64,000 nt of DNA from contig DYLS01000008.1 in assembly GCA_020721965.1 (NCBI GenBank), positions 1-64,000 of the forward strand. The letters are read 5' to 3'. Source of the stretch: Blastopirellula marina (lineage in GTDB: Bacteria; Planctomycetota; Planctomycetia; Pirellulales; Thermoguttaceae). Of the stretch, positions 1 to 64,000 are shown one piece after another. Below the pieces are notes generated by a model, which was given only the letters and a program-made list of their open reading frames with translations, searched no databases and was not told the DNA's origin. How positions within the stretch are numbered: the stretch's first letter is position 1; each line of letters starts with the position of its first letter. The position numbers and the translations under genes were made by a program.

Positions 1-1
1 G

Positions 2-259
2 TTTGCCGAGCGCTGGCGTCCCCGCTTGCCCCAGGGGGTAGAGCTGATTGCCGCCACCGTGAACGGCTACGAGGCATTCTCTGGCTGGGACCTGGCGCGG
101 GGCGGGCCGAAACCGACTCGATTCGCAGTGCCGGCAGGCAGTGTGTACTTTTTAGAATCTCACAATGGGCAACTGTTCAACGGTTCGCTGGCCGAGTCCG
201 ATGAAGATCGTCGGCTGGGTTACGGCTGCGTTTTGCAAGGAGTCTGGAACTATGCCTAG
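2..259 (+). CDS. cmr3: Cmr3, C-terminal fragment (5' end outside window)
   Basis: This is the last 85 codons of an ORF that is open from the window edge. The segment has the Cmr3 C-terminal signature: a G-W-D stretch, then PKP and AVPAGSVYF, then a glycine-containing end (RRLGYGCVLQG). Cmr3 is the Cas5-type RAMP protein that holds the 5' tag of the crRNA next to Cmr2 in the type III-B effector. The next gene starts 8 bases before this stop, so translation is probably coupled. Family assignment rests on the C-terminal motif and on the neighbours cmr4 and cmr5. The N-terminal ferredoxin fold is outside the window. Confidence 0.82.
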   Translation, partial: FAERWRPRLPQGVELIAATVNGYEAFSGWDLARGGPKPTRFAVPAGSVYFLESHNGQLFNGSLAESDEDRRLGYGCVLQGVWNYA

Positions 260-1232
260 TCTTTCACACAATGGTCGCAGCACGGCTGTACTGTTTCTGC
301 ACGCACAGACGACCCTGCATCCTGGAACGGGGACGGCCCTGGGCGTGGTCGATCTTCCGGTCCAGCGTGAGCGGCACACCCAGTGGCCCACCATTGCCGG
401 ATCGGCCTTGAAAGGCATTCTCCGCGATGTCTGCCGGGAGAAGGCAAAGGCGGATCGTCCTCCCGAGGTCTCCCTCTCTCCGCGCCGCTGGGCCAACGAG
501 CAGCATCACAAGCTGGTCACGGCGTTCGGCCCCGGCCTCCCGAAGGAAAGCTCGGAACATGCGGGTGCAGTCGCGGTGACCGATGCCCGCATTCTGGCCT
601 TTCCCGTGCGTTCGCTGCGTGGGGTGTTCGCGTGGGCAACCTGCCCGGCGGTCCTCGAAAGGCTCCAGCGCGATTTGACCATGGCGGGGCTGATCGACCC
701 CGGCAAGCTCCCCGTCCCAACGGTTGCGGACAATCAGATTGCCTGTGCGGCCGACTCGCCTCTGCTGGTAGGCCCCCGCCGCGACCAGGCCGTGCTGGAA
801 GAGTTCGAGTTCACGAAAATCCAGGCGGATTGCGGTCCCCTGGCCGATTGGATCGCGGGGCACGCCGTGGCCGATGAGGGTACCCGGCAGCGGCTCCGCT
901 CGCACCTGGCCGTCCTTTCGGACAACGATTTCTCTTACTTCGTCCGCCATGCGACCGAAGTGGCTGCCCGCATCGCTCTGGACTACGAGCACAAGACGGT
1001 CAAGGAAGGGGCACTCTTCTACCAGGAATTTCTCCCCGCCGAGACCATCTTCTACACATTGGTGCTGGCCAGCGCAAGCCGCAAGCCGAACGCGAACGAT
1101 TCGGCCGCCGAGATCTTGCAATACGTCCAGCGGTGCGTCGAAGAAACCGGCGTCATGCAAATTGGTGGCGACGAAACGACTGGCAAAGGGTTTTGCACCG
1201 CCCGTTGGCTCCCACAAAGGCAGGAGGGATGA
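252..1232 (+). CDS. cmr4: Cmr4, type III-B RAMP backbone and target-RNA cleaving subunit
   Basis: 326 residues. Cmr4 (Cas7 group) forms the helical backbone of the Cmr complex and cuts target RNA every six nucleotides. The family's start is clear: HPGTG at 23-27, then GVVDLPVQRE at 31-40, whose Asp34 aligns with the catalytic Asp26 of Pyrococcus furiosus Cmr4 (alignment from memory). GSALKG follows near 60. The C-terminal glycine-rich loop IGGDETTGKGF is present. I chose the ATG at 252 because it sits just before the conserved beta strand and has an AAGGAGT ribosome site; the frame is open further upstream. It overlaps cmr3 by 8 bases and is followed 3 bases later by cmr5. Confidence 0.93.
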   Translation: MPSLSHNGRSTAVLFLHAQTTLHPGTGTALGVVDLPVQRERHTQWPTIAGSALKGILRDVCREKAKADRPPEVSLSPRRWANEQHHKLVTAFGPGLPKESSEHAGAVAVTDARILAFPVRSLRGVFAWATCPAVLERLQRDLTMAGLIDPGKLPVPTVADNQIACAADSPLLVGPRRDQAVLEEFEFTKIQADCGPLADWIAGHAVADEGTRQRLRSHLAVLSDNDFSYFVRHATEVAARIALDYEHKTVKEGALFYQEFLPAETIFYTLVLASASRKPNANDSAAEILQYVQRCVEETGVMQIGGDETTGKGFCTARWLPQRQEG

Positions 1233-1235
1233 CCG

Positions 1236-1637
1236 ATGACTCAAACTGCTGCACAGGGAAAGGCGACCATCGATCAGCAGCGTGCCAAGCACGCTTGGAA
1301 CGCCGCGCAACAGCTCAGGCTTGGTTCGGACGAGGCCGATGATTATGCTCGCGAGGCCAAGAAATTGCCCGTCCGCATGATCACCTCCGGGCTCGGTCAC
1401 GCCCTGGCTTTTCTCAACGCGAAAAAAGCCAAAAAAAGAGGGTTAGAGGGGCTGATCAAGGACCTGGACGATTGGGCCAGCCGGCGACTGAGAGTCCAGC
1501 AAAGTCTTCTCGAGGCCATCATGCAAGGTGACAGCGATTTCCTTCGCCGGGCCACCGACGAAATGTTGGCGTACCTCGCGTGGCTGAATCGCTTCACTGA
1601 GGGCAGAGGGCTGCCGAAGAAAGGGGAGCAAGACTGA
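1236..1637 (+). CDS. cmr5: Cmr5, small helical subunit of the Cmr complex
   Basis: 133 residues, the usual length for Cmr5 (Cas11 group). It is predicted to be almost fully helical, with DQQRAKHAW near the N terminus, a typical Cmr5 opening, and a central KLPVRMITSGLGHALAFL helix. Cmr5 lines the inner filament of the Cmr effector and contacts the target strand. The stop shares its last A with the ATG of the next gene (TGATG), so the two are probably translationally coupled. Position between cmr4 and the cmr6 domain is the standard order for III-B operons. Confidence 0.9.
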   Translation: MTQTAAQGKATIDQQRAKHAWNAAQQLRLGSDEADDYAREAKKLPVRMITSGLGHALAFLNAKKAKKRGLEGLIKDLDDWASRRLRVQQSLLEAIMQGDSDFLRRATDEMLAYLAWLNRFTEGRGLPKKGEQD

Positions 1638-4021
1638 TGGCAACCAGTTCCATTCCGCTGCCGAAAAACGTCGTTGCCGTGATCGAAGAGGTACACCTGA
1701 GCGAGCGGCACCCGGGACTTCAGCTCGACAAATACCTGACCCCGGCGGGGACCCAAGAGCTTCAAAAAGAGGCCCTCAAATCGGTACTTGAGACGGCGTG
1801 CGATCGGGCCTGGCTCCAGTCCGCTCGCCAGCGAAGGGAACAAATGCTCCAGCGGCTCGGCGCTGTCCAGTTCCGCGCCACGACGGCTGGGCCTCTGACA
1901 CTCCATTTGGCGCGTGCCTCGGTCCTGGAAAATGCCGGTATCTGCCTGCACGCGATCTACGGGTTCGTGTACTTCCCGGGGACGGGCCTCAAAGGCATGG
2001 CCCGCGCCTATGCCGAAACCGTCTGGTTGCCCATGCAACCCAACCAAACCCAGGCGCGGCGGCAGATCGAAGATGTCTTCGGCTGGGCCGTAAACCCTGA
2101 ACGCCAGCGGCAAGTGCGTGATCAGCAGCATCCCGCCGCACCGCGCCGCGAGGATGAAGAGGATTCCCGATCGGCCGAGATTCGCGCCGCGGCGGGCAAC
2201 ATCGTCTTTCACGACGCCTGGCCGGTGGATTGGCCTAAGCTCCGGCTTGATATCGTCAACAATCACCACACAGAGTACTACCGCGATGAGCGGGTCCCGC
2301 CGGGGGACTGGGAAGACCCGGAGATGGTGTACTTTCTGGCCATTGGGCCGGGCGAAACGTTCGACTTCGCCCTCTCCAAACGCCGCTCGGATACACCCGA
2401 CCCATTGCTCCAACTGGCCAGGCAGTGGCTGATTGGCGCGCTGACCCGCGAGGGCCTGGGGGCCAAGACCGCGGCTGGCTACGGGGCCTTTGTGGTGGAT
2501 TTCCAAGCGGCGATCCCTACCCCGCAGCCGCCCGTCCGCGCGGTCTTCGAGACCACGCTGGAGCTGGTCACCCCCGCCTTTCTGGCCGGACCGCATCAAC
2601 AAAAAGAGGATTGCGACCTACGCCCCGCGACGCTCCGCGGGCTTTTGCGGTGGTGGTGGCGGACGATGCACGCGGGCTACGTCGATGTGCCTACCTTGCA
2701 CAGGCTCGAGGCCGCCGTCTGGGGCGATACGAATACCGGCGGCCCAGTACGGATTACCGTGAGCCGTCGAGACCCCGTGCCCGTCGAGCGATTCGAGTAC
2801 AAGCGGGATAGCGGGGGAGGAAAAAGCCAACTCCAGCCCGACCGCAAGGCCCTCATCGACCTTGGAATCATTCCTCTTACCCAGGGCTTCACGACACAAT
2901 GGCTTTTTTACGCCGCGTATGGAATGGACGAAATCAGCCACGGCCAGCGCCGGAGTCGATACTGGGTGCGTCCACCCGCCGAATGGACCGTCCGCATGGT
3001 TGCCGGACCAGGCAAGTTTACGTCTAATGGCCATGCTGCGGTAAGTCTTCCCACGCAGGCGATTCTCCAGCAGGCCCAGGCGGCGCTGTGGCTTCTTTGC
3101 CAGTACGGGGGCGTTGGTTCACGTTGCCGTAAGGGCTTCGGCTCACTGAAGGATGTGAACATCGATGGGATCAGCTCGCTAGAGGATGTGGAGCGTGTGG
3201 CCACGCAATTCCGTTCCCAATGCGAACTTGTCAAATCCGACAGAGGAAAACTCGATGTGCGGTCACCAAGTCTGGCCGCGTGCATCGTCGGGACTGAATT
3301 TCCGCTGCCTTGGAAAAATCCGTACCGCGCCCTGGACGAGGTCGCGCAGGCCTACGAAGCCGCTGCACTCGCTCCACCCAACACCGGCCACGGCAAACAC
3401 TGCGAGGCCAAATTGGGTTTAGGATTGCCTCGGCAGATCCACGGCCCGCGCCCTCGGCCTTTGGCACACCAGCGGGATCACAAGCCCCCTGTGCGTCTGA
3501 AAGCTCGGGGCCCAGATGGCAAGTACCTGGAGCGGCATGCATCGCCGCTCTTCTTCCATTTCGCGACGCGGCAGGACGGAACGCTGTCGCTTCGCGTCAT
3601 CGGATTCCCCTCGGCGGTGCTGGGCGGACTGGCAACCAACCGGCAGTTCCTGGAAAAGAAATTTCTCCCCTATTTTGAGAGCACGCTCAAGCAGCGTGCG
3701 GAGAAGGGACCTCGCGACACCCAGCCGCGGCCGGGTTCGCTCCCCAGCCGTCCCAGCCCGGAGTGTGCCTCCAGTGCTCTACCGAAAGCCAACGACCGTG
3801 TCCCGGCCGTTTTGCTGGAGGAAAAGACCAAGAAAGGGGGCTGGAAAGCGAGACTCGCCCAAGGGAATGCCACGCCGGGGGCGATCTCCAACACCGCCGA
3901 CGTTCCCGCCAGCGCCGCGCCTGGGCAGGAGGTCACGCTGATCATCCATTCCATCAACGCCGCTCCTGACGGCTCGATCCGGGCTATCCAGTTCCGCTGG
4001 CCCACGGATAAGCAAGGCTGA
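1637..4021 (+). CDS. Natural Cmr6-Cmr1 fusion with an extra C-terminal domain
   Basis: 794 residues, about the sum of a Cmr6 and a Cmr1. Residues 1-290 look like Cmr6: LARASVLENAG near 91, FPGTGLKGMAR near 113 and the glycine-rich GLGAKTAAGYGAF at 273-285. A short proline-rich linker (PTPQPP) follows. From residue 303 a second RAMP protein starts with the Cmr1 hallmark ELVTPAFLAG and then LRPATLRGLLRWWWR; its glycine-rich loop is GGVGSRCRKGFGS at 491-503. Cmr1 and Cmr6 cap the 3' end of the crRNA and help authenticate the target. Residues 690-720 are low complexity. Residues 722-792 form a small beta-rich module (VLLEEKTKKGGWKARL, then GQEVTLIIHSIN) that I cannot assign. No stop or internal start splits the two halves. 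No separate cmr1 is seen here. Confidence 0.88.
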   Translation: MATSSIPLPKNVVAVIEEVHLSERHPGLQLDKYLTPAGTQELQKEALKSVLETACDRAWLQSARQRREQMLQRLGAVQFRATTAGPLTLHLARASVLENAGICLHAIYGFVYFPGTGLKGMARAYAETVWLPMQPNQTQARRQIEDVFGWAVNPERQRQVRDQQHPAAPRREDEEDSRSAEIRAAAGNIVFHDAWPVDWPKLRLDIVNNHHTEYYRDERVPPGDWEDPEMVYFLAIGPGETFDFALSKRRSDTPDPLLQLARQWLIGALTREGLGAKTAAGYGAFVVDFQAAIPTPQPPVRAVFETTLELVTPAFLAGPHQQKEDCDLRPATLRGLLRWWWRTMHAGYVDVPTLHRLEAAVWGDTNTGGPVRITVSRRDPVPVERFEYKRDSGGGKSQLQPDRKALIDLGIIPLTQGFTTQWLFYAAYGMDEISHGQRRSRYWVRPPAEWTVRMVAGPGKFTSNGHAAVSLPTQAILQQAQAALWLLCQYGGVGSRCRKGFGSLKDVNIDGISSLEDVERVATQFRSQCELVKSDRGKLDVRSPSLAACIVGTEFPLPWKNPYRALDEVAQAYEAAALAPPNTGHGKHCEAKLGLGLPRQIHGPRPRPLAHQRDHKPPVRLKARGPDGKYLERHASPLFFHFATRQDGTLSLRVIGFPSAVLGGLATNRQFLEKKFLPYFESTLKQRAEKGPRDTQPRPGSLPSRPSPECASSALPKANDRVPAVLLEEKTKKGGWKARLAQGNATPGAISNTADVPASAAPGQEVTLIIHSINAAPDGSIRAIQFRWPTDKQG

Positions 4022-4060
4022 TCGGGCGACTGCGGATGTACCCTTGCTCCGACCTGATCT

Positions 4061-5029
4061 TCAGGCCAGCAGCGTCACTTGCCAGCAGCCGGCCCCGGCC
4101 ACGCGGTGTTCGCCAATCCCCAGGCGGCCACCCCAGACCATCCACGGTATCAAGCAGAGTGGCACCAGCCGAAGACCGCTCCCCCGGTCACGCCCACCAG
4201 GTCGTAGCTCTGATGGCGTCGGTTGCTGCGGTATCGCTGGTGGAAGGGTTGCCAGAAGGCCACATGGGTGGGGATGGTTTCGGCGAGCGCCTTCAGGGCC
4301 GCGAAATCGACCTGCTCGTCCCAACCGCCACCGAATGCGGCAAACGCTCGCCCCACGGTTCTCAAACTCCCGCGCAGCAGTTGCCCGAATGTAGGCCCTC
4401 GCCTTGTCGCTCTCGGCACGCGTTTCTTTCAAAAAAAGCGGAGTCGTAAGATCCACTCGCACGGCGGGGACGCGCCCCGGGCAGCTCCGCGGGGATGGGG
4501 GCAGGTCCCAAGGCTCGACCTCCTGCCTTGCCCCCGGGGCATCCGCATCGGTCCCATGCGGGGAAAGCCGAAATGCAATCCGATCCGAGCCTAGCGCCAG
4601 CGGGCACTGGGGGGCGGCGAGAATCTCAGCAATGGCCTCGGACGCTGCCGCAGCCTGTTGTCCCAGGAACGTCCAGCACAAAATCAAGCGGTCGCCGGGA
4701 TGAGCGTATTGCGGCGCGGAAAAGGGGGGGCGGATGGTGATCGCGCGCTGGCCGTCGCTCAGCCCGTAGGGGCCGGATTCCTTCGCTCCCAATTCCGTCT
4801 CGAAGGCGCTGCCGTAGGGGCAGTTCGCTGCGTGTGGGTAGCCGCGGCAGGTCTGGTACTGGCTATCGCGTTGGGCAGGCGGCCAGCGGCAGACGGCCTC
4901 CTTCACCGCCCACGCCAGCGTCCCACAGATGGCCGGTCCCAGCCAGGTAAGAAGCCGCCCTCGCTGGTCCGTTTCATATTCCACAAGCGGGTTGCCACCA
5001 CCAAGGCCATGTCCAACCCACTCCCCCAT
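4061..5029 (-). CDS. cas6: Cas6 crRNA-processing endoribonuclease, apparently with two compensating frameshifts
   Basis: The uninterrupted ORF is 322 codons. Its first ~200 residues (GPAICGTLAWAVKEAVC, then CRGYPHAANCPYGSAFE, then RAITIRPPF) and its last ~30 (WGGRLGIGEHRVAGAGCW) match the Cas6 RAMP family that cuts pre-crRNA. The middle, about 4425 to 4153, is Arg/Pro-rich nonsense in this frame. The alternative minus frame over the same bases gives good Cas6 sequence: PTFGQLLRGSLRTVGRAF, then FGGGWDEQVDFAALK, then HQSYDLVGVTGG, ending at a TGA at 4152-4150. A +1 shift near 4420-4432 (beside a run of seven T on the coding strand) and a -1 shift near 4150 would restore a complete Cas6. The ATG directly follows the stop of the ring-nuclease gene (TGAATG), implying coupling. 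Confidence 0.75.
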   Translation of the reverse strand: MGEWVGHGLGGGNPLVEYETDQRGRLLTWLGPAICGTLAWAVKEAVCRWPPAQRDSQYQTCRGYPHAANCPYGSAFETELGAKESGPYGLSDGQRAITIRPPFSAPQYAHPGDRLILCWTFLGQQAAAASEAIAEILAAPQCPLALGSDRIAFRLSPHGTDADAPGARQEVEPWDLPPSPRSCPGRVPAVRVDLTTPLFLKETRAESDKARAYIRATAAREFENRGASVCRIRWRLGRAGRFRGPEGARRNHPHPCGLLATLPPAIPQQPTPSELRPGGRDRGSGLRLVPLCLIPWMVWGGRLGIGEHRVAGAGCWQVTLLA

Positions 5030-5419
5030 TCAGGCCAAACGCGTCAAAACGCCCAGCTCCCACGGCACTTCCACCATCTGCCCGGCATCGAGTACCGCCC
5101 CCTCGGGCAACCGCTCTCCGAGTCGCACCACCACCGCCCGGTCGCGCGGCTGCATTTCCACTCGCACACGACGGACAGGCACCTCCATCCCCAAGAGCTT
5201 GCCGAGCAACTCTGCCGTGGCCCGATGCCCCACCGCCGAGATAAAACCATGCCCGAGCAGCTCGACGGCCTCATCCACGGAAATGGGGCCTTCGAATCTC
5301 CAGTCGCCGTAGTCCGTGAGGATGGGTGCATTGAGGAGATAGACCTTGCCATCCGTGCCGCTGCCATCCGCAATGGCCCGCGACTTCTTTTCGTCCGGTT
5401 TGGGATATTGGTTTTTCAT
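5030..5419 (-). CDS. crn2: Crn2 (DUF1874/AcrIII-1 family) cyclic tetra-adenylate ring nuclease
   Basis: 129 residues from ATG 5419; a TTG at 5443 in the same frame is an alternative start. After a ~25-residue charged leader the whole family is recognisable: KVYLLNAPILTDYGDWRF, then the helix DEAVELLGHGFISAVGH, then ATAELLGKLLGMEVP, then RLPEGAVLDAGQMVEVPWELG. The histidine in SAVGHRATA corresponds to the catalytic His47 of the viral protein SIRV1 gp29. Family members degrade the second messenger cA4 made by type III complexes, switching off CARF effectors. Viruses use it as an anti-CRISPR; in bacterial cas operons it acts as a host regulator. Here it lies between a CARF gene and cas6, which supports the host role. 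Confidence 0.9.
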   Translation of the reverse strand: MKNQYPKPDEKKSRAIADGSGTDGKVYLLNAPILTDYGDWRFEGPISVDEAVELLGHGFISAVGHRATAELLGKLLGMEVPVRRVRVEMQPRDRAVVVRLGERLPEGAVLDAGQMVEVPWELGVLTRLA

Positions 5420-5498
5420 GCGAGAAGGAAGAACTCGCCACAAACCAATCCGGCGCTAGCCGGACCTTTTATTCCGTGGACCAGGCCTTGAATAAAAT

Positions 5499-6665
5499 CT
5501 AGTGGCGAGATTGGAACCATTTGGGATCGTCTAACCACTCGATCAAGCCTGCTACGGCGGCCTTCCGCTCGCCCGCCGTGCGAGCGGTCGTCTCCACCCT
5601 GAACTTCACGCAGTAGCTTCCATCCGAGAAGATCCCTTCAATCCCCTCGGAGCTGAGGCGGAAACGCTTCTTTTGGGACAGGTCAGGATTGAAGTAGTAT
5701 GTCTTGCACTGGACCACGAACGGCGCCTCGTCCGTGACACGCTGCAGAAAACGCCCGACCTCTGGATGTTCTCCCGGCCAGCCCGCCTTTTCGCAGTGAG
5801 GAGGCCGCTTCGATGGTGCGGGTGCGCGTGGCGGCACAATGGAGTCCGCCTGACTCTGAAAACGGTCCTTGAACGTCTCATAAAAAATCTGGCCGACTGG
5901 CGTCAGAGCCAGATACTTCTTCCCATCGATGGTCTCCTGCTCCACAAGACTGTCGTAGCGATCGTCCCATTCCTCCGCGTACGTCTCCGCCAGGACAAAG
6001 CCTTGAGGGTTCGAGGCCAGGTCGCGAAGGATTCCGCTGGCTTGCATCCATAATTCGAAATTCAATGCCACTGGCAACGGCGGAAAGGCGATCACCTCGT
6101 CGAACAGCTCATGCTTATAATAGACGGTCACCCCCAGGGCTTGACCCAGGACCACGGCGACGGCGATCTGGGCCTTGTACCCGCCCGTCGCGTTGATGGC
6201 ACAGGCCTGCGGCGAGCGTTCTCGCACCACCTTGGCCATTTCCCGAACGAGGTTCCTCAGACCTTGATTCCGGAACCTCTTGGGGTCCTTATCCTGGAGA
6301 TCGGCGACCTCCACCAGCTCCACCGGGTTGTGGCCACGCGCGGAATAATAGGCCTTCACAATCGAGGCGATGCGCCGTCCTTCCTCCGTCTGCGAGTGGA
6401 GGAAAAACAACCCGGTTTCCGGCTCCACATATCCCTTCTCGATCATGCCGGCGATGGAGTTGATCTCCGCCCCGCACAATCGTTCCGAAGGGTTCAAGCG
6501 GCCCAACAGCTTGGCGATTTGGAGACCATTGCCCGACCGGTAGGCCTCGGCAAGTTCGCGTAGCTCCCCCGAGAGAGAACCACTTTGGAGTTCCGCCGTG
6601 AGTCTCTCCAGATTTGGACGGAAAAGGCTTGTGCCCACGGTGCAGATCAGAATCTGATGGCCCAT
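5499..6665 (-). CDS. CARF-domain CRISPR ancillary protein (APE2256/TIGR02619-like) with winged helix and C-terminal extension
   Basis: 388 residues. The N-terminal Rossmann-like CARF domain spans about 1-210. It has the opening strand ILICTVGTSLFRPNL and the NATGGYKAQ ligand loop at 158-166, both typical of cyclic-oligoadenylate sensors. Residues ~222-265 (LAETYAEEWDDRY, then YLALTPVGQIFYETF) look like a winged helix. After a proline-rich linker, residues 300-380 form a domain I cannot identify (CKTYYFNPDLSQKKRFRL, GIEGIFSDGSYCVKFRVE); it may be an effector. Relatives of this CARF family include ring nucleases and regulators, so output is uncertain. ATG 6665 is chosen because the CARF strand begins there and GGAGTCGAG precedes it; the frame is open further upstream. 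First gene of the CARF-crn2-cas6 operon. Confidence 0.82.
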   Translation of the reverse strand: MGHQILICTVGTSLFRPNLERLTAELQSGSLSGELRELAEAYRSGNGLQIAKLLGRLNPSERLCGAEINSIAGMIEKGYVEPETGLFFLHSQTEEGRRIASIVKAYYSARGHNPVELVEVADLQDKDPKRFRNQGLRNLVREMAKVVRERSPQACAINATGGYKAQIAVAVVLGQALGVTVYYKHELFDEVIAFPPLPVALNFELWMQASGILRDLASNPQGFVLAETYAEEWDDRYDSLVEQETIDGKKYLALTPVGQIFYETFKDRFQSQADSIVPPRAPAPSKRPPHCEKAGWPGEHPEVGRFLQRVTDEAPFVVQCKTYYFNPDLSQKKRFRLSSEGIEGIFSDGSYCVKFRVETTARTAGERKAAVAGLIEWLDDPKWFQSRH

Positions 6666-6861
6666 CTCGACTCCCCTTGGCACGATGCTCGCGATGCCTT
6701 TCGGATACGTTACCGGCCGCCGTGGTCCTGCCGCCGTGAACCGACTGCCATCTTTTTTATCAAGCCCGAGGCCCGCTTTCAATGCCCTTGCTCATGGCGC
6801 GCCTTCTGGACATGTTGCTCACGGACCGCTGAAGTCTGAAAGATCCGCTCCGCTGACGCCA

Positions 6862-6881
6862 CCACCAGCTTACGCTGGTGG
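6862..6881 (+). repeat. Palindromic repeat type A (CCACCAGC-TTAC-GCTGGTGG)
   Basis: Perfect 8-bp stem with a TTAC loop. The same element occurs at least ten times in intergenic DNA of this window. Confidence 0.85.
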
Positions 6882-6906
6882 CTCGGGATTACTGTTTCCA
6901 ATTCCA

Positions 6907-6926
6907 CCACCAGCTTACGCTGGTGG
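6907..6926 (+). repeat. Palindromic repeat type A
   Basis: Identical 20-base hairpin, 45 bases after the previous copy. With the type B element at 6989 it forms a loose, longer version (102 bases) of the 69-base composite seen elsewhere. Confidence 0.85.
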
Positions 6927-6988
6927 GTCGTGTTCGCGATTCGGGTGCGACCCCGGCAGTAGCGCTGAAAGACGCGCCAGCGCACGAG

Positions 6989-7008
6989 CCTCGGGCGTCA
7001 GCCCGAGG
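6989..7008 (+). repeat. Palindromic repeat type B (CCTCGGGC-GTCA-GCCCGAGG)
   Basis: Perfect 8-bp stem, loop GTCA. Preceded by CACGAG and followed by TGG, as in other copies. Confidence 0.85.
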
Positions 7009-7062
7009 TGGAAACAGCGTCAACGTGACCTGATTTCCGAAATCGCCGCTCCGCTAACGCCA

Positions 7063-7082
7063 CCACCAGCTTACGCTGGTGG
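7063..7082 (+). repeat. Palindromic repeat type A
   Basis: Identical hairpin. The bases before it (CGCTCCGCTAACGCCA) nearly match those before the copy at 6862, so the duplicated unit is longer than the hairpin. Confidence 0.85.
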
Positions 7083-7202
7083 CTCGTGGTTTCGACGGCA
7101 GGTTTTCGAAGGCGTCATAACGAGCCTCGGCATTCGCCCCAGGTTCCCCAGACGATCGACTGGTCGGGCCATGCGTGCGAAGCCTCAAACCTTGCTGCAC
7201 TG

Positions 7203-7259
7203 AGCAACCCTCGTTGTTTCGCAAATCTTTGCCGTTATGGCTCGGCCGTGAACGGTTAC
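7203..7259 (+). repeat. Dispersed ~57-base repeat, family C
   Basis: Starts AGCAACCCTCGTTGTTTC and ends GCCGTGAACGGTTAC. Related copies are at 8813, 48318 and, inverted, at 32656. Function unknown; it lies just past the end of the ceramidase-like gene. Confidence 0.7.
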
Positions 7260-7287
7260 CGATTTTCGCAACTGTTCCCGTATCGTT

Positions 7288-8685
7288 TTACCTCAGTTGC
7301 TGGAGGAGGCTTATCGCCGCTGCGGTCATTCCTTGTCCCGCCTCGGGTTGAAACGGCGGGTAATCCAGAATCTTGGGGACCGTCAGCGCGGCATACTCGC
7401 CCGCCTGGTAAGCCTTTGGGTCGGGAAGATAACCAACAAACCCATCCGAATAACCCACCACAAGGGTGTGCGCGAAGTCGGAATCACGGCGTATCGTCAG
7501 CCCATAGCAGGTGTAAAGCTCCGCGGGGTGGAACACCAGGGCGACATCGCCTAAACGGAGCGCACTGAGCGTAATCGGCAATGCCTCCTGGGGCCAATCC
7601 CGATCCGCATTTCCGCGATACCAGTCTTCAGCGAATCCCGCGTCAACCCATTGGCCGGACTTGCATTGGTCGGGCGACTCCCGGTAGGTCTTTAACCAAT
7701 TCTGAAACAAAGCCATGTCGTAAGGCAAACGGAAATCGGTACGCACCGTGCGAAGCGGCAGGTATTGGACCGGGACCGCGCTGGCGATTGCCTTTTTCAA
7801 GGCTGGATAGATGGCGATCACGGTCTGTTGGATTTCTCCCCGCCAGTCGGATCCGTCGCCTGGATTGACGTCGCCGCAATGCCCCTGGAGAAAGGCCGGA
7901 TCGAGCCCCTCTTCTTCACGCAAGCGAGCCGCGACTTCCCCTGGCCAATCCGGCCCTGCCAGCTCGTCGGCATAGCACACGGCATGGGCCGAAAAGTGGT
8001 ACCAGCAAAGTGTTCGCTTGCCTTTTCGCGGAAAGAGCAAGACATGAATGGTGCGGTCCAGCCAGCGGTCGCCGTCCGTGGCCGCGGCATCAAATTGATC
8101 TTCCGTCTTGAAATTCTTGGTGGTGCGATTATGGCTGCCGCCCACGGCGATACTGGTTCCCAGAAGAAGTTCCGCTGGCGCGAGGTCTTCGACGGCACGC
8201 CGGGCAGCCTCCGCCGTCCGTTCTTCCACAGTGCGCATGAAATCTTCTGGCGGTGTCCCCCATTGCCTGGTAAAGCAGAAATTGGGCATGGAATGCGTAT
8301 GGGTAGCCGCCACGCGAATGTGATCCACGGGAACACCCGTCACCTCAGAAATTCTCTTTCGCACACGGTCGGCGAACGCCTCCGAAACGGCTGCCACCTC
8401 GACCGAGCAAACGAGGGCCTGGGCCTCTGCACTACGCAGTGCCAGGGCGCGAACGGAGGTCGGTTGACGAATCCCCCGGACGCGCCGTTCCTGGCCTGGG
8501 GGGCGGTGGAAGCCGCCAAGTTCCGTCCCCAAAGGAGGCGTGATATCGGCGACACCCTCGCCCGCCTGCAATGACGCATCTGCCTCACCGCGCGACGACT
8601 GCGGCAACGCCAAAGTGCAGGCGGAGACGCCACCGATTGCCAGAAACCGACGGCGCGAAATTGCCCAAGGAATATCTCTCGACAT
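7288..8685 (-). CDS. Tat-exported neutral ceramidase-like protein lacking the catalytic serine motif
   Basis: 465 residues. A twin-arginine signal (SRRRFLAIGG, residues 10-19) and hydrophobic stretch precede the mature part. GVADITPPLGTELGGF and the metal-ligand motif THTHSMPN place it in the neutral/alkaline non-lysosomal ceramidase family. It is shorter than true ceramidases (~650-700 residues), lacking the C-terminal Ig-like domain. In those enzymes the nucleophile is the Ser of GDVSPN; here the corresponding sequence reads CGDVNPG, with Asn in its place. A ceramide-amidase role is therefore doubtful, and it may act on another substrate. Planctomycetes carry many such paralogues. The neighbours give no pathway clue. 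Confidence 0.78.
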   Translation of the reverse strand: MSRDIPWAISRRRFLAIGGVSACTLALPQSSRGEADASLQAGEGVADITPPLGTELGGFHRPPGQERRVRGIRQPTSVRALALRSAEAQALVCSVEVAAVSEAFADRVRKRISEVTGVPVDHIRVAATHTHSMPNFCFTRQWGTPPEDFMRTVEERTAEAARRAVEDLAPAELLLGTSIAVGGSHNRTTKNFKTEDQFDAAATDGDRWLDRTIHVLLFPRKGKRTLCWYHFSAHAVCYADELAGPDWPGEVAARLREEEGLDPAFLQGHCGDVNPGDGSDWRGEIQQTVIAIYPALKKAIASAVPVQYLPLRTVRTDFRLPYDMALFQNWLKTYRESPDQCKSGQWVDAGFAEDWYRGNADRDWPQEALPITLSALRLGDVALVFHPAELYTCYGLTIRRDSDFAHTLVVGYSDGFVGYLPDPKAYQAGEYAALTVPKILDYPPFQPEAGQGMTAAAISLLQQLR

Positions 8686-9166
8686 GGTCTTGCCTCCTCC
8701 AGCAAACGGAAGGTCTTGCCGCTGATATTGCCGTTGATATTGCCGCCTCTACGCACGCGCCCCCAATTTAGCTACCATGCCGGACCGATGCAACGGAAAG
8801 TGAAGGGACCTCTGAACAACCCTCGTTGTTTCACAAATCTTGTAGCTTAGCTATAGCTCAGCCGTGAACGGTTACTCTGGTTACTCTAATTTTTTGCGAT
8901 TGGGCTTTACGGGCGTGAATCTTGCTGATGGTTGAATTATGATGGGGCAAGGGGGGATGATGGTAGCGTCTGGCATTGCCTACGCTGTTCCCGCCGCGAA
9001 GCCATCAAACTGCGACGCAGCGCATCGAGGATCGCACCAGGCCAAAGGGAGTGCCGTCGTGGTTGATCCAGCCTATATTCCATCCGCGAAAGATCGGGGC
9101 TGACCTCGGACGGCGGCGTCCGAGCGAGGCTTCGGAGTCTCAATTTGATGCAGAGGAGGTACGACC
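8686..9166. other. Intergenic region with one family C repeat
   Basis: 481 bases between divergent genes. Apart from the repeat at 8813-8875, the start of the downstream gene has a good GAGGAGGT ribosome site at about 9153. I see no other coding or RNA feature. Confidence 0.5.
8813..8875 (+). repeat. Dispersed repeat, family C
   Basis: TGAACAACCCTCGTTGTTTC at the start and GCCGTGAACGGTTAC at the end match the copy at 7203, with a slightly longer middle. Confidence 0.7.
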
Positions 9167-9934
9167 ATGCGAAGAGCCATGTGGATTGCGGCCTCGGCGC
9201 TGATCATCTTGGCGATGACCGCCGATGCCGCGTGGGCCGGCCGATTGGGCCTGTTCAAGAGGCGGGCCTGCCGTCGTGTGTCGCCCGCCGTGCTAGCCTT
9301 GCAGGCGGAGCGGGAAAAGGCCGAGCAAGCCAAGCAGGAGGCGGAAGAGGCCCAGGCCGCCGCGGAGGCAGCCCAAGCCCAGGCCGAGGCTGTCAAGGCC
9401 GCTGTGGAACAGGCCCTGAACTCCGTCAAGGAGGAGGCCGCCAAGGCGTTGGCCCAGATTCGCGCCGAGACGGAAGCCGCGCTTAAGGCCAAGGAGGAAG
9501 TGGCCCAGGCGTCTGCCCAGGCCAAGGCCGATGTTGCTGCGGCAGCCCAAGCCAAGGAGGAGGCCGCCAAGGTCAAAGCCGAGGCCGAGGCCCTGATGGC
9601 CCAGGCCAAGGCCGAGATGGAAAAGGTCCAGGCCGCCAAAGCCCAAGCCGAACAAGCGGCCGCGGCCGTCAAGGCCGAGCAGGAAAAGCTGACCGCCGCG
9701 CAAGCCGAGCTACAGAAGCAGCAGCAGGCGGTCAACGAGGCCAAGGCACAAGTGGAGGCCATGAAGGCGGAGCTGGAAAAGGCGAAGGCGGAGGCCGCCA
9801 AGCCTGACGCATCGGCGGGAGGGGAGGCCGCCCCTGCCCCACCAGAAACCCCCGGGTCAGCCGACGCGAACGCTAACCGTGAAAATGCCCCGGGCGCCGA
9901 GGCCGCTCCCGCGGGGGCTTCGGCGCAGCAATAG
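9167..9934 (+). CDS. Secreted Ala/Glu/Lys-rich coiled-coil protein
   Basis: 255 residues. Residues 1-24 form a signal peptide ending at AWAG. Residues ~45-210 are a nearly unbroken alpha-helical coiled coil built of A, E, K and Q (repeats of AKAEAE and QAKEEAAK type). The tail from ~215 is Pro/Ala/Gly-rich and probably disordered. There are no cysteines in the helix and no transmembrane segment after the signal. It resembles TolA-like or stalk-like periplasmic spacers in composition only, so I do not assign a function. A GAGGAGGT ribosome site precedes the ATG. It is followed by a strong terminator at 10026-10063 and is probably transcribed alone. Confidence 0.75.
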   Translation: MRRAMWIAASALIILAMTADAAWAGRLGLFKRRACRRVSPAVLALQAEREKAEQAKQEAEEAQAAAEAAQAQAEAVKAAVEQALNSVKEEAAKALAQIRAETEAALKAKEEVAQASAQAKADVAAAAQAKEEAAKVKAEAEALMAQAKAEMEKVQAAKAQAEQAAAAVKAEQEKLTAAQAELQKQQQAVNEAKAQVEAMKAELEKAKAEAAKPDASAGGEAAPAPPETPGSADANANRENAPGAEAAPAGASAQQ

Positions 9935-10025
9935 GCCGCACCGGTCCCGGCCACCGATCCGTGAGCCTTTCCCATCCTGACGGCCCACGGAATCGCCGGT
10001 TGACGAGCGGCGATTTCGCGGATTT

Positions 10026-10063
10026 GGCCGAGGTCTTCCCGATGGAAACCTCGGCCTTTTTTT
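10026..10063 (+). terminator. Rho-independent terminator
   Basis: Perfect 8-bp stem GGCCGAGG/CCTCGGCC with a 15-base loop, followed directly by seven T. It lies 92 bases after the coiled-coil gene. Confidence 0.85.
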
Positions 10064-10290
10064 GCGCCCGTCGGCACACAGGCGGCAAGAGAAGGGGCAT
10101 CCCCCGCCCCAGGATACGCGGTGACCGCCAAAACTTCGCGAAGATTCGGCCATTGATTCGGGCGAGGACGGCAACTACTCTGGAAAATGGGCATCGTTCT
10201 CTGTCTCTCTTTGAATGCCGCGGAATCGGCGACCTTCACGCAGCGTTGATTCCTATAGCCACAAGCCATGTATTTTTGAGAAGGTGTTGG

Positions 10291-11163
10291 ATGTCTCTAT
10301 CCCGCGTCGCCTGTTGGATGTGCATACTGGTGTGGATCAACTTGTGCGGGCCATACGCGCCCTTCTGCCGGGGAGCCGAGGACTTTCCTACGACGGTCCT
10401 TTGGGCCACGGTGAAGGTAGTCAACCCCGGATCGACCGCCACGGCCGTGCTGATCCGTTCTCCGCAGGGCAAACTCGTCTTGTTGTCGGCGAACCATGTT
10501 TTCGAGTCCATGAGAGGGGACGAATGCACGGTGATTTTGCACCGCCGCGACGAGAAGGGCAGCCTCCAGATGAATCCGAAGCCGCTCACGATTCGGCGCG
10601 AAGGCAAGCCGGAGTGGCAAAAGCACCCCGCCGTGGACCTGGCGGTCATGCCCGTGCCCTTTTCGGAGGAGGATAACCTGGCGATTCTGCCGTGGGAATC
10701 GCTGGCCACGGTCGAGGACCTGGAGCGGCTGTCGCTTCAGCCCGGCGAGTTGGTTCGCGCTATCGGCTTTCCGCACGGCAACGCATTCAAGGGAAGCCCA
10801 CTGGAGTTCGGCGTGGTGCGATTGGGCTGCCTTGCCAACTACCCCATTCTGCCGATCGAGTCTGATCGCCCCTGGCTGATCGACTTGAACACTTTCGAGG
10901 GCGACAGCGGAGGGCCGGTTTACGTTTGGGATCCGCACCATGACCAAGACGGAAATCCAGGCCCGTCCAAGAACGGTTCGATCGTGGGGATCATCGTCGC
11001 GCAGCACTTCCTCGACGAGGAGTACAAGTTGATCTATTCCAGCGGCAAGACCAGGTTGCGGCTGGGCATGGCAATCGTGCTGTCTGCGCCGCTGGCGCGG
11101 GAAGCCGTGGAGCGGTCGATCCAGGCCGCGCCTACGACTTCCGAGGAACCGGCCACGCAATGA
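10291..11163 (+). CDS. Secreted trypsin-like serine protease
   Basis: 290 residues. The ORF is open further upstream, but that part overlaps the terminator of the previous gene; ATG 10291 follows GAGAAGGTG and begins a signal peptide (to about residue 30). The catalytic triad is visible: His in LLSANHVFES, Asp in HPAVDLAVMPV and Ser in EGDSGGPVYV. The fold is the chymotrypsin/DegP type. No PDZ domain follows, so it is not a full HtrA. The C-terminal ~25 residues after LAREAVERSI are short and helical. Probable role is periplasmic or surface proteolysis with unknown substrate. It converges on uppP. Confidence 0.82.
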   Translation: MSLSRVACWMCILVWINLCGPYAPFCRGAEDFPTTVLWATVKVVNPGSTATAVLIRSPQGKLVLLSANHVFESMRGDECTVILHRRDEKGSLQMNPKPLTIRREGKPEWQKHPAVDLAVMPVPFSEEDNLAILPWESLATVEDLERLSLQPGELVRAIGFPHGNAFKGSPLEFGVVRLGCLANYPILPIESDRPWLIDLNTFEGDSGGPVYVWDPHHDQDGNPGPSKNGSIVGIIVAQHFLDEEYKLIYSSGKTRLRLGMAIVLSAPLAREAVERSIQAAPTTSEEPATQ

Positions 11164-11278
11164 CCCCAGCCGCGTCGCTGCGCCGAATGGCGTATTCCAG
11201 GCGTTGTACAGCGGCTCAGCAGGTGCACAGCGGCCAGCAGAAATGGGCGGGCGTGGGATCGGTTCGCAGGCCTTCGCG

Positions 11279-12115
11279 TCAGGATCGCAATTGCCAGGCG
11301 ATCACGAGGGGGGAGAGGACAAACACGTAGGCCGCGAACCAGCCCAGCCTCCCCTTTTGCAGCCAGGAAACGAGCCAGCAGAGGGAGGCCCAACTGACCA
11401 CGCAGGCCAAGCCCGCTCCCAGCACCAGCGGGGCGGCATCGAGGGAGTGGGTGGTTTTCTGTGCCGCGTCGAGGGCCTCCAGCAGACCGGCGCCGGCCAT
11501 GGCAGGCAGGGCCAGCAAGAAGGAAAACGCGGCCGCCTCTTCTCGTTTCAATCCGCAAAACAAGCCCGCGGCGATCGTCGAGCCGCTCCGCGACAGCCCC
11601 GGCAGGATGGCAAAGGCCTGAAAGACGCCGATGCCCAAGGCCTGGGGGTAAGTCAATTGGTTGCCCGAACCCGTGCCGCGCCCGTGTCGCGATTCCCTCC
11701 AGCGCGCCGCGATCAATAGCCCTCCCGTGACGGCGAACATGACTCCCGCCAATAGGGCGTTCTCCAATGGATCCCAACGGAAGCGGCCTGTAAACCACTT
11801 ATCCAAGAACCCCTTGTAAGCCACACCCACCACTCCCGCCGGGATGCTACCGACCAGGATCAGGCCGATCAGCCGACGATCGCTACCGAACATGCGCACG
11901 ATGCGGCTCCAGTAGAAGACCACGATCGCCAGCAGCGACCCCATGTGCAGGGCGATATTGACGGTCAGCTTTTCATCCACAGGATGGCCGTATTGATCGA
12001 ACAGCGAGGCCAGAACGATCACATGCCCGGAGGAGCTGATGGGCAGGACCTCGGTCACGCCTTGCACTACCGCCAGGACGGCAATTTCGAGATATTCCCA
12101 CACGTTGAATGGCAT
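11279..12115 (-). CDS. uppP: Undecaprenyl-diphosphatase UppP (BacA)
   Basis: 278 residues from ATG 12115; the frame extends upstream but the first helix starts here (MPFNVWEYL). UppP dephosphorylates undecaprenyl pyrophosphate at the outer face of the membrane to recycle the lipid carrier of cell-wall synthesis. Family motifs are complete: the Glu-rich first motif VQGVTEVLPISSSGH near the N terminus and LPGLSRSGSTI in the second inverted repeat, with the catalytic Glu, Ser and Arg. Six to eight hydrophobic helices are apparent. Length is normal (~270). Over-expression of the family gives bacitracin resistance. Confidence 0.93.
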   Translation of the reverse strand: MPFNVWEYLEIAVLAVVQGVTEVLPISSSGHVIVLASLFDQYGHPVDEKLTVNIALHMGSLLAIVVFYWSRIVRMFGSDRRLIGLILVGSIPAGVVGVAYKGFLDKWFTGRFRWDPLENALLAGVMFAVTGGLLIAARWRESRHGRGTGSGNQLTYPQALGIGVFQAFAILPGLSRSGSTIAAGLFCGLKREEAAAFSFLLALPAMAGAGLLEALDAAQKTTHSLDAAPLVLGAGLACVVSWASLCWLVSWLQKGRLGWFAAYVFVLSPLVIAWQLRS

Positions 12116-12313
12116 CGCGAGCCTCGCAGTCGATCCTATAGGATGTATGCCCCGGGCTTCATCGGTCAAATCTCCCAATTGTAGCTCATGGCAGCACGGG
12201 GAGGAGTGATCGCCCCCTTTCCCAGCCGGATCGGTACAATTCCCCGGAAGGCAGCGACGGTCTGTGGTGGCAGCCTAGCGGCGGGCAAGGCCGGTCCTGC
12301 CGGGGCTGGCCCA

Positions 12314-12382
12314 CCTCGGGCTTACGCCCGAGGCTCGTATCCCGCTGCAGACGCCCCACGAGCCACCAGCGTAAGCTGGTGG
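12314..12382 (-). repeat. 69-base composite palindromic element (B+A), inverted copy
   Basis: Type B hairpin 12314-12333 and type A hairpin 12363-12382 face the minus orientation with a 29-base linker. Total length is exactly 69, as in the four other composites. It lies between divergent uppP and the SRAP gene, 28 bases before the SRAP ATG. Confidence 0.8.
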
Positions 12383-12410
12383 TAAAGCCTTTCCTTGGGA
12401 GCATAATCGA

Positions 12411-13136
12411 ATGTGTGGGCGATTTACGTTGAGAACAAATCCCAAGACTGTGGCCGACCATTTCGGACTGCCCGAGCTGCCATTGCTGGAACCGCGATAC
12501 AACATTGCCCCACGGCAGCCGGTGGATATCATCCGCGAGGTCTCGTCCCCGGCCAGTGCAGGAAAAGACTTGGCTGCGTCGCACGTTGGCCTCGCGCTCG
12601 AATGCAGCCGCGTGCAATGGGGATTGGTCCCACCATGGGCGAAGGACGCTGGGCAAGCGGGTTGGATCAACGTCCGCTCGGAGACGGCCGCGGCGCGGCC
12701 TGCCTTTCGCTCCGCCCTGCGCTACCGCCGATGCCTGGTCCCCGCGGACGGCTTTTACGAGTGGAAAAAACGCGACGGCTGCAAGCAGCCCTACTTCATC
12801 CACTTTCGCGATGATCGGCTGTTCGCCTTCGCCGGGCTATGGGAATATCGCGAGGCGGACGATGGTTCGGTACTCGAATCGTGCGTCATCATGACGACGG
12901 CCCCCAATTCCCTGATGCTGGAGATGCACGACCGCATGCCGGTGATCCTCCCGCCCTCGCACTACACGGAGTGGCTGAACCCCGATCTCCAAGACCCTGC
13001 TCCGCTGCAATCGCTATTGTGCCCCTACCCCGCAGACGAGATGGAGGCTTTTCCCGTGGGCAATTACGTCAATGCGACGGTCCACGAAGGCCCCCGCTGT
13101 CTCCAGCGTGACGAAGGCCCCGGCTCGCTGTTCTAA
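12411..13136 (+). CDS. SRAP-domain protein (HMCES/YedK-like abasic-site DNA-protein crosslinker)
   Basis: 241 residues. The protein begins MCGRFTL, so removal of Met exposes Cys2, the residue that forms a thiazolidine link with abasic sites in single-stranded DNA. Other active-site residues are visible: Asn87 (INVRSET), Glu117 (DGFYEWKK) and His173 (MHDRMPVIL). YedK-like proteins protect abasic sites during replication and are often LexA-controlled; no LexA box is recognisable here. GGGAG lies ten bases before the ATG. The palindromic composite at 12314-12382 occupies most of the upstream region. Confidence 0.92.
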   Translation: MCGRFTLRTNPKTVADHFGLPELPLLEPRYNIAPRQPVDIIREVSSPASAGKDLAASHVGLALECSRVQWGLVPPWAKDAGQAGWINVRSETAAARPAFRSALRYRRCLVPADGFYEWKKRDGCKQPYFIHFRDDRLFAFAGLWEYREADDGSVLESCVIMTTAPNSLMLEMHDRMPVILPPSHYTEWLNPDLQDPAPLQSLLCPYPADEMEAFPVGNYVNATVHEGPRCLQRDEGPGSLF

Positions 13137-13630
13137 ACGCGTCCGCGGTCGCTGGGACGGTTCGCTTGCCGGGACGGTCGCCTCTCTGGGTGGCCTGCAT
13201 TTCCGCCTGGAGTGGACTCGGCATCGAAGCCGCATAGGATGCGTGACGAGCACGGTCCTTTGCAGTCAGGCGGCGCTGGCGAAGCACGCTACGCTGACCG
13301 GATACTCGCGGAGCACGCTACGGTTGCCGTCTCCACTATCTGGACGCTGCGCATGTTCTCAACGTCCGAGGGGGCATCGCCGGACGAGAGGGGCCTGCGA
13401 ATCATTTGCGAAAAACGGGTAGGCAAGGGATGAGGCTTCTCGCAAGGAATCCGGCCTCCGGCAGGGGCACGAGGTTGCCCACCCCTACACCGGACCTTCG
13501 GCGGACGTAGAATGAAACATTCGATGGGGGTGCGGCTTCACGGTCGAAGCCACCGACGCAGGGATTTGCTAGATCCGCGCCGCAACGCCTCCTGGGAGTC
13601 CTACGCTTTCGTCACGAGGTCGGTTGCGTC
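13137..13630. other. Intergenic region, no feature seen
   Basis: 494 bases between the SRAP gene and malQ on the same strand. Short ORFs on both strands lack family resemblance and good ribosome sites. I see no hairpin-plus-T-run or repeat. Confidence 0.4.
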
Positions 13631-15187
13631 ATGCGAAGTTGCGGCGTGCTATTGCATCCCACATCGCTACCCTCTCCGTACGGGATCGGCGACTTGGGCC
13701 GATCCGCTTATCGCTTCGTCGATTGGTTGGTGGAGGCGGGGCAGGGCTACTGGCAGATTCTGCCCCTCGGCCCGGTGGACGAGCATGGCTCGCCCTACAA
13801 GTCGGCCTCGGCGTTTGCTGGCAACGAGCTATTGATTTCGCCGGACGTGCTGGTGGAGTGGGAGTTGGTGGGACGAGGGGACGTGGAGGACCTTTGCCCG
13901 CCCGATTTTCCCGCCGATTGCCACGTCGATTTTCCTGCCGTGCGTCGCCGCAAGACGGCCCTCCTAGACCGGGCGTTCTCCGTCTTCCTTCAGCGAAAGG
14001 ACCCGGAGCTGCGAGCGGACTTCCAGACCTTCTGTCAGGCCAAGGCACGCTGGCTCTATCCCTTCGCGTGGTATAGCGCCCTCAGCGAGCTGCATGGCGG
14101 ATTGCCCTGGAATCGGTGGGACCGCAAATACGCCGCTGTCAATCTGGAGACCGCCTTCAGCTCGTACGAAGCAAGTCTAGGGCAAGTTCCCAAGGACATC
14201 CGCTCGGCCTTCGAAAGGCATTGCTTTCGGCAGTTTCTCTTTTTCCGACAGTGGGGCGGATTGCATCGCTACGCGAGGGAGCAGGGCGTTTCCATCTTTG
14301 GGGACATCCCGATCTACGTGGCCTACGAGAGTGCCGACGTCTGGGCCTATCCGCGATACTTCCTGCTCGACGAAAACGGCTCGCCGTTGGAGGTCGCCGG
14401 TGTCCCGCCCGACTATTTCAACGCCACGGGCCAACTGTGGGGCAACCTGGTCTATCGTTGGGATGCCTTGCGGGAAGATGGCTATCGCTGGTGGATCGAG
14501 CGATTGCGGGCGGTTTTCGATCTGGTCGATTTGGCGCGGATCGATCACTTTCGTGGTTTGGAGGCCTTCTGGTCGGTCCCGGCCTGGCATGCCACGGCCG
14601 AGCATGGGCGGTGGATTCCCGGCCCGGGCGAGGAGCTTCTCCAACGCTTGCTGGCAGAGTGGGCTGGCCCCTGGAACGTCCGCGGCGACGGCCGCCGGAG
14701 CCTGCCGATCGTGGCCGAAGACCTGGGCCACATCACGCCGCCGGTGATCGCGTTGCGGAAGCAGTTCGGCCTTCCGGGCATGGCGGTTTTGCAATTCGCC
14801 TTTGGCACTTCCCAAGTCGATGCCTTTTTGCCCGATCGCGTGGACGCCGATACCGTGATGTACAGCGGCACGCACGACAACGATACCAGCCGCGGTTGGT
14901 TCATCCGCGAGGTGCTCCCCCGCCGCGAGCTTATGGATCGGTTGAGTCGCTATTGCCGACCGTCGCCGGAGACCATCCATTGGAGCATGATCGAGCTGGC
15001 CTTTCGTTCCCGATCAGAGATCGCCATCGTGCCGCTCCAGGACGTGCTGGGACTGGATTCCGACGCCCGGATGAACACCCCCGGCACACCGCACAATAAC
15101 TGGCGCTGGCGATTCGACGATGCGGCGTTGACCGATGATCTGGCCGAGCGTTTGCGGCGGGTGTCCGCCGAGGCCGTCGTCGTGTGA
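13631..15187 (+). CDS. malQ: 4-alpha-glucanotransferase (amylomaltase) MalQ
   Basis: 518 residues, typical of GH77. It transfers 1,4-alpha-glucan segments between maltodextrins or glycogen breakdown products in the cytoplasm. The N terminus has the family's LLHPTSLPSPYGIGDLG. The catalytic core includes DLARIDHFRGL (nucleophile Asp), VAEDLG (acid/base Glu) and GTHDNDTSRGW (transition-state stabilising Asp). The end has GTPHNNWRWR. No other maltose or glycogen genes are adjacent. The ATG is close to a weak GAGG site. A 41-base direct repeat follows the stop. Confidence 0.95.
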   Translation: MRSCGVLLHPTSLPSPYGIGDLGRSAYRFVDWLVEAGQGYWQILPLGPVDEHGSPYKSASAFAGNELLISPDVLVEWELVGRGDVEDLCPPDFPADCHVDFPAVRRRKTALLDRAFSVFLQRKDPELRADFQTFCQAKARWLYPFAWYSALSELHGGLPWNRWDRKYAAVNLETAFSSYEASLGQVPKDIRSAFERHCFRQFLFFRQWGGLHRYAREQGVSIFGDIPIYVAYESADVWAYPRYFLLDENGSPLEVAGVPPDYFNATGQLWGNLVYRWDALREDGYRWWIERLRAVFDLVDLARIDHFRGLEAFWSVPAWHATAEHGRWIPGPGEELLQRLLAEWAGPWNVRGDGRRSLPIVAEDLGHITPPVIALRKQFGLPGMAVLQFAFGTSQVDAFLPDRVDADTVMYSGTHDNDTSRGWFIREVLPRRELMDRLSRYCRPSPETIHWSMIELAFRSRSEIAIVPLQDVLGLDSDARMNTPGTPHNNWRWRFDDAALTDDLAERLRRVSAEAVVV

Positions 15188-15204
15188 GCCGCGGTACGCC
15201 CTTG

Positions 15205-15245
15205 CAGCGAGTCTCGGGCGAGGAAGTGTCCACCATACCTGTCGC
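15205..15245 (+). repeat. 41-base direct repeat, copy 1
   Basis: Contains GGCGAGGAAGTGTCCAC followed by CCTGTCG. It matches 15281-15321 at most positions; the two copies are 76 bases apart start to start, just after malQ. Confidence 0.65.
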
Positions 15246-15280
15246 GGCGGTCGAGGCCATAAAATCGGCCGTCGATCCTT

Positions 15281-15321
15281 ACAGCGTTTCTCCGGCGAGG
15301 AAGTGTCCACTAGGCCTGTCG
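15281..15321 (+). repeat. 41-base direct repeat, copy 2
   Basis: Second copy with the same GGCGAGGAAGTGTCCAC core and CCTGTCG end. It lies between the convergent malQ and mtnA genes. Confidence 0.65.
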
Positions 15322-15354
15322 AGCAGGGAGAGGGATGATTCCATGGGTCCAGGC

Positions 15355-16506
15355 TCAGCCGTCTCGGGACGACCGCGATTCCCGACGGGCGGCGCCGTCC
15401 GAAAACCCCACCTCCGTTTCCGATCCCCCCAAGGCCCGGGCGATGGTCTCGGTGCAAACAGGCGAGATGACCCCGCCCTCGAAGATGATGCCACGGATCA
15501 GCTTCGCGGGCGTGACGTCGAAGGCTGGGTTGTACACGTCCACCCCGTCGGGCGAGGTGGGACGGCCGAATCCGTGGGTCACTTCGCGGGGATCGCGTTG
15601 TTCGATGGGGATTTTCGTGCCGTCGGCCAGGCTCAAATCGAAGGTGGTACGGGGGGCGGCCACATAAAATGGCACACCGTGGTAGGCCGCCAAGATGGCC
15701 AGGCCGTAGGTGCCAATCTTGTTGGCTGTGTCGCCGTTGGCCGCGATGCGGTCCGCGCCCACGATCACGGCCTGCACGCGGCCTTCGCGGAGGACTTGAG
15801 CGGCCATGTTGTCGCACAGCAGCGTGACTGGCACACCATTGGCCTGCAACTCCCATGCGGTCAGCCGGGCGCCCTGCAAGAGCGGTCGGGTCTCGTCGGC
15901 ATACACGTGGACGCGCTTGCCCGCCTCCACGGCCGCATAGATCGCCGCCAAGGCGGTCCCGTATTCCGAGGTCGCCAACCCGCCTGCATTGCAATGCGTT
16001 AAAACGCCGTCGCCGTCCTGGAGCAGCCCGGCACCATGCCGCCCGATGGCCCGGCACAAGCGGCGGTCTTCATCGTGGATGGCCTGGGCCTCCGCCAAGA
16101 GCGCCGACGCGATGGCAGGAACCGAAGTGCTCGCCGCCAGACGGTGCGCCAGCTTCTGCATCCGATCCAAGGCCCAAAACAGATTCACGGCCGTGGGGCG
16201 CGATCCGGCCAAGTAGTCCCGTACGCCATCCACTTCTCGGACGAACTTCGCCGCATCGTTGCACCCGGCAAGCTTGCGGACACCCAGGTACAAGCCATAG
16301 GCAGCGGCGATCCCAATGGCCGGCGCCCCGCGGACCCGCAACTGGTGAATCGCTTCCCAAACCACGGCGGCATCGCGGCATTCCAAATAGCGGACTTCGC
16401 GGGGGAGCAGGGTCTGATCCAATAGGCGCAGAAAGCCGTCCTCCCCGTCCACCCATTCCAACGACAAAACCATCCGCGATGCCACGCCGGGACTCCTATC
16501 GTTCAT
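15355..16506 (-). CDS. mtnA: S-methyl-5-thioribose-1-phosphate isomerase MtnA
   Basis: 383 residues. It converts methylthioribose-1-phosphate to the ribulose form in methionine salvage. Family motifs are complete: RGAPAIGIAAAYG near 59, THCNAGGLAT with the catalytic Cys near 170, and VGADRIAANGDTANKIGTY with the catalytic Asp near 250. C-terminal ERNPREVT-like sequence reads QRDPREVTHGFGRP. The protein is slightly longer than usual (~345-360) at both ends; ATG 16473 is a second possible start. No other methionine-salvage gene is nearby. Relationship to eIF2B-type regulators is excluded by the intact catalytic residues. Confidence 0.94.
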   Translation of the reverse strand: MNDRSPGVASRMVLSLEWVDGEDGFLRLLDQTLLPREVRYLECRDAAVVWEAIHQLRVRGAPAIGIAAAYGLYLGVRKLAGCNDAAKFVREVDGVRDYLAGSRPTAVNLFWALDRMQKLAHRLAASTSVPAIASALLAEAQAIHDEDRRLCRAIGRHGAGLLQDGDGVLTHCNAGGLATSEYGTALAAIYAAVEAGKRVHVYADETRPLLQGARLTAWELQANGVPVTLLCDNMAAQVLREGRVQAVIVGADRIAANGDTANKIGTYGLAILAAYHGVPFYVAAPRTTFDLSLADGTKIPIEQRDPREVTHGFGRPTSPDGVDVYNPAFDVTPAKLIRGIIFEGGVISPVCTETIARALGGSETEVGFSDGAARRESRSSRDG

Positions 16507-16614
16507 CCGGTTCCAGGAGGCGGGACGGCCCGATCCTCCGCACGCAATCTCCAGTGCAGGCTGGTCTTCGCCGCTTCCCCAACCAGGAGGCCATCACTTG
16601 CAGGCGGTAACCGA

Positions 16615-17136
16615 TCACGAGCCGAACTCGGCTGCGACCTGACGCTGCAAGGCCTCGTCTTTTCGAGCGATCTTTTCGTTCAGACGGCGGCGGAAGGCGA
16701 TCAGCCTGTCCCGCAGGTCGGGATCCGACAGGGCCAGGATCTGGACGGCTAACAGTCCCGCGTTCCGAGCCCCCCCCATGCCCACGGCGACCGTGGCGAC
16801 CGGGATGTCGCCCGGCATCTGCGCCATGGAAAGCAGCGAATCCAGCCCGCCGGCGAGGGCGGTGGGCACAGGCAGCCCGATCACGGGGAGGACGGTGTGT
16901 GCCGCGACAACGCCGGCCAGGTGGGCCGCTCCGCCAGCCGCCGCGATGATGACCCGAATCCCCCGCTCCGAGGCCTCCGCCGCGTACCGGCTGACGACCT
17001 CCGGCGTCCGATGGGCGCTCATCACCCGAACCTCGAACGGCACGTCGAACTCCGCCAGGGCCTCCGCGGCGGGCTTGACTTTGTCCCAGTCGTTGTCGCT
17101 CCCCATCAAGATCGCGACCTTGGCTTCCCCACTCAT
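16615..17136 (-). CDS. purE: N5-carboxyaminoimidazole ribonucleotide mutase PurE
   Basis: 173 residues from ATG 17136; the frame runs further upstream but the protein family begins here (SGEAKVAILMGSDNDWD). PurE moves the carboxyl group of N5-CAIR to C4 in purine synthesis. Seen motifs are MGSDND, the active-site MSAHRTPE, AAAGGAAHLAGVVAA and PTALAGGLDSLLS. Length is normal for the class I enzyme. PurK, its usual partner, is not adjacent. purL and purQ lie about 1.5-5 kb away on the other strand, so purine genes are grouped here but not in one operon. Confidence 0.94.
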   Translation of the reverse strand: MSGEAKVAILMGSDNDWDKVKPAAEALAEFDVPFEVRVMSAHRTPEVVSRYAAEASERGIRVIIAAAGGAAHLAGVVAAHTVLPVIGLPVPTALAGGLDSLLSMAQMPGDIPVATVAVGMGGARNAGLLAVQILALSDPDLRDRLIAFRRRLNEKIARKDEALQRQVAAEFGS

Positions 17137-17392
17137 GCGATACTCCAACCGAAATGACCAAACGAGCCAAACCCCAAGCGATGCCCCCCAATCACGCGCC
17201 GCATCACATGCCGAAAGCAGGTTCGCGGAGATGGAGCGGGCTTTACCGTACAGCGTTCCGCGGGCCAACATCTGGCAAGGCACGGATGTCTCGTGAGCCG
17301 CGGCGTCGATGATCTGTGAGCCACGACGTCAAGCTTCCCATTTTACCGGCCGGGGCGACCGTCGGGCAGGACCTCGCAGCGAGGCATCTTCA

Positions 17393-17461
17393 CCACCAGC
17401 TTACGCTGGTGGCTCCTAGCGCGACTCCAGCGCAATACGAGCCTCGGGCGTAAGCCCGAGG
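17393..17461 (+). repeat. 69-base composite palindromic element (A+B)
   Basis: Type A hairpin 17393-17412, 29-base linker beginning CTC and ending ACGAG, type B hairpin 17442-17461 with loop GTAA. The linker contains GCGCGACTCCAGCGC, which can itself pair. Confidence 0.85.
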
Positions 17462-17548
17462 TGGAGGCATCACCAAAACGCACGGATCGCACAAAACGCA
17501 CGCACCGAACACGCGCACCGCTTCGCAGCATCACCACCGCCAGTTCCA

Positions 17549-17568
17549 CCACCAGCTTACGCTGGTGG
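17549..17568 (+). repeat. Palindromic repeat type A
   Basis: Starts exactly 156 bases after the start of the composite at 17393. The same offset is seen at 25710/25866, so a larger ~176-base unit has been copied. Confidence 0.8.
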
Positions 17569-17743
17569 CTCACCGATGCACGCTTTTTCCAGTGCCAATT
17601 GCACGACCAGCTTACAGGGAGGGATCGGGATTTACGATCAGCGCATGGTACCGCATGGTACAGATCCGCGCCTGCCCCCCATGCATTGCAAGCCCAGGCC
17701 GGTAAAATGAATAGACTTGCTCGGCCGATGCAAGGGGGGATTC

Positions 17744-18592
17744 ATGGCGAAACAATGGGAGTGCGTGGCCATCGTGGGAGTCGGCCTGATTGGCGCCTCG
17801 ATCGGGCAGGGGCTTCTACGGCGCGGTCTGGCCAAGCGTATCGTCGGTATTGCGCGGCGGCAGACCACGCTCCGCGCGGCACGGCGGGTGGAGGCCGTCA
17901 CCAACACCACCATTGATCCCCTCAAGGGTGTGGCCGATGCGGAACTGGTCGTTGTTTGCACACCGCCCGACACCGTCGTCGATCTCGTGCGGCGAACGGT
18001 CGAACACTGCCCCGAACGGACGCTGTTCACGGACGCGGCCAGCGTCAAGGGCAAGATCGCGGCAGCTCTGGATGGCCCCCTCCCCCGCGGTTGCCGTTAT
18101 CTCGGGTCGCATCCCCTGGCGGGAAGCGAGAAGACCGGCCCCAGTTACGCCGACGGCAATTTGTTCGAAGGGCGAGTGACAGTCCTAACCCCGACCTCCA
18201 ACACGAATGCCGACGATTTCGACGCCCTGGAGGCGTTTTGGTCTTCGCTGGGGTCCGTGGTCGTCCAGATGTCGCCCGACGAACACGATCGCGCCGTGGC
18301 CGAAACCAGCCACTTTCCCCATCTGGCCGCCGCGGTTCTGGCGGGAATGCTGCCGGAACCGTACTTTCGTCTGGCGGGATCGGGCTTCTTGGATACCACG
18401 CGGATCGCGGCGGGCGACGTAGAGATGTGGACGCAAATCTGTATGCAAAATCGACGCCATCTCCTGGAGACCTGCCGGAAGTTCGGGGAACGGCTCCGCG
18501 GCCTGGCGGCGGCCCTGGAAAAAGGCGATGCCTCGGGCATCCATCAAATCTTGAGCTTGGGAAAAAAGAATCGCGATGCTTTGGGAAGTTGA
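17744..18592 (+). CDS. tyrA: Prephenate (or arogenate) dehydrogenase TyrA
   Basis: 282 residues from ATG 17744, preceded by AAGGGGGG. It oxidises and decarboxylates prephenate or arogenate in tyrosine synthesis. The Rossmann motif [11 protein letters not shown] binds NAD(P); [18 protein letters not shown] and the substrate-site [12 protein letters not shown] follow, with [14 protein letters not shown] in the helical C-terminal dimerisation half. There is no ACT or chorismate-mutase domain, so this is a monofunctional form. Which substrate it uses cannot be told from sequence. The last 17 bases overlap the start of purL, so the two are probably co-translated despite unrelated pathways. Confidence 0.92.
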
Positions 18593-21488
18593 CATTTACC
18601 CCGCCGAAGGCCAAGCCGATCTCGCCGCCGATCAAATCTGGAACGATGCCCACGACCTGGGGATCATCGGCCCCTGGCGCCTGGCAGCGGCTCGCGGCTA
18701 CTTGATTCAGGGCGACCTTGCGGCGGAACAGGTGGAGCGTCTGGCGGTGGAGCTGTTGGCGGACCCCGTGGTGGAGCGTTTCACGGCGGCGGTGGTGGGC
18801 GATCCCCGCTTGCTCGTTCCCCCGCAAGAGGCCATGACGCCCATCTACGTCCTGCCCAAGCCCGGCGTCATGGACCCGGTCGCGCTCAGCACGCAAGCGG
18901 CCATCCGCGATTTCGGGCAGCAGGCCGAGGCCGTCCGCACGTTCCGCAAGTACTGGGTGGCTGGCCTGGGCGCCGAGGAGCTGGCCAAGCTCTGCGCCAA
19001 AATCCTGGCGAACGACGCCATCGAGCAAGTCGTGCATGGTGGCCTCCCCTTCCAGCGGATCGAACAGGGCGAACCTTACCGCTTTCGGCGCGTCACCGTG
19101 CCCCTGCGCGCGATGGATGACGACGCCCTGATGCGGCTGAGTCGCCAAGGCCAGCTCTTCCTGTCCCTCCCCGAGATGCAAACCATTCGGGACTATTTTC
19201 GCGGATTGGGACGCGATCCCACCGACGTAGAGCTGGAGACGCTGGCCCAAACCTGGAGCGAGCATTGCAGCCATAAGACCTTGGCCGGGCGCATCGACTA
19301 CCGCGACGAAACGCGCCACATCCGCTTCCAAAATATGCTCAAGGAGACGATTTTCGCCGCGACCTTGGAGCTGCGCCGGAGATGGGGCGACGCGGATTGG
19401 TGCGTCAGCGTCTTCGAGGACAATGCCGGGGTCGTCCGTTTCGACGAAAACTACAACGTCGCCTTCAAAGTCGAGACCCACAACCACCCCTCGGCGCTGG
19501 AGCCGTACGGCGGCGCCAACACCGGCATCGGCGGCGTGATTCGCGACCCGATGGGGACGGGCCTGGGCGCCAAGCCAATCTGCAACACGGACGTCTTTTG
19601 CTTTGCCCCCCCCGACATCCCCCTCGACGAGGTCCCAGAGGGCGTGCTGCATCCACGCCGGGTCATGAAGGGCGTGGTGGCAGGTGTGCGGGACTACGGC
19701 AACCGGATGGGCATCCCCACCGTCAACGGCGCCGTGTATTTCGATCGGCGCTACCTTGGCAACCCGCTGGTTTACTGCGGGAACGTGGGACTGCTGCCCT
19801 GCGACAAATCGCGGAAGGAAGCCCGGCCCGGCGATCTGATCGTGGCCTTGGGCGGGCGTACCGGCCGCGATGGCATCCACGGCGCCACCTTCAGTTCCGC
19901 AGAATTGACCAGCGATAGCGAGTCTCTGTCCGGCGGCGCCGTCCAGATCGGCAACGCGATTACCGAAAAGATGCTGCTCGATGTCTTGCTGCAAGCCCGC
20001 GATCGTGGCCTGTATCACGCCGTGACCGACTGCGGGGCGGGCGGCTTTTCTTCCGCGGTGGGCGAAATGGGCGCCGAGATCGGCGCCGAAGTCGAACTGG
20101 ATCGCGTGCCCCTCAAGTACGCGGGCCTGTCCTACTGCGAGATCTGGATTTCCGAGGCCCAAGAGCGCATGGTCCTGGCCGTGCCCGAGGAACACTGGCC
20201 CGACCTGCACGCCCTGTGCGAAGCCGAAGGCGTCGAGGCCACCGTCATCGGACGCTTCGTGCCGACGGGGCGGCTGGTGCTGCACTACCAAGGCCAGGAG
20301 GTGGCGAATCTGGACATGGGCTTCCTGCACGACGGGCGACCGCCGGTGGTCCGCCAGGCCAGCTACACCCCGCCGCCGGAGACTCCGCTGCCTCTGGGAG
20401 GTGCCTCCACCGGCCAAGCCGACCTCACCGCCGATCTGTACGCCGTCCTGGGATCGCCCAACGTGTGCAGCAAGCACTGGATCATCCGCCAGTACGACCA
20501 CGAGGTGCAGGGCGGCAGCGTAATCAAGCCCCTGGTGGGTATCCGCGACGACGGCCCCTCCGACGCGGCGGTCCTGCGGCCGGTCCTGGATTCATATCGC
20601 GGCATCGTCCTGGCGTGCGGCATGAATCCCCGCTACGGCGACCTGGACACCTATTGGATGGCGGCGGCGGCGATCGACGAAGCGGTCCGCAACTGCGTGG
20701 CCGTGGGCGTCGATCCCCGGCGGATCGCCATCCTGGACAACTTCTGCTGGGGCAACATCGACCGGCCCGAGACGCTCGGCTCGCTGGTCCGCGCGGCATT
20801 GGCCTGCCGCGATGTGGCCTTATCCCTGGAGACCCCGTTCGTCAGCGGGAAGGATAGCCTGAACAACGAATTCCGCACCGCTGGCGGCGAATTCATCGCC
20901 ATCCCACCATCCCTGCTGATTTCGGCCCTGGGGCAGATCGACGACGTGCGGCTTTGCGTGACGATGGACTGGAAGCAGCCCGGCAATCCCATTTACCTGG
21001 TGGGCGCAACCGCCGAGGAACTGGGGGGATCGCATTGGAACTTGGTCCGCGGCTTGAGCGGCGGCAAGGTCCCCCGGCACAACGCCGAGGCCGCGCGGCG
21101 CACCTTTACGGCTTTGCACCGCGCGATCGCGGCCGGTTGCGTGGCCGCCTGCCACGACCTGAGCGAGGGAGGGCTGGCCGCGGCCGCCGCCGAAATGGCC
21201 TTCGCGGGAGGGTTCGGGGCCAGCTTGAATCTGGATGCCGTGCCAACCCCGAACCCCGACCTGCCCATCGTCGCCCGCCTCTTCAGCGAGTCGAACAGCC
21301 GCTTTCTCTGTGAAGTGCGGCGCGACCGGGCAGCCGATTTCGAACGCCTGCTGCACGAAATCCCCGTGGCACGTTTGGGTCAGGTCAACGACACATCCAC
21401 GCTGGCCTTCATCAGCGCCCAGCGAGAGGTCGTCCGGGCGGCCATCCAGGATTTGAAGGAGGCCTGGCAGCGCCCCCTGGCCTGGTGA
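18576..21488 (+). CDS. purL: Phosphoribosylformylglycinamidine synthase, PurS-PurL fusion
   Basis: 970 residues, longer than the ~730 of small PurL and shorter than the ~1300 of the large form. Residues ~1-90 ([20 protein letters not shown]) resemble the PurS subunit fused to the N terminus; residues ~95-175 hold a second PurS-like stretch. The PurL part starts with [10 protein letters not shown] near 227, followed by [20 protein letters not shown] (ATP/substrate site), [16 protein letters not shown] and [18 protein letters not shown]. It converts FGAR to FGAM using ammonia supplied by PurQ, encoded 80 bases downstream. No glutaminase domain is present in this protein, consistent with a separate PurQ. 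Confidence 0.94.
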
Positions 21489-21568
21489 CGGCGCCGCCAC
21501 TCAAGCGGTGTCCACAGCCGGTCTTCCGCCACCCGGTTTGAGATAATCGAAGCTACGAGATCCAGCCC

Positions 21569-22393
21569 ATGGCAAGTCCCCGAGTTTTCATCCTGCGTGC
21601 GCCCGGCACCAATTGCGACGTAGAAACGGCCTATGCCTTCGAACGGGCGGGGGCGCGAGCCGATCGCGTCCACGTCCGCCGCCTGTTGGAATCGCCGTCC
21701 CTGCTGCGGGAATACCAGATCCTGTGCGTTCCCGGCGGTTTCAGCTATGGCGACGACATCGCGGCGGGGAGAATCCTGGCCTTGCAACTCCGCCAACACC
21801 TCCAGCCCGTGCTCGAAGAGTTTCACGCCGGTGACAAACTGCTCCTGGGTATCTGCAACGGCTTTCAGGTTCTCTTGAAGGCCGGGCTGCTGCTCCCCCC
21901 CGACGAAGACGGAGTGGTACCGGCCACGCTGACTTGGAACGATTCGGGCCGCTACGAAGACCGTTGGATACACTTGCAGACGACGATCGAGCAGCGGCCG
22001 ATCTCATGCCCCTTTCTGGTGGGCATCGAGCGTCTGGAGCTGCCGATCGCACATGCCGAGGGCAAATTCGTGCCGCGAAACGGCGAGACCTTGGCGCGGC
22101 TCGAGGCGGCCGGGCATTTGGTCCTTCGGTACGCGCTACCGGTCGGCACCGACTGCCCGCAGCCTGAACCCGCCACGCACTCGGACGGGCGGCTACCCTT
22201 CCCTTTCAACCCCAACGGATCGGCGGCGAACGTGGCCGGGGTGTGCGACGCCTCGGGCCGAGCGCTCGGCCTCATGCCGCACCCCGAACGGTTCATCGAC
22301 ACGGTGCAATACCCCCGATGGCCCCGCGGCTGGACGCCCGATCCGCCCAGCGGGCTGACGCTCTTCCGCAACGCCGTGCGATACTTCGCCTGA
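21569..22393 (+). CDS. purQ: Phosphoribosylformylglycinamidine synthase glutaminase subunit PurQ
   Basis: 274 residues, class I glutamine amidotransferase. It releases ammonia from glutamine for PurL. APGTNCD at the N terminus, PGGFSYGDDIAAG (oxyanion region), the nucleophile Cys in LGICNGFQVL near 92 and the His/Glu of MPHPERF near 233 are all visible. It is longer than the ~225-residue stand-alone Bacillus PurQ and closer to the glutaminase domain of the large enzyme. Same strand and 80 bases from purL, so the two are likely one transcription unit. Confidence 0.94.
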   Translation: MASPRVFILRAPGTNCDVETAYAFERAGARADRVHVRRLLESPSLLREYQILCVPGGFSYGDDIAAGRILALQLRQHLQPVLEEFHAGDKLLLGICNGFQVLLKAGLLLPPDEDGVVPATLTWNDSGRYEDRWIHLQTTIEQRPISCPFLVGIERLELPIAHAEGKFVPRNGETLARLEAAGHLVLRYALPVGTDCPQPEPATHSDGRLPFPFNPNGSAANVAGVCDASGRALGLMPHPERFIDTVQYPRWPRGWTPDPPSGLTLFRNAVRYFA

Positions 22394-22662
22394 CCTCCCC
22401 CGCGCGAACCCAAAGGCGTCGGGGCGACGGCGAAAACGCTGGCAGTTCACCAGCCAGCGGACGCGACTCAAAAGCAGGAGCACCCCGCGGGCAACAACGA
22501 TTCACAACGAACCAAGTCGTCATAGCGACCCGACAGGTCATCGCGATCCGGCACGTCAAAGCTAGTCAACGCGCCACAGCGGGCCGATAGGCCGAACAGA
22601 GCCGAGACGCGAAACGGAACCAACACGCAAAACGAAGCCGACATGCCATAGGGATCCAAATT

Positions 22663-23058
22663 ATGACCACAGCACCGCACCAGGACGCAACCACGACGCT
22701 AGCGGAGCTTCGCCGCCTGGTTGAGGAATTCGTTTCGGCCCGGGATTGGCACCACTTCCACACACCCAAGAATCTAGCTATGGCCCTGGCGATCGAGGCC
22801 GCCGAACTGATGGAGCACTTTCAATGGCTCACTCCCGAGCAGTCGCGACAGGTGGCGGAGGATCCCACACGCCGCGACGCCGTGGCCGAGGAATTGGCGG
22901 ACGTGCTCTGCTACGGCATCGCGATGGCCAACGAGTTGGGGATCGACATCGCCGCGGCGGTCTTCGCGAAGATGCGCAAGAACGCGGCGAAATACCCGAC
23001 CGAAAAATACCGCGGCTACTTCGGCCCGGACGACCCCGCCCTCCCCGCCAAGGCGTAG
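22663..23058 (+). CDS. MazG-like nucleotide pyrophosphohydrolase
   Basis: 131 residues of the all-alpha NTP pyrophosphatase family (RS21-C6/dCTPase-like branch of MazG). The metal-binding motifs are present: EAAELMEHFQW (EAxE...) near 47 and ELADVLCYG (ExxD) near 83. A lysine-rich KMRKNAAKYP segment follows. Such enzymes hydrolyse non-canonical or excess (d)NTPs to monophosphate and PPi. Substrate cannot be told. A 269-base gap separates it from purQ, and cysC follows 163 bases downstream. Confidence 0.88.
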   Translation: MTTAPHQDATTTLAELRRLVEEFVSARDWHHFHTPKNLAMALAIEAAELMEHFQWLTPEQSRQVAEDPTRRDAVAEELADVLCYGIAMANELGIDIAAAVFAKMRKNAAKYPTEKYRGYFGPDDPALPAKA

Positions 23059-23221
23059 CGGCCGCGCCCACCGGCCGCCGCGTATCCGCTGCGGGCCGCC
23101 GTCCCAGACCGCGAGCACTGCGCCCTACGCCCTACGCCGCCGCCACCGCTCCGGGTATAATGAGAATTTCTATCAAGTTGAGAAACGTTGTTGTGATTCA
23201 GCGACAAGGAGCCATACCAGC

Positions 23222-23884
23222 ATGAGTTCTCCGTCGGATCCCAAGGTCTTTTGGCACGAGCACGCCGTCAGCCGCGAGGAGCGGGAGCAGCTTCACGGGC
23301 ACAAGGGTTGTGTCCTTTGGTTTACGGGTCTGAGCGCTTGCGGCAAGAGCACCGTGGCCAACCTGGTCGATCACCGGCTGCACGCCTTAGGGTGCCATAG
23401 TTTCGTACTGGACGGCGACAACATTCGCCACGGCCTGAACGCCTCGCCCCCCATGCTCAAGGAGCGGCACGGCGAAGAATTTGCCAAGCGGTTCGGCCTG
23501 GGGTTCTCGGCCCAGGATCGCGAGGAGAACATCCGTCGCATCGGGGCGGTGGCCAAGCTCTTCGCGGAGGCGGGCGTGATCGCGATCACGGCCTTCATCA
23601 GCCCGTACCGGATCGACCGCGACCGCGTGCGAGCCTCGATGCGATCCGGCGACTTCATCGAGATCTATATGAACGCCCCCCTGGAAGTGTGCGAGGCACG
23701 CGACCCCAAGGGCCTCTACAAGAAGGCCCGGGCTGGCGAGTTGAAGGGCTTCACCGGGATCGACGATCCTTACGAACCGCCGCTATCCCCGGAGTTGACG
23801 CTGGATGCCGGTAATCGCTCGCCCGAGGAATTGGCCGACGAGGTCGTGGCCTACCTCCGCAAGCAGGGCATCATTTCCTGCTAG
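23222..23884 (+). CDS. cysC: Adenylyl-sulfate kinase CysC
   Basis: 220 residues. It phosphorylates adenylyl sulfate to PAPS. P-loop GLSACGKST at 36-44 (the family usually has SGSGKST or SGAGKST; Cys40 is the difference), then LDGDNIRHGLN, RRIGAVAKLFAEAG and the substrate loop FISPYRIDRDRVR. The C-terminal KGLYKKARAGELKGFTGIDDPYEPP is typical. It is slightly longer than usual (~200) through an N-terminal leader. No sulfate adenylyltransferase gene is adjacent. An AAGGAG ribosome site precedes the ATG. Confidence 0.94.
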   Translation: MSSPSDPKVFWHEHAVSREEREQLHGHKGCVLWFTGLSACGKSTVANLVDHRLHALGCHSFVLDGDNIRHGLNASPPMLKERHGEEFAKRFGLGFSAQDREENIRRIGAVAKLFAEAGVIAITAFISPYRIDRDRVRASMRSGDFIEIYMNAPLEVCEARDPKGLYKKARAGELKGFTGIDDPYEPPLSPELTLDAGNRSPEELADEVVAYLRKQGIISC

Positions 23885-24055
23885 CGCGAGCGAGCCGCTT
23901 AGCGGCGGCCCCCGGCCCAGTACGCCCCCCGAGCCCGTGTCCGGCCATCGCCACGTTGCAATGGCGTTTGAAGCGGGCGCCCGGGCATGTGCATCGGCAG
24001 GGGCGACGCCCTTGCCCCTAGCAAACGCTGATCAGGCGTGCCATTCGAGCTGGGA

Positions 24056-25231
24056 TCACTCGGTTGGGCGGCAATACGACAGCGCCATCAGACAGTAGGC
24101 CGTCACCAAATTGGGGTCGCCTTCCATCCAGCGGTCGGCCTCGTTGACCCAAGAGCCGTCGGCCCGCTGACGTTTGCGGAGGGCCTCGAACAATTCGGCC
24201 CGCCAGTCGTGCGACCGCCCCGCTGCGTCCACAAACGCCGGCTCGCCCAACACGTGCATCGTCTTGGCGAACGTGTGGTAGTAATAGTACAGTCCCTGCT
24301 GGCCCAGTCCGGGATTGGATTCCAGATCGTAGTGTTTGGCGATCCATTCCTTGGCGGCCTTCACGCGGGGATCGTCGGCAGTCAGCCCGGCATAGATCAT
24401 GCTCTTCAGTCCGGCGTAGGTCATGGAGGCATAGCTGCGGAGTCCCCCGGTCGGGGTCTGGCCGGCCATGCTCTCCCCGTCCGCCGCGGGAGTGTAGTAG
24501 AAGCCGCCGTCGGGATTTTTGGCGGCAAAGGGCGTGGTGTTGTGCTCGGTCTCCAAGTTTTGGCAGCGTGAGACGAAGACCAGGGCCTTTTGAATGGCGG
24601 GGTCGTCCGGCCCTCGGCCGATGCTCCGCAGGGCCTCCACGAGGAAAGCGGTGTTGGAGAGGTCGGGTCTGCGATGCCGCCCGTAGCCCGCCCCACCATA
24701 GGCCGTGTCGGCCAGCGTCTGGTCCTCCGATTCGTCCCACTGGATGCCTTTGACGAATCGCTCCGCCTTTTCGATGACTTGGCGGTAACGTTCCCCATCC
24801 GCCCGATGCAGGCACATCATGGCGATCGAGGTCTCGTAGTTCTTGTAATACGTGCCGGGGAAATAGATTCCGCCGTCGGGCTGGACGTGTTTTTCGAGGA
24901 ACGCCAAACCGGCACGAACGGCGGGATCGTCCGGCGTCTTGCCGTTTTGCAGCAGCGCCGCTACCGCCAGCGCCGTGACGCCGATCCCCATCTCGCCGCT
25001 GAACGAGCCATCGTCGGCCTGGCCTCGCTCCAACAAATAGCTTATGCCGCGATCCACGACCTGCCGATGTGCCGCAGGGTCGGGACCCCAGCGGGTCGTC
25101 ACGCCGTCCGGCTCCGCAGAACCAGCGATCCGGCAAACCACGAACAGGCACGTCGCCGCCAGGGCTGCGGCCGCAACACGCAAACGCCTGGATGGCACGA
25201 AAAACGAAGCGTATATCCCGCCGTCGGACAT
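24056..25231 (-). CDS. Secreted squalene-cyclase/prenyltransferase-type alpha/alpha-toroid protein
   Basis: 391 residues from ATG 25231, which has GGAGAAGGAAG upstream. A hydrophobic segment at ~17-38 (AAAALAATCLFVVCRIAGSA) is a signal peptide or anchor. The rest consists of repeats of the terpenoid-cyclase/prenyltransferase toroid type: DGSFSGEMGIGVTALAVAAL, DDPAVRAGLAFLEKHVQPDGG, DPAIQKALVFVSRCQNLE and RADGSWVNEADRW. No DCTAE or DxDD cyclase motif is seen, so it is unlikely to be an enzyme of sterol/hopanoid synthesis. The family is common in planctomycetes and function is unknown. Confidence 0.8.
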   Translation of the reverse strand: MSDGGIYASFFVPSRRLRVAAAALAATCLFVVCRIAGSAEPDGVTTRWGPDPAAHRQVVDRGISYLLERGQADDGSFSGEMGIGVTALAVAALLQNGKTPDDPAVRAGLAFLEKHVQPDGGIYFPGTYYKNYETSIAMMCLHRADGERYRQVIEKAERFVKGIQWDESEDQTLADTAYGGAGYGRHRRPDLSNTAFLVEALRSIGRGPDDPAIQKALVFVSRCQNLETEHNTTPFAAKNPDGGFYYTPAADGESMAGQTPTGGLRSYASMTYAGLKSMIYAGLTADDPRVKAAKEWIAKHYDLESNPGLGQQGLYYYYHTFAKTMHVLGEPAFVDAAGRSHDWRAELFEALRKRQRADGSWVNEADRWMEGDPNLVTAYCLMALSYCRPTE

Positions 25232-25672
25232 GCTTCCTTCTCCCGCGATTTCACCTGCTGAAAGGAACACGTTTTACAACTTACAATTCCCGGATACGAC
25301 CTTCGCACCCATGCCCCGTGGGAATCGCCAGGTTTAAGCCGGACCGGACCCGAACTTGACGGGAATGGTCACCCAACCACAAGAGGCAACCGGGCCCGTG
25401 GGGGAGGTGCGTCCCGCACCGCCTTGCCGGAGTGCAAGTCTCATTCCGATCCGCCTGGGCGACGGGTAATTTCGCATTCACCGCGGACCCGTGCCCCAAA
25501 AGGCCGTGCCCCGATCGCCTGTCGCCCCAGACAAAGCGAACACGCCCCGGCACCCACCAAGGGTCGCCGGTCCCTGATGTCACATTTGTGCGCCTCGTGT
25601 TGAATTATACGACACGGCGGACCCGACGCATCGTGGGCGTATTGGTACACGCTTTTTGCACTGCCCATTCCA

Positions 25673-25692
25673 CCACCAGCTTACGCTGGTGG
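25673..25692 (+). repeat. Palindromic repeat type A
   Basis: Perfect 8-bp stem with loop TTAC, 18 bases before the composite at 25710. Confidence 0.85.
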
Positions 25693-25709
25693 CTCGCCCA
25701 GCATTTCCA

Positions 25710-25778
25710 CCGCCAGCTTACGCTGGTGGCTCGTGGCGAGACTCCTGCGCAACATGAGCCTCGGGCGTCAGCCCGAGG
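25710..25778 (+). repeat. 69-base composite palindromic element (A+B)
   Basis: Type A variant (CCGCCAGC arm, one G-T pair in the stem) 25710-25729, linker with GCGAGACTCCTGCGC, type B 25759-25778. Confidence 0.85.
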
Positions 25779-25865
25779 TGGAATCGCCACCGCGCCGCCC
25801 AAATCGCTCACAACCCACGCATTGAACGTGCGCACCGTTTCACAGCATCGCCACCGCCATTACCA

Positions 25866-25885
25866 CCGCCAGCTTACGCTGGTGG
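25866..25885 (+). repeat. Palindromic repeat type A variant
   Basis: CCGCCAGC-TTAC-GCTGGTGG; offset of 156 bases from the composite start matches 17393/17549. Confidence 0.8.
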
Positions 25886-25902
25886 CTCACCCAGCAACCC
25901 CA

Positions 25903-25971
25903 CCACCAGCTTACGCTGGTGGCTCGTGGCGCGACTCCTGCGCAACATGAGCCTCGGGCGTCAGCCCGAGG
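25903..25971 (+). repeat. 69-base composite palindromic element (A+B)
   Basis: Type A 25903-25922, linker CTCGTGGCGCGACTCCTGCG onward, type B 25952-25971. It is 193 bases after the previous composite and nearly identical to it. Confidence 0.85.
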
Positions 25972-26254
25972 TGCATACCCCGCCGAACACCGAAACGCAA
26001 AGATCGCCATGTCGGAAGTGGTTGCCACATCGAAACGGGGTGGAGGCAATCGCAGGACCGCGCCGTTCAAACCGCTGGCACGGCAGTCTATACTCAAGAG
26101 AAGGGCGGATTACGGCGACCCCAATGGTCCCCACAGAATCCATGCGCGCAGGATGAAGCCGCGGCGCGGCCACGGCGGTTCGTTGCGGGGCGGATTCGGC
26201 CTGGGCGGCACCCAGACCGCCATCATCGTGTTCGGAAGACGAGCAGAGGCTGGA

Positions 26255-27808
26255 ATGATCAACGAGAAACACGCCATTCCGGCGATCGGGATCGACCTCG
26301 GGACGACTTATTCCGTGATCGCCTGGATCGACGCCCAGGGGAGGCCGGAGACAATCCCCAACGCAGAGGGTGAACGGCTGACGCCGAGCGTGGTATATTT
26401 CGACGGTGAGGAGGCGGTGGTAGGCCGGGAAGCCGTCAAGGCATTCTCCTTGGACCCCAACCAGGCGGCGGAATGCTCCAAGCGCGATGTCGGCTCCCGC
26501 ATTTATCACAAGACGCTTCAAGGGAAACACTATCCGCCGGAGGTGATTGAAGCCTTCATCCTCAACAAGCTTCGCCGCGATGCCATCTCGCACCTGGGCG
26601 ACTTCTCCCGCGTGGTCATCACGGTACCCGCCTATTTCGACGAGGTGCGACGGAAGGCCACGCAGGACGCGGGCTACATGGCGGGCCTGGAAGTCATCGA
26701 CATCATCAACGAGCCGGTGGCGGCGGCATTGGCGTCGGCCCACGAGTCCGGTTATTTGGACCGCCCAGGCCCCCAGAATCGCCCCCAACGCATCCTGGTC
26801 TATGACCTGGGCGGTGGGACATTCGACGTGACGGTGATGGAGGTCCGCGGCCGGGAATACATCACGCTGGCCATCGACGGGGACGTGCGGCTGGGCGGCT
26901 GGGACTGGGATCAGCGCCTGGTGGATCTGGCGGCCGAGGTCTTCATCCGGCAGCATGGTATCGATCCTCGTGAGGATTCCCGCGGCTGGGGTAAACTGTG
27001 GCGGGAGTGCGAAGAGGCCAAGCGGAGCCTTTCGGCACGGCAGCGCGTGCTGGTGCCCTTCGAGTACCGCGGCCAGTCGGCTGAGATCGAGCTGACCCGC
27101 CCCTCCTTCGAAGAGGCCACCCAGGACCTGCTGGATCGAACCCGTTTTACCACCGTGCAGGCCGTCAAAGCCGCTGGCTTGCACTGGCAAGAGATCGACC
27201 ACGTCCTGTTGGTGGGCGGGTCGAGTCGCATGCCGATGGTCCGTACCATGTTGCAGGAGGTGTCGGGCAAGGAACCAGAGGCCGTGGTAGCCACCGACGA
27301 GGCGGTAGCTTGGGGCGCCGCCTTGCACGCCAAGCGACGCATCGACAAAGCCCGGGGAAATCCCACCAGCTTTCGCGTGCACAACGTCAACTCGCACAGC
27401 TTGGGTGTCGTTGGCCGGGACCCCCTGACCAACCGCCGCCGGGTAGGTGTGGTCATTCCCCGGAATACCCGGCTCCCCGTCTCCGCGAAACGGCGATTCC
27501 GCACCTCCCAGGCCGGACAACGGTCGATCCTCGTCGAGATCGTGGAAGGCGAGAGCGTCTTTCCCGAGGACTGCTCCGCGATCGGCAAGGTTACCGCGAC
27601 CAACTTGCCCCCCCATTTGCCCGCCAAGTCCCTGGTGGAGGTGGTGTTTCATTATCAAGCCAACGGGCGACTCCACGTCAAGGTTGCCGTCCCGGACACG
27701 ACGGCCGAGGTCACCGGCGAGTTCAGCCGCGAAACCGGCTTGCCCAAGGAACATTTGGATGGGTGGCGAAAATATATCAGCGGCAAAGACCCGAAGGACT
27801 ATCGCTAA
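26255..27808 (+). CDS. Short DnaK-like Hsp70 chaperone without the C-terminal lid
   Basis: 517 residues from ATG 26255 (AGAGGCTGG upstream). The nucleotide-binding domain is complete: GIDLGTTYSVIAW, VYDLGGGTFDVTVMEV and LVGGSSRMPMV. A beta-type substrate-binding domain follows (HSLGVVGRDPLTNRRRVGVVIPRNTRLP). The protein stops near residue 517, where canonical DnaK (~640) continues into a helical lid and an EEVD-like tail. It is therefore a paralogue, not the housekeeping dnaK; no grpE or dnaJ is adjacent. Lid-less Hsp70 relatives occur in planctomycetes, with unknown clients. Confidence 0.88.
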   Translation: MINEKHAIPAIGIDLGTTYSVIAWIDAQGRPETIPNAEGERLTPSVVYFDGEEAVVGREAVKAFSLDPNQAAECSKRDVGSRIYHKTLQGKHYPPEVIEAFILNKLRRDAISHLGDFSRVVITVPAYFDEVRRKATQDAGYMAGLEVIDIINEPVAAALASAHESGYLDRPGPQNRPQRILVYDLGGGTFDVTVMEVRGREYITLAIDGDVRLGGWDWDQRLVDLAAEVFIRQHGIDPREDSRGWGKLWRECEEAKRSLSARQRVLVPFEYRGQSAEIELTRPSFEEATQDLLDRTRFTTVQAVKAAGLHWQEIDHVLLVGGSSRMPMVRTMLQEVSGKEPEAVVATDEAVAWGAALHAKRRIDKARGNPTSFRVHNVNSHSLGVVGRDPLTNRRRVGVVIPRNTRLPVSAKRRFRTSQAGQRSILVEIVEGESVFPEDCSAIGKVTATNLPPHLPAKSLVEVVFHYQANGRLHVKVAVPDTTAEVTGEFSRETGLPKEHLDGWRKYISGKDPKDYR

Positions 27809-27964
27809 GCCGGGAGCCGTGGAGATCCGCCATCATCGGCAGCACCGCGACGAACAGTCGGCGACGGCGGCGGCCAGGCCCTTTGGCGGTTTCCCGGCCA
27901 CGTGCCACCCGCGCAGGCTGCCGATGGTTTGTTCCCACCCCTGACCGATGAGCCCGAATGACTC

Positions 27965-28456
27965 GTGATCCGCATCCTGGTCCTGCTTTTGATCGTCCCC
28001 TTTGTGGAGCTGGTCTTGCTCCTGTGGCTGGCGGATCACGCCGGTTGGCTGACGACGCTGGGAATCATCGTGGGAACCGCGATCCTGGGGATGTTCGAGA
28101 TCCGCCGTGGGGGAATTCGTTGCTGGCGGCGTATCGAAGATTCCATCGATCGCGGCGAATTACCGACGGAACCGCTGCTCGATGGGCTGCTGATCTTGAT
28201 TAGCGGCGTGCTGCTTATGACGCCCGGCTTGATTACCGACGCGATCGGATTCGTGCTTTTGTTCCCCCCCACCCGGGCCTGGATTCGAGCTGGTCTCCGG
28301 CGCCGGCTGGCGCGGCGCCTGCACGTCTCGATCGAGGGAATGTCCGACTCGGCTAGCAGCTCCACCGCCTGCGACGACTGGCCTGGCGCGGCCCCGGAGC
28401 CGCGGCTGGGTGCCCAAGACGACGTGATCGACGTAGAATTCAGAGACGCAGAGTGA
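27965..28456 (+). CDS. fxsA: FxsA family membrane protein
   Basis: 163 residues starting at GTG 27965. Four hydrophobic stretches are visible: ILVLLLIVPFVELVLLLWLA, TLGIIVGTAILGMFEIRRGG, LLDGLLILISGVLLMTPGLI and ITDAIGFVLLFPPTRAW. The MTPGLITDAIGF signature is characteristic of FxsA, the suppressor of F exclusion of phage T7 in E. coli. The C-terminal ~50 residues are cytoplasmic, acidic and not conserved, ending in DDVIDVEFRD, a common ending of the family. Physiological role is unknown in most bacteria. Confidence 0.88.
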   Translation: MIRILVLLLIVPFVELVLLLWLADHAGWLTTLGIIVGTAILGMFEIRRGGIRCWRRIEDSIDRGELPTEPLLDGLLILISGVLLMTPGLITDAIGFVLLFPPTRAWIRAGLRRRLARRLHVSIEGMSDSASSSTACDDWPGAAPEPRLGAQDDVIDVEFRDAE

Positions 28457-28698
28457 CGGCGTTGCCAAGGCGTGTGGGGCGCAAGCCGCCAAGCACGCAT
28501 CGCGCTGCCCGGCAACCGCTTTGTGTCACAATCAGCGCGGCACGGCACGCCGGCCTGCCGCCGAAAACGTCCGAAAACGTCACACGTGCGTCTCATGGGT
28601 AAGGTACCCGAATCGGCAAGGTGCCCGAATTTGCAGGGCTTATTCGTAGGGCGTAACCATTTCGCAAGAACTCCCGGCCTTCGATCCGCGAGGATATC

Positions 28699-29841
28699 AT
28701 GGCATCTCATATTGTGCACGAAACCCCCTTTGCCCCGTATCGGCAACTGTCAGCGGAAGAGCTGACCCACCGCATCCGGCAGATAAAAGACCAACTGGGA
28801 GAGCGGCTGCTGATACTGGGCCATCACTACCAGCGTGACGAGGTAGTGGAATTGGCCGATTTGCGGGGCGACAGCTACCGTCTGAGCGCCTTGGCCGCCG
28901 CCAACGAGACGTGTCGCGCGATCGTCTTTTGCGGCGTCCACTTCATGGCAGAGACGGCCGACATCCTAGCCAACCGGCCGGAGCGTTTGGCCCGGCGAGA
29001 TGGCCAGCGGATTCCCGTCGTCTTGCCCGATCTCTCCGCCGGCTGCTCCATGGCCGACATGGCGGAGATCGCCCAGGTGGAGGACTGCTGGTATCAGCTC
29101 TCGGAAGTGGCGGGGGAGGACACGATTGTGCCCGTCACGTATGTCAACTCCTCCGCGGCGATCAAGGGCTTTTGCGGGCGTCATGGGGGCATCGTCTGCA
29201 CCTCGGCCAATGCCGATGCGGCATTGCGCTGGGCCTTGGCACGCGGCCAAAAGGTCCTCTTCTTTCCCGACCAACACCTGGGGCGGAACACGGCGTTGAA
29301 GCTGGGCATCCCCTTGGAGCGGATGCAGGTCTGGGACCCGCACGCCCCCGAATGGGGTGGCAGCGACCCGGACGCCCTCCAACGCGCCACGATCGTCCTT
29401 TGGAAAGGTCATTGCAGCGTGCATCAGATGTTCCTGCCGGAACACGTGGACTACTTTCGGCGGGAATACCCCGGCATCAAGATCCTCGTGCACCCCGAGT
29501 GCATGATGGAGGTGGTGGCCCAGGCTGACGAAATCGGCTCGACCGGCCGCATCATCCGCCTGGTGAACGAGGCCCCGCCTGGGACCCACTGGGCCATTGG
29601 CACCGAACTGCACCTGGTCCATCGCCTCAAGCAAGAACACCCCGAGCAGGAAATCTATTTCCTATCGCCGGTGGTGTGCATGTGCTCCACGATGTACCGC
29701 ATCGATCTGCCCCATTTGTGCTGGGCGTTAGAGAACCTGGCGGAGGGCACCCCGGTGAACGTCATCCGCGTGGACGACCCCACCGCGGCCGATGCATTGG
29801 TGGCCCTGGAGCGGATGTTGGAATTGTCGGGCGGAGGATGA
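28699..29841 (+). CDS. nadA: Quinolinate synthase NadA
   Basis: 380 residues. It condenses iminoaspartate with dihydroxyacetone phosphate to quinolinate in NAD synthesis using a [4Fe-4S] cluster. Motifs: LGHHYQRDEVVELADLRGDS, GVHFMAETADIL, PDLSAGCSMADM (Cys ligand), VTYVNSSAAIKG, VHPECMMEVVAQAD (Cys ligand), STGRII and the late Cys ligand in FLSPVVCMCSTMYRI. Length fits the longer NadA type. nadB and nadC are not in the window. The start is the ATG in GATATCATGG. Confidence 0.95.
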   Translation: MASHIVHETPFAPYRQLSAEELTHRIRQIKDQLGERLLILGHHYQRDEVVELADLRGDSYRLSALAAANETCRAIVFCGVHFMAETADILANRPERLARRDGQRIPVVLPDLSAGCSMADMAEIAQVEDCWYQLSEVAGEDTIVPVTYVNSSAAIKGFCGRHGGIVCTSANADAALRWALARGQKVLFFPDQHLGRNTALKLGIPLERMQVWDPHAPEWGGSDPDALQRATIVLWKGHCSVHQMFLPEHVDYFRREYPGIKILVHPECMMEVVAQADEIGSTGRIIRLVNEAPPGTHWAIGTELHLVHRLKQEHPEQEIYFLSPVVCMCSTMYRIDLPHLCWALENLAEGTPVNVIRVDDPTAADALVALERMLELSGGG

Positions 29842-29895
29842 TCGTCCCGCCGAGAAGAAGGGGCTTTTGCGCGGGGGAGTACCCACGCCCCGGAG

Positions 29896-30306
29896 TTATG
29901 GCCGGGGCCGCAAATGCCCCACGCCGGACTCAAAAAACCGCCTTCGCCGGGATTCTTCCGCCGTACCGTCTTCCTCGCTCTGGGCCTGCAAGTCCCTCAA
30001 ATTGGCCTGGCAGAAACGGCAACCCACCTCCCGCACATGGATTTCCATGTACCGTCGGGCCGCCGCGTCGAGCGTGCCCAACAGGTAGGCCGCCCACTCC
30101 CGCCGGTCGGGGCAGCTTGCGCGACGGCGACGCCAGATCTCGCTCAGGGTGTGCACGCCCGAATCCCGCCTCGCATTGACGGCCGACAGCCGCTCCAGCA
30201 AGGCAGGATCGCGACGAAGCTGCTTTTCGATCTCGGCCATCTCTTCGGCCGGCAACGCCTCGTCGAGATAGGCTTCCAGGTCGTGTTGCCGCAGGGTTCG
30301 TTTCAT
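29896..30306 (-). CDS. Small protein with a zinc-finger-like HxnCxxC, putative anti-sigma partner
   Basis: 136 residues from ATG 30306. It is encoded 36 bases after an ECF sigma factor on the same strand, the usual place for an anti-sigma factor. The N terminus (LRQHDLEAYLDEALPAEEMAEIEKQL) resembles the helical start of zinc-binding anti-sigma domains. The middle has HVREVGCRFCQANLRDLQ, where His and two Cys could bind zinc, but spacing differs from the classical Hx3CxxC. There is no transmembrane helix, so it would be a soluble partner. No homologue of known function is recognised; the role is inferred from context. Confidence 0.68.
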   Translation of the reverse strand: MKRTLRQHDLEAYLDEALPAEEMAEIEKQLRRDPALLERLSAVNARRDSGVHTLSEIWRRRRASCPDRREWAAYLLGTLDAAARRYMEIHVREVGCRFCQANLRDLQAQSEEDGTAEESRRRRFFESGVGHLRPRP

Positions 30307-30342
30307 GGGCGATCCAGCAGGCACCATCGGTCGCGGCTGCGG

Positions 30343-30987
30343 TCAATCCGCCGCGTGCAGTTCAGGGAACAGCTCTTCCGGTAAACTTTGCTGGCGGATC
30401 GCCGCCCGCAGCTTACTCAAAAAGTCGAATTTCCAATTGGCCACTTTTTGTTCGTCCACGCCGAGCAGTTGGGCCACTTCTTTATTGGCCCGACCGCGGA
30501 GGAAAAGCAATTCCAAGCACGCCGCCCGAAGCCACTCGCCGCTTTGTTTGAGCCGGTCCATTTGCTCGCGGATGGCCGCGGCCAGGGCCTCTTCCTCGAT
30601 GCCGCGGCGTTCGCGACTCCCCATCACGGTGCTCGGGCCGCGCGCCATTCCCGGCGGCTCCCACGGCGAACTATGCGATCCCAAACCGGAGAGCGGCACC
30701 GCAGGACGGCGGCCGACCCGGCGGAGGTGGTCCGTCAATTTGTGGGAGGCGATCGAAAACAGCCAGCTCTCCAGCGACCGCTGGCCATCGTAGTTCGGCA
30801 GGCTATTCAGGAAGCCCAGGAAGGTCTCCTGGACGAGGTCCTCCGCCGTCATGCGGTCCCCGGCCCGCAATTCGACAAAGGCCAAGAGCCGCCCCTCGTA
30901 GCGGCGGATCAGCTCGGACCAGGCATCGGCATCGCCCTGGCGAATACGGCGGATGAGCAGCGGTTCATCCCGCCCGGCCACAGTCAT
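30343..30987 (-). CDS. ECF-type RNA polymerase sigma factor
   Basis: 214 residues from ATG 30987 (GAGGGGAC upstream). Region 2 is clear: DADAWSELIRRYEGRLLAFV, then AEDLVQETFLGFL and SLESWLFSIASHKLTDHLRRVGRRP. A ~45-residue Gly/Pro/Ser-rich linker follows. Region 4 is CLELLFLRGRANKEVAQLLGVDEQKVANWKFD as an HTH (split here for length; residues ~165-198). The unusual WKFDFLSKLR in place of a typical SRLHRAR recognition helix suggests a planctomycete-specific ECF group. The gene downstream probably encodes its regulator. Confidence 0.88.
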   Translation of the reverse strand: MTVAGRDEPLLIRRIRQGDADAWSELIRRYEGRLLAFVELRAGDRMTAEDLVQETFLGFLNSLPNYDGQRSLESWLFSIASHKLTDHLRRVGRRPAVPLSGLGSHSSPWEPPGMARGPSTVMGSRERRGIEEEALAAAIREQMDRLKQSGEWLRAACLELLFLRGRANKEVAQLLGVDEQKVANWKFDFLSKLRAAIRQQSLPEELFPELHAAD

Positions 30988-31133
30988 GCGGCGTCCCCTC
31001 GATTCCAGCAGGATTGGCCCGTGACCGAACAAGCTTCCCCGGTGCAAAAACGCAGGGAAGCGACATTACGCACTACATTCCATTGTGCCCCAAGCCGATT
31101 CGGGATTCCACAACCCACGCCGGTAGGGTTCCA

Positions 31134-31202
31134 CCACCAGCTTACGCTGGTGGCTCGTGGCGCGACTTGAGCGCAACATGAGCCTCGGGCGTCAGCCCGA
31201 GG
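31134..31202 (+). repeat. 69-base composite palindromic element (A+B)
   Basis: Type A 31134-31153, linker with GCGCGACTTGAGCGC, type B 31183-31202. It lies between the promoter side of the sigma factor gene and the stop of the radical SAM gene. Confidence 0.85.
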
Positions 31203-31219
31203 TGGAGACGCCGCGGTCG

Positions 31220-32086
31220 CTACGGATAAACGACGACGGGCACGCCGACGGTCTCGCGGACGGCGGCCGCCCAAGCTTCGAGTTCTTCCAAAGTCAATGG
31301 CTGGACGAAATCCTCGGCGGGCTTCCGCGCCACGGTGTAGAGCTGCACGCGCCGCAGGCTCCCACCCGCTTGAACGACCTCGCGCAACCGCTGGCAGTAG
31401 GCCACCCTCTCCGCCTGGCCGGGCGGCTCCTCTCCCCATCGCATGAGCAGGGTCTGGATCACGATGGGCCAGGCCTTTGCCGCCTGGGTGATGTTTTCCA
31501 GAATCTGCGAAAAAGAGATCGAGGTTCGAGCGATGCGGCGGAAATAGTCCTCCGTTCCCGCATCCAGTTTGGCCCAAATCTCGCCATGATTGGCGTTGAG
31601 CAATTCCAGCCCTTCGCGGACCGCCGGCCGGTGAAACATCGAGGCATTGGTGATCAGCACGAGTTTGACCTCCGGCGGGGCCAACTCGCGACGGAGGGTT
31701 GCCGCCTTCGCCACGACTTCCGTGAAATTGCGGTAGGTCGTCGGCTCTCCGTCCCCGCTGAAAGCGATGTCGCAAAAGCGCCGGAAGGCCGGGGGCGTAT
31801 CTTGAAAAGCCGGGTGGGAAAAGATCTCGCCCGCGGCAATCCACGAAATCGCTTCGCGCAGCTCCTCCTCCAGATGCCGCAGGTCCGGGAATTCGCGCTC
31901 GCCCAATTCGCGGCGGTCCACCTGGCAATACACACAGTCGAAATTGCAAATCTTATCGAGGTTCAGATTGATTCCCAGCGAGACCCCGCCCGCACGCCGA
32001 CTGACTACCGGATACACGTACTTCCACTCGCCGAAGCGGCGGGGGTGGTGGCGAAAGACCAGCGAGGTCGGGGATGGTTCGTTCAT
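31220..32086 (-). CDS. Radical SAM protein of unknown substrate
   Basis: 288 residues. The cluster motif is CNFDCVYCQ (Cx3Cx2C) near residue 48, preceded by GINLNLDKI, which is typical of a group annotated as Fe-S oxidoreductases or wybutosine-related radical SAM proteins. AFSGDGEPTTYRNF gives the GEP motif, and KLVLITNASM and EIWAKLDAGT complete the partial TIM barrel. No accessory SPASM domain is present. Substrate is unknown, and no peptide precursor or tRNA-modification partner is adjacent. Confidence 0.82.
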   Translation of the reverse strand: MNEPSPTSLVFRHHPRRFGEWKYVYPVVSRRAGGVSLGINLNLDKICNFDCVYCQVDRRELGEREFPDLRHLEEELREAISWIAAGEIFSHPAFQDTPPAFRRFCDIAFSGDGEPTTYRNFTEVVAKAATLRRELAPPEVKLVLITNASMFHRPAVREGLELLNANHGEIWAKLDAGTEDYFRRIARTSISFSQILENITQAAKAWPIVIQTLLMRWGEEPPGQAERVAYCQRLREVVQAGGSLRRVQLYTVARKPAEDFVQPLTLEELEAWAAAVRETVGVPVVVYP

Positions 32087-32253
32087 CGCAATGGGACGGG
32101 GACGGGAGGGGATGGCACTCCACCCGATTCCACAAAAGGGAGAAGCCTGTCGGGGCGGCTCCTAGGGATCGTGAAAGGACGTCCTCGCGGTGCCCGATGT
32201 TCAGCCGCCGCCACTGCGTCCATCAAGGCTGCGTCGCCGGTCCCTGGCGGCGG

Positions 32254-32529
32254 TCAATCCGCGCGGCGAATGACCGTGAATTCGTCCACGGTAATGCTGG
32301 ACAATTCGCCGTCCGGCAGCTCCAGCAGAATCACGTCGCTATACGTCTTTTCGTCCACCGCGCGGTGGAAATGGAGACCGTGATGGGCTCGCTCCGTCCT
32401 CACCACGGTCCCGGTCGTCGCGGTCTTCCACTTCTGGGAGCCGACCTGGACAAGGTGCTCGACCGTAATCCGGTCACCCACCTTCAGTTCGTCGAACCGT
32501 GTGATCGATTTGGCTTCGCTGCCCACCAT
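32254..32529 (-). CDS. Small conserved hypothetical protein
   Basis: 91 residues. It has no signal peptide or membrane helix. The sequence alternates strands and turns (ELKVGDRITVEHLVQVG, TTGTVVRTERAHHGLHF, VILLELPDGELSSITVDEF), suggesting a small beta barrel of SH3 type. Codon use is like its neighbours. I do not recognise the family. Confidence 0.6.
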   Translation of the reverse strand: MVGSEAKSITRFDELKVGDRITVEHLVQVGSQKWKTATTGTVVRTERAHHGLHFHRAVDEKTYSDVILLELPDGELSSITVDEFTVIRRAD

Positions 32530-32655
32530 CGCGGAATACTCCTTGCGCCCAGACGCTACTTGGAAGGCCCCTCAAGCGTCTTCATCATGCCATCATTATT
32601 TGTGTTACGCGGCATCGTCCGCAAGACCAGACTCGTGCAGATCTCTTTATTTTCG

Positions 32656-32720
32656 TACCCGTTCACGGCAGAGCTGTAACGGAAAAGATTTGTGAACCAA
32701 CGAGGGTTGTTCACAGGTTC
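32656..32720 (-). repeat. Dispersed repeat, family C, inverted copy
   Basis: Read on the minus strand it runs GTGAACAACCCTCGTTGG to the GAACGGGTAC end, matching the copies at 7203 and 8813. Confidence 0.7.
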
Positions 32721-32780
32721 CCCAGGATTGTTCAGAGGTTATTTGAGTTTGGAACGGAATGTCGTTTCGACGATCGCGGC

Positions 32781-32876
32781 AGTGTCATTTCGACGAGCGT
32801 CAGCGAGGAGAAATCTTAACCCCTGTCGAAAGGATTCCTCGCTTCGCAAGATTTCTCGCTTCGCTCGAAATGACAG
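32781..32876. repeat. Inverted-repeat element with TGTCATTTCGA ends
   Basis: Left end TGTCATTTCGACGAGCG and right end CGCTTCGCTCGAAATGACAG are inverted copies, with GAGAAATCTT/AAGATTTCTC inside. The whole could fold into one long hairpin. A second copy is at 56709-56799. Confidence 0.7.
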
Positions 32877-33285
32877 GGGGGCGAGCCCTTTTGCAGTAAC
32901 GAGAGCCGCAGCAGCGAGATCCCCTGCGAAAGGCTACCTTTTTGCCAGCGCGCCCTTGACACAATCGGCGCGAAAGGCCCCTGGAAATACAATACGCCGG
33001 TGCCTCGCGCGTGGTTCGAGCCTCGGGCGTCAGACGGAGGCGGTCGGACCCGCGAGGGATACCGCAATCTGGCACGGATCGCCCCTAGGATTGCAGCGCA
33101 GGGGCCGTCTGATTGCAAGATGTGCCCAGCATATTTTGCCAGGCAATGCGTCCCATCACCACAGAATGCAGAATGTTGAGCGGAGCAAACAATCCTGCCC
33201 TCTAGGACTTGCAGACAATCCGGGGCTGTAGTGCGCGCAACCCATCCTGCGCTGTAGTAGTAGAACACGAGCTTGCAAACAAAGC

Positions 33286-35349
33286 CTAGTGAACGCGGTA
33301 GCCGGGCTTGGCCCCCGCGTCTGGGGCCAAAAGGAACACCTGGCTGTCGCCGGGCCCTGCCGCGAGAATCATCCCCTCGCTCACGCCGAATCGCATTTTG
33401 CGAGGCGCGAGATTGGCGACGCAAATGACGAGGCGCCCGACCAAGGCATCGGGACGATAGGCCTTCTTGATCCCCGCGAAGACCGTCCGCTCTTGATCTC
33501 CGCCCAACGATAGGACCAGCTTCAGCAGCTTATCGGCGCCGGGGACTTCCTCTGCCGCAACGATCCGGGCAACGCGGAGATCGACCTTGGCGAAGTCGTC
33601 GATGGAGATCGTCTCGGGCAGCAGCGGCTCGGCTTGCAGGGGCGCGTTATCGTCGCGAGGTGCCGCGGGGGCGGCTTGCGAGGCCTCGGCTGGGCGGGCG
33701 GACTCCTGCTCCAGGCTTTCCTGCGTCATGGCTTCGATTCCTTCCTTCGGAACTCGTGTCATCAAGTGCGTGTATTTCTCGACCCGGCGTCCCGTCAGGG
33801 GTCGCTGCGACTGGCTCCAGGAGATGATGGGGTCGTTGAGCAGCCTGCCGGTCTGCTCCGCCAGGCGGGGCAACACCGGGGCCAAATAAACCACGATTTG
33901 CCGAAACAGATTCAGGCCAATCGTGCAAGCGTCGCGAAGCTCCTGGCGCCGGGCAGGGTCTTTTTTGAGGTTCCAGGGGGCGGCCTGCTCCACGAACCGG
34001 TTCGCGCGATCTCCAGCCGCCAGAATGATGCGGATGGCCCGACCGTAATCGCACGATTCATACGCCTCGGCGATGGCCTCGCCCTCGGCCGCGGCCTGGG
34101 CAAACAGCCCGCCGTCGTCAGGATAGGTCTCCGAAAGCGTCTGTCCTTCCAGGAATCGCGCAGTGCGACTGGCCAGGTTCACCACGTTGCCCACCAAATC
34201 CGAGTTGATCTTCAACGCGAACTCCTCGAAGTTCAGGTCAAGATCCTCGACCCGCGAGGAGAGCTTCGAGGCATAGAAGTACCGGAGATAGGCCGGGTCC
34301 AAATGCTTGCGGTAGGTCTCGGCTCGAATCAGCGTCCCCTTGGACTTGGACATCTTTTCGCCGTTGACCGTGAGGAAGCCGTGGATATGAACCTTTTTGG
34401 GAAGGTTCACACCGGCGGCCTTGAGCATGGCGGGCCAAAACAGACAGTGAAAATAGGTGATGTCCTTGCCGATGAAATGGTGAATCTCGGTCCGGGAATC
34501 CCTCCACCAATGATCGAGATTCTCCCCGGTCCGCTCGCACCATTGCAGCGTGGAGCCGATATACCCGATGGGCGCGTCGAACCACACGTACCAGTAGTTG
34601 CCGGGGCTGTCGGGGATTTCGAAGCCGAAATAGGGCGTCGGGCGGGAAATGTCCCAGTCCCGCAACGGCTCCTGAAGAAAGTGCCCCTTCAGGTAATTGG
34701 CGATCTCCGGCTGCAAGTGGTCGCCGCTTTGCGTCCACTGCTCCAAAAAATCGTGGAGCTTTTCGATTTGCAGAAACAGGTGCGGGGCCGATCGCAGCTC
34801 GGGCTTGGCGCCCGATATCGTGCTGACCGGGTCGATCAGGTCCGTCGGACTGTACGTGTAACCGCACCGATCGCAGCTATCTCCGTACTGATTGGGCGCG
34901 CGGCAATTGGGGTTTGGGCAAGTTCCTTTGACGAATCGGTCCGCCAGGAATACCCCGGCCAGGGGGTCGTATAGCTGGGTCACCTCCCGCTGGACAACGA
35001 GATCGGCCTCCCGCATGGCCTTCCAGAACAGCGCGCACATGCGGCGATTCTGCTCGCTGTGCGTGCTGCCGTAATTGTCGAAGCGGATGTCGAAACTCGT
35101 AAAATCCCGCACGTGCGCGGCATGCATCATCTCGATGAATTGCTCGGGAGGGACGCCCTCCCGCTGGGCGGAAATCATGATCGCCGTGCCGTGCGTATCG
35201 TCCGCGCACATGTACACGCAGCGGTGGCCGCGAAGGTTCTGAAACCGGACCCAAATATCCGTTTGGATATACTCCACCAGATGGCCGATATGAATCGGGC
35301 CATTGGCGTAGGGCAGGGCACTGGTAACCAGGATGCGTCGTAAAGTCAT
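33286..35349 (-). CDS. metG: Methionyl-tRNA synthetase with C-terminal tRNA-binding domain
   Basis: 687 residues. The class I signature NGPIHIGHL is at ~14-22 and the second signature GEKMSKSKG at ~343. A four-Cys zinc knuckle (CPNPNCRAP...CDRCGYTY) lies near 145-165. The anticodon-binding helical domain follows. A linker rich in Ala/Glu/Gln (~540-580) leads to the EMAP/Trbp111-type OB fold [21 protein letters not shown], used for dimerisation and tRNA binding. All catalytic parts are intact. It is transcribed alone as far as spacing shows. Confidence 0.96.
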
Positions 35350-35651
35350 GGCGGAGGCGGATCACTGGGGCCTGCCGTGGCGGGTCGCCGAACGCGACGG
35401 TTCGCCCCCCGGCACGCCTTTTCGGGAAAATCGCGTAAACCGCCATTCTAACCCGTCGCGGGTGCCGTCAAAAGGTCGCCCGGCGGACGCAGCCGCTGGA
35501 CCGTTCACAAAAACGTAGGGGACCGATGCATCCGCGCGTCGGGCGTCCGCCGGAGATTGGCGAGCATCGAGTTGCATCCGGGGAGGACGCGGCAGCCCGG
35601 CCGTTCTTTACCCCAAATCATCGATCCCGGGAAACGGCCATTTCGGGGAGA
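35350..35651. other. Intergenic region, nothing seen
   Basis: 302 bases between metG and the end of the electron-transfer gene cluster. No repeat, terminator-like hairpin or convincing ORF. Confidence 0.4.
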
Positions 35652-37298
35652 TCATCCGGACCTCAAGATGGGCAAGCTGGCAGGGGTCTTCCCATCGCGA
35701 AACGATAACGCGCCGGTGGGGCAAACGGCAACACACTGCTCGGCCAATTTTCCCAGGGCCTCTTCCAGGGAACGCTGGAAGGGGACCCCCACGCGGACAT
35801 CGAAGCCGCGGCCGACAAAGGTCAGCCCGAGGGGAAGCCGGGCGGCCTCGGTCACCGCCACGCACAAGCCGCACACGATGCACTTTCCCGGCTCGTAAAG
35901 CACGTGGGATTCCTTGTACTGGAGCCGCAACACGGCCCGCTCGCCCTTGTAGCGATTGGGGTCGGCGCCGTATCTCTCGGCGTAGCGGCGGAGGCGGCAG
36001 CCCGGCAAGGCCCGGCAATCGCAATGCAGGCATCGACCGGCCTGAACCGATGCGGCATTTACCTCCGCTGTATCCAGGTCGCAGGAGTCCACCGAGGCCC
36101 TCAGCTCCTCGCGTGGGGCATCGAGAGACAGGCTGTGCAGTTCGTCCAACTCCTCGGCCGCAAGTTTGCCGATGCGGACGGAGAAAGGTTCCGGCCAAGG
36201 CTTGGCCTCGCCCTCCTTCAAGAATCGGTCGATGGCAAAGGCCGCCTCCTTGCCGTCCGCGCAACCGCGGACGACCAGGCCGCGGCCGCGGATGGCGTTG
36301 CCCGCCGCAAACACGCCGGGAATCACGGTGCGGAATGTGCCACGCTCGACAGCCACGCCGCGGGGACCGCTCGGCAATCCCAAGGCCTCCCATGTCCGCT
36401 GGTTCTGCTCGCCGATGCAGACCAAGACGGCATCGAATTCGCCGCGCAACGAGTCGACCGCGACCCCGCCCCGGACGTTCGGAGGCTCTAGCCTGGCCCC
36501 ACCGCGGAACTCGATCCCCACGGCCAGGACGGCGGTGATCTCGCGATTGAGGACTTCCGGGGGGAGGATGGCAGGGTTGCCGCTGCTGTTGGGATCGCGG
36601 AGACGACCACCCGGTTGGACCTGGCGATCGAACAACGTCACGGCGTGGCCGCGGCGCCGCAAGTAATAGGCAGCCGAGAGTCCGGTCGGTCCCGCCCCCA
36701 CCACGGCGACGCGCCTGCCCGATGCGGCTTCGCAGGTCGGGACATAAAAATCCTCGCGTGCGAGGTCCCAATCTGCGACGATGCGTTTCAGGTCGCACAC
36801 CGCCACGGCACCGTCGGCGGAGCCGCGGCGGCAGCCTTTTTCGCACGGCTTGGGGCAGACGCGACCCAGCACCGCCGGCAGCGCGATATCCTCCTTGATC
36901 GTCACGATGGCCTCGTCGAATTGCCGCGACTGGATGTGCCGCAGCATATCGGGGATGTTCATGTGGACGGGGCAGGCGAACTGGCAGGGTGCCAGACAGT
37001 CACCGACGTGATCGCTCAACAGCAATTCAAGCGAGGTCCGCCGCATGGCCGCCACGTCGGCCGTCTCGCTTTCCACCTCCATGTCCGGCGCGACGGGCGT
37101 GCCGCAAGAGGGCACGAATCGTTCTCGCCCATTCCGCTCGCGGACTTTCACCAAGCACACCAAACACGAGGTCTGGCACGGCAGGCCGTCCATGTAGCAC
37201 AGCGTGGGGATATCGATACCCAACTTTTGCGCCGCCTTGAGGATGGTCGTCCCGGGTGGGACCTCCACGGATTGCCCATCGATCGTCAGCCGGATCAT
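35652..37298 (-). CDS. Flavoprotein: [2Fe-2S] ferredoxin + GltD-like domain + ferredoxin tail
   Basis: 548 residues, last gene of the electron-transfer cluster. The N terminus is a NuoG-type [2Fe-2S] domain with Cys34, Cys45, Cys48 and Cys65 in the right spacing. Next comes the GltD-type Fe-S/helical region (DCLAPCQFACPVHMNIPDML, CPKPCEKGCRRG) and an FAD-binding Rossmann motif (AVVGAGPTGLSAAYYLRRRG near 197). The NAD(P)H-binding insertion found in GltD (a second GGGNTAMD-like Rossmann motif) is missing: the FAD halves are joined by only ~90 residues. The C-terminal part has CIVCGLC and CVAVCPTGAL. Its likely partner is the NuoE/F-like protein encoded 101 bases upstream, which would bind NADH. 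Confidence 0.8.
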   Translation of the reverse strand: MIRLTIDGQSVEVPPGTTILKAAQKLGIDIPTLCYMDGLPCQTSCLVCLVKVRERNGRERFVPSCGTPVAPDMEVESETADVAAMRRTSLELLLSDHVGDCLAPCQFACPVHMNIPDMLRHIQSRQFDEAIVTIKEDIALPAVLGRVCPKPCEKGCRRGSADGAVAVCDLKRIVADWDLAREDFYVPTCEAASGRRVAVVGAGPTGLSAAYYLRRRGHAVTLFDRQVQPGGRLRDPNSSGNPAILPPEVLNREITAVLAVGIEFRGGARLEPPNVRGGVAVDSLRGEFDAVLVCIGEQNQRTWEALGLPSGPRGVAVERGTFRTVIPGVFAAGNAIRGRGLVVRGCADGKEAAFAIDRFLKEGEAKPWPEPFSVRIGKLAAEELDELHSLSLDAPREELRASVDSCDLDTAEVNAASVQAGRCLHCDCRALPGCRLRRYAERYGADPNRYKGERAVLRLQYKESHVLYEPGKCIVCGLCVAVTEAARLPLGLTFVGRGFDVRVGVPFQRSLEEALGKLAEQCVAVCPTGALSFRDGKTPASLPILRSG

Positions 37299-37399
37299 GA
37301 CCCTTTCTCCCCCAAGCTCGGCCTGGAAAATCCCCTGGCGCCCCTATGCAATTGTCATCGTCAGCCCCGTGCTGGCCGAAAGCGGTTGGCCGCCTTCGG

Positions 37400-39895
37400 C
37401 TACCGGAGAGGCGAGGCCGCGGCCGCTTCACCGGCGCCCAGGCCGCGAGCGACCTTCGCCCGCCGAATCTCGACCCCTCCCGACTCCACGATCACCGCCC
37501 CGGCGGGACAGGCTGCCAGGCACGTATCGCAACGGGTACACAGCTCATCGTGTACCTCATGTTTGCGGTAGGGTGTAAGGGGTATGGCATGGACGGGGCA
37601 CTGCTGCGCGCACAGCGTACAGCCTATGCAGTCGTCGGTGATCCGATAGTGGATCAGGGCGACGCACTTGCCGGCTGGGCATCGGCCCTGCAAATGGGCC
37701 TCGTACTCTTCGCGGAAATAGCGCAGCGTGGTCAGCACGGGATTGGGCGCGGTCTTGCCCAGGCCGCAAATACTGCCAGCACTGACGGCTCGCGAGAGAT
37801 TCTCCAGCGTGGTCAAGTCGTCGGGGCGTCCACGGCCCTCGCAGATGCGGTCCAAGATATCCAACATGCGGCGGGTACCCACGCGGCACAGCGTGCACTT
37901 GCCGCACGATTGATCTTGCGTGAAGCGGAGGAAGTACCGTGCAATATCGACCATGCAATCCGAATCATCCAAGACCACCAGACCGCCAGACCCCATGATC
38001 GCGCCGGTAGCCGTGAGGGCCTCGTAATCGACGGGCGTATCGAAGAGTGAGGCCGGCACGCACCCGCCAGACGGGCCACCGACCTGGACCGCCTTGAGGG
38101 TACGACCGGGCAGGGCGCCGCCGCCGATCTCTTCGATGATTTCGTGGAGGGTCACGCCCATCGGCACCTCGATCAGCCCGCCGCGCTGCACCTTGCCCGC
38201 CAGGGCGAAGACCTTGGTACCTTTGCTGCCGGGGGTGCCCAGGGCCGCGAATCGCTCCGTGCCATGGCGGAGAATCCAGGGGACCAGGGCCAGCGTCTCC
38301 ACGTTATTGACGACGGTGGGCCGCCCGTTCAAGCCCGATTCCACTGGATATGGCGGGCGTAGCCGGGGCATTCCCCGCCGCCCCTCGACGGAGGCCAGGA
38401 GAGCGGTCTCTTCGCCGCACACGAAGGCCCCCGCGCCCTCGCTGACAGAAAAGGTTACGGGATACTCGCCGCCGCTTTTCCCGTCCAAGATGCCCCTCTC
38501 CTGGCAGCGCCGCAAAGCCTCTCGCACGCGCTCGACGGCCAAGGGGTATTCGGCGCGGATGTAGAACACCGCGTGCGTCGCCCCCACGGCCCGCGCGGCA
38601 ATCAGCATCCCCTCGATCACGCGATAGGGGAAGGACTCGAGGATCATGCGGTCCATGAAGGCCCCGGGATCGCCTTCGTCGCCGTTGCAGATCACGTATT
38701 TGATGTCGGAGGCAGCGGCGGCCGCGATGCGCCACTTGCGAGCAGTGGGAAAGCCCGCCCCCCCGCGGCCTCGCAACCCGCTTCGTTCGATCTCCTCGAT
38801 CACGGATTGGGGGCTGAGGTCGCGCCACACGCGGCGGGAGGCATGAAAGCCATCGCGCCGCAGGTATTCGTCCAGGTCCAGGGGATCGGTCTCGCCGCCG
38901 TGCTCGATGGCGATCCGATATTGGCGACCTAGAAAAGCACAGACCGGCGGATCCCGCACGTCGATGCGGTGCCGGTCGACCGCCTCCTCGCTGGCCCCGA
39001 CCAAGGCGTCCAACCAGCGGGCAAGGTGATACCGCAAGCGGCGGATGGGATTCCGTGGGCGAAAGTGCGAATCGAAGATGCCTGCCACGTCCTCGGGACG
39101 CACCTTGGCGTACAGCCGGGGCGTGCCGCGGCGAGGGACGATCTCCACCAACGGTGTCTGATGGCACATGCCCACGCATCCGACCCGCTTGACCACGGCC
39201 GGGGTGCGGTTGCGTACCGTCAACTCTTGGAGCTGTTCATAGACGCGCCGGCTGCCCTGGGCCTGGCAACAAGAGCCTAGCCCCACGCGGATTTCCGCCT
39301 CGGCAGCCTGGGGAGAAATGAAATGCCAATTCCGCGGCACAGCGCCGTTGGACGAGCGATCCAAGAAGTCGGTGAGGATGCGGGGCACCGAATGCGGCGT
39401 CAACCGGCCGTAGGTGGCCTGGTCGATTTGCACCACCGGCGCCAGCGTGCAGCAACCCAGGCACGCCACCGGCTGCACGGTAAATCGCCCCTCGGGATCG
39501 GTGTCTTGCCCAGGCGGAATCCTCAGGTGCCGGACCAAGGCGTCCATGATCAGATCGGCACCCTTCACGTGGCAGGCCGTTCCACGACAGACGTGGATCA
39601 TGTGCTCGCCGACCGGGCGATGCCGGAATTGCGTGTAGAAGCTGGCCACGCCCGTCAGTTGCGCGGCCGATATGCCCGTCTTCGAGCAGACATACTCCAG
39701 GGCCTCTTGCGGCAAGTAATGAAATCGCGATTGAATGGCCTGGAGGATGGCGATCGTCGCCTCCGGCCCTCTGCCGTGGCGATCCAGAATCTCGTCGACC
39801 GGTGAAAGATCGATGGAGTGGGTAGGCTGGGATGTGATCACAGGGGTAGTTTCCGCGGTCCCTCCGCCGAGCGATTGGCCACGCGCGGAGTTCAT
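37400..39895 (-). CDS. NuoE-NuoF fusion with extra 2Fe-2S domain and 2x[4Fe-4S] ferredoxin tail
   Basis: 831 residues from ATG 39895, which overlaps the stop of the previous gene (ATGA). Domains in order: NuoE-like thioredoxin fold [2Fe-2S] with Cys103, 108, 145 and 149; a second thioredoxin-like [2Fe-2S] unit with Cys209/210, 240 and 244; NuoF with the FMN loop GLRGRGGAGFPTARKW (373-388), the NADH site NGDEGDPGAFMDR (404-416) and the N3 [4Fe-4S] ligands Cys664, 667, 670 and 710; then two [4Fe-4S] clusters (Cys756-766 and 786-796). The layout matches HydB/HndC subunits of bifurcating hydrogenases more than complex I. No hydrogenase or complex I core gene is nearby. Predicted cytoplasmic NADH-oxidising (or reducing) module. 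Confidence 0.85.
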   Translation of the reverse strand: MNSARGQSLGGGTAETTPVITSQPTHSIDLSPVDEILDRHGRGPEATIAILQAIQSRFHYLPQEALEYVCSKTGISAAQLTGVASFYTQFRHRPVGEHMIHVCRGTACHVKGADLIMDALVRHLRIPPGQDTDPEGRFTVQPVACLGCCTLAPVVQIDQATYGRLTPHSVPRILTDFLDRSSNGAVPRNWHFISPQAAEAEIRVGLGSCCQAQGSRRVYEQLQELTVRNRTPAVVKRVGCVGMCHQTPLVEIVPRRGTPRLYAKVRPEDVAGIFDSHFRPRNPIRRLRYHLARWLDALVGASEEAVDRHRIDVRDPPVCAFLGRQYRIAIEHGGETDPLDLDEYLRRDGFHASRRVWRDLSPQSVIEEIERSGLRGRGGAGFPTARKWRIAAAAASDIKYVICNGDEGDPGAFMDRMILESFPYRVIEGMLIAARAVGATHAVFYIRAEYPLAVERVREALRRCQERGILDGKSGGEYPVTFSVSEGAGAFVCGEETALLASVEGRRGMPRLRPPYPVESGLNGRPTVVNNVETLALVPWILRHGTERFAALGTPGSKGTKVFALAGKVQRGGLIEVPMGVTLHEIIEEIGGGALPGRTLKAVQVGGPSGGCVPASLFDTPVDYEALTATGAIMGSGGLVVLDDSDCMVDIARYFLRFTQDQSCGKCTLCRVGTRRMLDILDRICEGRGRPDDLTTLENLSRAVSAGSICGLGKTAPNPVLTTLRYFREEYEAHLQGRCPAGKCVALIHYRITDDCIGCTLCAQQCPVHAIPLTPYRKHEVHDELCTRCDTCLAACPAGAVIVESGGVEIRRAKVARGLGAGEAAAASPLR

Positions 39896-41838
39896 TTGCC
39901 GATCCGAATCAGGTTCTCCTTGCCCCGAATCAAGATATAGCCGTCCTGGAAGGCGGGGCTGGTGACGCACTCTTCGCCCAACGGGTTTTCGTGCTCGATA
40001 GCGAAACCATCGTTGGAGATGGTCCCGACGTAGCCCTTGCCCTCGTTGGAAAAGAGATAGATTTTTCCGCCTGCCAACCCCGGCGACGACGCGAACGTAT
40101 CTTCAGGAAACTCGTGTTCCCACAGTTTTCCACCTGTCTCCCAATTGTAGCAAGTCATCATGGCCGAGGCCGAAAGCAGGATCAGGTGTTTTCCCACGGC
40201 CAGGGGGCTGCACGTGTCGGGCAGGCCGTCCTCCAGCTCCCAGGCGAGGTGCGTCTTGGTGACGTCGCCTTCGCCGTCAGTGCGGATGCCGTACATGTAA
40301 TACGAGTACTCGCCCCCCGCCACGACCAGCCCGCCCGTGAAAATGGGCGACGGCCCGCAATCGCCCGTGGTCCCCTCGAATCGCCACCACTCCTGGCCAT
40401 TGGCGGGATTGTACGAGATCACGAAGGGATCGGCGACCGTCACCAACTGCTCGCGTGAGCCGTCGTGGAAGATGAGCGGGGTGGTCCAAGAGTTGGCGGT
40501 TGCCCTGGACACCTCCCAAAGCACTTGGCCCGTTTTGCCGTCGAAGGCGTAAAGCTTCGATAACTCGTCGTCGGCCGTTCCCTGGTCGAATTGCACGATC
40601 AGCCGATCGTGGTAGGTGCAAAGCGAGGCGGCATGGCCGTAGATGTTTTCTGGAATGCCCAGGCTCGTGTGCCACACCAATTTACCCTGAAAGTCCACGG
40701 CCCCCACGTCACCATTGGCGAACATGGCATACACCCGTCGCCCGTCGGTGGCAACGGTCGGTGCGGCCAAGCCTGTGTCCGCCAGGACCTTGGGCGGCTG
40801 AGACGTGCTCTCCGGGGTGCCGGGGATTTCGCATTCCCAAAGCCTTTCGCCCGTAGCGACATCAAAGCAGAACAGCGTGCGGTGATCGTTGTCGGCCCCG
40901 CTCACGAACACCTTGTCCGCCCACACGACAGGCGAATTGTTGCCCGGCAACGGAACGGCTGATTTCCAGGCGATGTTTTCGCCCGTCTCGGCGTTCCACT
41001 GGGTGGGAATGTCATCGTAGGCGGAAATGCCGGAGCCGTTCGGCCCGCGAAAGCGGGGCCAGTATCGGGCGTATTCGTCGGGCGAGGCGCAGTCTTCCGC
41101 GGCTTCCGCGCCGCCGGCCGGGCGTGCCGCCCCCGGTAACGCCGCGGCGATCTCCTGCGAGGCTGGGGCGCCGCCCACCGGCGCTCCCTCCGGCACGGTG
41201 CGTGCGGATGCCGGAGCCGTCTCCGACGCAGCGACCGCGGAACCCGGGCCTTCGGTTGCGGCCAAGGCATCCGCCAAGCGCCGCTGAAGGCCGCGGCCCT
41301 GCCACGACAGCACGATGCCCGAGACGATCAACAACGCCGCCAAACCGCCGACGCCGTATCGGGCGAGAGCGGCGTTTCGCTCGTGCCAATCGTCCAGGAT
41401 GTCCTCCCCGGTGGGATGGGGCAGCGGACGGCGCAGCGAGGAGGCGATTTTGGCCGATACCAGGAACGTCAGCCCGCCACCGATCAAAAGCCACGCCCCC
41501 CACTGGCGAAACCGCCGATCCCGGAAATACTCCTGCCGCAGTTGCAGGTCCAGCTCCCGAACGCGATCCTTGAGCGCCTCATTGCGAGGTTCGGCCGCGG
41601 CCTGCTTTTGCAGAGCAGCAAACTCCGGGTGATCCAAAGGGTCGATCTGGGGACGCATCGCAAAATGGACGAGCAGCACTGTCGCCACCGCGGCGCAAAA
41701 AATGCCCGAGATCAGGGCCGTTCGATAAGCAGCCAGGAAGCCCTCCCGAGGCAAGCCAGCCGCCTCCGTGGGACTCGACGGCACGCTCCCTGCCAACGCC
41801 CCCGCTGCTTCTTTGCTATTCGACTCTGTACCCGTCAT
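39892..41838 (-). CDS. Membrane-anchored PQQ-like beta-propeller protein
   Basis: 648 residues. Three hydrophobic segments lie in the first ~185 residues (ALISGIFCAAVATVLLVHFA, GAWLLIGGGLTFLVSA, VGGLAALLIVSGIVLSWQG). A disordered Ala/Pro/Glu linker follows to ~255. The rest is a PQQ-type propeller with repeated blades: YWPRFRGPNGSGISAY, LFCFDVATGERLWECEI, LYAFDGKTGQVLWEVS, YNPANGQEWWRFEG and CYNWETGGKLWEHEF. No quinoprotein dehydrogenase active-site residues are evident, so it may be structural or a binding platform. It sits between the NuoEF-like and NapH-like genes and is coupled to the former by ATGA overlap. Confidence 0.82.
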   Translation of the reverse strand: MTGTESNSKEAAGALAGSVPSSPTEAAGLPREGFLAAYRTALISGIFCAAVATVLLVHFAMRPQIDPLDHPEFAALQKQAAAEPRNEALKDRVRELDLQLRQEYFRDRRFRQWGAWLLIGGGLTFLVSAKIASSLRRPLPHPTGEDILDDWHERNAALARYGVGGLAALLIVSGIVLSWQGRGLQRRLADALAATEGPGSAVAASETAPASARTVPEGAPVGGAPASQEIAAALPGAARPAGGAEAAEDCASPDEYARYWPRFRGPNGSGISAYDDIPTQWNAETGENIAWKSAVPLPGNNSPVVWADKVFVSGADNDHRTLFCFDVATGERLWECEIPGTPESTSQPPKVLADTGLAAPTVATDGRRVYAMFANGDVGAVDFQGKLVWHTSLGIPENIYGHAASLCTYHDRLIVQFDQGTADDELSKLYAFDGKTGQVLWEVSRATANSWTTPLIFHDGSREQLVTVADPFVISYNPANGQEWWRFEGTTGDCGPSPIFTGGLVVAGGEYSYYMYGIRTDGEGDVTKTHLAWELEDGLPDTCSPLAVGKHLILLSASAMMTCYNWETGGKLWEHEFPEDTFASSPGLAGGKIYLFSNEGKGYVGTISNDGFAIEHENPLGEECVTSPAFQDGYILIRGKENLIRIGK

Positions 41839-41941
41839 AACTTCGCTCTGATTCTCGTTCTCGTCTTTGCTCGCTTCGCATCGGTCATCTTGGGCGACCG
41901 GGCGGGGAACCCCGCGGTGCCGAACCTGCGGCGAAGGCGAT

Positions 41942-43450
41942 TCACGCGGTTTTGCTCGAAGGCGTCTGGGGCGTGGTCCACGCTACGGCCGTCCCCTGCG
42001 GCATCACAGACTCCACGCTGGTAATCCAACCGCGGCGGACCCGCTCCTCCGGGCAGTACCAAAAACAACGCCCACAGGCCACGCAGCGCCGCGGGTCCGG
42101 GTGATAATCGTCGCGGGGCGTTCGCGTGCAGAGTTGCACCAGCTTCAGCCCGATCACCAGACCGATCCACGCGCCTAACAGTGTGGAACCGAAGCGAAAT
42201 GTGTCCAGGCGTTGGGCCGCCGCCGCGAAGACCTTTTGGGCACTCTCGCCTGTGTTCTCAAAGGCCCGCACAGCATCCAAAGCATATTTATTGTTGGGGT
42301 CGATTTCCCTTTCGTTGGCGATCCAGCCCGCCAGGCGGACCTGGTAGTCCATGCGGGCCAGGGTGGCGTGGCCCATGCGACCGACGATGGCACCCACGAC
42401 GATCCATACCGGCACGGCGGCCAGAAACAGCACCAGTCGCCGCCGGGCCTTGCGCCTTTCACCCGGCGAAAGCGGGGCCGGCGGCGCCACGATGGCCCCA
42501 TACGGGCAAGCGTCCTCGCACAGGCGGCAGCGGATACAATGGGTGGGCGGAATGCGGACGTGCCACCTCGCCAGCTTCGACACCAGCCCCAGAATGGCAC
42601 CGTATGGGCAAAGAAACCGGCAATAAGGCCGACCGATGAAGATGCCGATCACCAGGAGGCAAGCCCCGAAAATCAGCATCGAGGTCGCCCCCGATCGGCG
42701 GAAGAAGGCCACAAAGGGGTCGTACTCGCAAATCACGTAGGCCGTGCCCGTGGCCGCATAAAGTACCGCCAATCCCAGGTAAACCCAGGGTAAAATGCCC
42801 AGGGCGTGCTCCAGCCAGAGGGGAATATGCTGCGGTCGAATGGCCATCAGCTCCTGAATGGCCCCCAGGGGACAAACCGCCGCGCAAAAGGCCCGGCCGA
42901 AGAACAAGGCGAAGATGATGGGGGCTGTGAAAAAGAGAATCACCGTGATCGGCACCGCGCGATGGACATTGCACGCCGCCTCGGCCACATCCTGAATCGC
43001 GCCGATCGGGCAGACGCAGCCCTCGCGCTGAAAGCCGAACCAGAGCAGGCTGAGACCAGCCAGGATCAACAATCCGTTCCGCGAGCGTCGGCTCAACGCC
43101 AAGTAGGTTGCCACCATCAAGGCCGCGAACAGCGCCGCGGTATCGATCAGGTCCCAAAGCGGGCTGTCGGGGGCGGGAGCCGGGGTCTCGGGCATCTTGT
43201 GATAGGTGAAGTCGGGCGGCGGAAAGCGCTCTTCGCCCGAAACCGATCCGCCCGGCAGCAACAGCGCCGCCAGCGCGGGGATGATCACCACGGCCCACAA
43301 CGAGGCACGCGGCCGCTGGATGCGAAAACGTGAGGCATCGCCGCCCGCCTCCCGGCCGCCCCGTTCCGCGGCTCCGCTGGGAAGCGCGCGGAGCGATTCG
43401 CCTTCGGTCGGTCGGCATCTGCTCCATGGCTGGGAATCTAGTAATTGCAT
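41942..43450 (-). CDS. NapH/NosR-like membrane polyferredoxin
   Basis: 502 residues from ATG 43450; the longer open frame upstream is Arg-rich and overlaps the previous ferredoxin gene. Five to six transmembrane helices are visible (AVVIIPALAALLLPGG, LIDTAALFAALMVATYLAL, ITVILFFTAPIIFALFFG, SMLIFGACLLVIGIFIG and others). Cys motifs typical of NapH/NosR/CcoG-type proteins: GCVCPIGAIQ, CAAVCPLGAIQ, CRFLCPYGAIL, then a [4Fe-4S] pair CIRCRLCEDACPYG and, after two more helices, CVACGRCFWYCPEER. It could carry electrons across or along the membrane between quinol or cytoplasmic donors and the exported ferredoxin encoded just upstream. Confidence 0.84.
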   Translation of the reverse strand: MQLLDSQPWSRCRPTEGESLRALPSGAAERGGREAGGDASRFRIQRPRASLWAVVIIPALAALLLPGGSVSGEERFPPPDFTYHKMPETPAPAPDSPLWDLIDTAALFAALMVATYLALSRRSRNGLLILAGLSLLWFGFQREGCVCPIGAIQDVAEAACNVHRAVPITVILFFTAPIIFALFFGRAFCAAVCPLGAIQELMAIRPQHIPLWLEHALGILPWVYLGLAVLYAATGTAYVICEYDPFVAFFRRSGATSMLIFGACLLVIGIFIGRPYCRFLCPYGAILGLVSKLARWHVRIPPTHCIRCRLCEDACPYGAIVAPPAPLSPGERRKARRRLVLFLAAVPVWIVVGAIVGRMGHATLARMDYQVRLAGWIANEREIDPNNKYALDAVRAFENTGESAQKVFAAAAQRLDTFRFGSTLLGAWIGLVIGLKLVQLCTRTPRDDYHPDPRRCVACGRCFWYCPEERVRRGWITSVESVMPQGTAVAWTTPQTPSSKTA

Positions 43451-43548
43451 AAGGACCCCGGAATCTTCGTCGGCGTCACCGCCGGGTGTCTCGTCACGGC
43501 CGTCGGCGTCCCTGAAGGTGGGTCGCGCTCGGCTGGGATCGCCGCCGG

Positions 43549-44124
43549 CTATGCCGGCCGGATGCGATGTTTGAACAAATACGGTTGCGAGGCCGGCACG
43601 CGGACGAAGGCCTGGGAGGGGCAAGCGACCGCAATCGAGCACTCGTGGCAATTCAGGCAGCGATCGTGCCGCACCTGAAGATACAGGGAGGCGTTCCCGA
43701 ACGCGGCGCAGCCCACCACGCATTTTCCGCAGGCGATGCACAAGTCCTCGTCGATGGTGTATTCGTAATACGGTTCTTCCACGGCGCGGCGCACGATCGC
43801 CCCGGTGGGACAAAGTTGATTTTCGGCCGCCGTATTCAGGGCTGCCGGTTCCGGGGGAAAGTAGCCGGTGCACAGGTCGCAATACCCGCACATGGGGAAG
43901 CTGTTGACGCACTTGACCGCCGAATCTTGCAGGACGCAGTGCGTGGCGCAATTGCCGCAGGCGATGCACTTGTAGGGATCGATCTGCCAGAGGAGGAGGT
44001 CGCGGCGCCCCTGCTTGCCCAGGAGATACCCCCCCAGCCCTCCGACGCCCAGCAACGCCGCCATCTGCAAACCGTCACGAAGAACATCCCTTCGCGAAAC
44101 ATGCGTGTCCGAGTTTGCCATCAT
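43549..44124 (-). CDS. Tat-exported multi-[4Fe-4S] ferredoxin
   Basis: 191 residues. Begins with a twin-arginine signal-like leader (SRRDVL at 10-15, hydrophobic QMAALLGVGGLGGYLLG). Cysteine groups: CIACGNCATHC, then CGYCDLC with a partner CPTG, then CIACGKCVVGC and CLNCHECSIAVACP, enough for about four clusters. It resembles the electron-transfer subunits of periplasmic oxidoreductases (NrfC/NapG type). The gene precedes the NapH-like membrane protein by 98 bases, reproducing the NapG-NapH arrangement. The redox partner is not encoded as a recognisable catalytic subunit here; the propeller proteins fill that place. Confidence 0.84.
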   Translation of the reverse strand: MMANSDTHVSRRDVLRDGLQMAALLGVGGLGGYLLGKQGRRDLLLWQIDPYKCIACGNCATHCVLQDSAVKCVNSFPMCGYCDLCTGYFPPEPAALNTAAENQLCPTGAIVRRAVEEPYYEYTIDEDLCIACGKCVVGCAAFGNASLYLQVRHDRCLNCHECSIAVACPSQAFVRVPASQPYLFKHRIRPA

Positions 44125-44196
44125 CCACCTCGATGAACCGCCTTGGCGTCATGGCCGCCGGGAAATGTCCCGGTCGCGGGGCCGGGACCGTCCCCT

Positions 44197-44565
44197 TCAG
44201 GTCGCCCCTTGATGTCTGCCGTTCGTATTGGCCCGTGCTGCGCCGACGTGGCCATCGCTTCTAGCGCCGTGCTGCGTATCGCTCCCAGCACCGCCGTTCG
44301 TATCGCCCCCAGCGCCATGGTGGTCGCCGCGCCCTTGTGCCTCGCGATACGATTGAGCAGCGGGGAGCCGGCAAGTCGCACGGATCGCGCAGCGTTGGCA
44401 GACGGGCCGGGGACAAGTCACCCCTGCCCCCCGCCGACCTAGACTCAGGTACGCCCCTCCCCCGACCAGGAGCGAAGCCGCGGTCCATCGCGCGGCGCCG
44501 ACGAGCCACTCGCGCCGCCCCGTGATGCCACTCGATGCGGCCGTTGCCAAGGTTGGTCGTGTCAT
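44197..44565 (-). CDS. Small secreted Cys-rich protein of the electron-transfer cluster
   Basis: 122 residues from ATG 44565. GRREWLVGAARWTAASLLVGGGAYL looks like a twin-arginine-type leader or single anchor (residues 17-41, split here). The mature start carries CPRPVCQRCAIRATC, four Cys suited to bind a metal or cluster. The C-terminal ~50 residues are rich in Gly, Asp, Asn and His (GDHHGAGGDTNGGAGSD) and low in complexity. I do not recognise a named family. It lies between the NHL and ferredoxin genes with short gaps (52 and 72 bases), which is the main reason to believe it is real and works with them. Confidence 0.65.
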   Translation of the reverse strand: MTRPTLATAASSGITGRREWLVGAARWTAASLLVGGGAYLSLGRRGAGVTCPRPVCQRCAIRATCRLPAAQSYREAQGRGDHHGAGGDTNGGAGSDTQHGARSDGHVGAARANTNGRHQGAT

Positions 44566-44617
44566 CGGCTTCGATCTCCCTTCGGTTTGCTCGCAGGCGC
44601 GGAAGGCTTGCCGCGCT

Positions 44618-45793
44618 TCATGGGGCCGCTTCCTCGGAGGCCGCCCCGCCGGCATCCTCCGCGGTTTCGTTTCGCTCCGATGCCGCTGCGTCGTCGGCAG
44701 TCTTCGGCTCGAACACGAAGACCTTCCGCCGCCCGGAATCCAGCACCACGATCCTGCCCCGCGAATCGGCCGCCAGGTCGGGTACGGGAGTCCGCTCGTC
44801 CTCTCGCGTCTCGGTACTCAGGGAGCCGGTATCGCCGAAGAAGTTCGGCCCGGCCACCCAGCCCCGAAACTCGCCTTGCGGCGAAAAGACCTTGATCCTC
44901 AGCAGGCCTTTTTCCAAGGTCACGGTCGAACCGTCGGGCAGCAAGGCGATGTGAGCGGGGTTGCAGCACCCGCAAAAGCCGTCCTTCCCCAAACCCGCCT
45001 TACCCCAGAAGAACTCCAGGTCGCCCGACGGACGATAATATTCCACACGATGCGCGCCCGGATTGACCACGCGGAGCTGGCCGTCGCTTCCCCACGCGAC
45101 GTCCAGGTAAGGGCTGGGAACGACCAGGCCCAGGATGCCCCGATCGCGGTCGCGCTGCGCCAATTGTCCGATGAACTCGCCTTGAAAATCCACATGATGA
45201 ACCACGCGGTTGCCGGCATCGGCGACGAACACCCCATCCTCCGCAACAGCCAAGGAAGTGATCAGGGCCTTATCGCCGAAGGAGTTCCAGCGGCCGAGCG
45301 GCTTGCCCGACTCGTCCCAAAGGGTTACTTCGCTCCCCGAAGCGCAAAGGATCGTTTTTCGGGGTTCGCCACCGGATCGCGGAATATCTGCGACGGCCAG
45401 GCAGCGGATCGGCCCGGGGATCGCGGTCGTCTGCTCGCGGTCGCCGCGAGGGGAATAGCGTTCCACGCCGCCCTCGCCACCGACCCAGACGGCGTCATCA
45501 CCGCCCACAAACAGGGCGCTGGGCTGCGTCCAACCCACCTCCCATTGCGCAATCAGGCGGTATGCGGCCGCCTCTTCCGGCACGTGCCGGTAGTCGTCCA
45601 GCGAGTAGTCGAAACTCCCGGGAAAGGCGTTTTGCCGCGGGCTGCGCAAGCGGTTGCGGTAAGACAACGCAGCCAAGACGGCAACCGCGATCGCCGCGCT
45701 CACCATGGCCACGATCCACCAGGGCCACGCCCGACCGCAGCGATCGGATGGCCGGGCTAGCACACGGCCGAACAACCTTGAGGCTCGTCGCAT
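44618..45793 (-). CDS. Membrane-anchored NHL-type beta-propeller protein
   Basis: 391 residues from ATG 45793; the frame runs upstream without conserved sequence. One N-terminal transmembrane helix (WWIVAMVSAAIAVAVLAAL at ~26-44) is followed by NHL-like blades: PSALFVGGDDAVWVGGEGG, ITSLAVAEDGVFVADAGNR, VHHVDFQGEFIGQ and LDVAWGSDGQLRVVNPGAHR. A compact cysteine cluster GFCGCCNPAHIALLPDGS occurs near 283 and could bind metal or heme. The tail is acidic. It follows a PQQ-like propeller gene by 62 bases in the same direction. Confidence 0.8.
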   Translation of the reverse strand: MRRASRLFGRVLARPSDRCGRAWPWWIVAMVSAAIAVAVLAALSYRNRLRSPRQNAFPGSFDYSLDDYRHVPEEAAAYRLIAQWEVGWTQPSALFVGGDDAVWVGGEGGVERYSPRGDREQTTAIPGPIRCLAVADIPRSGGEPRKTILCASGSEVTLWDESGKPLGRWNSFGDKALITSLAVAEDGVFVADAGNRVVHHVDFQGEFIGQLAQRDRDRGILGLVVPSPYLDVAWGSDGQLRVVNPGAHRVEYYRPSGDLEFFWGKAGLGKDGFCGCCNPAHIALLPDGSTVTLEKGLLRIKVFSPQGEFRGWVAGPNFFGDTGSLSTETREDERTPVPDLAADSRGRIVVLDSGRRKVFVFEPKTADDAAASERNETAEDAGGAASEEAAP

Positions 45794-45855
45794 GTCGCCG
45801 CCTCGCTTGAAAACGATGCTTCCCCTGTCGCCAATCCCGTCCCCAGCCCGACCCT

Positions 45856-47265
45856 TCAACCGCCGGGCGGCAAGGCCAGGCATACCAACTCCGTCATGCT
45901 CCGCACCAAGAAATAACCCGGCACAAACGCCGGAGGCCCCCAGCAATCGTGGCCTTCCAGCACCCGCGCTTGCCCGATCAGCCGAAACTCGTTCGGATCG
46001 GCGGCCATGGCCGACAACAATCCGTCGTCATCCAGCGCCAACAGCACGCCGTTGATGATCACGTACGGTCCCAGGCCGAAGCGGTGTTGCGACCCGCTGC
46101 TCCAGCGCTGATTGCCCTCCAGATCCAAGCACACCATTTGCTTGTCTTTTTCCCGCACGCCGTAGATGAATCCTTCGTAAAAGATAGGGGTTTGCTGCGT
46201 GGAACCGAATTGGGCGGGGGAAAGCCGAAACAGGATGTCCGGCTCGATCCTCCCATCCCCGCCCTTCAGTTGCATCATCAACGCGCCCGAATCGTAACCC
46301 CCGCAGAAAAAAATGCGTCCGTCGGGGAGCGGCAGGGGAGAGGGCACCGTGGCCAAGCTGATCTTCCACTCCGTCGTGTCCCAGACGATTCGGCCATCCG
46401 CCGCGTCCACCGCCACGACCCCGCCCGAAGCGCAGTAAACGTACAACCGGCGACTCTGGAACTCGACCGGCACCACGGACGAATGGGTCATCTTCCAGTC
46501 GCGGGGATTCGGCGTCCGCCAAAGCACCTTGCCGTCTGCGAGATCGAGCGCGGCGAGCAGGGCCTCGGGGCCGCCTGGCGCCAGGATCAGTCGCTCGCCG
46601 TCCACCAGTGGGCATTGACCGGCGTACCACGGCGGTACCGTGGCACCGAATTCCGCGACCATGTCGATCAGCCACTGCGGCTCGCCGGTCAGACGATCCA
46701 GGCAGGCCACGTGACATTTCGGCCCGATCGTCACGACATATTTGTCGGTCACCGTGGGGATCGTGCGTGACATGCCGTGATTCCGCTTGATGGCATTGGG
46801 ATAGCGGAACTGCCAAATGTCCGCACCGTCGGCCAGCGATAGGCAGCGGACAACGTCCTCCTCTTTCTCACGGTCGTAGTCGATCAAATAAACGCGCCCC
46901 TCCTTGATGGCCGGTGACGCGAAGCCCTCGCCGAGCGCGACGCTCCACCGTTTGACTGGGCCAGCCTCACCCCAGGGTGGATCGAGCGAGAAGTCGCTCG
47001 ACTGAAACATGGCGTCTCCCCTCGGACCACGGAAGCGGGGCCACTCTCCGGGGATGTCGGCCGGCGAACCGCTGCCCGCTGCGAGCGTCCCTTTCAGAGC
47101 CGCCTTGCTGGTGGCCGCCACCGCCGCGCCCACCGGCTTGTCCAACCCCGGTATCCGCTTGAGCAACTGTGGCCGCGGTACAGCCGTCAACCATGCCGCA
47201 AAGGCAACCACGGCGGCAACGGCCGTCACGCTCGGAACCAAAATCGGCATCACACGGTGTGCCAT
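45856..47265 (-). CDS. PQQ-like beta-propeller protein, exported
   Basis: 469 residues from ATG 47265, where a signal/anchor segment begins (VMPILVPSVTAVAAVVAFAAWL). First gene of the eight-gene cluster. Blades include EWPRFRGPRGDAMFQ, VRCLSLADGADIWQFRYP, VACLDRLTGEPQWLIDM, LAALDLADGKVLWRTPNP and VVAVDAADGRIVWDTTEW. The WPRFRGP opening is shared with the propeller at 39892-41838 and is common in planctomycete exported propellers. No catalytic motif is identified, so the term PQQ-like refers to fold only. Confidence 0.8.
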   Translation of the reverse strand: MAHRVMPILVPSVTAVAAVVAFAAWLTAVPRPQLLKRIPGLDKPVGAAVAATSKAALKGTLAAGSGSPADIPGEWPRFRGPRGDAMFQSSDFSLDPPWGEAGPVKRWSVALGEGFASPAIKEGRVYLIDYDREKEEDVVRCLSLADGADIWQFRYPNAIKRNHGMSRTIPTVTDKYVVTIGPKCHVACLDRLTGEPQWLIDMVAEFGATVPPWYAGQCPLVDGERLILAPGGPEALLAALDLADGKVLWRTPNPRDWKMTHSSVVPVEFQSRRLYVYCASGGVVAVDAADGRIVWDTTEWKISLATVPSPLPLPDGRIFFCGGYDSGALMMQLKGGDGRIEPDILFRLSPAQFGSTQQTPIFYEGFIYGVREKDKQMVCLDLEGNQRWSSGSQHRFGLGPYVIINGVLLALDDDGLLSAMAADPNEFRLIGQARVLEGHDCWGPPAFVPGYFLVRSMTELVCLALPPGG

Positions 47266-47456
47266 GAGTCGGCCCGTGCCGGGTTGGAGGCGGGAATGCG
47301 CAAGTACTCCACGGATCGCTGCGCCTGACGCCTCATGAACGCGAATATCTCGATCCACGACCGCGCGACATCGCTCCCATACCAATATATCAACCGGTCG
47401 GAAAAGCGGCGATCCAGAGAAGGAAATCGCGGAGCGAACTCTGAGAAGGCCGATAT

Positions 47457-48107
47457 TTAACGCAATTCTCGAATCCGAATATTGCGAAACTCGACCTGCA
47501 TCGGCGGGCCTTGATGAAGCTGAAGGGCGATGATGCCCTCCTTCGCTCCCACCGCGTCTTTCTCCTCGTAATCCACGGTGGTGAAGCCGTTGATCTCCAG
47601 CCGGATATGCGGCCCATCGCAAGTAATCGTGTACTCGTTCCAATCGCCGCTTTTGACGTGTTTGGCGACCTCCTCGGGATTCACATCGGCCAGAATCCCT
47701 CGCCCGCGCTCTTCGTACAAGATGCCCATGTAGCGCTTTTCGGCCATGTCCGCCTGATAGCCTTTGACGATGAAATCATCCATCCGCTCGCTGCGAATTT
47801 GCACGCCCGAGTTGTGATTCCGCAATTTGAACTCCAACTTCAGGACGAAGTTGGCGTACCTCTTGGTGCTGCATAGGAAGGTGTTGTGCTCGGCCTTGGC
47901 CTGGTCGGTGCTGCCAACGATCACGCCGTCCTTGACCGACCAGAAGCGGGAATCGCCCTCCCAGCCACTCAGCGTCTTGCCGTCGAACAGGGGCACGAAG
48001 CCCTCTTCAGTGGGCTTCTCCGCCTGCGCGGCGGAAAGGCCCGTCGCCAGGACCACGGCCGCGGCGGAAATCAGTGAGACATAAATCGGGCGAAGGTGCA
48101 TCGTCAT
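47457..48107 (-). CDS. Secreted DUF1080 (3-keto-disaccharide hydrolase/LamG-like) protein
   Basis: 216 residues, signal peptide to about residue 29 (ending SAAQA). The DUF1080 signature is clear: EEGFVPLFDGKTLSGWEGD, then FWSVKDGVIVGS, FVLKLEFKLRNHNSGVQIRSE and EYTITCDGPHIRLEINGFTTVDY, ending PPMQVEFRNIRIREL. The concanavalin-like domain binds or cleaves carbohydrate; family members include 3-keto-glucoside hydrolases. It is very common in planctomycetes. The 191-base gap and different function suggest it is not part of the electron-transfer cluster downstream. Confidence 0.9.
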   Translation of the reverse strand: MTMHLRPIYVSLISAAAVVLATGLSAAQAEKPTEEGFVPLFDGKTLSGWEGDSRFWSVKDGVIVGSTDQAKAEHNTFLCSTKRYANFVLKLEFKLRNHNSGVQIRSERMDDFIVKGYQADMAEKRYMGILYEERGRGILADVNPEEVAKHVKSGDWNEYTITCDGPHIRLEINGFTTVDYEEKDAVGAKEGIIALQLHQGPPMQVEFRNIRIRELR

Positions 48108-48448
48108 GCCTGCTCTCCTTGTTGAGGGCTATGCTGAAGAACAAAGAACAACGAGAAACCATGATGCCGGGGCCACGACCGGCTATCTGCTAGGACCGCA
48201 GAAGATCGGCAAGCCAGCAAACCACGATCCACCTGCCAACATACTTCGCCGCCGCCGATTTCTCAAGGAACCTCTGAGCGAGCATCGGGAACGTCTCAAG
48301 GATCCTTCGAAGCGTCCGAACAAACCTCGTTGCTTCACACATCCTTTCCGTAATAGCTCAGCCGGAGACGGTTACGCCCTTCGTGACTCGCTATTTGCCC
48401 CAGCGACACGATGCCGGATCACCGTATTGGCACGCTACCGGCCCGGGA
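48108..48448. other. Intergenic region with a family C repeat
   Basis: 341 bases. Only the repeat at 48318-48375 is recognisable. Confidence 0.4.
48318..48375 (+). repeat. Dispersed repeat, family C, divergent copy
   Basis: GAACAAACCTCGTTGCTTCA at the start and GCCGGAGACGGTTAC at the end; several substitutions relative to 8813. Confidence 0.65.
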
Positions 48449-49852
48449 TTACGGCGTCAGGCGAAGGCAAGCGTAACGAAGCACCATCGGCTCACCCTCG
48501 GTCGGGCCGAGCACGTCCAGCGTCCATGACGGCGAGGCTCCTGCCCGAGGCGTGGCCGTATAAAACGAACTCAGCGGCTTTTGCAACGGCACGCGGACGG
48601 ACGGCCCCGGCTGACCGTCGGGCAAGATCTCGAACAATTGATTTTCGCCCGGCGATGCAGCGTTCAACCCAACCTCCTGGGCATGGCAAAAGACGAACAA
48701 GCGATCGGTCGGTGTGATCCAGAATCGGGCGAACGAGCAGAGCATGCCCGGCTGACCCTCGACCGCCACGAACAGCGTCTTCCGCAGGACGACGGCACCG
48801 TCGCGAATCACCACATAATTCAGGGCATGGGACTGCTTTTCACCCGGGAAAAACTTTTCGCGGAGCCGGGTGTCGATGGCCCGCTCCACCCAGAGGATGT
48901 GGACGTTACCGTGTGGATCGACCCAAAGGTCGAGCGGACGAATCCAACCGCAAGTTTTTTCGCGGGATGCGATCTCCAGCCAAGGCTCGAACTTGCCAGT
49001 GGCAATGTCCTTCGACCAGACGTAGAACAGGCGGCGAAAGCCGTAGTCCCATTCCTGGCCCGTCAATTGTCTCTTGTACTCCCGCCAGGCTGAATTGGGT
49101 TCCACAATATCGCTCACGCCGCAGAAGTGCACTTGCCGATCCTTGAGCGCCACGGTCGGATAGCATACGCGGATGGGTTGAGGTTTTTCGTACTCTGCCC
49201 CGAACGGCCAAATCAATCGCCCCTGCGCCGACCACTTGCCTTGCGCATCCCGAAAACTCCATTCGGCGTGCGTGTATCCAACGTTCTGAAACAGGATCAG
49301 CTCGCGCTGCTGGCCGTCGGCGGCAAAGCTGCGATATGAGTGCTCGGAAAAGGGAGGCTCTCCATCCCACTTCGGAAGAATGGTGTGATACGGCTCATGC
49401 GGGCGAGCAGGGTCGAATTGCAGGATCTCTGGCCGGGAGGGACCGGCCCTGACGTTCGGCTCGCTGACGAGGGTGGGGTTCACCGACATGAAAAGCGGGC
49501 CATCTGGAAACACTGCCAAGGGGCAAGGCTCACGCGTCCGCCCAGCAGGATCGGCTTGCACCTGTACCCAGCCCCCCTCACCTCGTTCGAACAACAACCA
49601 GCGGCAGTTGTTCAAGGGCTGAACATCCGTTAACGTCTCCAGTCCGCTGGCGAAGACGCGATCCCCCAGCCGGACCAAACAGGTCGATCCGCTAGCCCAC
49701 ATCGGCCCGGCCCCGTTGTCGGCGGGAGTAACGCGATAGACTTCTTCTTCCGCAACCACAGCGACCTGCGGCGGAGCCGCGGGCAACGACCCAGATCGTC
49801 CCAAGCTCAAGACGCTCAGCGCCACACCCGTCAGAAACAAAACGCGTTGCAT
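48449..49852 (-). CDS. Secreted protein of unknown function, possible BNR-like propeller
   Basis: 467 residues from ATG 49852, followed by a signal peptide (VLFLTGVALSVLSLGRSGSLPAA, residues ~4-26, split). The mature part has repeated short beta motifs around Trp and Asp (HILWVERAID, WSKDIATGKFEPW, LDLWVDPHGNVH), compatible with a sialidase/BNR-like propeller. No Asp-box consensus (SxDxGxTW) is clear. No catalytic residues can be named. It stands alone between DUF1080 and dapB. Confidence 0.65.
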   Translation of the reverse strand: MQRVLFLTGVALSVLSLGRSGSLPAAPPQVAVVAEEEVYRVTPADNGAGPMWASGSTCLVRLGDRVFASGLETLTDVQPLNNCRWLLFERGEGGWVQVQADPAGRTREPCPLAVFPDGPLFMSVNPTLVSEPNVRAGPSRPEILQFDPARPHEPYHTILPKWDGEPPFSEHSYRSFAADGQQRELILFQNVGYTHAEWSFRDAQGKWSAQGRLIWPFGAEYEKPQPIRVCYPTVALKDRQVHFCGVSDIVEPNSAWREYKRQLTGQEWDYGFRRLFYVWSKDIATGKFEPWLEIASREKTCGWIRPLDLWVDPHGNVHILWVERAIDTRLREKFFPGEKQSHALNYVVIRDGAVVLRKTLFVAVEGQPGMLCSFARFWITPTDRLFVFCHAQEVGLNAASPGENQLFEILPDGQPGPSVRVPLQKPLSSFYTATPRAGASPSWTLDVLGPTEGEPMVLRYACLRLTP

Positions 49853-50397
49853 CGGTACCCCCCTTCCTTCGTGGCCCGCCAGAGAAGTCATTTTCCTTGG
49901 AAACCTCTGCGGAAACCTCTGCACACTTGGCCGTGGCTTCAGTATACTCGCACGGCCGTTTGTGGCAATCACGATCAAACCCCGAGGAAGACGTAGAATA
50001 GAGAATCAGCCAAGCAGGAAATCGGACAATACTAGGGAATCAGGTAATACTAAGGAGTCGGGTAATGGTCATGGCAGGGAAGAATGGCGAGGCTCAGCGT
50101 GGCCTGCTGCCCGAAAACGGGTCCATGTGTTATGAGAGGATCTGGAGCCTTGGAGCGCGGAAAGGCGACTCGCGAACATGCGACGCAGAAAGCGACACCC
50201 ACCGGAGCAGATTGTCCGCCACACCCATCGCTGCGCGCTGGGCGTGCCACCCGTTTCGCTGAGGCTGCAAAGACTAGCGTTCATTTAGCACCCAGCGCGG
50301 GTGTAAACGCAAAATGGCGGACTCGTCCGCCGCGGTTCTTGCCGCCAAGGTGTGGGGCGGGTTGCGAGGACGATCGGCTCAAGAACTTGCGTCGGGG
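49853..50397. other. Intergenic region with weak 18-base tandem similarity
   Basis: 545 bases without a supported gene. About 50018-50071 shows three loosely similar 18-base units (AATCGGACAATACTAG, AATCAGGTAATACTAA, AGTCGGGTAATGGTCA). No terminator or promoter can be placed. Confidence 0.35.
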
Positions 50398-51189
50398 TCA
50401 GAGCTTCAACACATCGCGCATGGAATAGCGGCCGGGGGGTTGATGCGTCAAAAACTTGGCCGCCGCCAAGGCCCCTTTGGCGTAGGCGTCGCGATTGGTG
50501 GCCCGAACGATGATCTCCACCGCCTCCCCCAACATACCGAAGACGATGTCGTGCTCGCCCGGATTGTCGCCCACGCGAACGGCATGGTAGCCGATTTCCA
50601 GGCGTGATCGGGGTCCGGGGCGTCCTTCCCGGCCGTGCCGATGGACGGTCTGCCCCATCTCGCCGCTGATCACGCGCCCGAACTCCAGCGCCGTGCCGCT
50701 GGGAGCATCCTCCTTGTAGCGATGGTGCCGTTCCAGGATTTCCACATCGGCATCGTGGTCTTTGAGCGCTGCTGCGGCTATCTGGGCCAATTTCAGGGCC
50801 AGATTGACGGCCAGGCTCATGTTGGGCGATTGGAGGACGGCGATTTCCCGGGACAACGCTTCGAGACGTTGCTGCTGCTCGGCGGAGATGCCCGTCGTGG
50901 CGAAGACCAGCGGCAAGCGGTTCTCGCGGCACATGGCCAGCACCTGGTCCGTGGCATGAGGGGAGGAGAAGTCGATGGCCACGTCCGCCGGGGTACTGAG
51001 ATCGGGGCGGAGCATGACCCCCAGCGGTCCCACGCCCGCTGCCACCCCAGCATCTTGGCCCACCTGGGGGTGATCGGGGGAGTCCAGGGCGGCCGCCACC
51101 ATCAAGTCGGGGTCGGCCGCGGCCAAGGCGATGATCCGCCGTCCCATGCGACCCGCCGCCCCAATCACCGCAAGGCGCGTTTTTCCCAT
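50398..51189 (-). CDS. dapB: 4-hydroxy-tetrahydrodipicolinate reductase DapB
   Basis: 263 residues from ATG 51189, where the Rossmann strand begins (LAVIGAAGRMGRRII). It reduces the dihydrodipicolinate precursor in lysine and diaminopimelate synthesis. Motifs: DFSSPHATDQVL, FATTGISAEQQ, SPNMSLAVNL, the catalytic EILERHHRYKEDAPSGTAL and IGYHAVRVGDNPGEHDIVF. Length is standard. Presence indicates a DAP pathway; other dap genes are not in the window. Confidence 0.94.
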   Translation of the reverse strand: MGKTRLAVIGAAGRMGRRIIALAAADPDLMVAAALDSPDHPQVGQDAGVAAGVGPLGVMLRPDLSTPADVAIDFSSPHATDQVLAMCRENRLPLVFATTGISAEQQQRLEALSREIAVLQSPNMSLAVNLALKLAQIAAAALKDHDADVEILERHHRYKEDAPSGTALEFGRVISGEMGQTVHRHGREGRPGPRSRLEIGYHAVRVGDNPGEHDIVFGMLGEAVEIIVRATNRDAYAKGALAAAKFLTHQPPGRYSMRDVLKL

Positions 51190-51394
51190 GATCCAGACAT
51201 CCTCCCTTCCTGCATCGCTGCCCAAAACCGATCCCGGCTATCTCCGCTCCAGCATACCAATCCAGCGCCGCCGCAATCTACTCCCACGGGCTGTTGATCG
51301 CGGTTGCTAACGTATTCTCCCCTCGGGCCTGGGCTGCGACCTTTCGGGAAGCGTTACGATGGTCTCCACCTCGGGCTGACGACTGAGGGTTCCA

Positions 51395-51414
51395 CCTCGG
51401 GCTTACGCCCGAGG
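51395..51414 (+). repeat. Palindromic repeat type B
   Basis: CCTCGGGC-TTAC-GCCCGAGG, perfect stem. A decayed copy lies just before it at 51368-51387. Confidence 0.8.
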
Positions 51415-51500
51415 CTCATGGTTCACGCGAGAGACTCACGGCTTACGCATGAGGCTCGGATAACATTCGAGGCTTGGTTCCCCAATGGCGGGCAAGGCTT

Positions 51501-52945
51501 TCAGCCGTACAGTTCGATAGCCCGAATGATCTCGTTCAGGTCGTTGGCGACGGAGACCGCACGGTTGGCGAACGTGGCGCGCCGGACTCCGCGGCTCCCC
51601 AAAACTTTGTCGAACAGGTCCTGGTCCGTGGTGTGGTAGGCGACGGTGGCCGTGGGATCCTTGAGCTGATGGCCGGTCAAGATGCAGACCACGCGTTCCT
51701 CCGGCCCGATGACGCCCTCGGCAACCAATCGTTTCAGCCCGGCGACGCTGGCCGCGCTGGCGGGCTCGCATCCCAATCCGCCGGCGCCGACCTGGGCCTT
51801 GGCATCCAGGATTTCCTGGTCCGTCACCTCGCGGACAACGCCGCGACAGGTGTCCAGGGCGCGCAGGCATTTGGTGAGATTGACGGGCCGATTGATCTCG
51901 ATGGCGCTGGCGATGGTTTCGGCCCGCCGCTGTTGGCGATCCATATCCTCATAATATTGCCGAATCAACAGGGGATCGGGGCGGCCTCCGTTCCAGCGCA
52001 GCCCTTGATGCTCGAACAGGTTGTACAGGGTGTCGGCGCCGGCAGCGTTGATGACCGCCAATCGCGGGGCCCGCGGTATAAGCTCCAACTCCAAAAGCTC
52101 ACGGAAGGCCTTTCCGAAGGCGCTGGAGTTGCCCAAGTTCCCGCCGGGGACGATGATCCAGTCGGGGACTTCCCAGCCCAGGGCCTCCAAGACGCGGAAC
52201 ATGATCGTCTTTTGGCCTTCCAGGCGGAAGGGGTTGACGCTGTTGACCAGGTAGATGCCCAATTGTTGGCTGACTTCCTTGACGCGCCGCATGGCATCGT
52301 CGAAGTCGCCCGCAACCTGCACCGTCAAGGCGCCGTAGTCCAGCGCTTGCGAGAGCTTGCCGTAGGCGATCTTGCCGGAACCGACGAAGATCACCGCCCG
52401 CATCAAACGTGTAACGGCACAGTAGAGGGCCAGCGAAGCGCTGGTATTGCCCGTCGAGGCGCAGGCCGCCTTTTTGGCGCCGGTCAGCCGAGAATGGGTA
52501 AAGGCGGCCGACATCCCGTTATCCTTGAAGCTCCCCGATGGATTCATCCCCTCGTATTGCAAGAACAGGCGGCCGGCATCGAGACCGACGTACCGCGCCA
52601 CCTGGTCCGAGCGTTGCAGCAGGGTCTGGCCCTCGCCAATGGTGACGCAGTCCCCGCGGGGAGCAAAAGGGAGGAGGGCATGGAACCGCCAGACGCCGCT
52701 GAAGGAATGAGGGTCTCCGCGCCGCGACCAGTGCGTCTCGAACTCGCGAAGACTCCGCGGCGGCGCGAGCCGATCCCATTCGTAGGATACCTCCAGCAAC
52801 GCACCACAGCGGGGACAGCCGACATGGATTTCTTCCGCGCCGTAGGTGGCCCCGCAGTCGGGCGAAGTGCAGCGTTGAAACGCGAATTCGTTGGGTCGGA
52901 TGGCGTGCTCCCCTTCTCGGCAAAGGTCCCCCGGTGCGCAATCAT
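51501..52945 (-). CDS. thrC: Threonine synthase ThrC, with a probable frameshift near its N terminus
   Basis: It converts O-phosphohomoserine to threonine with PLP. From TTG 52799 the 432-residue ORF has the PLP lysine in [14 protein letters not shown] and [27 protein letters not shown] and the C-terminal LTGHQLKDP. The frame is coding further upstream, encoding a zinc ribbon ([10 protein letters not shown]...[16 protein letters not shown]), but has no ATG, GTG or TTG before an in-frame stop at 52986. An ATG at 52945 in another frame would join it if one G were added to the G4 run at 52910-52913, giving a start [18 protein letters not shown]. So the start is either a base missing or a very rare start codon. 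Confidence 0.85.
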
Positions 52946-53077
52946 ACCTCCCGCCGCAACAACCCGGCGGATCGGCTAACTTGCATCATATAGCCCGAAA
53001 GGGCGGACAACGCAAGATGGGCCAGCCAAACCGAGGGATTCTGGACATCCCCTCCGGGATCGCGCGACCGCCACCGC

Positions 53078-53205
53078 GAAGCACCATCCCCCGACAACTC
53101 CGGCACCGTAAAGCACCATCCCCTCAGAACTCCGGCACTGTGACGCGATGCCTCCCGAGGTCTCTGGCACCGCAAAGCACTGCCTACAGAAGTTTCCGCC
53201 CCCAA
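53078..53205 (+). repeat. Four tandem degenerate 32-base repeats
   Basis: Units start at 53078, 53110, 53142 and 53174. Units 1 and 2 share AAGCACCATCCCC and AACTCCGGCAC; units 3 and 4 are more diverged. There are no spacers between units, so this is not a CRISPR array. Confidence 0.6.
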
Positions 53206-53622
53206 CCGGAGGCCGATCATCGGACATCTTGGGGGATCATGCCGCGTCTGAGACAGATCGGGCCGGGCACATCGCGCACTCGTGGGCAGCGTGCGACATG
53301 GCGGGCCACGCTGCCGCATCGGCGTACACTGCGATATCCTAGCATAGGCCACACCACCGGAAGGCTGGCAGAGGGCCGGTGAATGCGCAAGAAACCCCTT
53401 TTCCCCCTCAACTTGGCGATACCTTTATCCCCAGATTATAACTAATACTTTAAAAAAAGGGCTGGGCCGCTCAGCGCCAGACGGCAGGCGGGGCCTCGTG
53501 CAAAAGGGCCACGGCCGCCAGAAGGTGCGGCGTGGGCCGTCCAAGCTTTCCCAATGCAACGTGCGAACGATTCAACGTTTCATGAGGTAGAACGCGTAGA
53601 GGGCAGTTGTCTTTCAAACTGA

Positions 53623-53661
53623 AAACAGGTGAGATTCGCGTCACTTTGCACCTGTGTTTTT
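53623..53661 (+). promoter_or_regulatory. Inverted repeat before the histidine kinase gene
   Basis: AAAACAGGTG at 53623-53632 and CACCTGTGTTTTT at 53649-53661 pair with one bulged base and end in T. It may be a leader hairpin, terminator or operator. Confidence 0.4.
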
Positions 53662-53694
53662 TCGATAACCCACCCTCGGAAATCCATCATCCCC

Positions 53695-55158
53695 GTGGCA
53701 ACCCTTTTTATCACTATCCTCGTGGTCGCATCGATCGCCCTTCAGGCGATTGCCGCCGGGCTGGCGTGGTACGCCGCGCGGGAATCCCGGATCGGGTGGC
53801 CCTGGCTCTTGGTCTGTGCCGCCTTGGTTCTGATGGGCGTTCGGCGAGGCCTGGCCCTCGGTGAGTGGTGGGTCGCCGGCGTGCAGCCGGTCCCGCTCCC
53901 AGAGATCGTCGCGCTGATAATCTCCCTCCTGACGCTGCTTGGTGTGTGGGGCCTTCGCCCAAGCCTCGCCTCTGCCCACCGCTACTCGACCTTCCTGGCG
54001 ATGGAGGCGCATCGCCTGAACAGCGTTCTCGAAGGGCTGCCCGGCCTGGTCTATCGCTGCCGCAACGACCCTCAGTGGACGATGGAGTACATCAGTCAGG
54101 GTTGCCGATCCTTGACGGGTTACACACCAGAGGACCTGCTGGGCAATCGACGCATCTCCTATGCCGAGCTGATCGAGCCGGAAGATCGGGAGCCGGTGTA
54201 TCGGGCCGTACAAGAGGCGCTGGCGGAACGTCGCCCGTACCGCCTGGTCTATCGCATTCGCGATGCCAACGGTGCCGTCAAATGGGTCTGGGAGCAAGGG
54301 GAGGGCATATTCGATCGCGAAGGTGAACTCCTCTACCTCCACGGCTACATCTCCGACGTCACCGAGTGGCAGAGGATTCAAGAGGAATTGGAACGGGCAA
54401 AGTCTGCCTGGGAACAAGATCGCGAGGTATGGCAGCAGGAGGAACACCGCCTGCTCAACGAGTGGGTACAACGCACCGATCACCTCAGCGAAATCTTGGC
54501 CTACGAGATTCACGATGGCTTCGTCCAACAAGCCTCGGCGGCCCTGATGCACTTGCAGTCTTTGGGATACGTCCAGCGGGAGCGCCCCGACGAAGCCGCA
54601 GCGGTGCTGGATCGGGCGGTCCGCCTGCTTCGCGAGGCGATCGACGAGGCCCGGCGGATGATCGATGGCTTGCGGCCGGTAGCCCTCGATCGGGGCACAC
54701 TCTTCGATGCCCTGCGCGATCTCTGCCGCCAATTGAGTGAACCAAGCGGCATCTCGATCCGCTTCACCTCCGATGCCGAGATGCTCCGTTTGGCCCCGCC
54801 CATCGAAAACAACGTGTACCGCACCGTGCAAGAGGCAGTCCAGAACGCCGTGCACCACAGCGATTCGCGGGAGATCGACGTTCGCGTGACCCACGAGGGA
54901 AACCAGTTGCGGATTCTGGTCCGCGACTGGGGAAAGGGTTTCGATATGTCGCAGGCCCATCCCAGGCACTTCGGCCTGTCCGCTATTCGCGATCGCGCGC
55001 GGATGCTGGGCGGTACCGCATCCATCGTCTCGGCTCCCGGCCAGGGGACCACGGTCTGCGTGACGATTCCGCTAAATACCGGGTCGCCCTCGGCAGGGAG
55101 TTCCCCGAACGTGGCCCCCGCCCCGTTCTCGGAGCCGACCTCCTCGAACCACGGTTGA
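53695..55158 (+). CDS. PAS-domain membrane histidine kinase, HisKA_3 (NarX/UhpB) type
   Basis: 487 residues from GTG 53695; GTG 53629 is an alternative but its leader overlaps an inverted repeat. Three hydrophobic segments occupy residues 1-~88 (ATLFITILVVASIALQAIAAG, WPWLLVCAALVLMGV, VALIISLLTLLGVWGL; the first is split for length). A PAS domain follows (VYRCRNDPQWTMEYIS, GYTPEDLLGN, HGYISDVTEWQ). Next is a coiled coil and the dimerisation helix with phospho-acceptor His in YEIHDGFVQQAS. The ATPase has N box VQEAVQNAVHHSD, D box VRDWGKGFD and G box FGLSAIRDRARMLGG. No response regulator is adjacent, so it is an orphan kinase here. Confidence 0.87.
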   Translation: MATLFITILVVASIALQAIAAGLAWYAARESRIGWPWLLVCAALVLMGVRRGLALGEWWVAGVQPVPLPEIVALIISLLTLLGVWGLRPSLASAHRYSTFLAMEAHRLNSVLEGLPGLVYRCRNDPQWTMEYISQGCRSLTGYTPEDLLGNRRISYAELIEPEDREPVYRAVQEALAERRPYRLVYRIRDANGAVKWVWEQGEGIFDREGELLYLHGYISDVTEWQRIQEELERAKSAWEQDREVWQQEEHRLLNEWVQRTDHLSEILAYEIHDGFVQQASAALMHLQSLGYVQRERPDEAAAVLDRAVRLLREAIDEARRMIDGLRPVALDRGTLFDALRDLCRQLSEPSGISIRFTSDAEMLRLAPPIENNVYRTVQEAVQNAVHHSDSREIDVRVTHEGNQLRILVRDWGKGFDMSQAHPRHFGLSAIRDRARMLGGTASIVSAPGQGTTVCVTIPLNTGSPSAGSSPNVAPAPFSEPTSSNHG

Positions 55159-55440
55159 CGCCCGGCGCCGCCAGCCACCACCAAGCCCGCCGCTAATGGA
55201 GCCACCAGTCGGCAGGCGACGCGGGCAGGCCGATCGTTCGCGAATCCCCTCCATCGCTGAGGCAAGCCTTACGAAGCATCGCAAGCGATTGCAACCATGC
55301 CAAACACTCTCTGCTCCTCGATAGCGCCACGCCATCCCGCAGCATGACCCGCACCCGCGTATCGCGATCCGAGGATCCGCCAATCACGGAGGGAGGGGAA
55401 AAACCACGCCCACCAGCAGGTTCTTCACGACCAGGTTATC

Positions 55441-55467
55441 TGCGCAAATGTGTCATCTTTTTGCGCA
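55441..55467 (+). promoter_or_regulatory. Inverted repeat TGCGCAAA...TTTGCGCA
   Basis: Perfect 8-bp arms separated by 11 bases, about 190 bases before the PEP-CTERM gene. It may be an operator; no T-run follows. Confidence 0.4.
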
Positions 55468-55620
55468 ATATTTGCTTGTCCAACAAGATCATCGAAGCAT
55501 AATGGAGCGCAGGGAGTGTGTGTTCCACGTCAAGTGAGACACTACACATAAGCAGTGGTTGGTCATGAGGCCGATTTCCTGACGCATTGAGAATAGCTCA
55601 GGCAGGGCCTGCTTGAGCGA

Positions 55621-55636
55621 AAAAGTTTCAACTTTT
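55621..55636 (+). promoter_or_regulatory. 16-base palindrome close to the ribosome site
   Basis: AAAAGTT-TC-AACTTTT, ending ten bases before the CTGGAGGT ribosome site of the PEP-CTERM gene. It could be an operator or a weak leader hairpin. Confidence 0.4.
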
Positions 55637-55659
55637 GTCCAACTCTGGAGGTACGCACT

Positions 55660-56502
55660 ATGACTCAGCAAAAGCCATTACTGATGTTGGCCGCGGCGGG
55701 CTTGATCGTATTCGGCTCCGCGGCTCAGGGGGCCATCATCTCGCACCGCTACAGCTTCGACGGGAATGCCAACGACTCTGTCGGCAATGCCGACCTGACG
55801 CTCAATGGCAGTGCTGCGATCAGCGGCAGCGTGCTGGATCTGCCTGGTGGAACCACCCGCACCAACAACGCATCTGCCACCGGGGGATCGCTTACGGAAT
55901 TGGCCAGCACGATCAACAGCAGCAGCGCCATCACCATAGAAGCCTGGTTCAACCAGGACGCCCAAACCGGCTGGGCGAAGATATTCATGGCCGGTAACAG
56001 TACTGGCGAATACGAATACTTGGACATCACGCCGTATCGTGGGAACACGACACAATTGGGAATCACGATCAATGACTCGTCCCATGATGAGGCCGTATTG
56101 GGCAGCCAAACGCTAGGCACCGACACCGAGCACTACGTGGCAGCGATCTGGGATACGACCACGGGCTACATGTCGATCACCGTGGGCCAGGTTGGAGGCA
56201 CGCTGACCACCTACACCGCGACCATGGGTGGGAACACGCTCGCAGACATCCCGATCAATGAGTTCTACCTTGGTTCCGCGGTCGGGTTTGGTGATCCCGA
56301 CTTCAACGGCCAGATCGATGAGTTGCGGATCTGGAAAGGCGTGCTGACGGGTGATGAGATTACGCGCAACTTCGAGGCCGGCCCGAATTCCATCGTTCCG
56401 GAGCCGAGCACGGTGATGGGCATGTCATCCTTGTTGGCCTCGATGGGCATCGGCGCTGCCTGGCGACGCATACGCGTTGCCCGTCGGCGACACAAAGGCT
56501 GA
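55660..56502 (+). CDS. Secreted LamG-domain protein with PEP-CTERM sorting signal
   Basis: 280 residues. Signal peptide to about residue 24 (ending AAQGA). The body is a concanavalin-like LamG domain: IISHRYSFDGNANDSVGNADL, SSSAITIEAWFNQDA and FNGQIDELRIWKGVLTGDEI. The C terminus is a complete PEP-CTERM signal: VPEPST, a hydrophobic stretch (VMGMSSLLASMGIGAAW) and a basic tail RRIRVARRRHKG. An exosortase should process it; none is in the window. Likely surface- or matrix-associated carbohydrate binding. A GGAGGT ribosome site precedes the ATG. Confidence 0.92.
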   Translation: MTQQKPLLMLAAAGLIVFGSAAQGAIISHRYSFDGNANDSVGNADLTLNGSAAISGSVLDLPGGTTRTNNASATGGSLTELASTINSSSAITIEAWFNQDAQTGWAKIFMAGNSTGEYEYLDITPYRGNTTQLGITINDSSHDEAVLGSQTLGTDTEHYVAAIWDTTTGYMSITVGQVGGTLTTYTATMGGNTLADIPINEFYLGSAVGFGDPDFNGQIDELRIWKGVLTGDEITRNFEAGPNSIVPEPSTVMGMSSLLASMGIGAAWRRIRVARRRHKG

Positions 56503-57066
56503 CTAGGCCAACAACACGCGTCGAACCATCGGGCCGCGCCGCATTTGAGCCTACAAGGAAGCAGGGTAAAACTGTTCACGGGGGGCGTGCTTTGTCATGC
56601 CCGCCGGCCCCCCAGGGCAGCGGCCCGACGAGCGTAATTTATAGCCGATCATACGGGCTCTCGTCACCGGCAAACGGGTCGTTTTCTTGTCATTTCGAGC
56701 AAAGTGCCTGTCATTTCGAGCGGAGCGAGAAATCTTGCGCAGCGGGAAGTCCTCTCGGCAGAGGCAAGATTTCTCCCCGCTACCGCTCGTCGAGATGACA
56801 ATCGTGACAGTCGTCGAAATGACGCTGCTGGCGATCGTCGAATTGCCACTCCTGACGCTCGTCGCACTGGCTTGCCCCGGTTTTTTGTACCACGTGTTAT
56901 GCGAGTTCGCTCCGGGTAGCAGGCGATAGATCAAGTGCAGGGGATGGGCTGGGGTTGGGTGGCCGAGGGGTGAGCGTAGCGAAGTCCGAACCCGCACAAC
57001 CGGCGGCAAATTCGGCCGTCGCACCGGATGTGGATTTTGGTCGAGAAGCCCCGCGGGACCAGCCGC
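56503..57066. other. Intergenic region with an inverted-repeat element
   Basis: 564 bases. It holds the element at 56709-56799. The ORF of the SBBP gene continues to 56931 in its original frame, but after the suspected frameshift that part (56931-57066) is probably not coding. Confidence 0.4.
56709..56799. repeat. Inverted-repeat element with TGTCATTTCGAG ends, second copy
   Basis: Left end TGTCATTTCGAGCGGAGCG and right end CGCTCGTCGAGATGACA are inverted; inside lie GAGAAATCTTGC and GCAAGATTTCTC. Matches the element at 32781-32876 in plan. Confidence 0.7.
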
Positions 57067-59996
57067 TTACAGCGGCAGCCAGCCGGAACCGATAACCAGC
57101 GTCGTGTGGACGGGGGGCGACACCTCATCCATATGATCCGCCCCGCCCGTGCTATCGCGGAGCTTGACCGTCTCGAAAAGCTCCACTTGATGCCGCAGCA
57201 CACGCCCCCCCGAGGAGTCCACTCGATACAGCCGAATGATGTCCCCCACCACCTCCGCCAGCTCATCACCAGGGGTGTCCCACAACGCGGCCTTGTCCGA
57301 TCCCGCAGAGGGCACGCCTCCGTCTCCCGCCTGGGCAAAGACCTGATCGAAATAACGCGCCGTGATGCGGTACCTCCCCCCCCAGTCACCTGATCGAACA
57401 TCTCGCTCTTGTTGGACTTGCCGTGGAACTCGTCCTTCAGCGGTGAATCATAGAGAGTTGCCACGTCCGTCCCACCAGAAATGGCATACGCCGTGATAAA
57501 CGCCACGTCCCGAAGCTCCACAGCGAACCCCAGCCCCGAGAATTGCGCCAGCCCGTAGCGCGCCTGAAGCCGATCCTCGCCCTCCGAGCCCCACAGGATG
57601 GCCTGATCGTTCTCTCCCGAGGCGAACACGGCCACCTCCTCCGCCAGCTTCGCCCGATGATAAAGCACGCCGGGCACAATCACCTTCGCGTGATGGTATT
57701 GCGGCTCCGACTTGAACTTGACGACCAACTCCCCGCTAGCGTCCACACGGTGATCGTAAAACTCCACCCGATCCTGGCCGCCTGAAGTGGCGTAAAAATG
57801 AACCTCCTCTACTTCGTGCCAATCCATCGGTGGGGCTGAACCGCCGCTGTCCCAATCACCCACACCGGGATAGAGCCGCACCGTATCGTTCCCCGCCCCG
57901 TCGCGGAGGATGATCGCGTCCCACCCGGTCCCCGCCTCGAAGCGGAACAAGGCGGCTTGGCTGGGACTGGGCAGGGAATAGGCGACTCCGTTGATGGTCA
58001 CCGTGCCACTGGCCCCATTCACCTCCAGCAGGTCCGCCCCCGACGTGCCAAAGCCGATCCAGCCGGAGGGATCTTGCACGAGCAGATTCGCGAGCCGCAG
58101 GTCGAAAGACGTCGCATTGCCACGCAGATCGAGGAAGTACTCCTGACCGCCGACGACCTCCCCATCCAAGCGCGGCGCCGCGGCAGGGAAGGCAAACTCC
58201 GCCAAGGGCACGTCGCTCGGTTCGCCGAGAGGGTTGTGATCGTAAAGCCGGGCAGACAGCTCCGCCCCTCCCACCAGATTCAGGGCCTCCACCGTCAAGA
58301 CACCACTCCGCGTTGGCACCAACCGGAATAGCCGCTCTCCCAATGCCCCCATCGTCAGGTCGGGCAATACCACAAGGTCGGTGTCTCCCAGCTCTTCCAA
58401 CGGCGGAGATGGAGTAACCCGCAGCAAGAAGCCGTCGCGAACCCCTTGGAATGCGTCGGGCGGAACGAGGAATGGCCAATCCGATGAGGCTGTTCCCCCG
58501 ACCACGAGGACCGCACCGGAGCCGCCGTCGATTACAGTTCGGGCGGAGTCGAGATCGCCACCGCCCAAATAGGTCTTCCAGTCGGGCGTACCGTCAGCCC
58601 TGAGCCGGAGGAGGCAACCGTCGGTGGTGCCATTCAGGGTGTCATCGAGGCCGCCGCTGCACCAGTTGGGCGAGTAGGTGGTGCCCGCCAAAAAGACCCC
58701 GTCGTCAGGGCGTACCAACAGTCGGCCGCTCTGTTCGTCGAGGGTGCCGCCCAACAGCGTCGTCCAGGCGACGGAGCTGCCGTCGTCGGCGAGGGAGGTC
58801 ACAAACAGGTCCTTGCCGCCAGCGTAGGTCCCGGTGGTGATGCCGATCGGCCAATCACCGGATTGAGTCTCACCGGCAATCACGATTCGGCCGGAGGGGT
58901 CCGTGGCGACAGACGCGGCGCTATCCTCGCCCGATCCGCCCAGGTAAGTGGACCACCATCTCTGCCCGCTCGCGGACGCCCTCAGGGCATAGCCGTCGAA
59001 GGCCCCGCCGAGATAGTTGGTTTGCACACCGCCGTGGACCCAGCCGGAGGAAGACGTCTTTCCCACGACCACGACGTCGCCATTCGAGGATAAGACCAGG
59101 TCGGTGGCGGTGTCCCATGCGTTGCCGCCCAGATAGCTGGCCCACAATCGCGCCCCGTTGGGGGACAACTTCGCCAGAAAGCCGTCGAATATCCCGCCGT
59201 TATAGCTGGAGTCGAAGCCCAGATAACCCCAACCGGAGGAGCCGGTCGTGCCGGCCACGAAGATATTGCCGCCAGCATCGAGTGTCAGGGCCTCGGCGCC
59301 GTCGTAGGCCGTTCCCCCCAGGTACGTGGACCACACGTGCATTCCCTGCGAGGAGATTTTGGCCACAAAGGCATCGCCGTAACCGCCGTAGGCAGTATCG
59401 TATCCACCAGAGACCCAGCCGGCCGATCGCGTGACCCCGGCCACGAAGACGTTGCCTTGAGCATCGACGGCCAGGCCCCGCGCCCCGTCATCGCCATCCC
59501 CGCCCAGGTAGGTAGACCACACCAAGGCACCGGGAGCCGTGAGTTTGGCGACGAAGGCATCCCCGCTGCCTCCCCACGTGCTGTCGAATCCACCGGCGAT
59601 CCAACCAGCCGAATACGTGGTCCCGGCAACAATCCAATTTCCCTCGGCATCGCGTGCCACGGCCGAGATTTCGTCCCAATCCGTACCGCCCAGCAGACGG
59701 CTCGTGCCAACCGACCCGGCGGCCCCGGGCGAGAAAGTCGTCACGAGCGGCGCCCCTGCCTGCGTGGCGGCTGCCGTGGCTGGCCCGTCCGCGCCGAACG
59801 AACCGACAAAGCCCGTCCCGGACTGCACCGACAAGAGACAACGCGGTTCGAGGTGTTCGCATTGCGGGCGAAGATACGGCCGCCCCGAAGCCTTGCCGAA
59901 ATGCCGCGAGACGCGCCCGTTGCCCGCGTGCATTCGCCGCCGGAACCCCCAGTATCCGAAGCGCGAGCCAAGCGTCCACCATCGCCAAGGTCCCAT
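57067..59996 (-). CDS. Large SBBP-repeat surface protein with planctomycete LEPRxLLS motif, frameshifted near the C terminus
   Basis: About 975 residues from ATG 59996 (AGGAGGTG eight bases upstream). An N-terminal Arg/Trp-rich leader ends in HLEPRCLLS near 50, the planctomycete export motif. Next come many ~50-residue SBBP propeller repeats of the form TYLGGxxxDxAxxLAVDAxGNxxVAGxTxSxGW. A beta-rich region follows. At a run of eight G on the coding strand (57376-57383) the frame changes quality: before it, EMFDQVTGG; after it the original frame is Arg/Cys-rich, while the alternative frame reads RYRITARYFDQVFAQAGDGG, then DELAEVVGDIIRLYRVD, and stops at 57067. One extra G would restore it. The original frame would end at 56931. 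Probable surface or adhesin-like protein. Confidence 0.8.
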
Positions 59997-60020
59997 GAAT
60001 GACACCTCCTGCCCGACTTG

Positions 60021-61548
60021 TCAATCATTAGTTGTGCGTCCCTGGAACTCCAGACTTACGTCCGTGGCCCCGTCGATGATATTGCCGGTCGTCAGTTGTC
60101 GCACGACGAGATTGGCCACAGATCCGGAGCTGTCCCGAAACTCCAGGCACACGCGACCACCGCGGTGCGCGTAGAGCCGATGCGTGAGCGCGGCACGGTC
60201 CGCGATAAATGCCTCGAAGAGCGAGCCTTGCCGGAATACGCGCAGCTTGACCGGACGCTTCGCGTCGATCGGCACCGGCACCGTTTCCAGCACGCGGTCG
60301 ACATCCCACTTGGAGATCGGCCGCAGGTCAACGCAATCAAGCCGCGGACGGAACGAGAGTTGGTAGCCTTGCAGCAGGTCCGGCGTGGCGTTGAAAAGCA
60401 GGTGGAACTCGGCATCCTCAACGTCGAGCGTCACATCGGCTTCCAGGTAGAACTCGTCCGGCCACGGGCCGAGCAGGAGCGTTCCGCCGTTCGGGTTCGA
60501 ACTGCGTGCCGTTGCGCCTCCCGCCAGCTCCCACTGGCTGACCAGGGTCTGTGCGTCGTCTAGGGGGGCGCGGGCTGCGGCCGGTGCCGACGCATTCATC
60601 GCGGCAACGATCTCCTCGGCCGGCCGTTGGGTAATGGAGCCGTCCGCATGGAAAACCCATTGGCGCGGCACGGCGAGCGGGCCGCCGTAACCCCACGTGC
60701 CCAGATCGGTCTCGCCCTGGACGTCCGCGATAAACGGGAAGCTGATCCAGCGTCGGCCGTCCCAGGCCGGCCGCGAACCGGCTGCGGCGAAGCTTGATCC
60801 CAGGTCGCGGACGGGCGGACGCCGCCACGGCCCTTCGAGCGCATCGGCCACGCGGTAACGCGTATGACGCTGGAGATAGATCAGATACCACCGGTTCGCG
60901 TGCTCGATCACCTGAGGGCAGTCGGTGTGTGGCCCGATGTCCGGCGCCCACAAGGGCGGCGCGAGCCGCCAGTTCAGCAAGTCCTCGCTCTTGGCCACTC
61001 CGACGCAGCCGCCGCGTTGGGCGGGCCGATCCGGCTGGCGTGTTCCAAAGAGCATCCACCCATTTCCGCTCGGCCCGGTTGAAGAAGACGAAGGGATCGC
61101 GGAAATCCGCCGTGACATACAGCTTGTCGTCGCCGCTCACCACTGGATTGCCGGCGTGTTGCGTCCACTGTTCCAGATCTGTGCTCGTAGCCAGGCAGAT
61201 GTTCTGGCTCCCCGTGTAGAAGAAGTAGTGCATCCCGCCGTGTTCCACGACGCAGCCGGTCGCGCCGCCAAAAGGCGTTGCCGGACGCCTCTCCCAATGG
61301 ATAAGATCCCGTGTTGTGAAATGGCCGAAGTGCGGCATCCACATACAAAACAAGTGCCAGACGCCGTCCTTGTAGAAGGGAAACGTGTCTCCAAAGGGGC
61401 GCCCCTCGGGCAGAAAGAACGGATTCGGTGCCGCGGGAAACGCGGTCGTGGACGGAGTCGCAGCGGCGGCGAGCGTTGGCAGGCAGGCCATTCCGGCTTG
61501 GCTGACGATGAGGAAGGCCGCGAAATAGATCGGACTCCGGCTTGCCAT
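60021..61548 (-). CDS. GH32/GH43-superfamily glycosidase, frameshifted
   Basis: The coding region is split over two frames. It starts at ATG 61548 (AGGAGAA upstream) with a signal peptide (YFAAFLIVSQAGMACLPTLA). Residues ~35-160 hold the first propeller blades (FGDTFPFYKDGVWHLFCMW, HFTTRDLIHWERRP, then TADFRDPFVFF with the RDP motif). Near 61055-61066, at GGGTGG on the coding strand, the frame must shift: the downstream ORF continues the fold as WMLFGTRQPDR, SEDLLNWRLAPPLW and TDCPQVIEHANRWYLIYLQ, and ends in a beta-sandwich (YLEADVTLDVEDAEFHLLF, KRPVKLRVFRQGSLFEAFI). Removing one G restores a ~500-residue protein. Either a pseudogene or an assembly error. Substrate (fructan or other) is not determined. 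Confidence 0.75.
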
Positions 61549-61726
61549 AAGGGTTCTCCTCAGTGTCGTCACCGAAGATTATATCACGAGCGGGTACCGT
61601 CTGCCGAGCACCGTTCTCAGCAAGTTTTCCTGAAGATTGTCAGGCAATCCATATTTCCTCCCCACACGCAGCCATTCCACCACCGCAATCCGTTTCCTGA
61701 ATTGCCTAGGCAAGCATTATGTTCCA

Positions 61727-62719
61727 CTATGTTCCCGGAATTTCCCCAAGATGCTGGATGGCCTGGAACGCGGGCTTGCGCTTGCCGACCGTCCAGACGC
61801 CGTTGCGATTCTCAAGCTTGACCAGGCCGTAATGTGCCTCACCGCCCTGGGAATACGGCTCGTCGAGCAGTTCGTAAACGAAGTAGGCCTTGACGATACC
61901 GCTCTCGCGCAGCTTCGTGATCTGGTCCGTGAGGTAGTCGGCCTGGGCCTCTCCCGGGTCGTCCATGTCGCCGTTGCGACGGTTCCCTTCTGTAATCCAC
62001 ACCTCCTTGCCCCAGGACCTGAGTTTCTCTAGGACATTCCAAGTGCCGCTGTAGCTTTGCTTGGGTGCGGTGATGTCGCCCATGTCCGAGTACCAGTGCC
62101 AGGCGACGATCTCGAAGGGCACCACGTCGTCGACCAGGCGGTCGATGAAGCCGAAGTGAAGCCACCCGGCGCAGTTGATCATGCGTCTCGCCCCAGGGTC
62201 GCCCTCATGAATGCCTTCGGCCAATCCGCGGAGCATTTCGCACACGGCGACGTACTGGTGGAAGTCGTAGTCGGAGCGGGTCGAGCCGTCGCGATCGCCC
62301 CCGTTGGGCCACTTGGTCATCACGCGGCCATCCAACTCGTTGCTCAACTCGTAGTGGGTGATTCGGCCGCGGTAGCGTGAAGCAACGACCTTGCCGTACT
62401 CGAAGGCCAGGCGGCGAATCTCACGGATGTCGCCGTTGGCAACCGAGACATCGGGAAACAAGACTGGCAGGAGCTGGATGCCCTTCGCTTCGGCGGCGGC
62501 GACAAGTGCGTCGTGCTGGGAGAAGTCATAGCCGGGCCCCCAGTCCGTCCGGTACCAGCGGACGCCGAGTTCGCACAGAAGGTCCATCTGCTGATCGAGC
62601 GGAACGGCGCGGTAGCCTTCCTGCTGATGCGGATGGCCGTTCACGCCCAGGATGAATGGGGTATCCGGGGCGCCGGCGAATAACCAAGTGGTGATGAAGC
62701 ACAGGGCCATGCAATGCAT
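61727..62719 (-). CDS. Clan GH-A glycoside hydrolase (GH39/GH5-like)
   Basis: 330 residues. A short hydrophobic leader (CMALCFITTWLFAGA) suggests export. TIM-barrel features: LCELGVRWYRTDWGPGYDF, the acid/base Glu in HYELSNELDG (NE motif near 127), WHWYSDMGDI and the nucleophile Glu in VWITEGNRRNG near 242. The family cannot be fixed; GH39-like is the nearest match in pattern. It lies next to the GH32-like gene, and both may serve extracellular polysaccharide breakdown. The inverted-repeat element at 62761-62927 ends 41 bases before the start codon. Confidence 0.8.
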   Translation of the reverse strand: MHCMALCFITTWLFAGAPDTPFILGVNGHPHQQEGYRAVPLDQQMDLLCELGVRWYRTDWGPGYDFSQHDALVAAAEAKGIQLLPVLFPDVSVANGDIREIRRLAFEYGKVVASRYRGRITHYELSNELDGRVMTKWPNGGDRDGSTRSDYDFHQYVAVCEMLRGLAEGIHEGDPGARRMINCAGWLHFGFIDRLVDDVVPFEIVAWHWYSDMGDITAPKQSYSGTWNVLEKLRSWGKEVWITEGNRRNGDMDDPGEAQADYLTDQITKLRESGIVKAYFVYELLDEPYSQGGEAHYGLVKLENRNGVWTVGKRKPAFQAIQHLGEIPGT

Positions 62720-62760
62720 TGGACAAAAACTCCAGTTTGGCGCGATCGGTTATGTGTCGT

Positions 62761-62927
62761 CTGGACTTTTGCAAACTGCTCCCCTCTCCCTCTGGGAGAG
62801 GGCCAGGGGGTGAGGGTTTGGTCAAATCAGACAAACAAGGCAAACCATTTTCGCGCCTAATTGCCCACAGGCTAACCCTCTCCTAGGGGCCTAGAGGGGC
62901 TTGTGCCCCCAATTTGCAAAAGTCCAG
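62761..62927. mobile_element. MITE-like element with perfect 15-base terminal inverted repeats
   Basis: Ends CTGGACTTTTGCAAA (62761-62775) and TTTGCAAAAGTCCAG (62913-62927) are perfect inverted copies. Inside is a 9-bp hairpin CCCTCTCCC-TCT-GGGAGAGGG (62782-62802). No ORF and no obvious target duplication are seen. It sits in the gap between two minus-strand genes. Confidence 0.65.
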
Positions 62928-62947
62928 TATTAATTGCCCTCACAGGA

Positions 62948-64000
62948 TCAAGGTAGGGTGAATAGTGTCACCGTATCGCCCGACCCGCAGGCAATCGTCG
63001 GCCGAGGTCCACTATCGGCGAGCATCTGGACGGGCTGGGAAAACGTCACCTCGGCAGCATATTTGATTTGCCCACCCCTCGCCATGAACAGCCGGCCGCC
63101 GCCCAGCGCCAAAACTGTCCCGTCCTCGTATTGCACGGCTTGACGGAGCGTCTGGCCCAAATACGTGCGCGCTACCACTTCGCCATTGGAGGCGATGGCC
63201 AGCAGATAGCCGCTATCCAGACAGGCGAGGAGTTCTGCCGAACTGGTACACTTTAGGGCCGATTGCGGTTGCGCTTTCGCCGACGCAGAGTCAAGAGCTT
63301 GCAGACGCCACAGGCCGAGCGGCCGGGCACCACAATCGACCCGCCAACGCTCCACGTTGTTCAAGCCCACACACCGAACTTGGCCCGCAGGACCGTCCAC
63401 GCCAAGCACAAGCGCTTTGTCCTTCCCAAAGAAAAGCGGCATGATCGCGGTCAAGCAGGCGGGGTGAGACCATGAAACAAGGTCGCCCCATCCCAACCGC
63501 CATGGGACACCGGCCGCGCCGGCAGCGCCGCGGTGGTCACAAATCAGGCAACTTCCATGGATCGAGGGGTCCTCGGTACCGAACAGGACCTCTTGCTTGC
63601 CATCGCCGTTAAGGTCGGCGAGGTGGAGCGTCGCGGGCGTTCCCCACTCCGAACCGCGTCGCCAAAGGATCTTGCCCTCGTCGTCAAGGCAATAGAGATG
63701 ATTATCCGTCACGCCAACCAGCACTTCATGGCGTCCGTCTCCGTCCAGGTCGCCGGACTTGAGGGCGCGGACCGTCGACCGCCCATGCGTCCAACTGATG
63801 ATGTAGACTGTCTCGCTGAACGGCAACTGGGTCTGCCACCGGGTCGAACCGTCCGCTCCCACGGCAACGACTTGTCCGCTGTCGTCGCCCAGGAGCGTGA
63901 GGACTTCGCTGCCCTTTTTCAGCGGCGCGATGCGCCGCACCGGAGACGTTCCAGCACGTTTCCAACGAAGCCGGCCCTGGAAGTCGACGGCCGCGACCTG
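62948..64000 (-). CDS. FG-GAP/PQQ-like propeller protein, 5' end outside window
   Basis: The frame is open to the window edge (351 codons visible). Repeats combine PQQ-like and FG-GAP/VCBS features: KSGDLDGDGRHEVLVGVTDN, LADLNGDGKQEVLFGTED and VAAVDFQGRLRWKRAG. The DxDGDG-type loops may bind calcium. C-terminal blades end with GDTVTLFTLP just before the stop. Probably exported, but the N terminus is missing. It is next to two glycosidase genes on the same strand. Confidence 0.75.
   Translation of the reverse strand, partial: QVAAVDFQGRLRWKRAGTSPVRRIAPLKKGSEVLTLLGDDSGQVVAVGADGSTRWQTQLPFSETVYIISWTHGRSTVRALKSGDLDGDGRHEVLVGVTDNHLYCLDDEGKILWRRGSEWGTPATLHLADLNGDGKQEVLFGTEDPSIHGSCLICDHRGAAGAAGVPWRLGWGDLVSWSHPACLTAIMPLFFGKDKALVLGVDGPAGQVRCVGLNNVERWRVDCGARPLGLWRLQALDSASAKAQPQSALKCTSSAELLACLDSGYLLAIASNGEVVARTYLGQTLRQAVQYEDGTVLALGGGRLFMARGGQIKYAAEVTFSQPVQMLADSGPRPTIACGSGDTVTLFTLP

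What the first reader, a model, noticed from the sequence alone, without database searches (positions are those of the whole stretch)
62761..62927. MITE-like element with perfect 15-base inverted ends
CTGGACTTTTGCAAA and its exact inverse bound 167 bases containing a perfect 9-bp hairpin (CCCTCTCCC type). Non-coding and close to a gene start, it has the form of a non-autonomous transposon and may bring a promoter to the glycosidase gene.
Basis: seen in the sequence. Interest (0 to 1): 0.5.

Follow-up and report, generated by a model that had tools for sequence, protein, structure and literature searches.

The report
Miniature transposon family with IS701-type ends
A 167-base piece of DNA beside a sugar-cutting-enzyme gene is one of at least 70 copies of a genuine "jumping" miniature element in this planctomycete-type genome; it carries no gene and was probably moved by a transposase of the IS701 family that is found, with the same ends, in related bacteria but not in this genome; it is a good new example of an ordinary kind of element.

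Summary
Window 62761-62927 is 167 bp bounded by perfect 15-bp inverted repeats; 20 shuffles of the window gave no such pair. It is a real MITE. The same genome holds 24 two-flanked copies 86-100% identical to it, 46 more of the same length in a diverged sister subfamily, and 125 exact copies of the 15-mer (0 in the control). Of 73 end pairs, 39 are bounded by exact direct repeats of 6-8 bp (35 of them 6 bp, consensus TTATAA; chance about 0.7%), and four copies have related empty sites. The interior holds a REP-like palindrome that occurs without these ends in many relatives.

The probable driver is an IS701-family transposase: in related MAGs such elements carry CTGGACTTTTGCAA ends, one with a 6-bp duplication (TTAGAC). 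No such gene was found in this genome, so trans-mobilisation is inferred. IS701 elements are tabulated with 4-bp duplications, so strict IS701 membership is not claimed.

The window copy itself lacks a target duplication and was probably rearranged after insertion. No promoter-like site was found; the promoter idea is unsupported. Verdict: a well-documented new MITE family of a known kind, of moderate interest for its REP-derived core and 6-bp duplications.

The parts
62761..62927 (.). whole MITE, 167 bp
   Evidence: 24 two-flanked copies 86-100% identical in the genome
62761..62775 (+). left terminal inverted repeat CTGGACTTTTGCAAA
   Evidence: exact; 125 exact genome copies against 0 of the control
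62913..62927 (-). right terminal inverted repeat CTGGACTTTTGCAAA
   Evidence: exact reverse complement
62782..62802 (+). REP-like perfect palindrome CCCTCTCCC-TCT-GGGAGAGGG
   Evidence: the same 21-mer class occurs independently of these ends in relatives
62808..62816 (+). GGGTGAGGG tail of the REP-like unit
   Evidence: sequence; query positions 19-56 match REP-like units in many relatives
62873..62899 (-). degraded second, inverted REP-like unit (TAACCCTCTCCTAGGGGCCTAGAGGGG)
   Evidence: clear inverted REP copy at this place in the homologous elements L066 and L067
61727..62719 (-). flanking gene, glycosyl-hydrolase-like; the element lies 41 bp upstream of its ATG
62948..63940 (-). flanking gene, FG-GAP/beta-propeller protein; the element lies 20 bp beyond its stop codon

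Best explanation
It is a copy of a MITE family. A transposase of the IS701-like (DDE_5) type recognises the 15-bp ends in trans, moves the element, and inserts it at a TTATAA-like target with a 6-bp duplication. The interior is a passenger: a pair of inverted REP-like palindromes, partly decayed. Shown here: copies, conserved ends, 6-bp duplications, related empty sites, and IS701-family elements with the same ends in relatives. Inferred: that this transposase type did the moving; that the source gene was lost from this genome or is missing from its draft assembly; that the window copy lost its duplication by later rearrangement.
For: Dispersed copies. Exact 6-8 bp duplications in 39 of 73 own end pairs and 15 of 22 in the congener G003, against 0.7-0.9% by chance; target consensus TTATAA. 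Related empty sites for L017, L032, L151 and L179 inside other repeats. L119: 1358-bp element with ends CTGGACTTTTGCAA, an IS701-like transposase reading frame (one internal stop) and duplication TTAGAC. L120: 1432-bp element with an intact 412-aa frame and near-identical ends. Family assignment of the closely related transposase in L103: NF033540 E 1.4e-50, above cut-off; PF13546 E 4e-11. The same 15-mer flanks an unrelated 203-bp interior in G008, so the ends are the mobile unit.
Against: No DDE_5 or IS701-family gene was found in this genome or in G003, which also has many copies. IS701-family elements are tabulated with 4-bp duplications (PMC6352166), not 6. Only one autonomous-type element with an exact 6-bp duplication was seen, and its frame has a stop codon. 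The window copy has no duplication.
Confidence: 0.8

Rival explanations
1. The element is a MITE, but of a different transposase family that shares these ends by convergence; the IS701-like association in relatives is incidental.
For: No IS701-like gene in this genome or in G003, and only a weak match in G008; 6-bp rather than 4-bp duplications.
Against: Matching 14-15 bp ends at several IS701-like elements in different MAGs; the one complete duplication is also 6 bp. The PF01609 element examined for ends in this genome has other ends.
Confidence: 0.15
2. It is a REP/REPIN element moved by a RAYT (Y1 tyrosine transposase), the terminal repeats being secondary.
For: REP-like palindrome inside; one Y1_Tnp gene in the genome.
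Against: Regular 6-bp target duplications and precise 15-bp ends are expected of a DDE transposase; the ends also flank a non-REP interior (G008); 55 of 73 own copies lack the perfect palindrome; the Y1_Tnp locus has no REP palindrome or such ends nearby.
Confidence: 0.03
3. The element is a MITE by origin but is kept here because its transcript forms a regulatory or stabilising structure between the two co-directional genes (not exclusive of the main explanation).
For: Very stable fold of the minus-strand RNA, z -5.6; the gap between the genes would be only about 61 bp without it.
Against: No terminator- or promoter-like site; the consensus fold over 51 copies keeps mainly the terminal stem, with little covariation.
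Confidence: 0.1

Closest known systems
IS701 family (NF033540, PF13546 DDE_5)
   Same: Transposase of the end-sharing elements in relatives; element size 1358-1432 bp
   Different: Tabulated duplication is 4 bp (PMC6352166); here 6 bp. The MITE has no gene, and no IS701 gene is found in this genome.
Bacterial MITEs (RUP, NEMIS/Correia, Nezha, Chunjie, QMITE; PMC10969869, PMC3733652)
   Same: 70-300 bp, 15-30 bp ends, non-coding, many copies, mostly between genes
   Different: Its ends were not compared with a MITE database (none available here); the two papers do not mention an IS701-linked MITE
REP/BIME/REPIN elements (PMC3116915, PMC3733652)
   Same: Contains an extragenic palindrome and, in homologues, an inverted pair of them
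   Different: Bounded by transposon ends with target duplications; not RAYT-like

Membership tests
MITE | Short, non-coding, inverted terminal repeats | tested here: met
MITE | Multiple dispersed copies | tested here: met
MITE | Target-site duplications | tested here: met
   Met for the family (39 of 73 exact 6-8 bp); not met for the window copy itself
MITE | Empty sites | tested here: met
   Related empty sites for four other copies; not testable for the window copy because congeners do not align there
MITE | Autonomous partner with the same ends | tested here: met
   Found in relatives; not found in this genome
IS701 family, as a non-autonomous derivative | IS701 transposase associated with the same ends | tested here: met
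   (in relatives)
IS701 family, as a non-autonomous derivative | 4-bp target duplication | tested here: not met
   Duplications here are 6 bp; the 4-bp value is from PMC6352166
IS701 family, as a non-autonomous derivative | Internal sequence derived from the IS by deletion | tested here: not met
   Only about 15 bp shared with L119 ends; interior is REP-like
REPIN/RAYT | REP palindrome pair with RAYT partner | tested here: inconclusive
   Palindromes present; one Y1_Tnp gene but no REP next to it

The most novel reading that the evidence does not exclude
A subgroup of IS701-like transposons with 6-bp TTATAA-like target duplications has captured REP palindromes between its ends, turning a static extragenic palindrome into a mobile one, and the resulting MITE families outnumber and outlive the transposase in many planctomycete-type lineages.
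Probability: 0.4. Interest if true: 0.45.

Novelty: new member of a known kind. Interest (0 to 1): 0.35.

Why it matters
It links a high-copy MITE family in an uncultured bacterial group to a candidate transposase that is rare there (6 of 297 genomes of the order at E <= 1e-30), and offers a route by which REP-like palindromes may spread other than by RAYTs. It also warns that assembly breaks and intergenic repeats in such MAGs are often due to these elements.

Tried and rejected
PF01609 transposases in the genome: three fragments; the C372 element has ends GAACCTCTGCACAAT, not these. Rfam: no match near a gathering score. Promoter/terminator scan: none. Conserved internal RNA structure: only the terminal stem stands out. 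Empty site of the window copy in congeners: flanks do not align. Hidden or shifted duplication at the window copy: none of 5-8 bp within 20 bp. Papers on IS701-derived MITEs: none found in the open library.

Full report
Observation. The two 15-bp ends, the 167-bp span and the 9-bp hairpin are as described. Such a pair did not occur in 20 shuffles of the window. The element sits in the 228-bp spacer between two minus-strand genes, 41 bp upstream of the glycosidase-like ATG and 20 bp beyond the stop of the preceding gene.

A repeated, mobile family. In the same draft genome (G000, 4.95 Mb, 380 contigs) the element matches dozens of places. The exact 15-mer occurs 125 times and its reversed control none. 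From the stretches fetched, 70 copies of 150-170 bp with both flanks were aligned: 24 at 86-100% identity to the window copy (mean within group 93%) and 46 at 55-68%, which share ends, length and overall layout. Of 73 end pairs (a few are alternative pairings at one place), 35 have an exact 6-bp duplication and 4 an exact 7-8 bp one; pairing flanks of different copies gives 5 bp or more in 0.7%. The congener G003 gives 15 of 22. The target consensus is the palindrome TTATAA.

Empty sites. Four copies (L017, L032, L151, L179) lie inside other intergenic repeats. Removing the element and one duplication restores alignment to uninterrupted paralogues, cleanest for L151 against L055 (TATGTCCCAT|CATCAC vs TATGTCCCATCACCAC). 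Congener flanks at the window locus do not align, so that copy could not be tested.

The interior. Positions 19-56 match a REP-like unit common in relatives that lack the ends: for example G029 has 130 and G005 85 of the 21-nt palindromes but no exact 15-mer. Homologues in G014 and G032 show two such units in inverted order between the ends; in the window copy the second is decayed. In G008 the same ends enclose a different 203-bp interior. The ends are therefore the common mobile unit and the core is replaceable. A consensus fold of 51 copies supports mainly the terminal stem.

The transposase. Reading inward from single ends in relatives led to truncated genes of a DDE_5 protein. The longest related frame (L103) is assigned to the IS701 family (NF033540). 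In named MAGs, L119 is a 1358-bp element with both ends matching and duplication TTAGAC, but with one stop codon in its gene; L120 is a 1432-bp element with an intact 412-aa frame, near-identical ends and no exact duplication. This transposase is rare: 6 of 297 genomes of the order. Searches of the window's own genome found none. The genome is a 97%-complete draft that often breaks at these repeats, so absence is not proven.

Limits. IS701 elements are tabulated with 4-bp duplications (PMC6352166), so I do not file the MITE as a strict IS701 derivative; I say it has IS701-type ends and probably works with such an enzyme. The window copy has no duplication; rearrangement between copies or loss of one flank is the likely cause but is not shown. 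A promoter effect is unsupported; the stable transcript fold makes an RNA effect possible but untested.

Noticed in passing
L017, L013, L021, L022, L054, L151: A second, about 230-bp intergenic repeat (GTAACCGTTCACGGCTGAGC...AGATTTCTCGCTTCGCTCGAAATGACA) recurs beside and under the MITEs.
   Followed up: partly
L032, L050, L055, L057, L156, L179, L023: A third, about 100-bp intergenic repeat (AAGTCCGCCTGATCGCGTGATG...) that MITEs have inserted into.
   Followed up: partly
L097 (G008:C20:4945-4966), also G008:C148:8707-8728: Two ends joined directly as a 22-bp palindrome CTGGACTTTTGCAAAAGTCCAG, perhaps a minimal element or an excision product.
   Followed up: no
L092 (G014:C126:10-82): A 73-bp miniature with these ends and a single REP hairpin.
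   Followed up: no
L016, L158, L195, L199: Nested elements or doubled ends, some with the same duplication at both right ends.
   Followed up: no
L061 (G000:C372): A PF01609 (IS5-like, by inference) element with a broken frame and other ends (GAACCTCTGCACAAT).
   Followed up: partly
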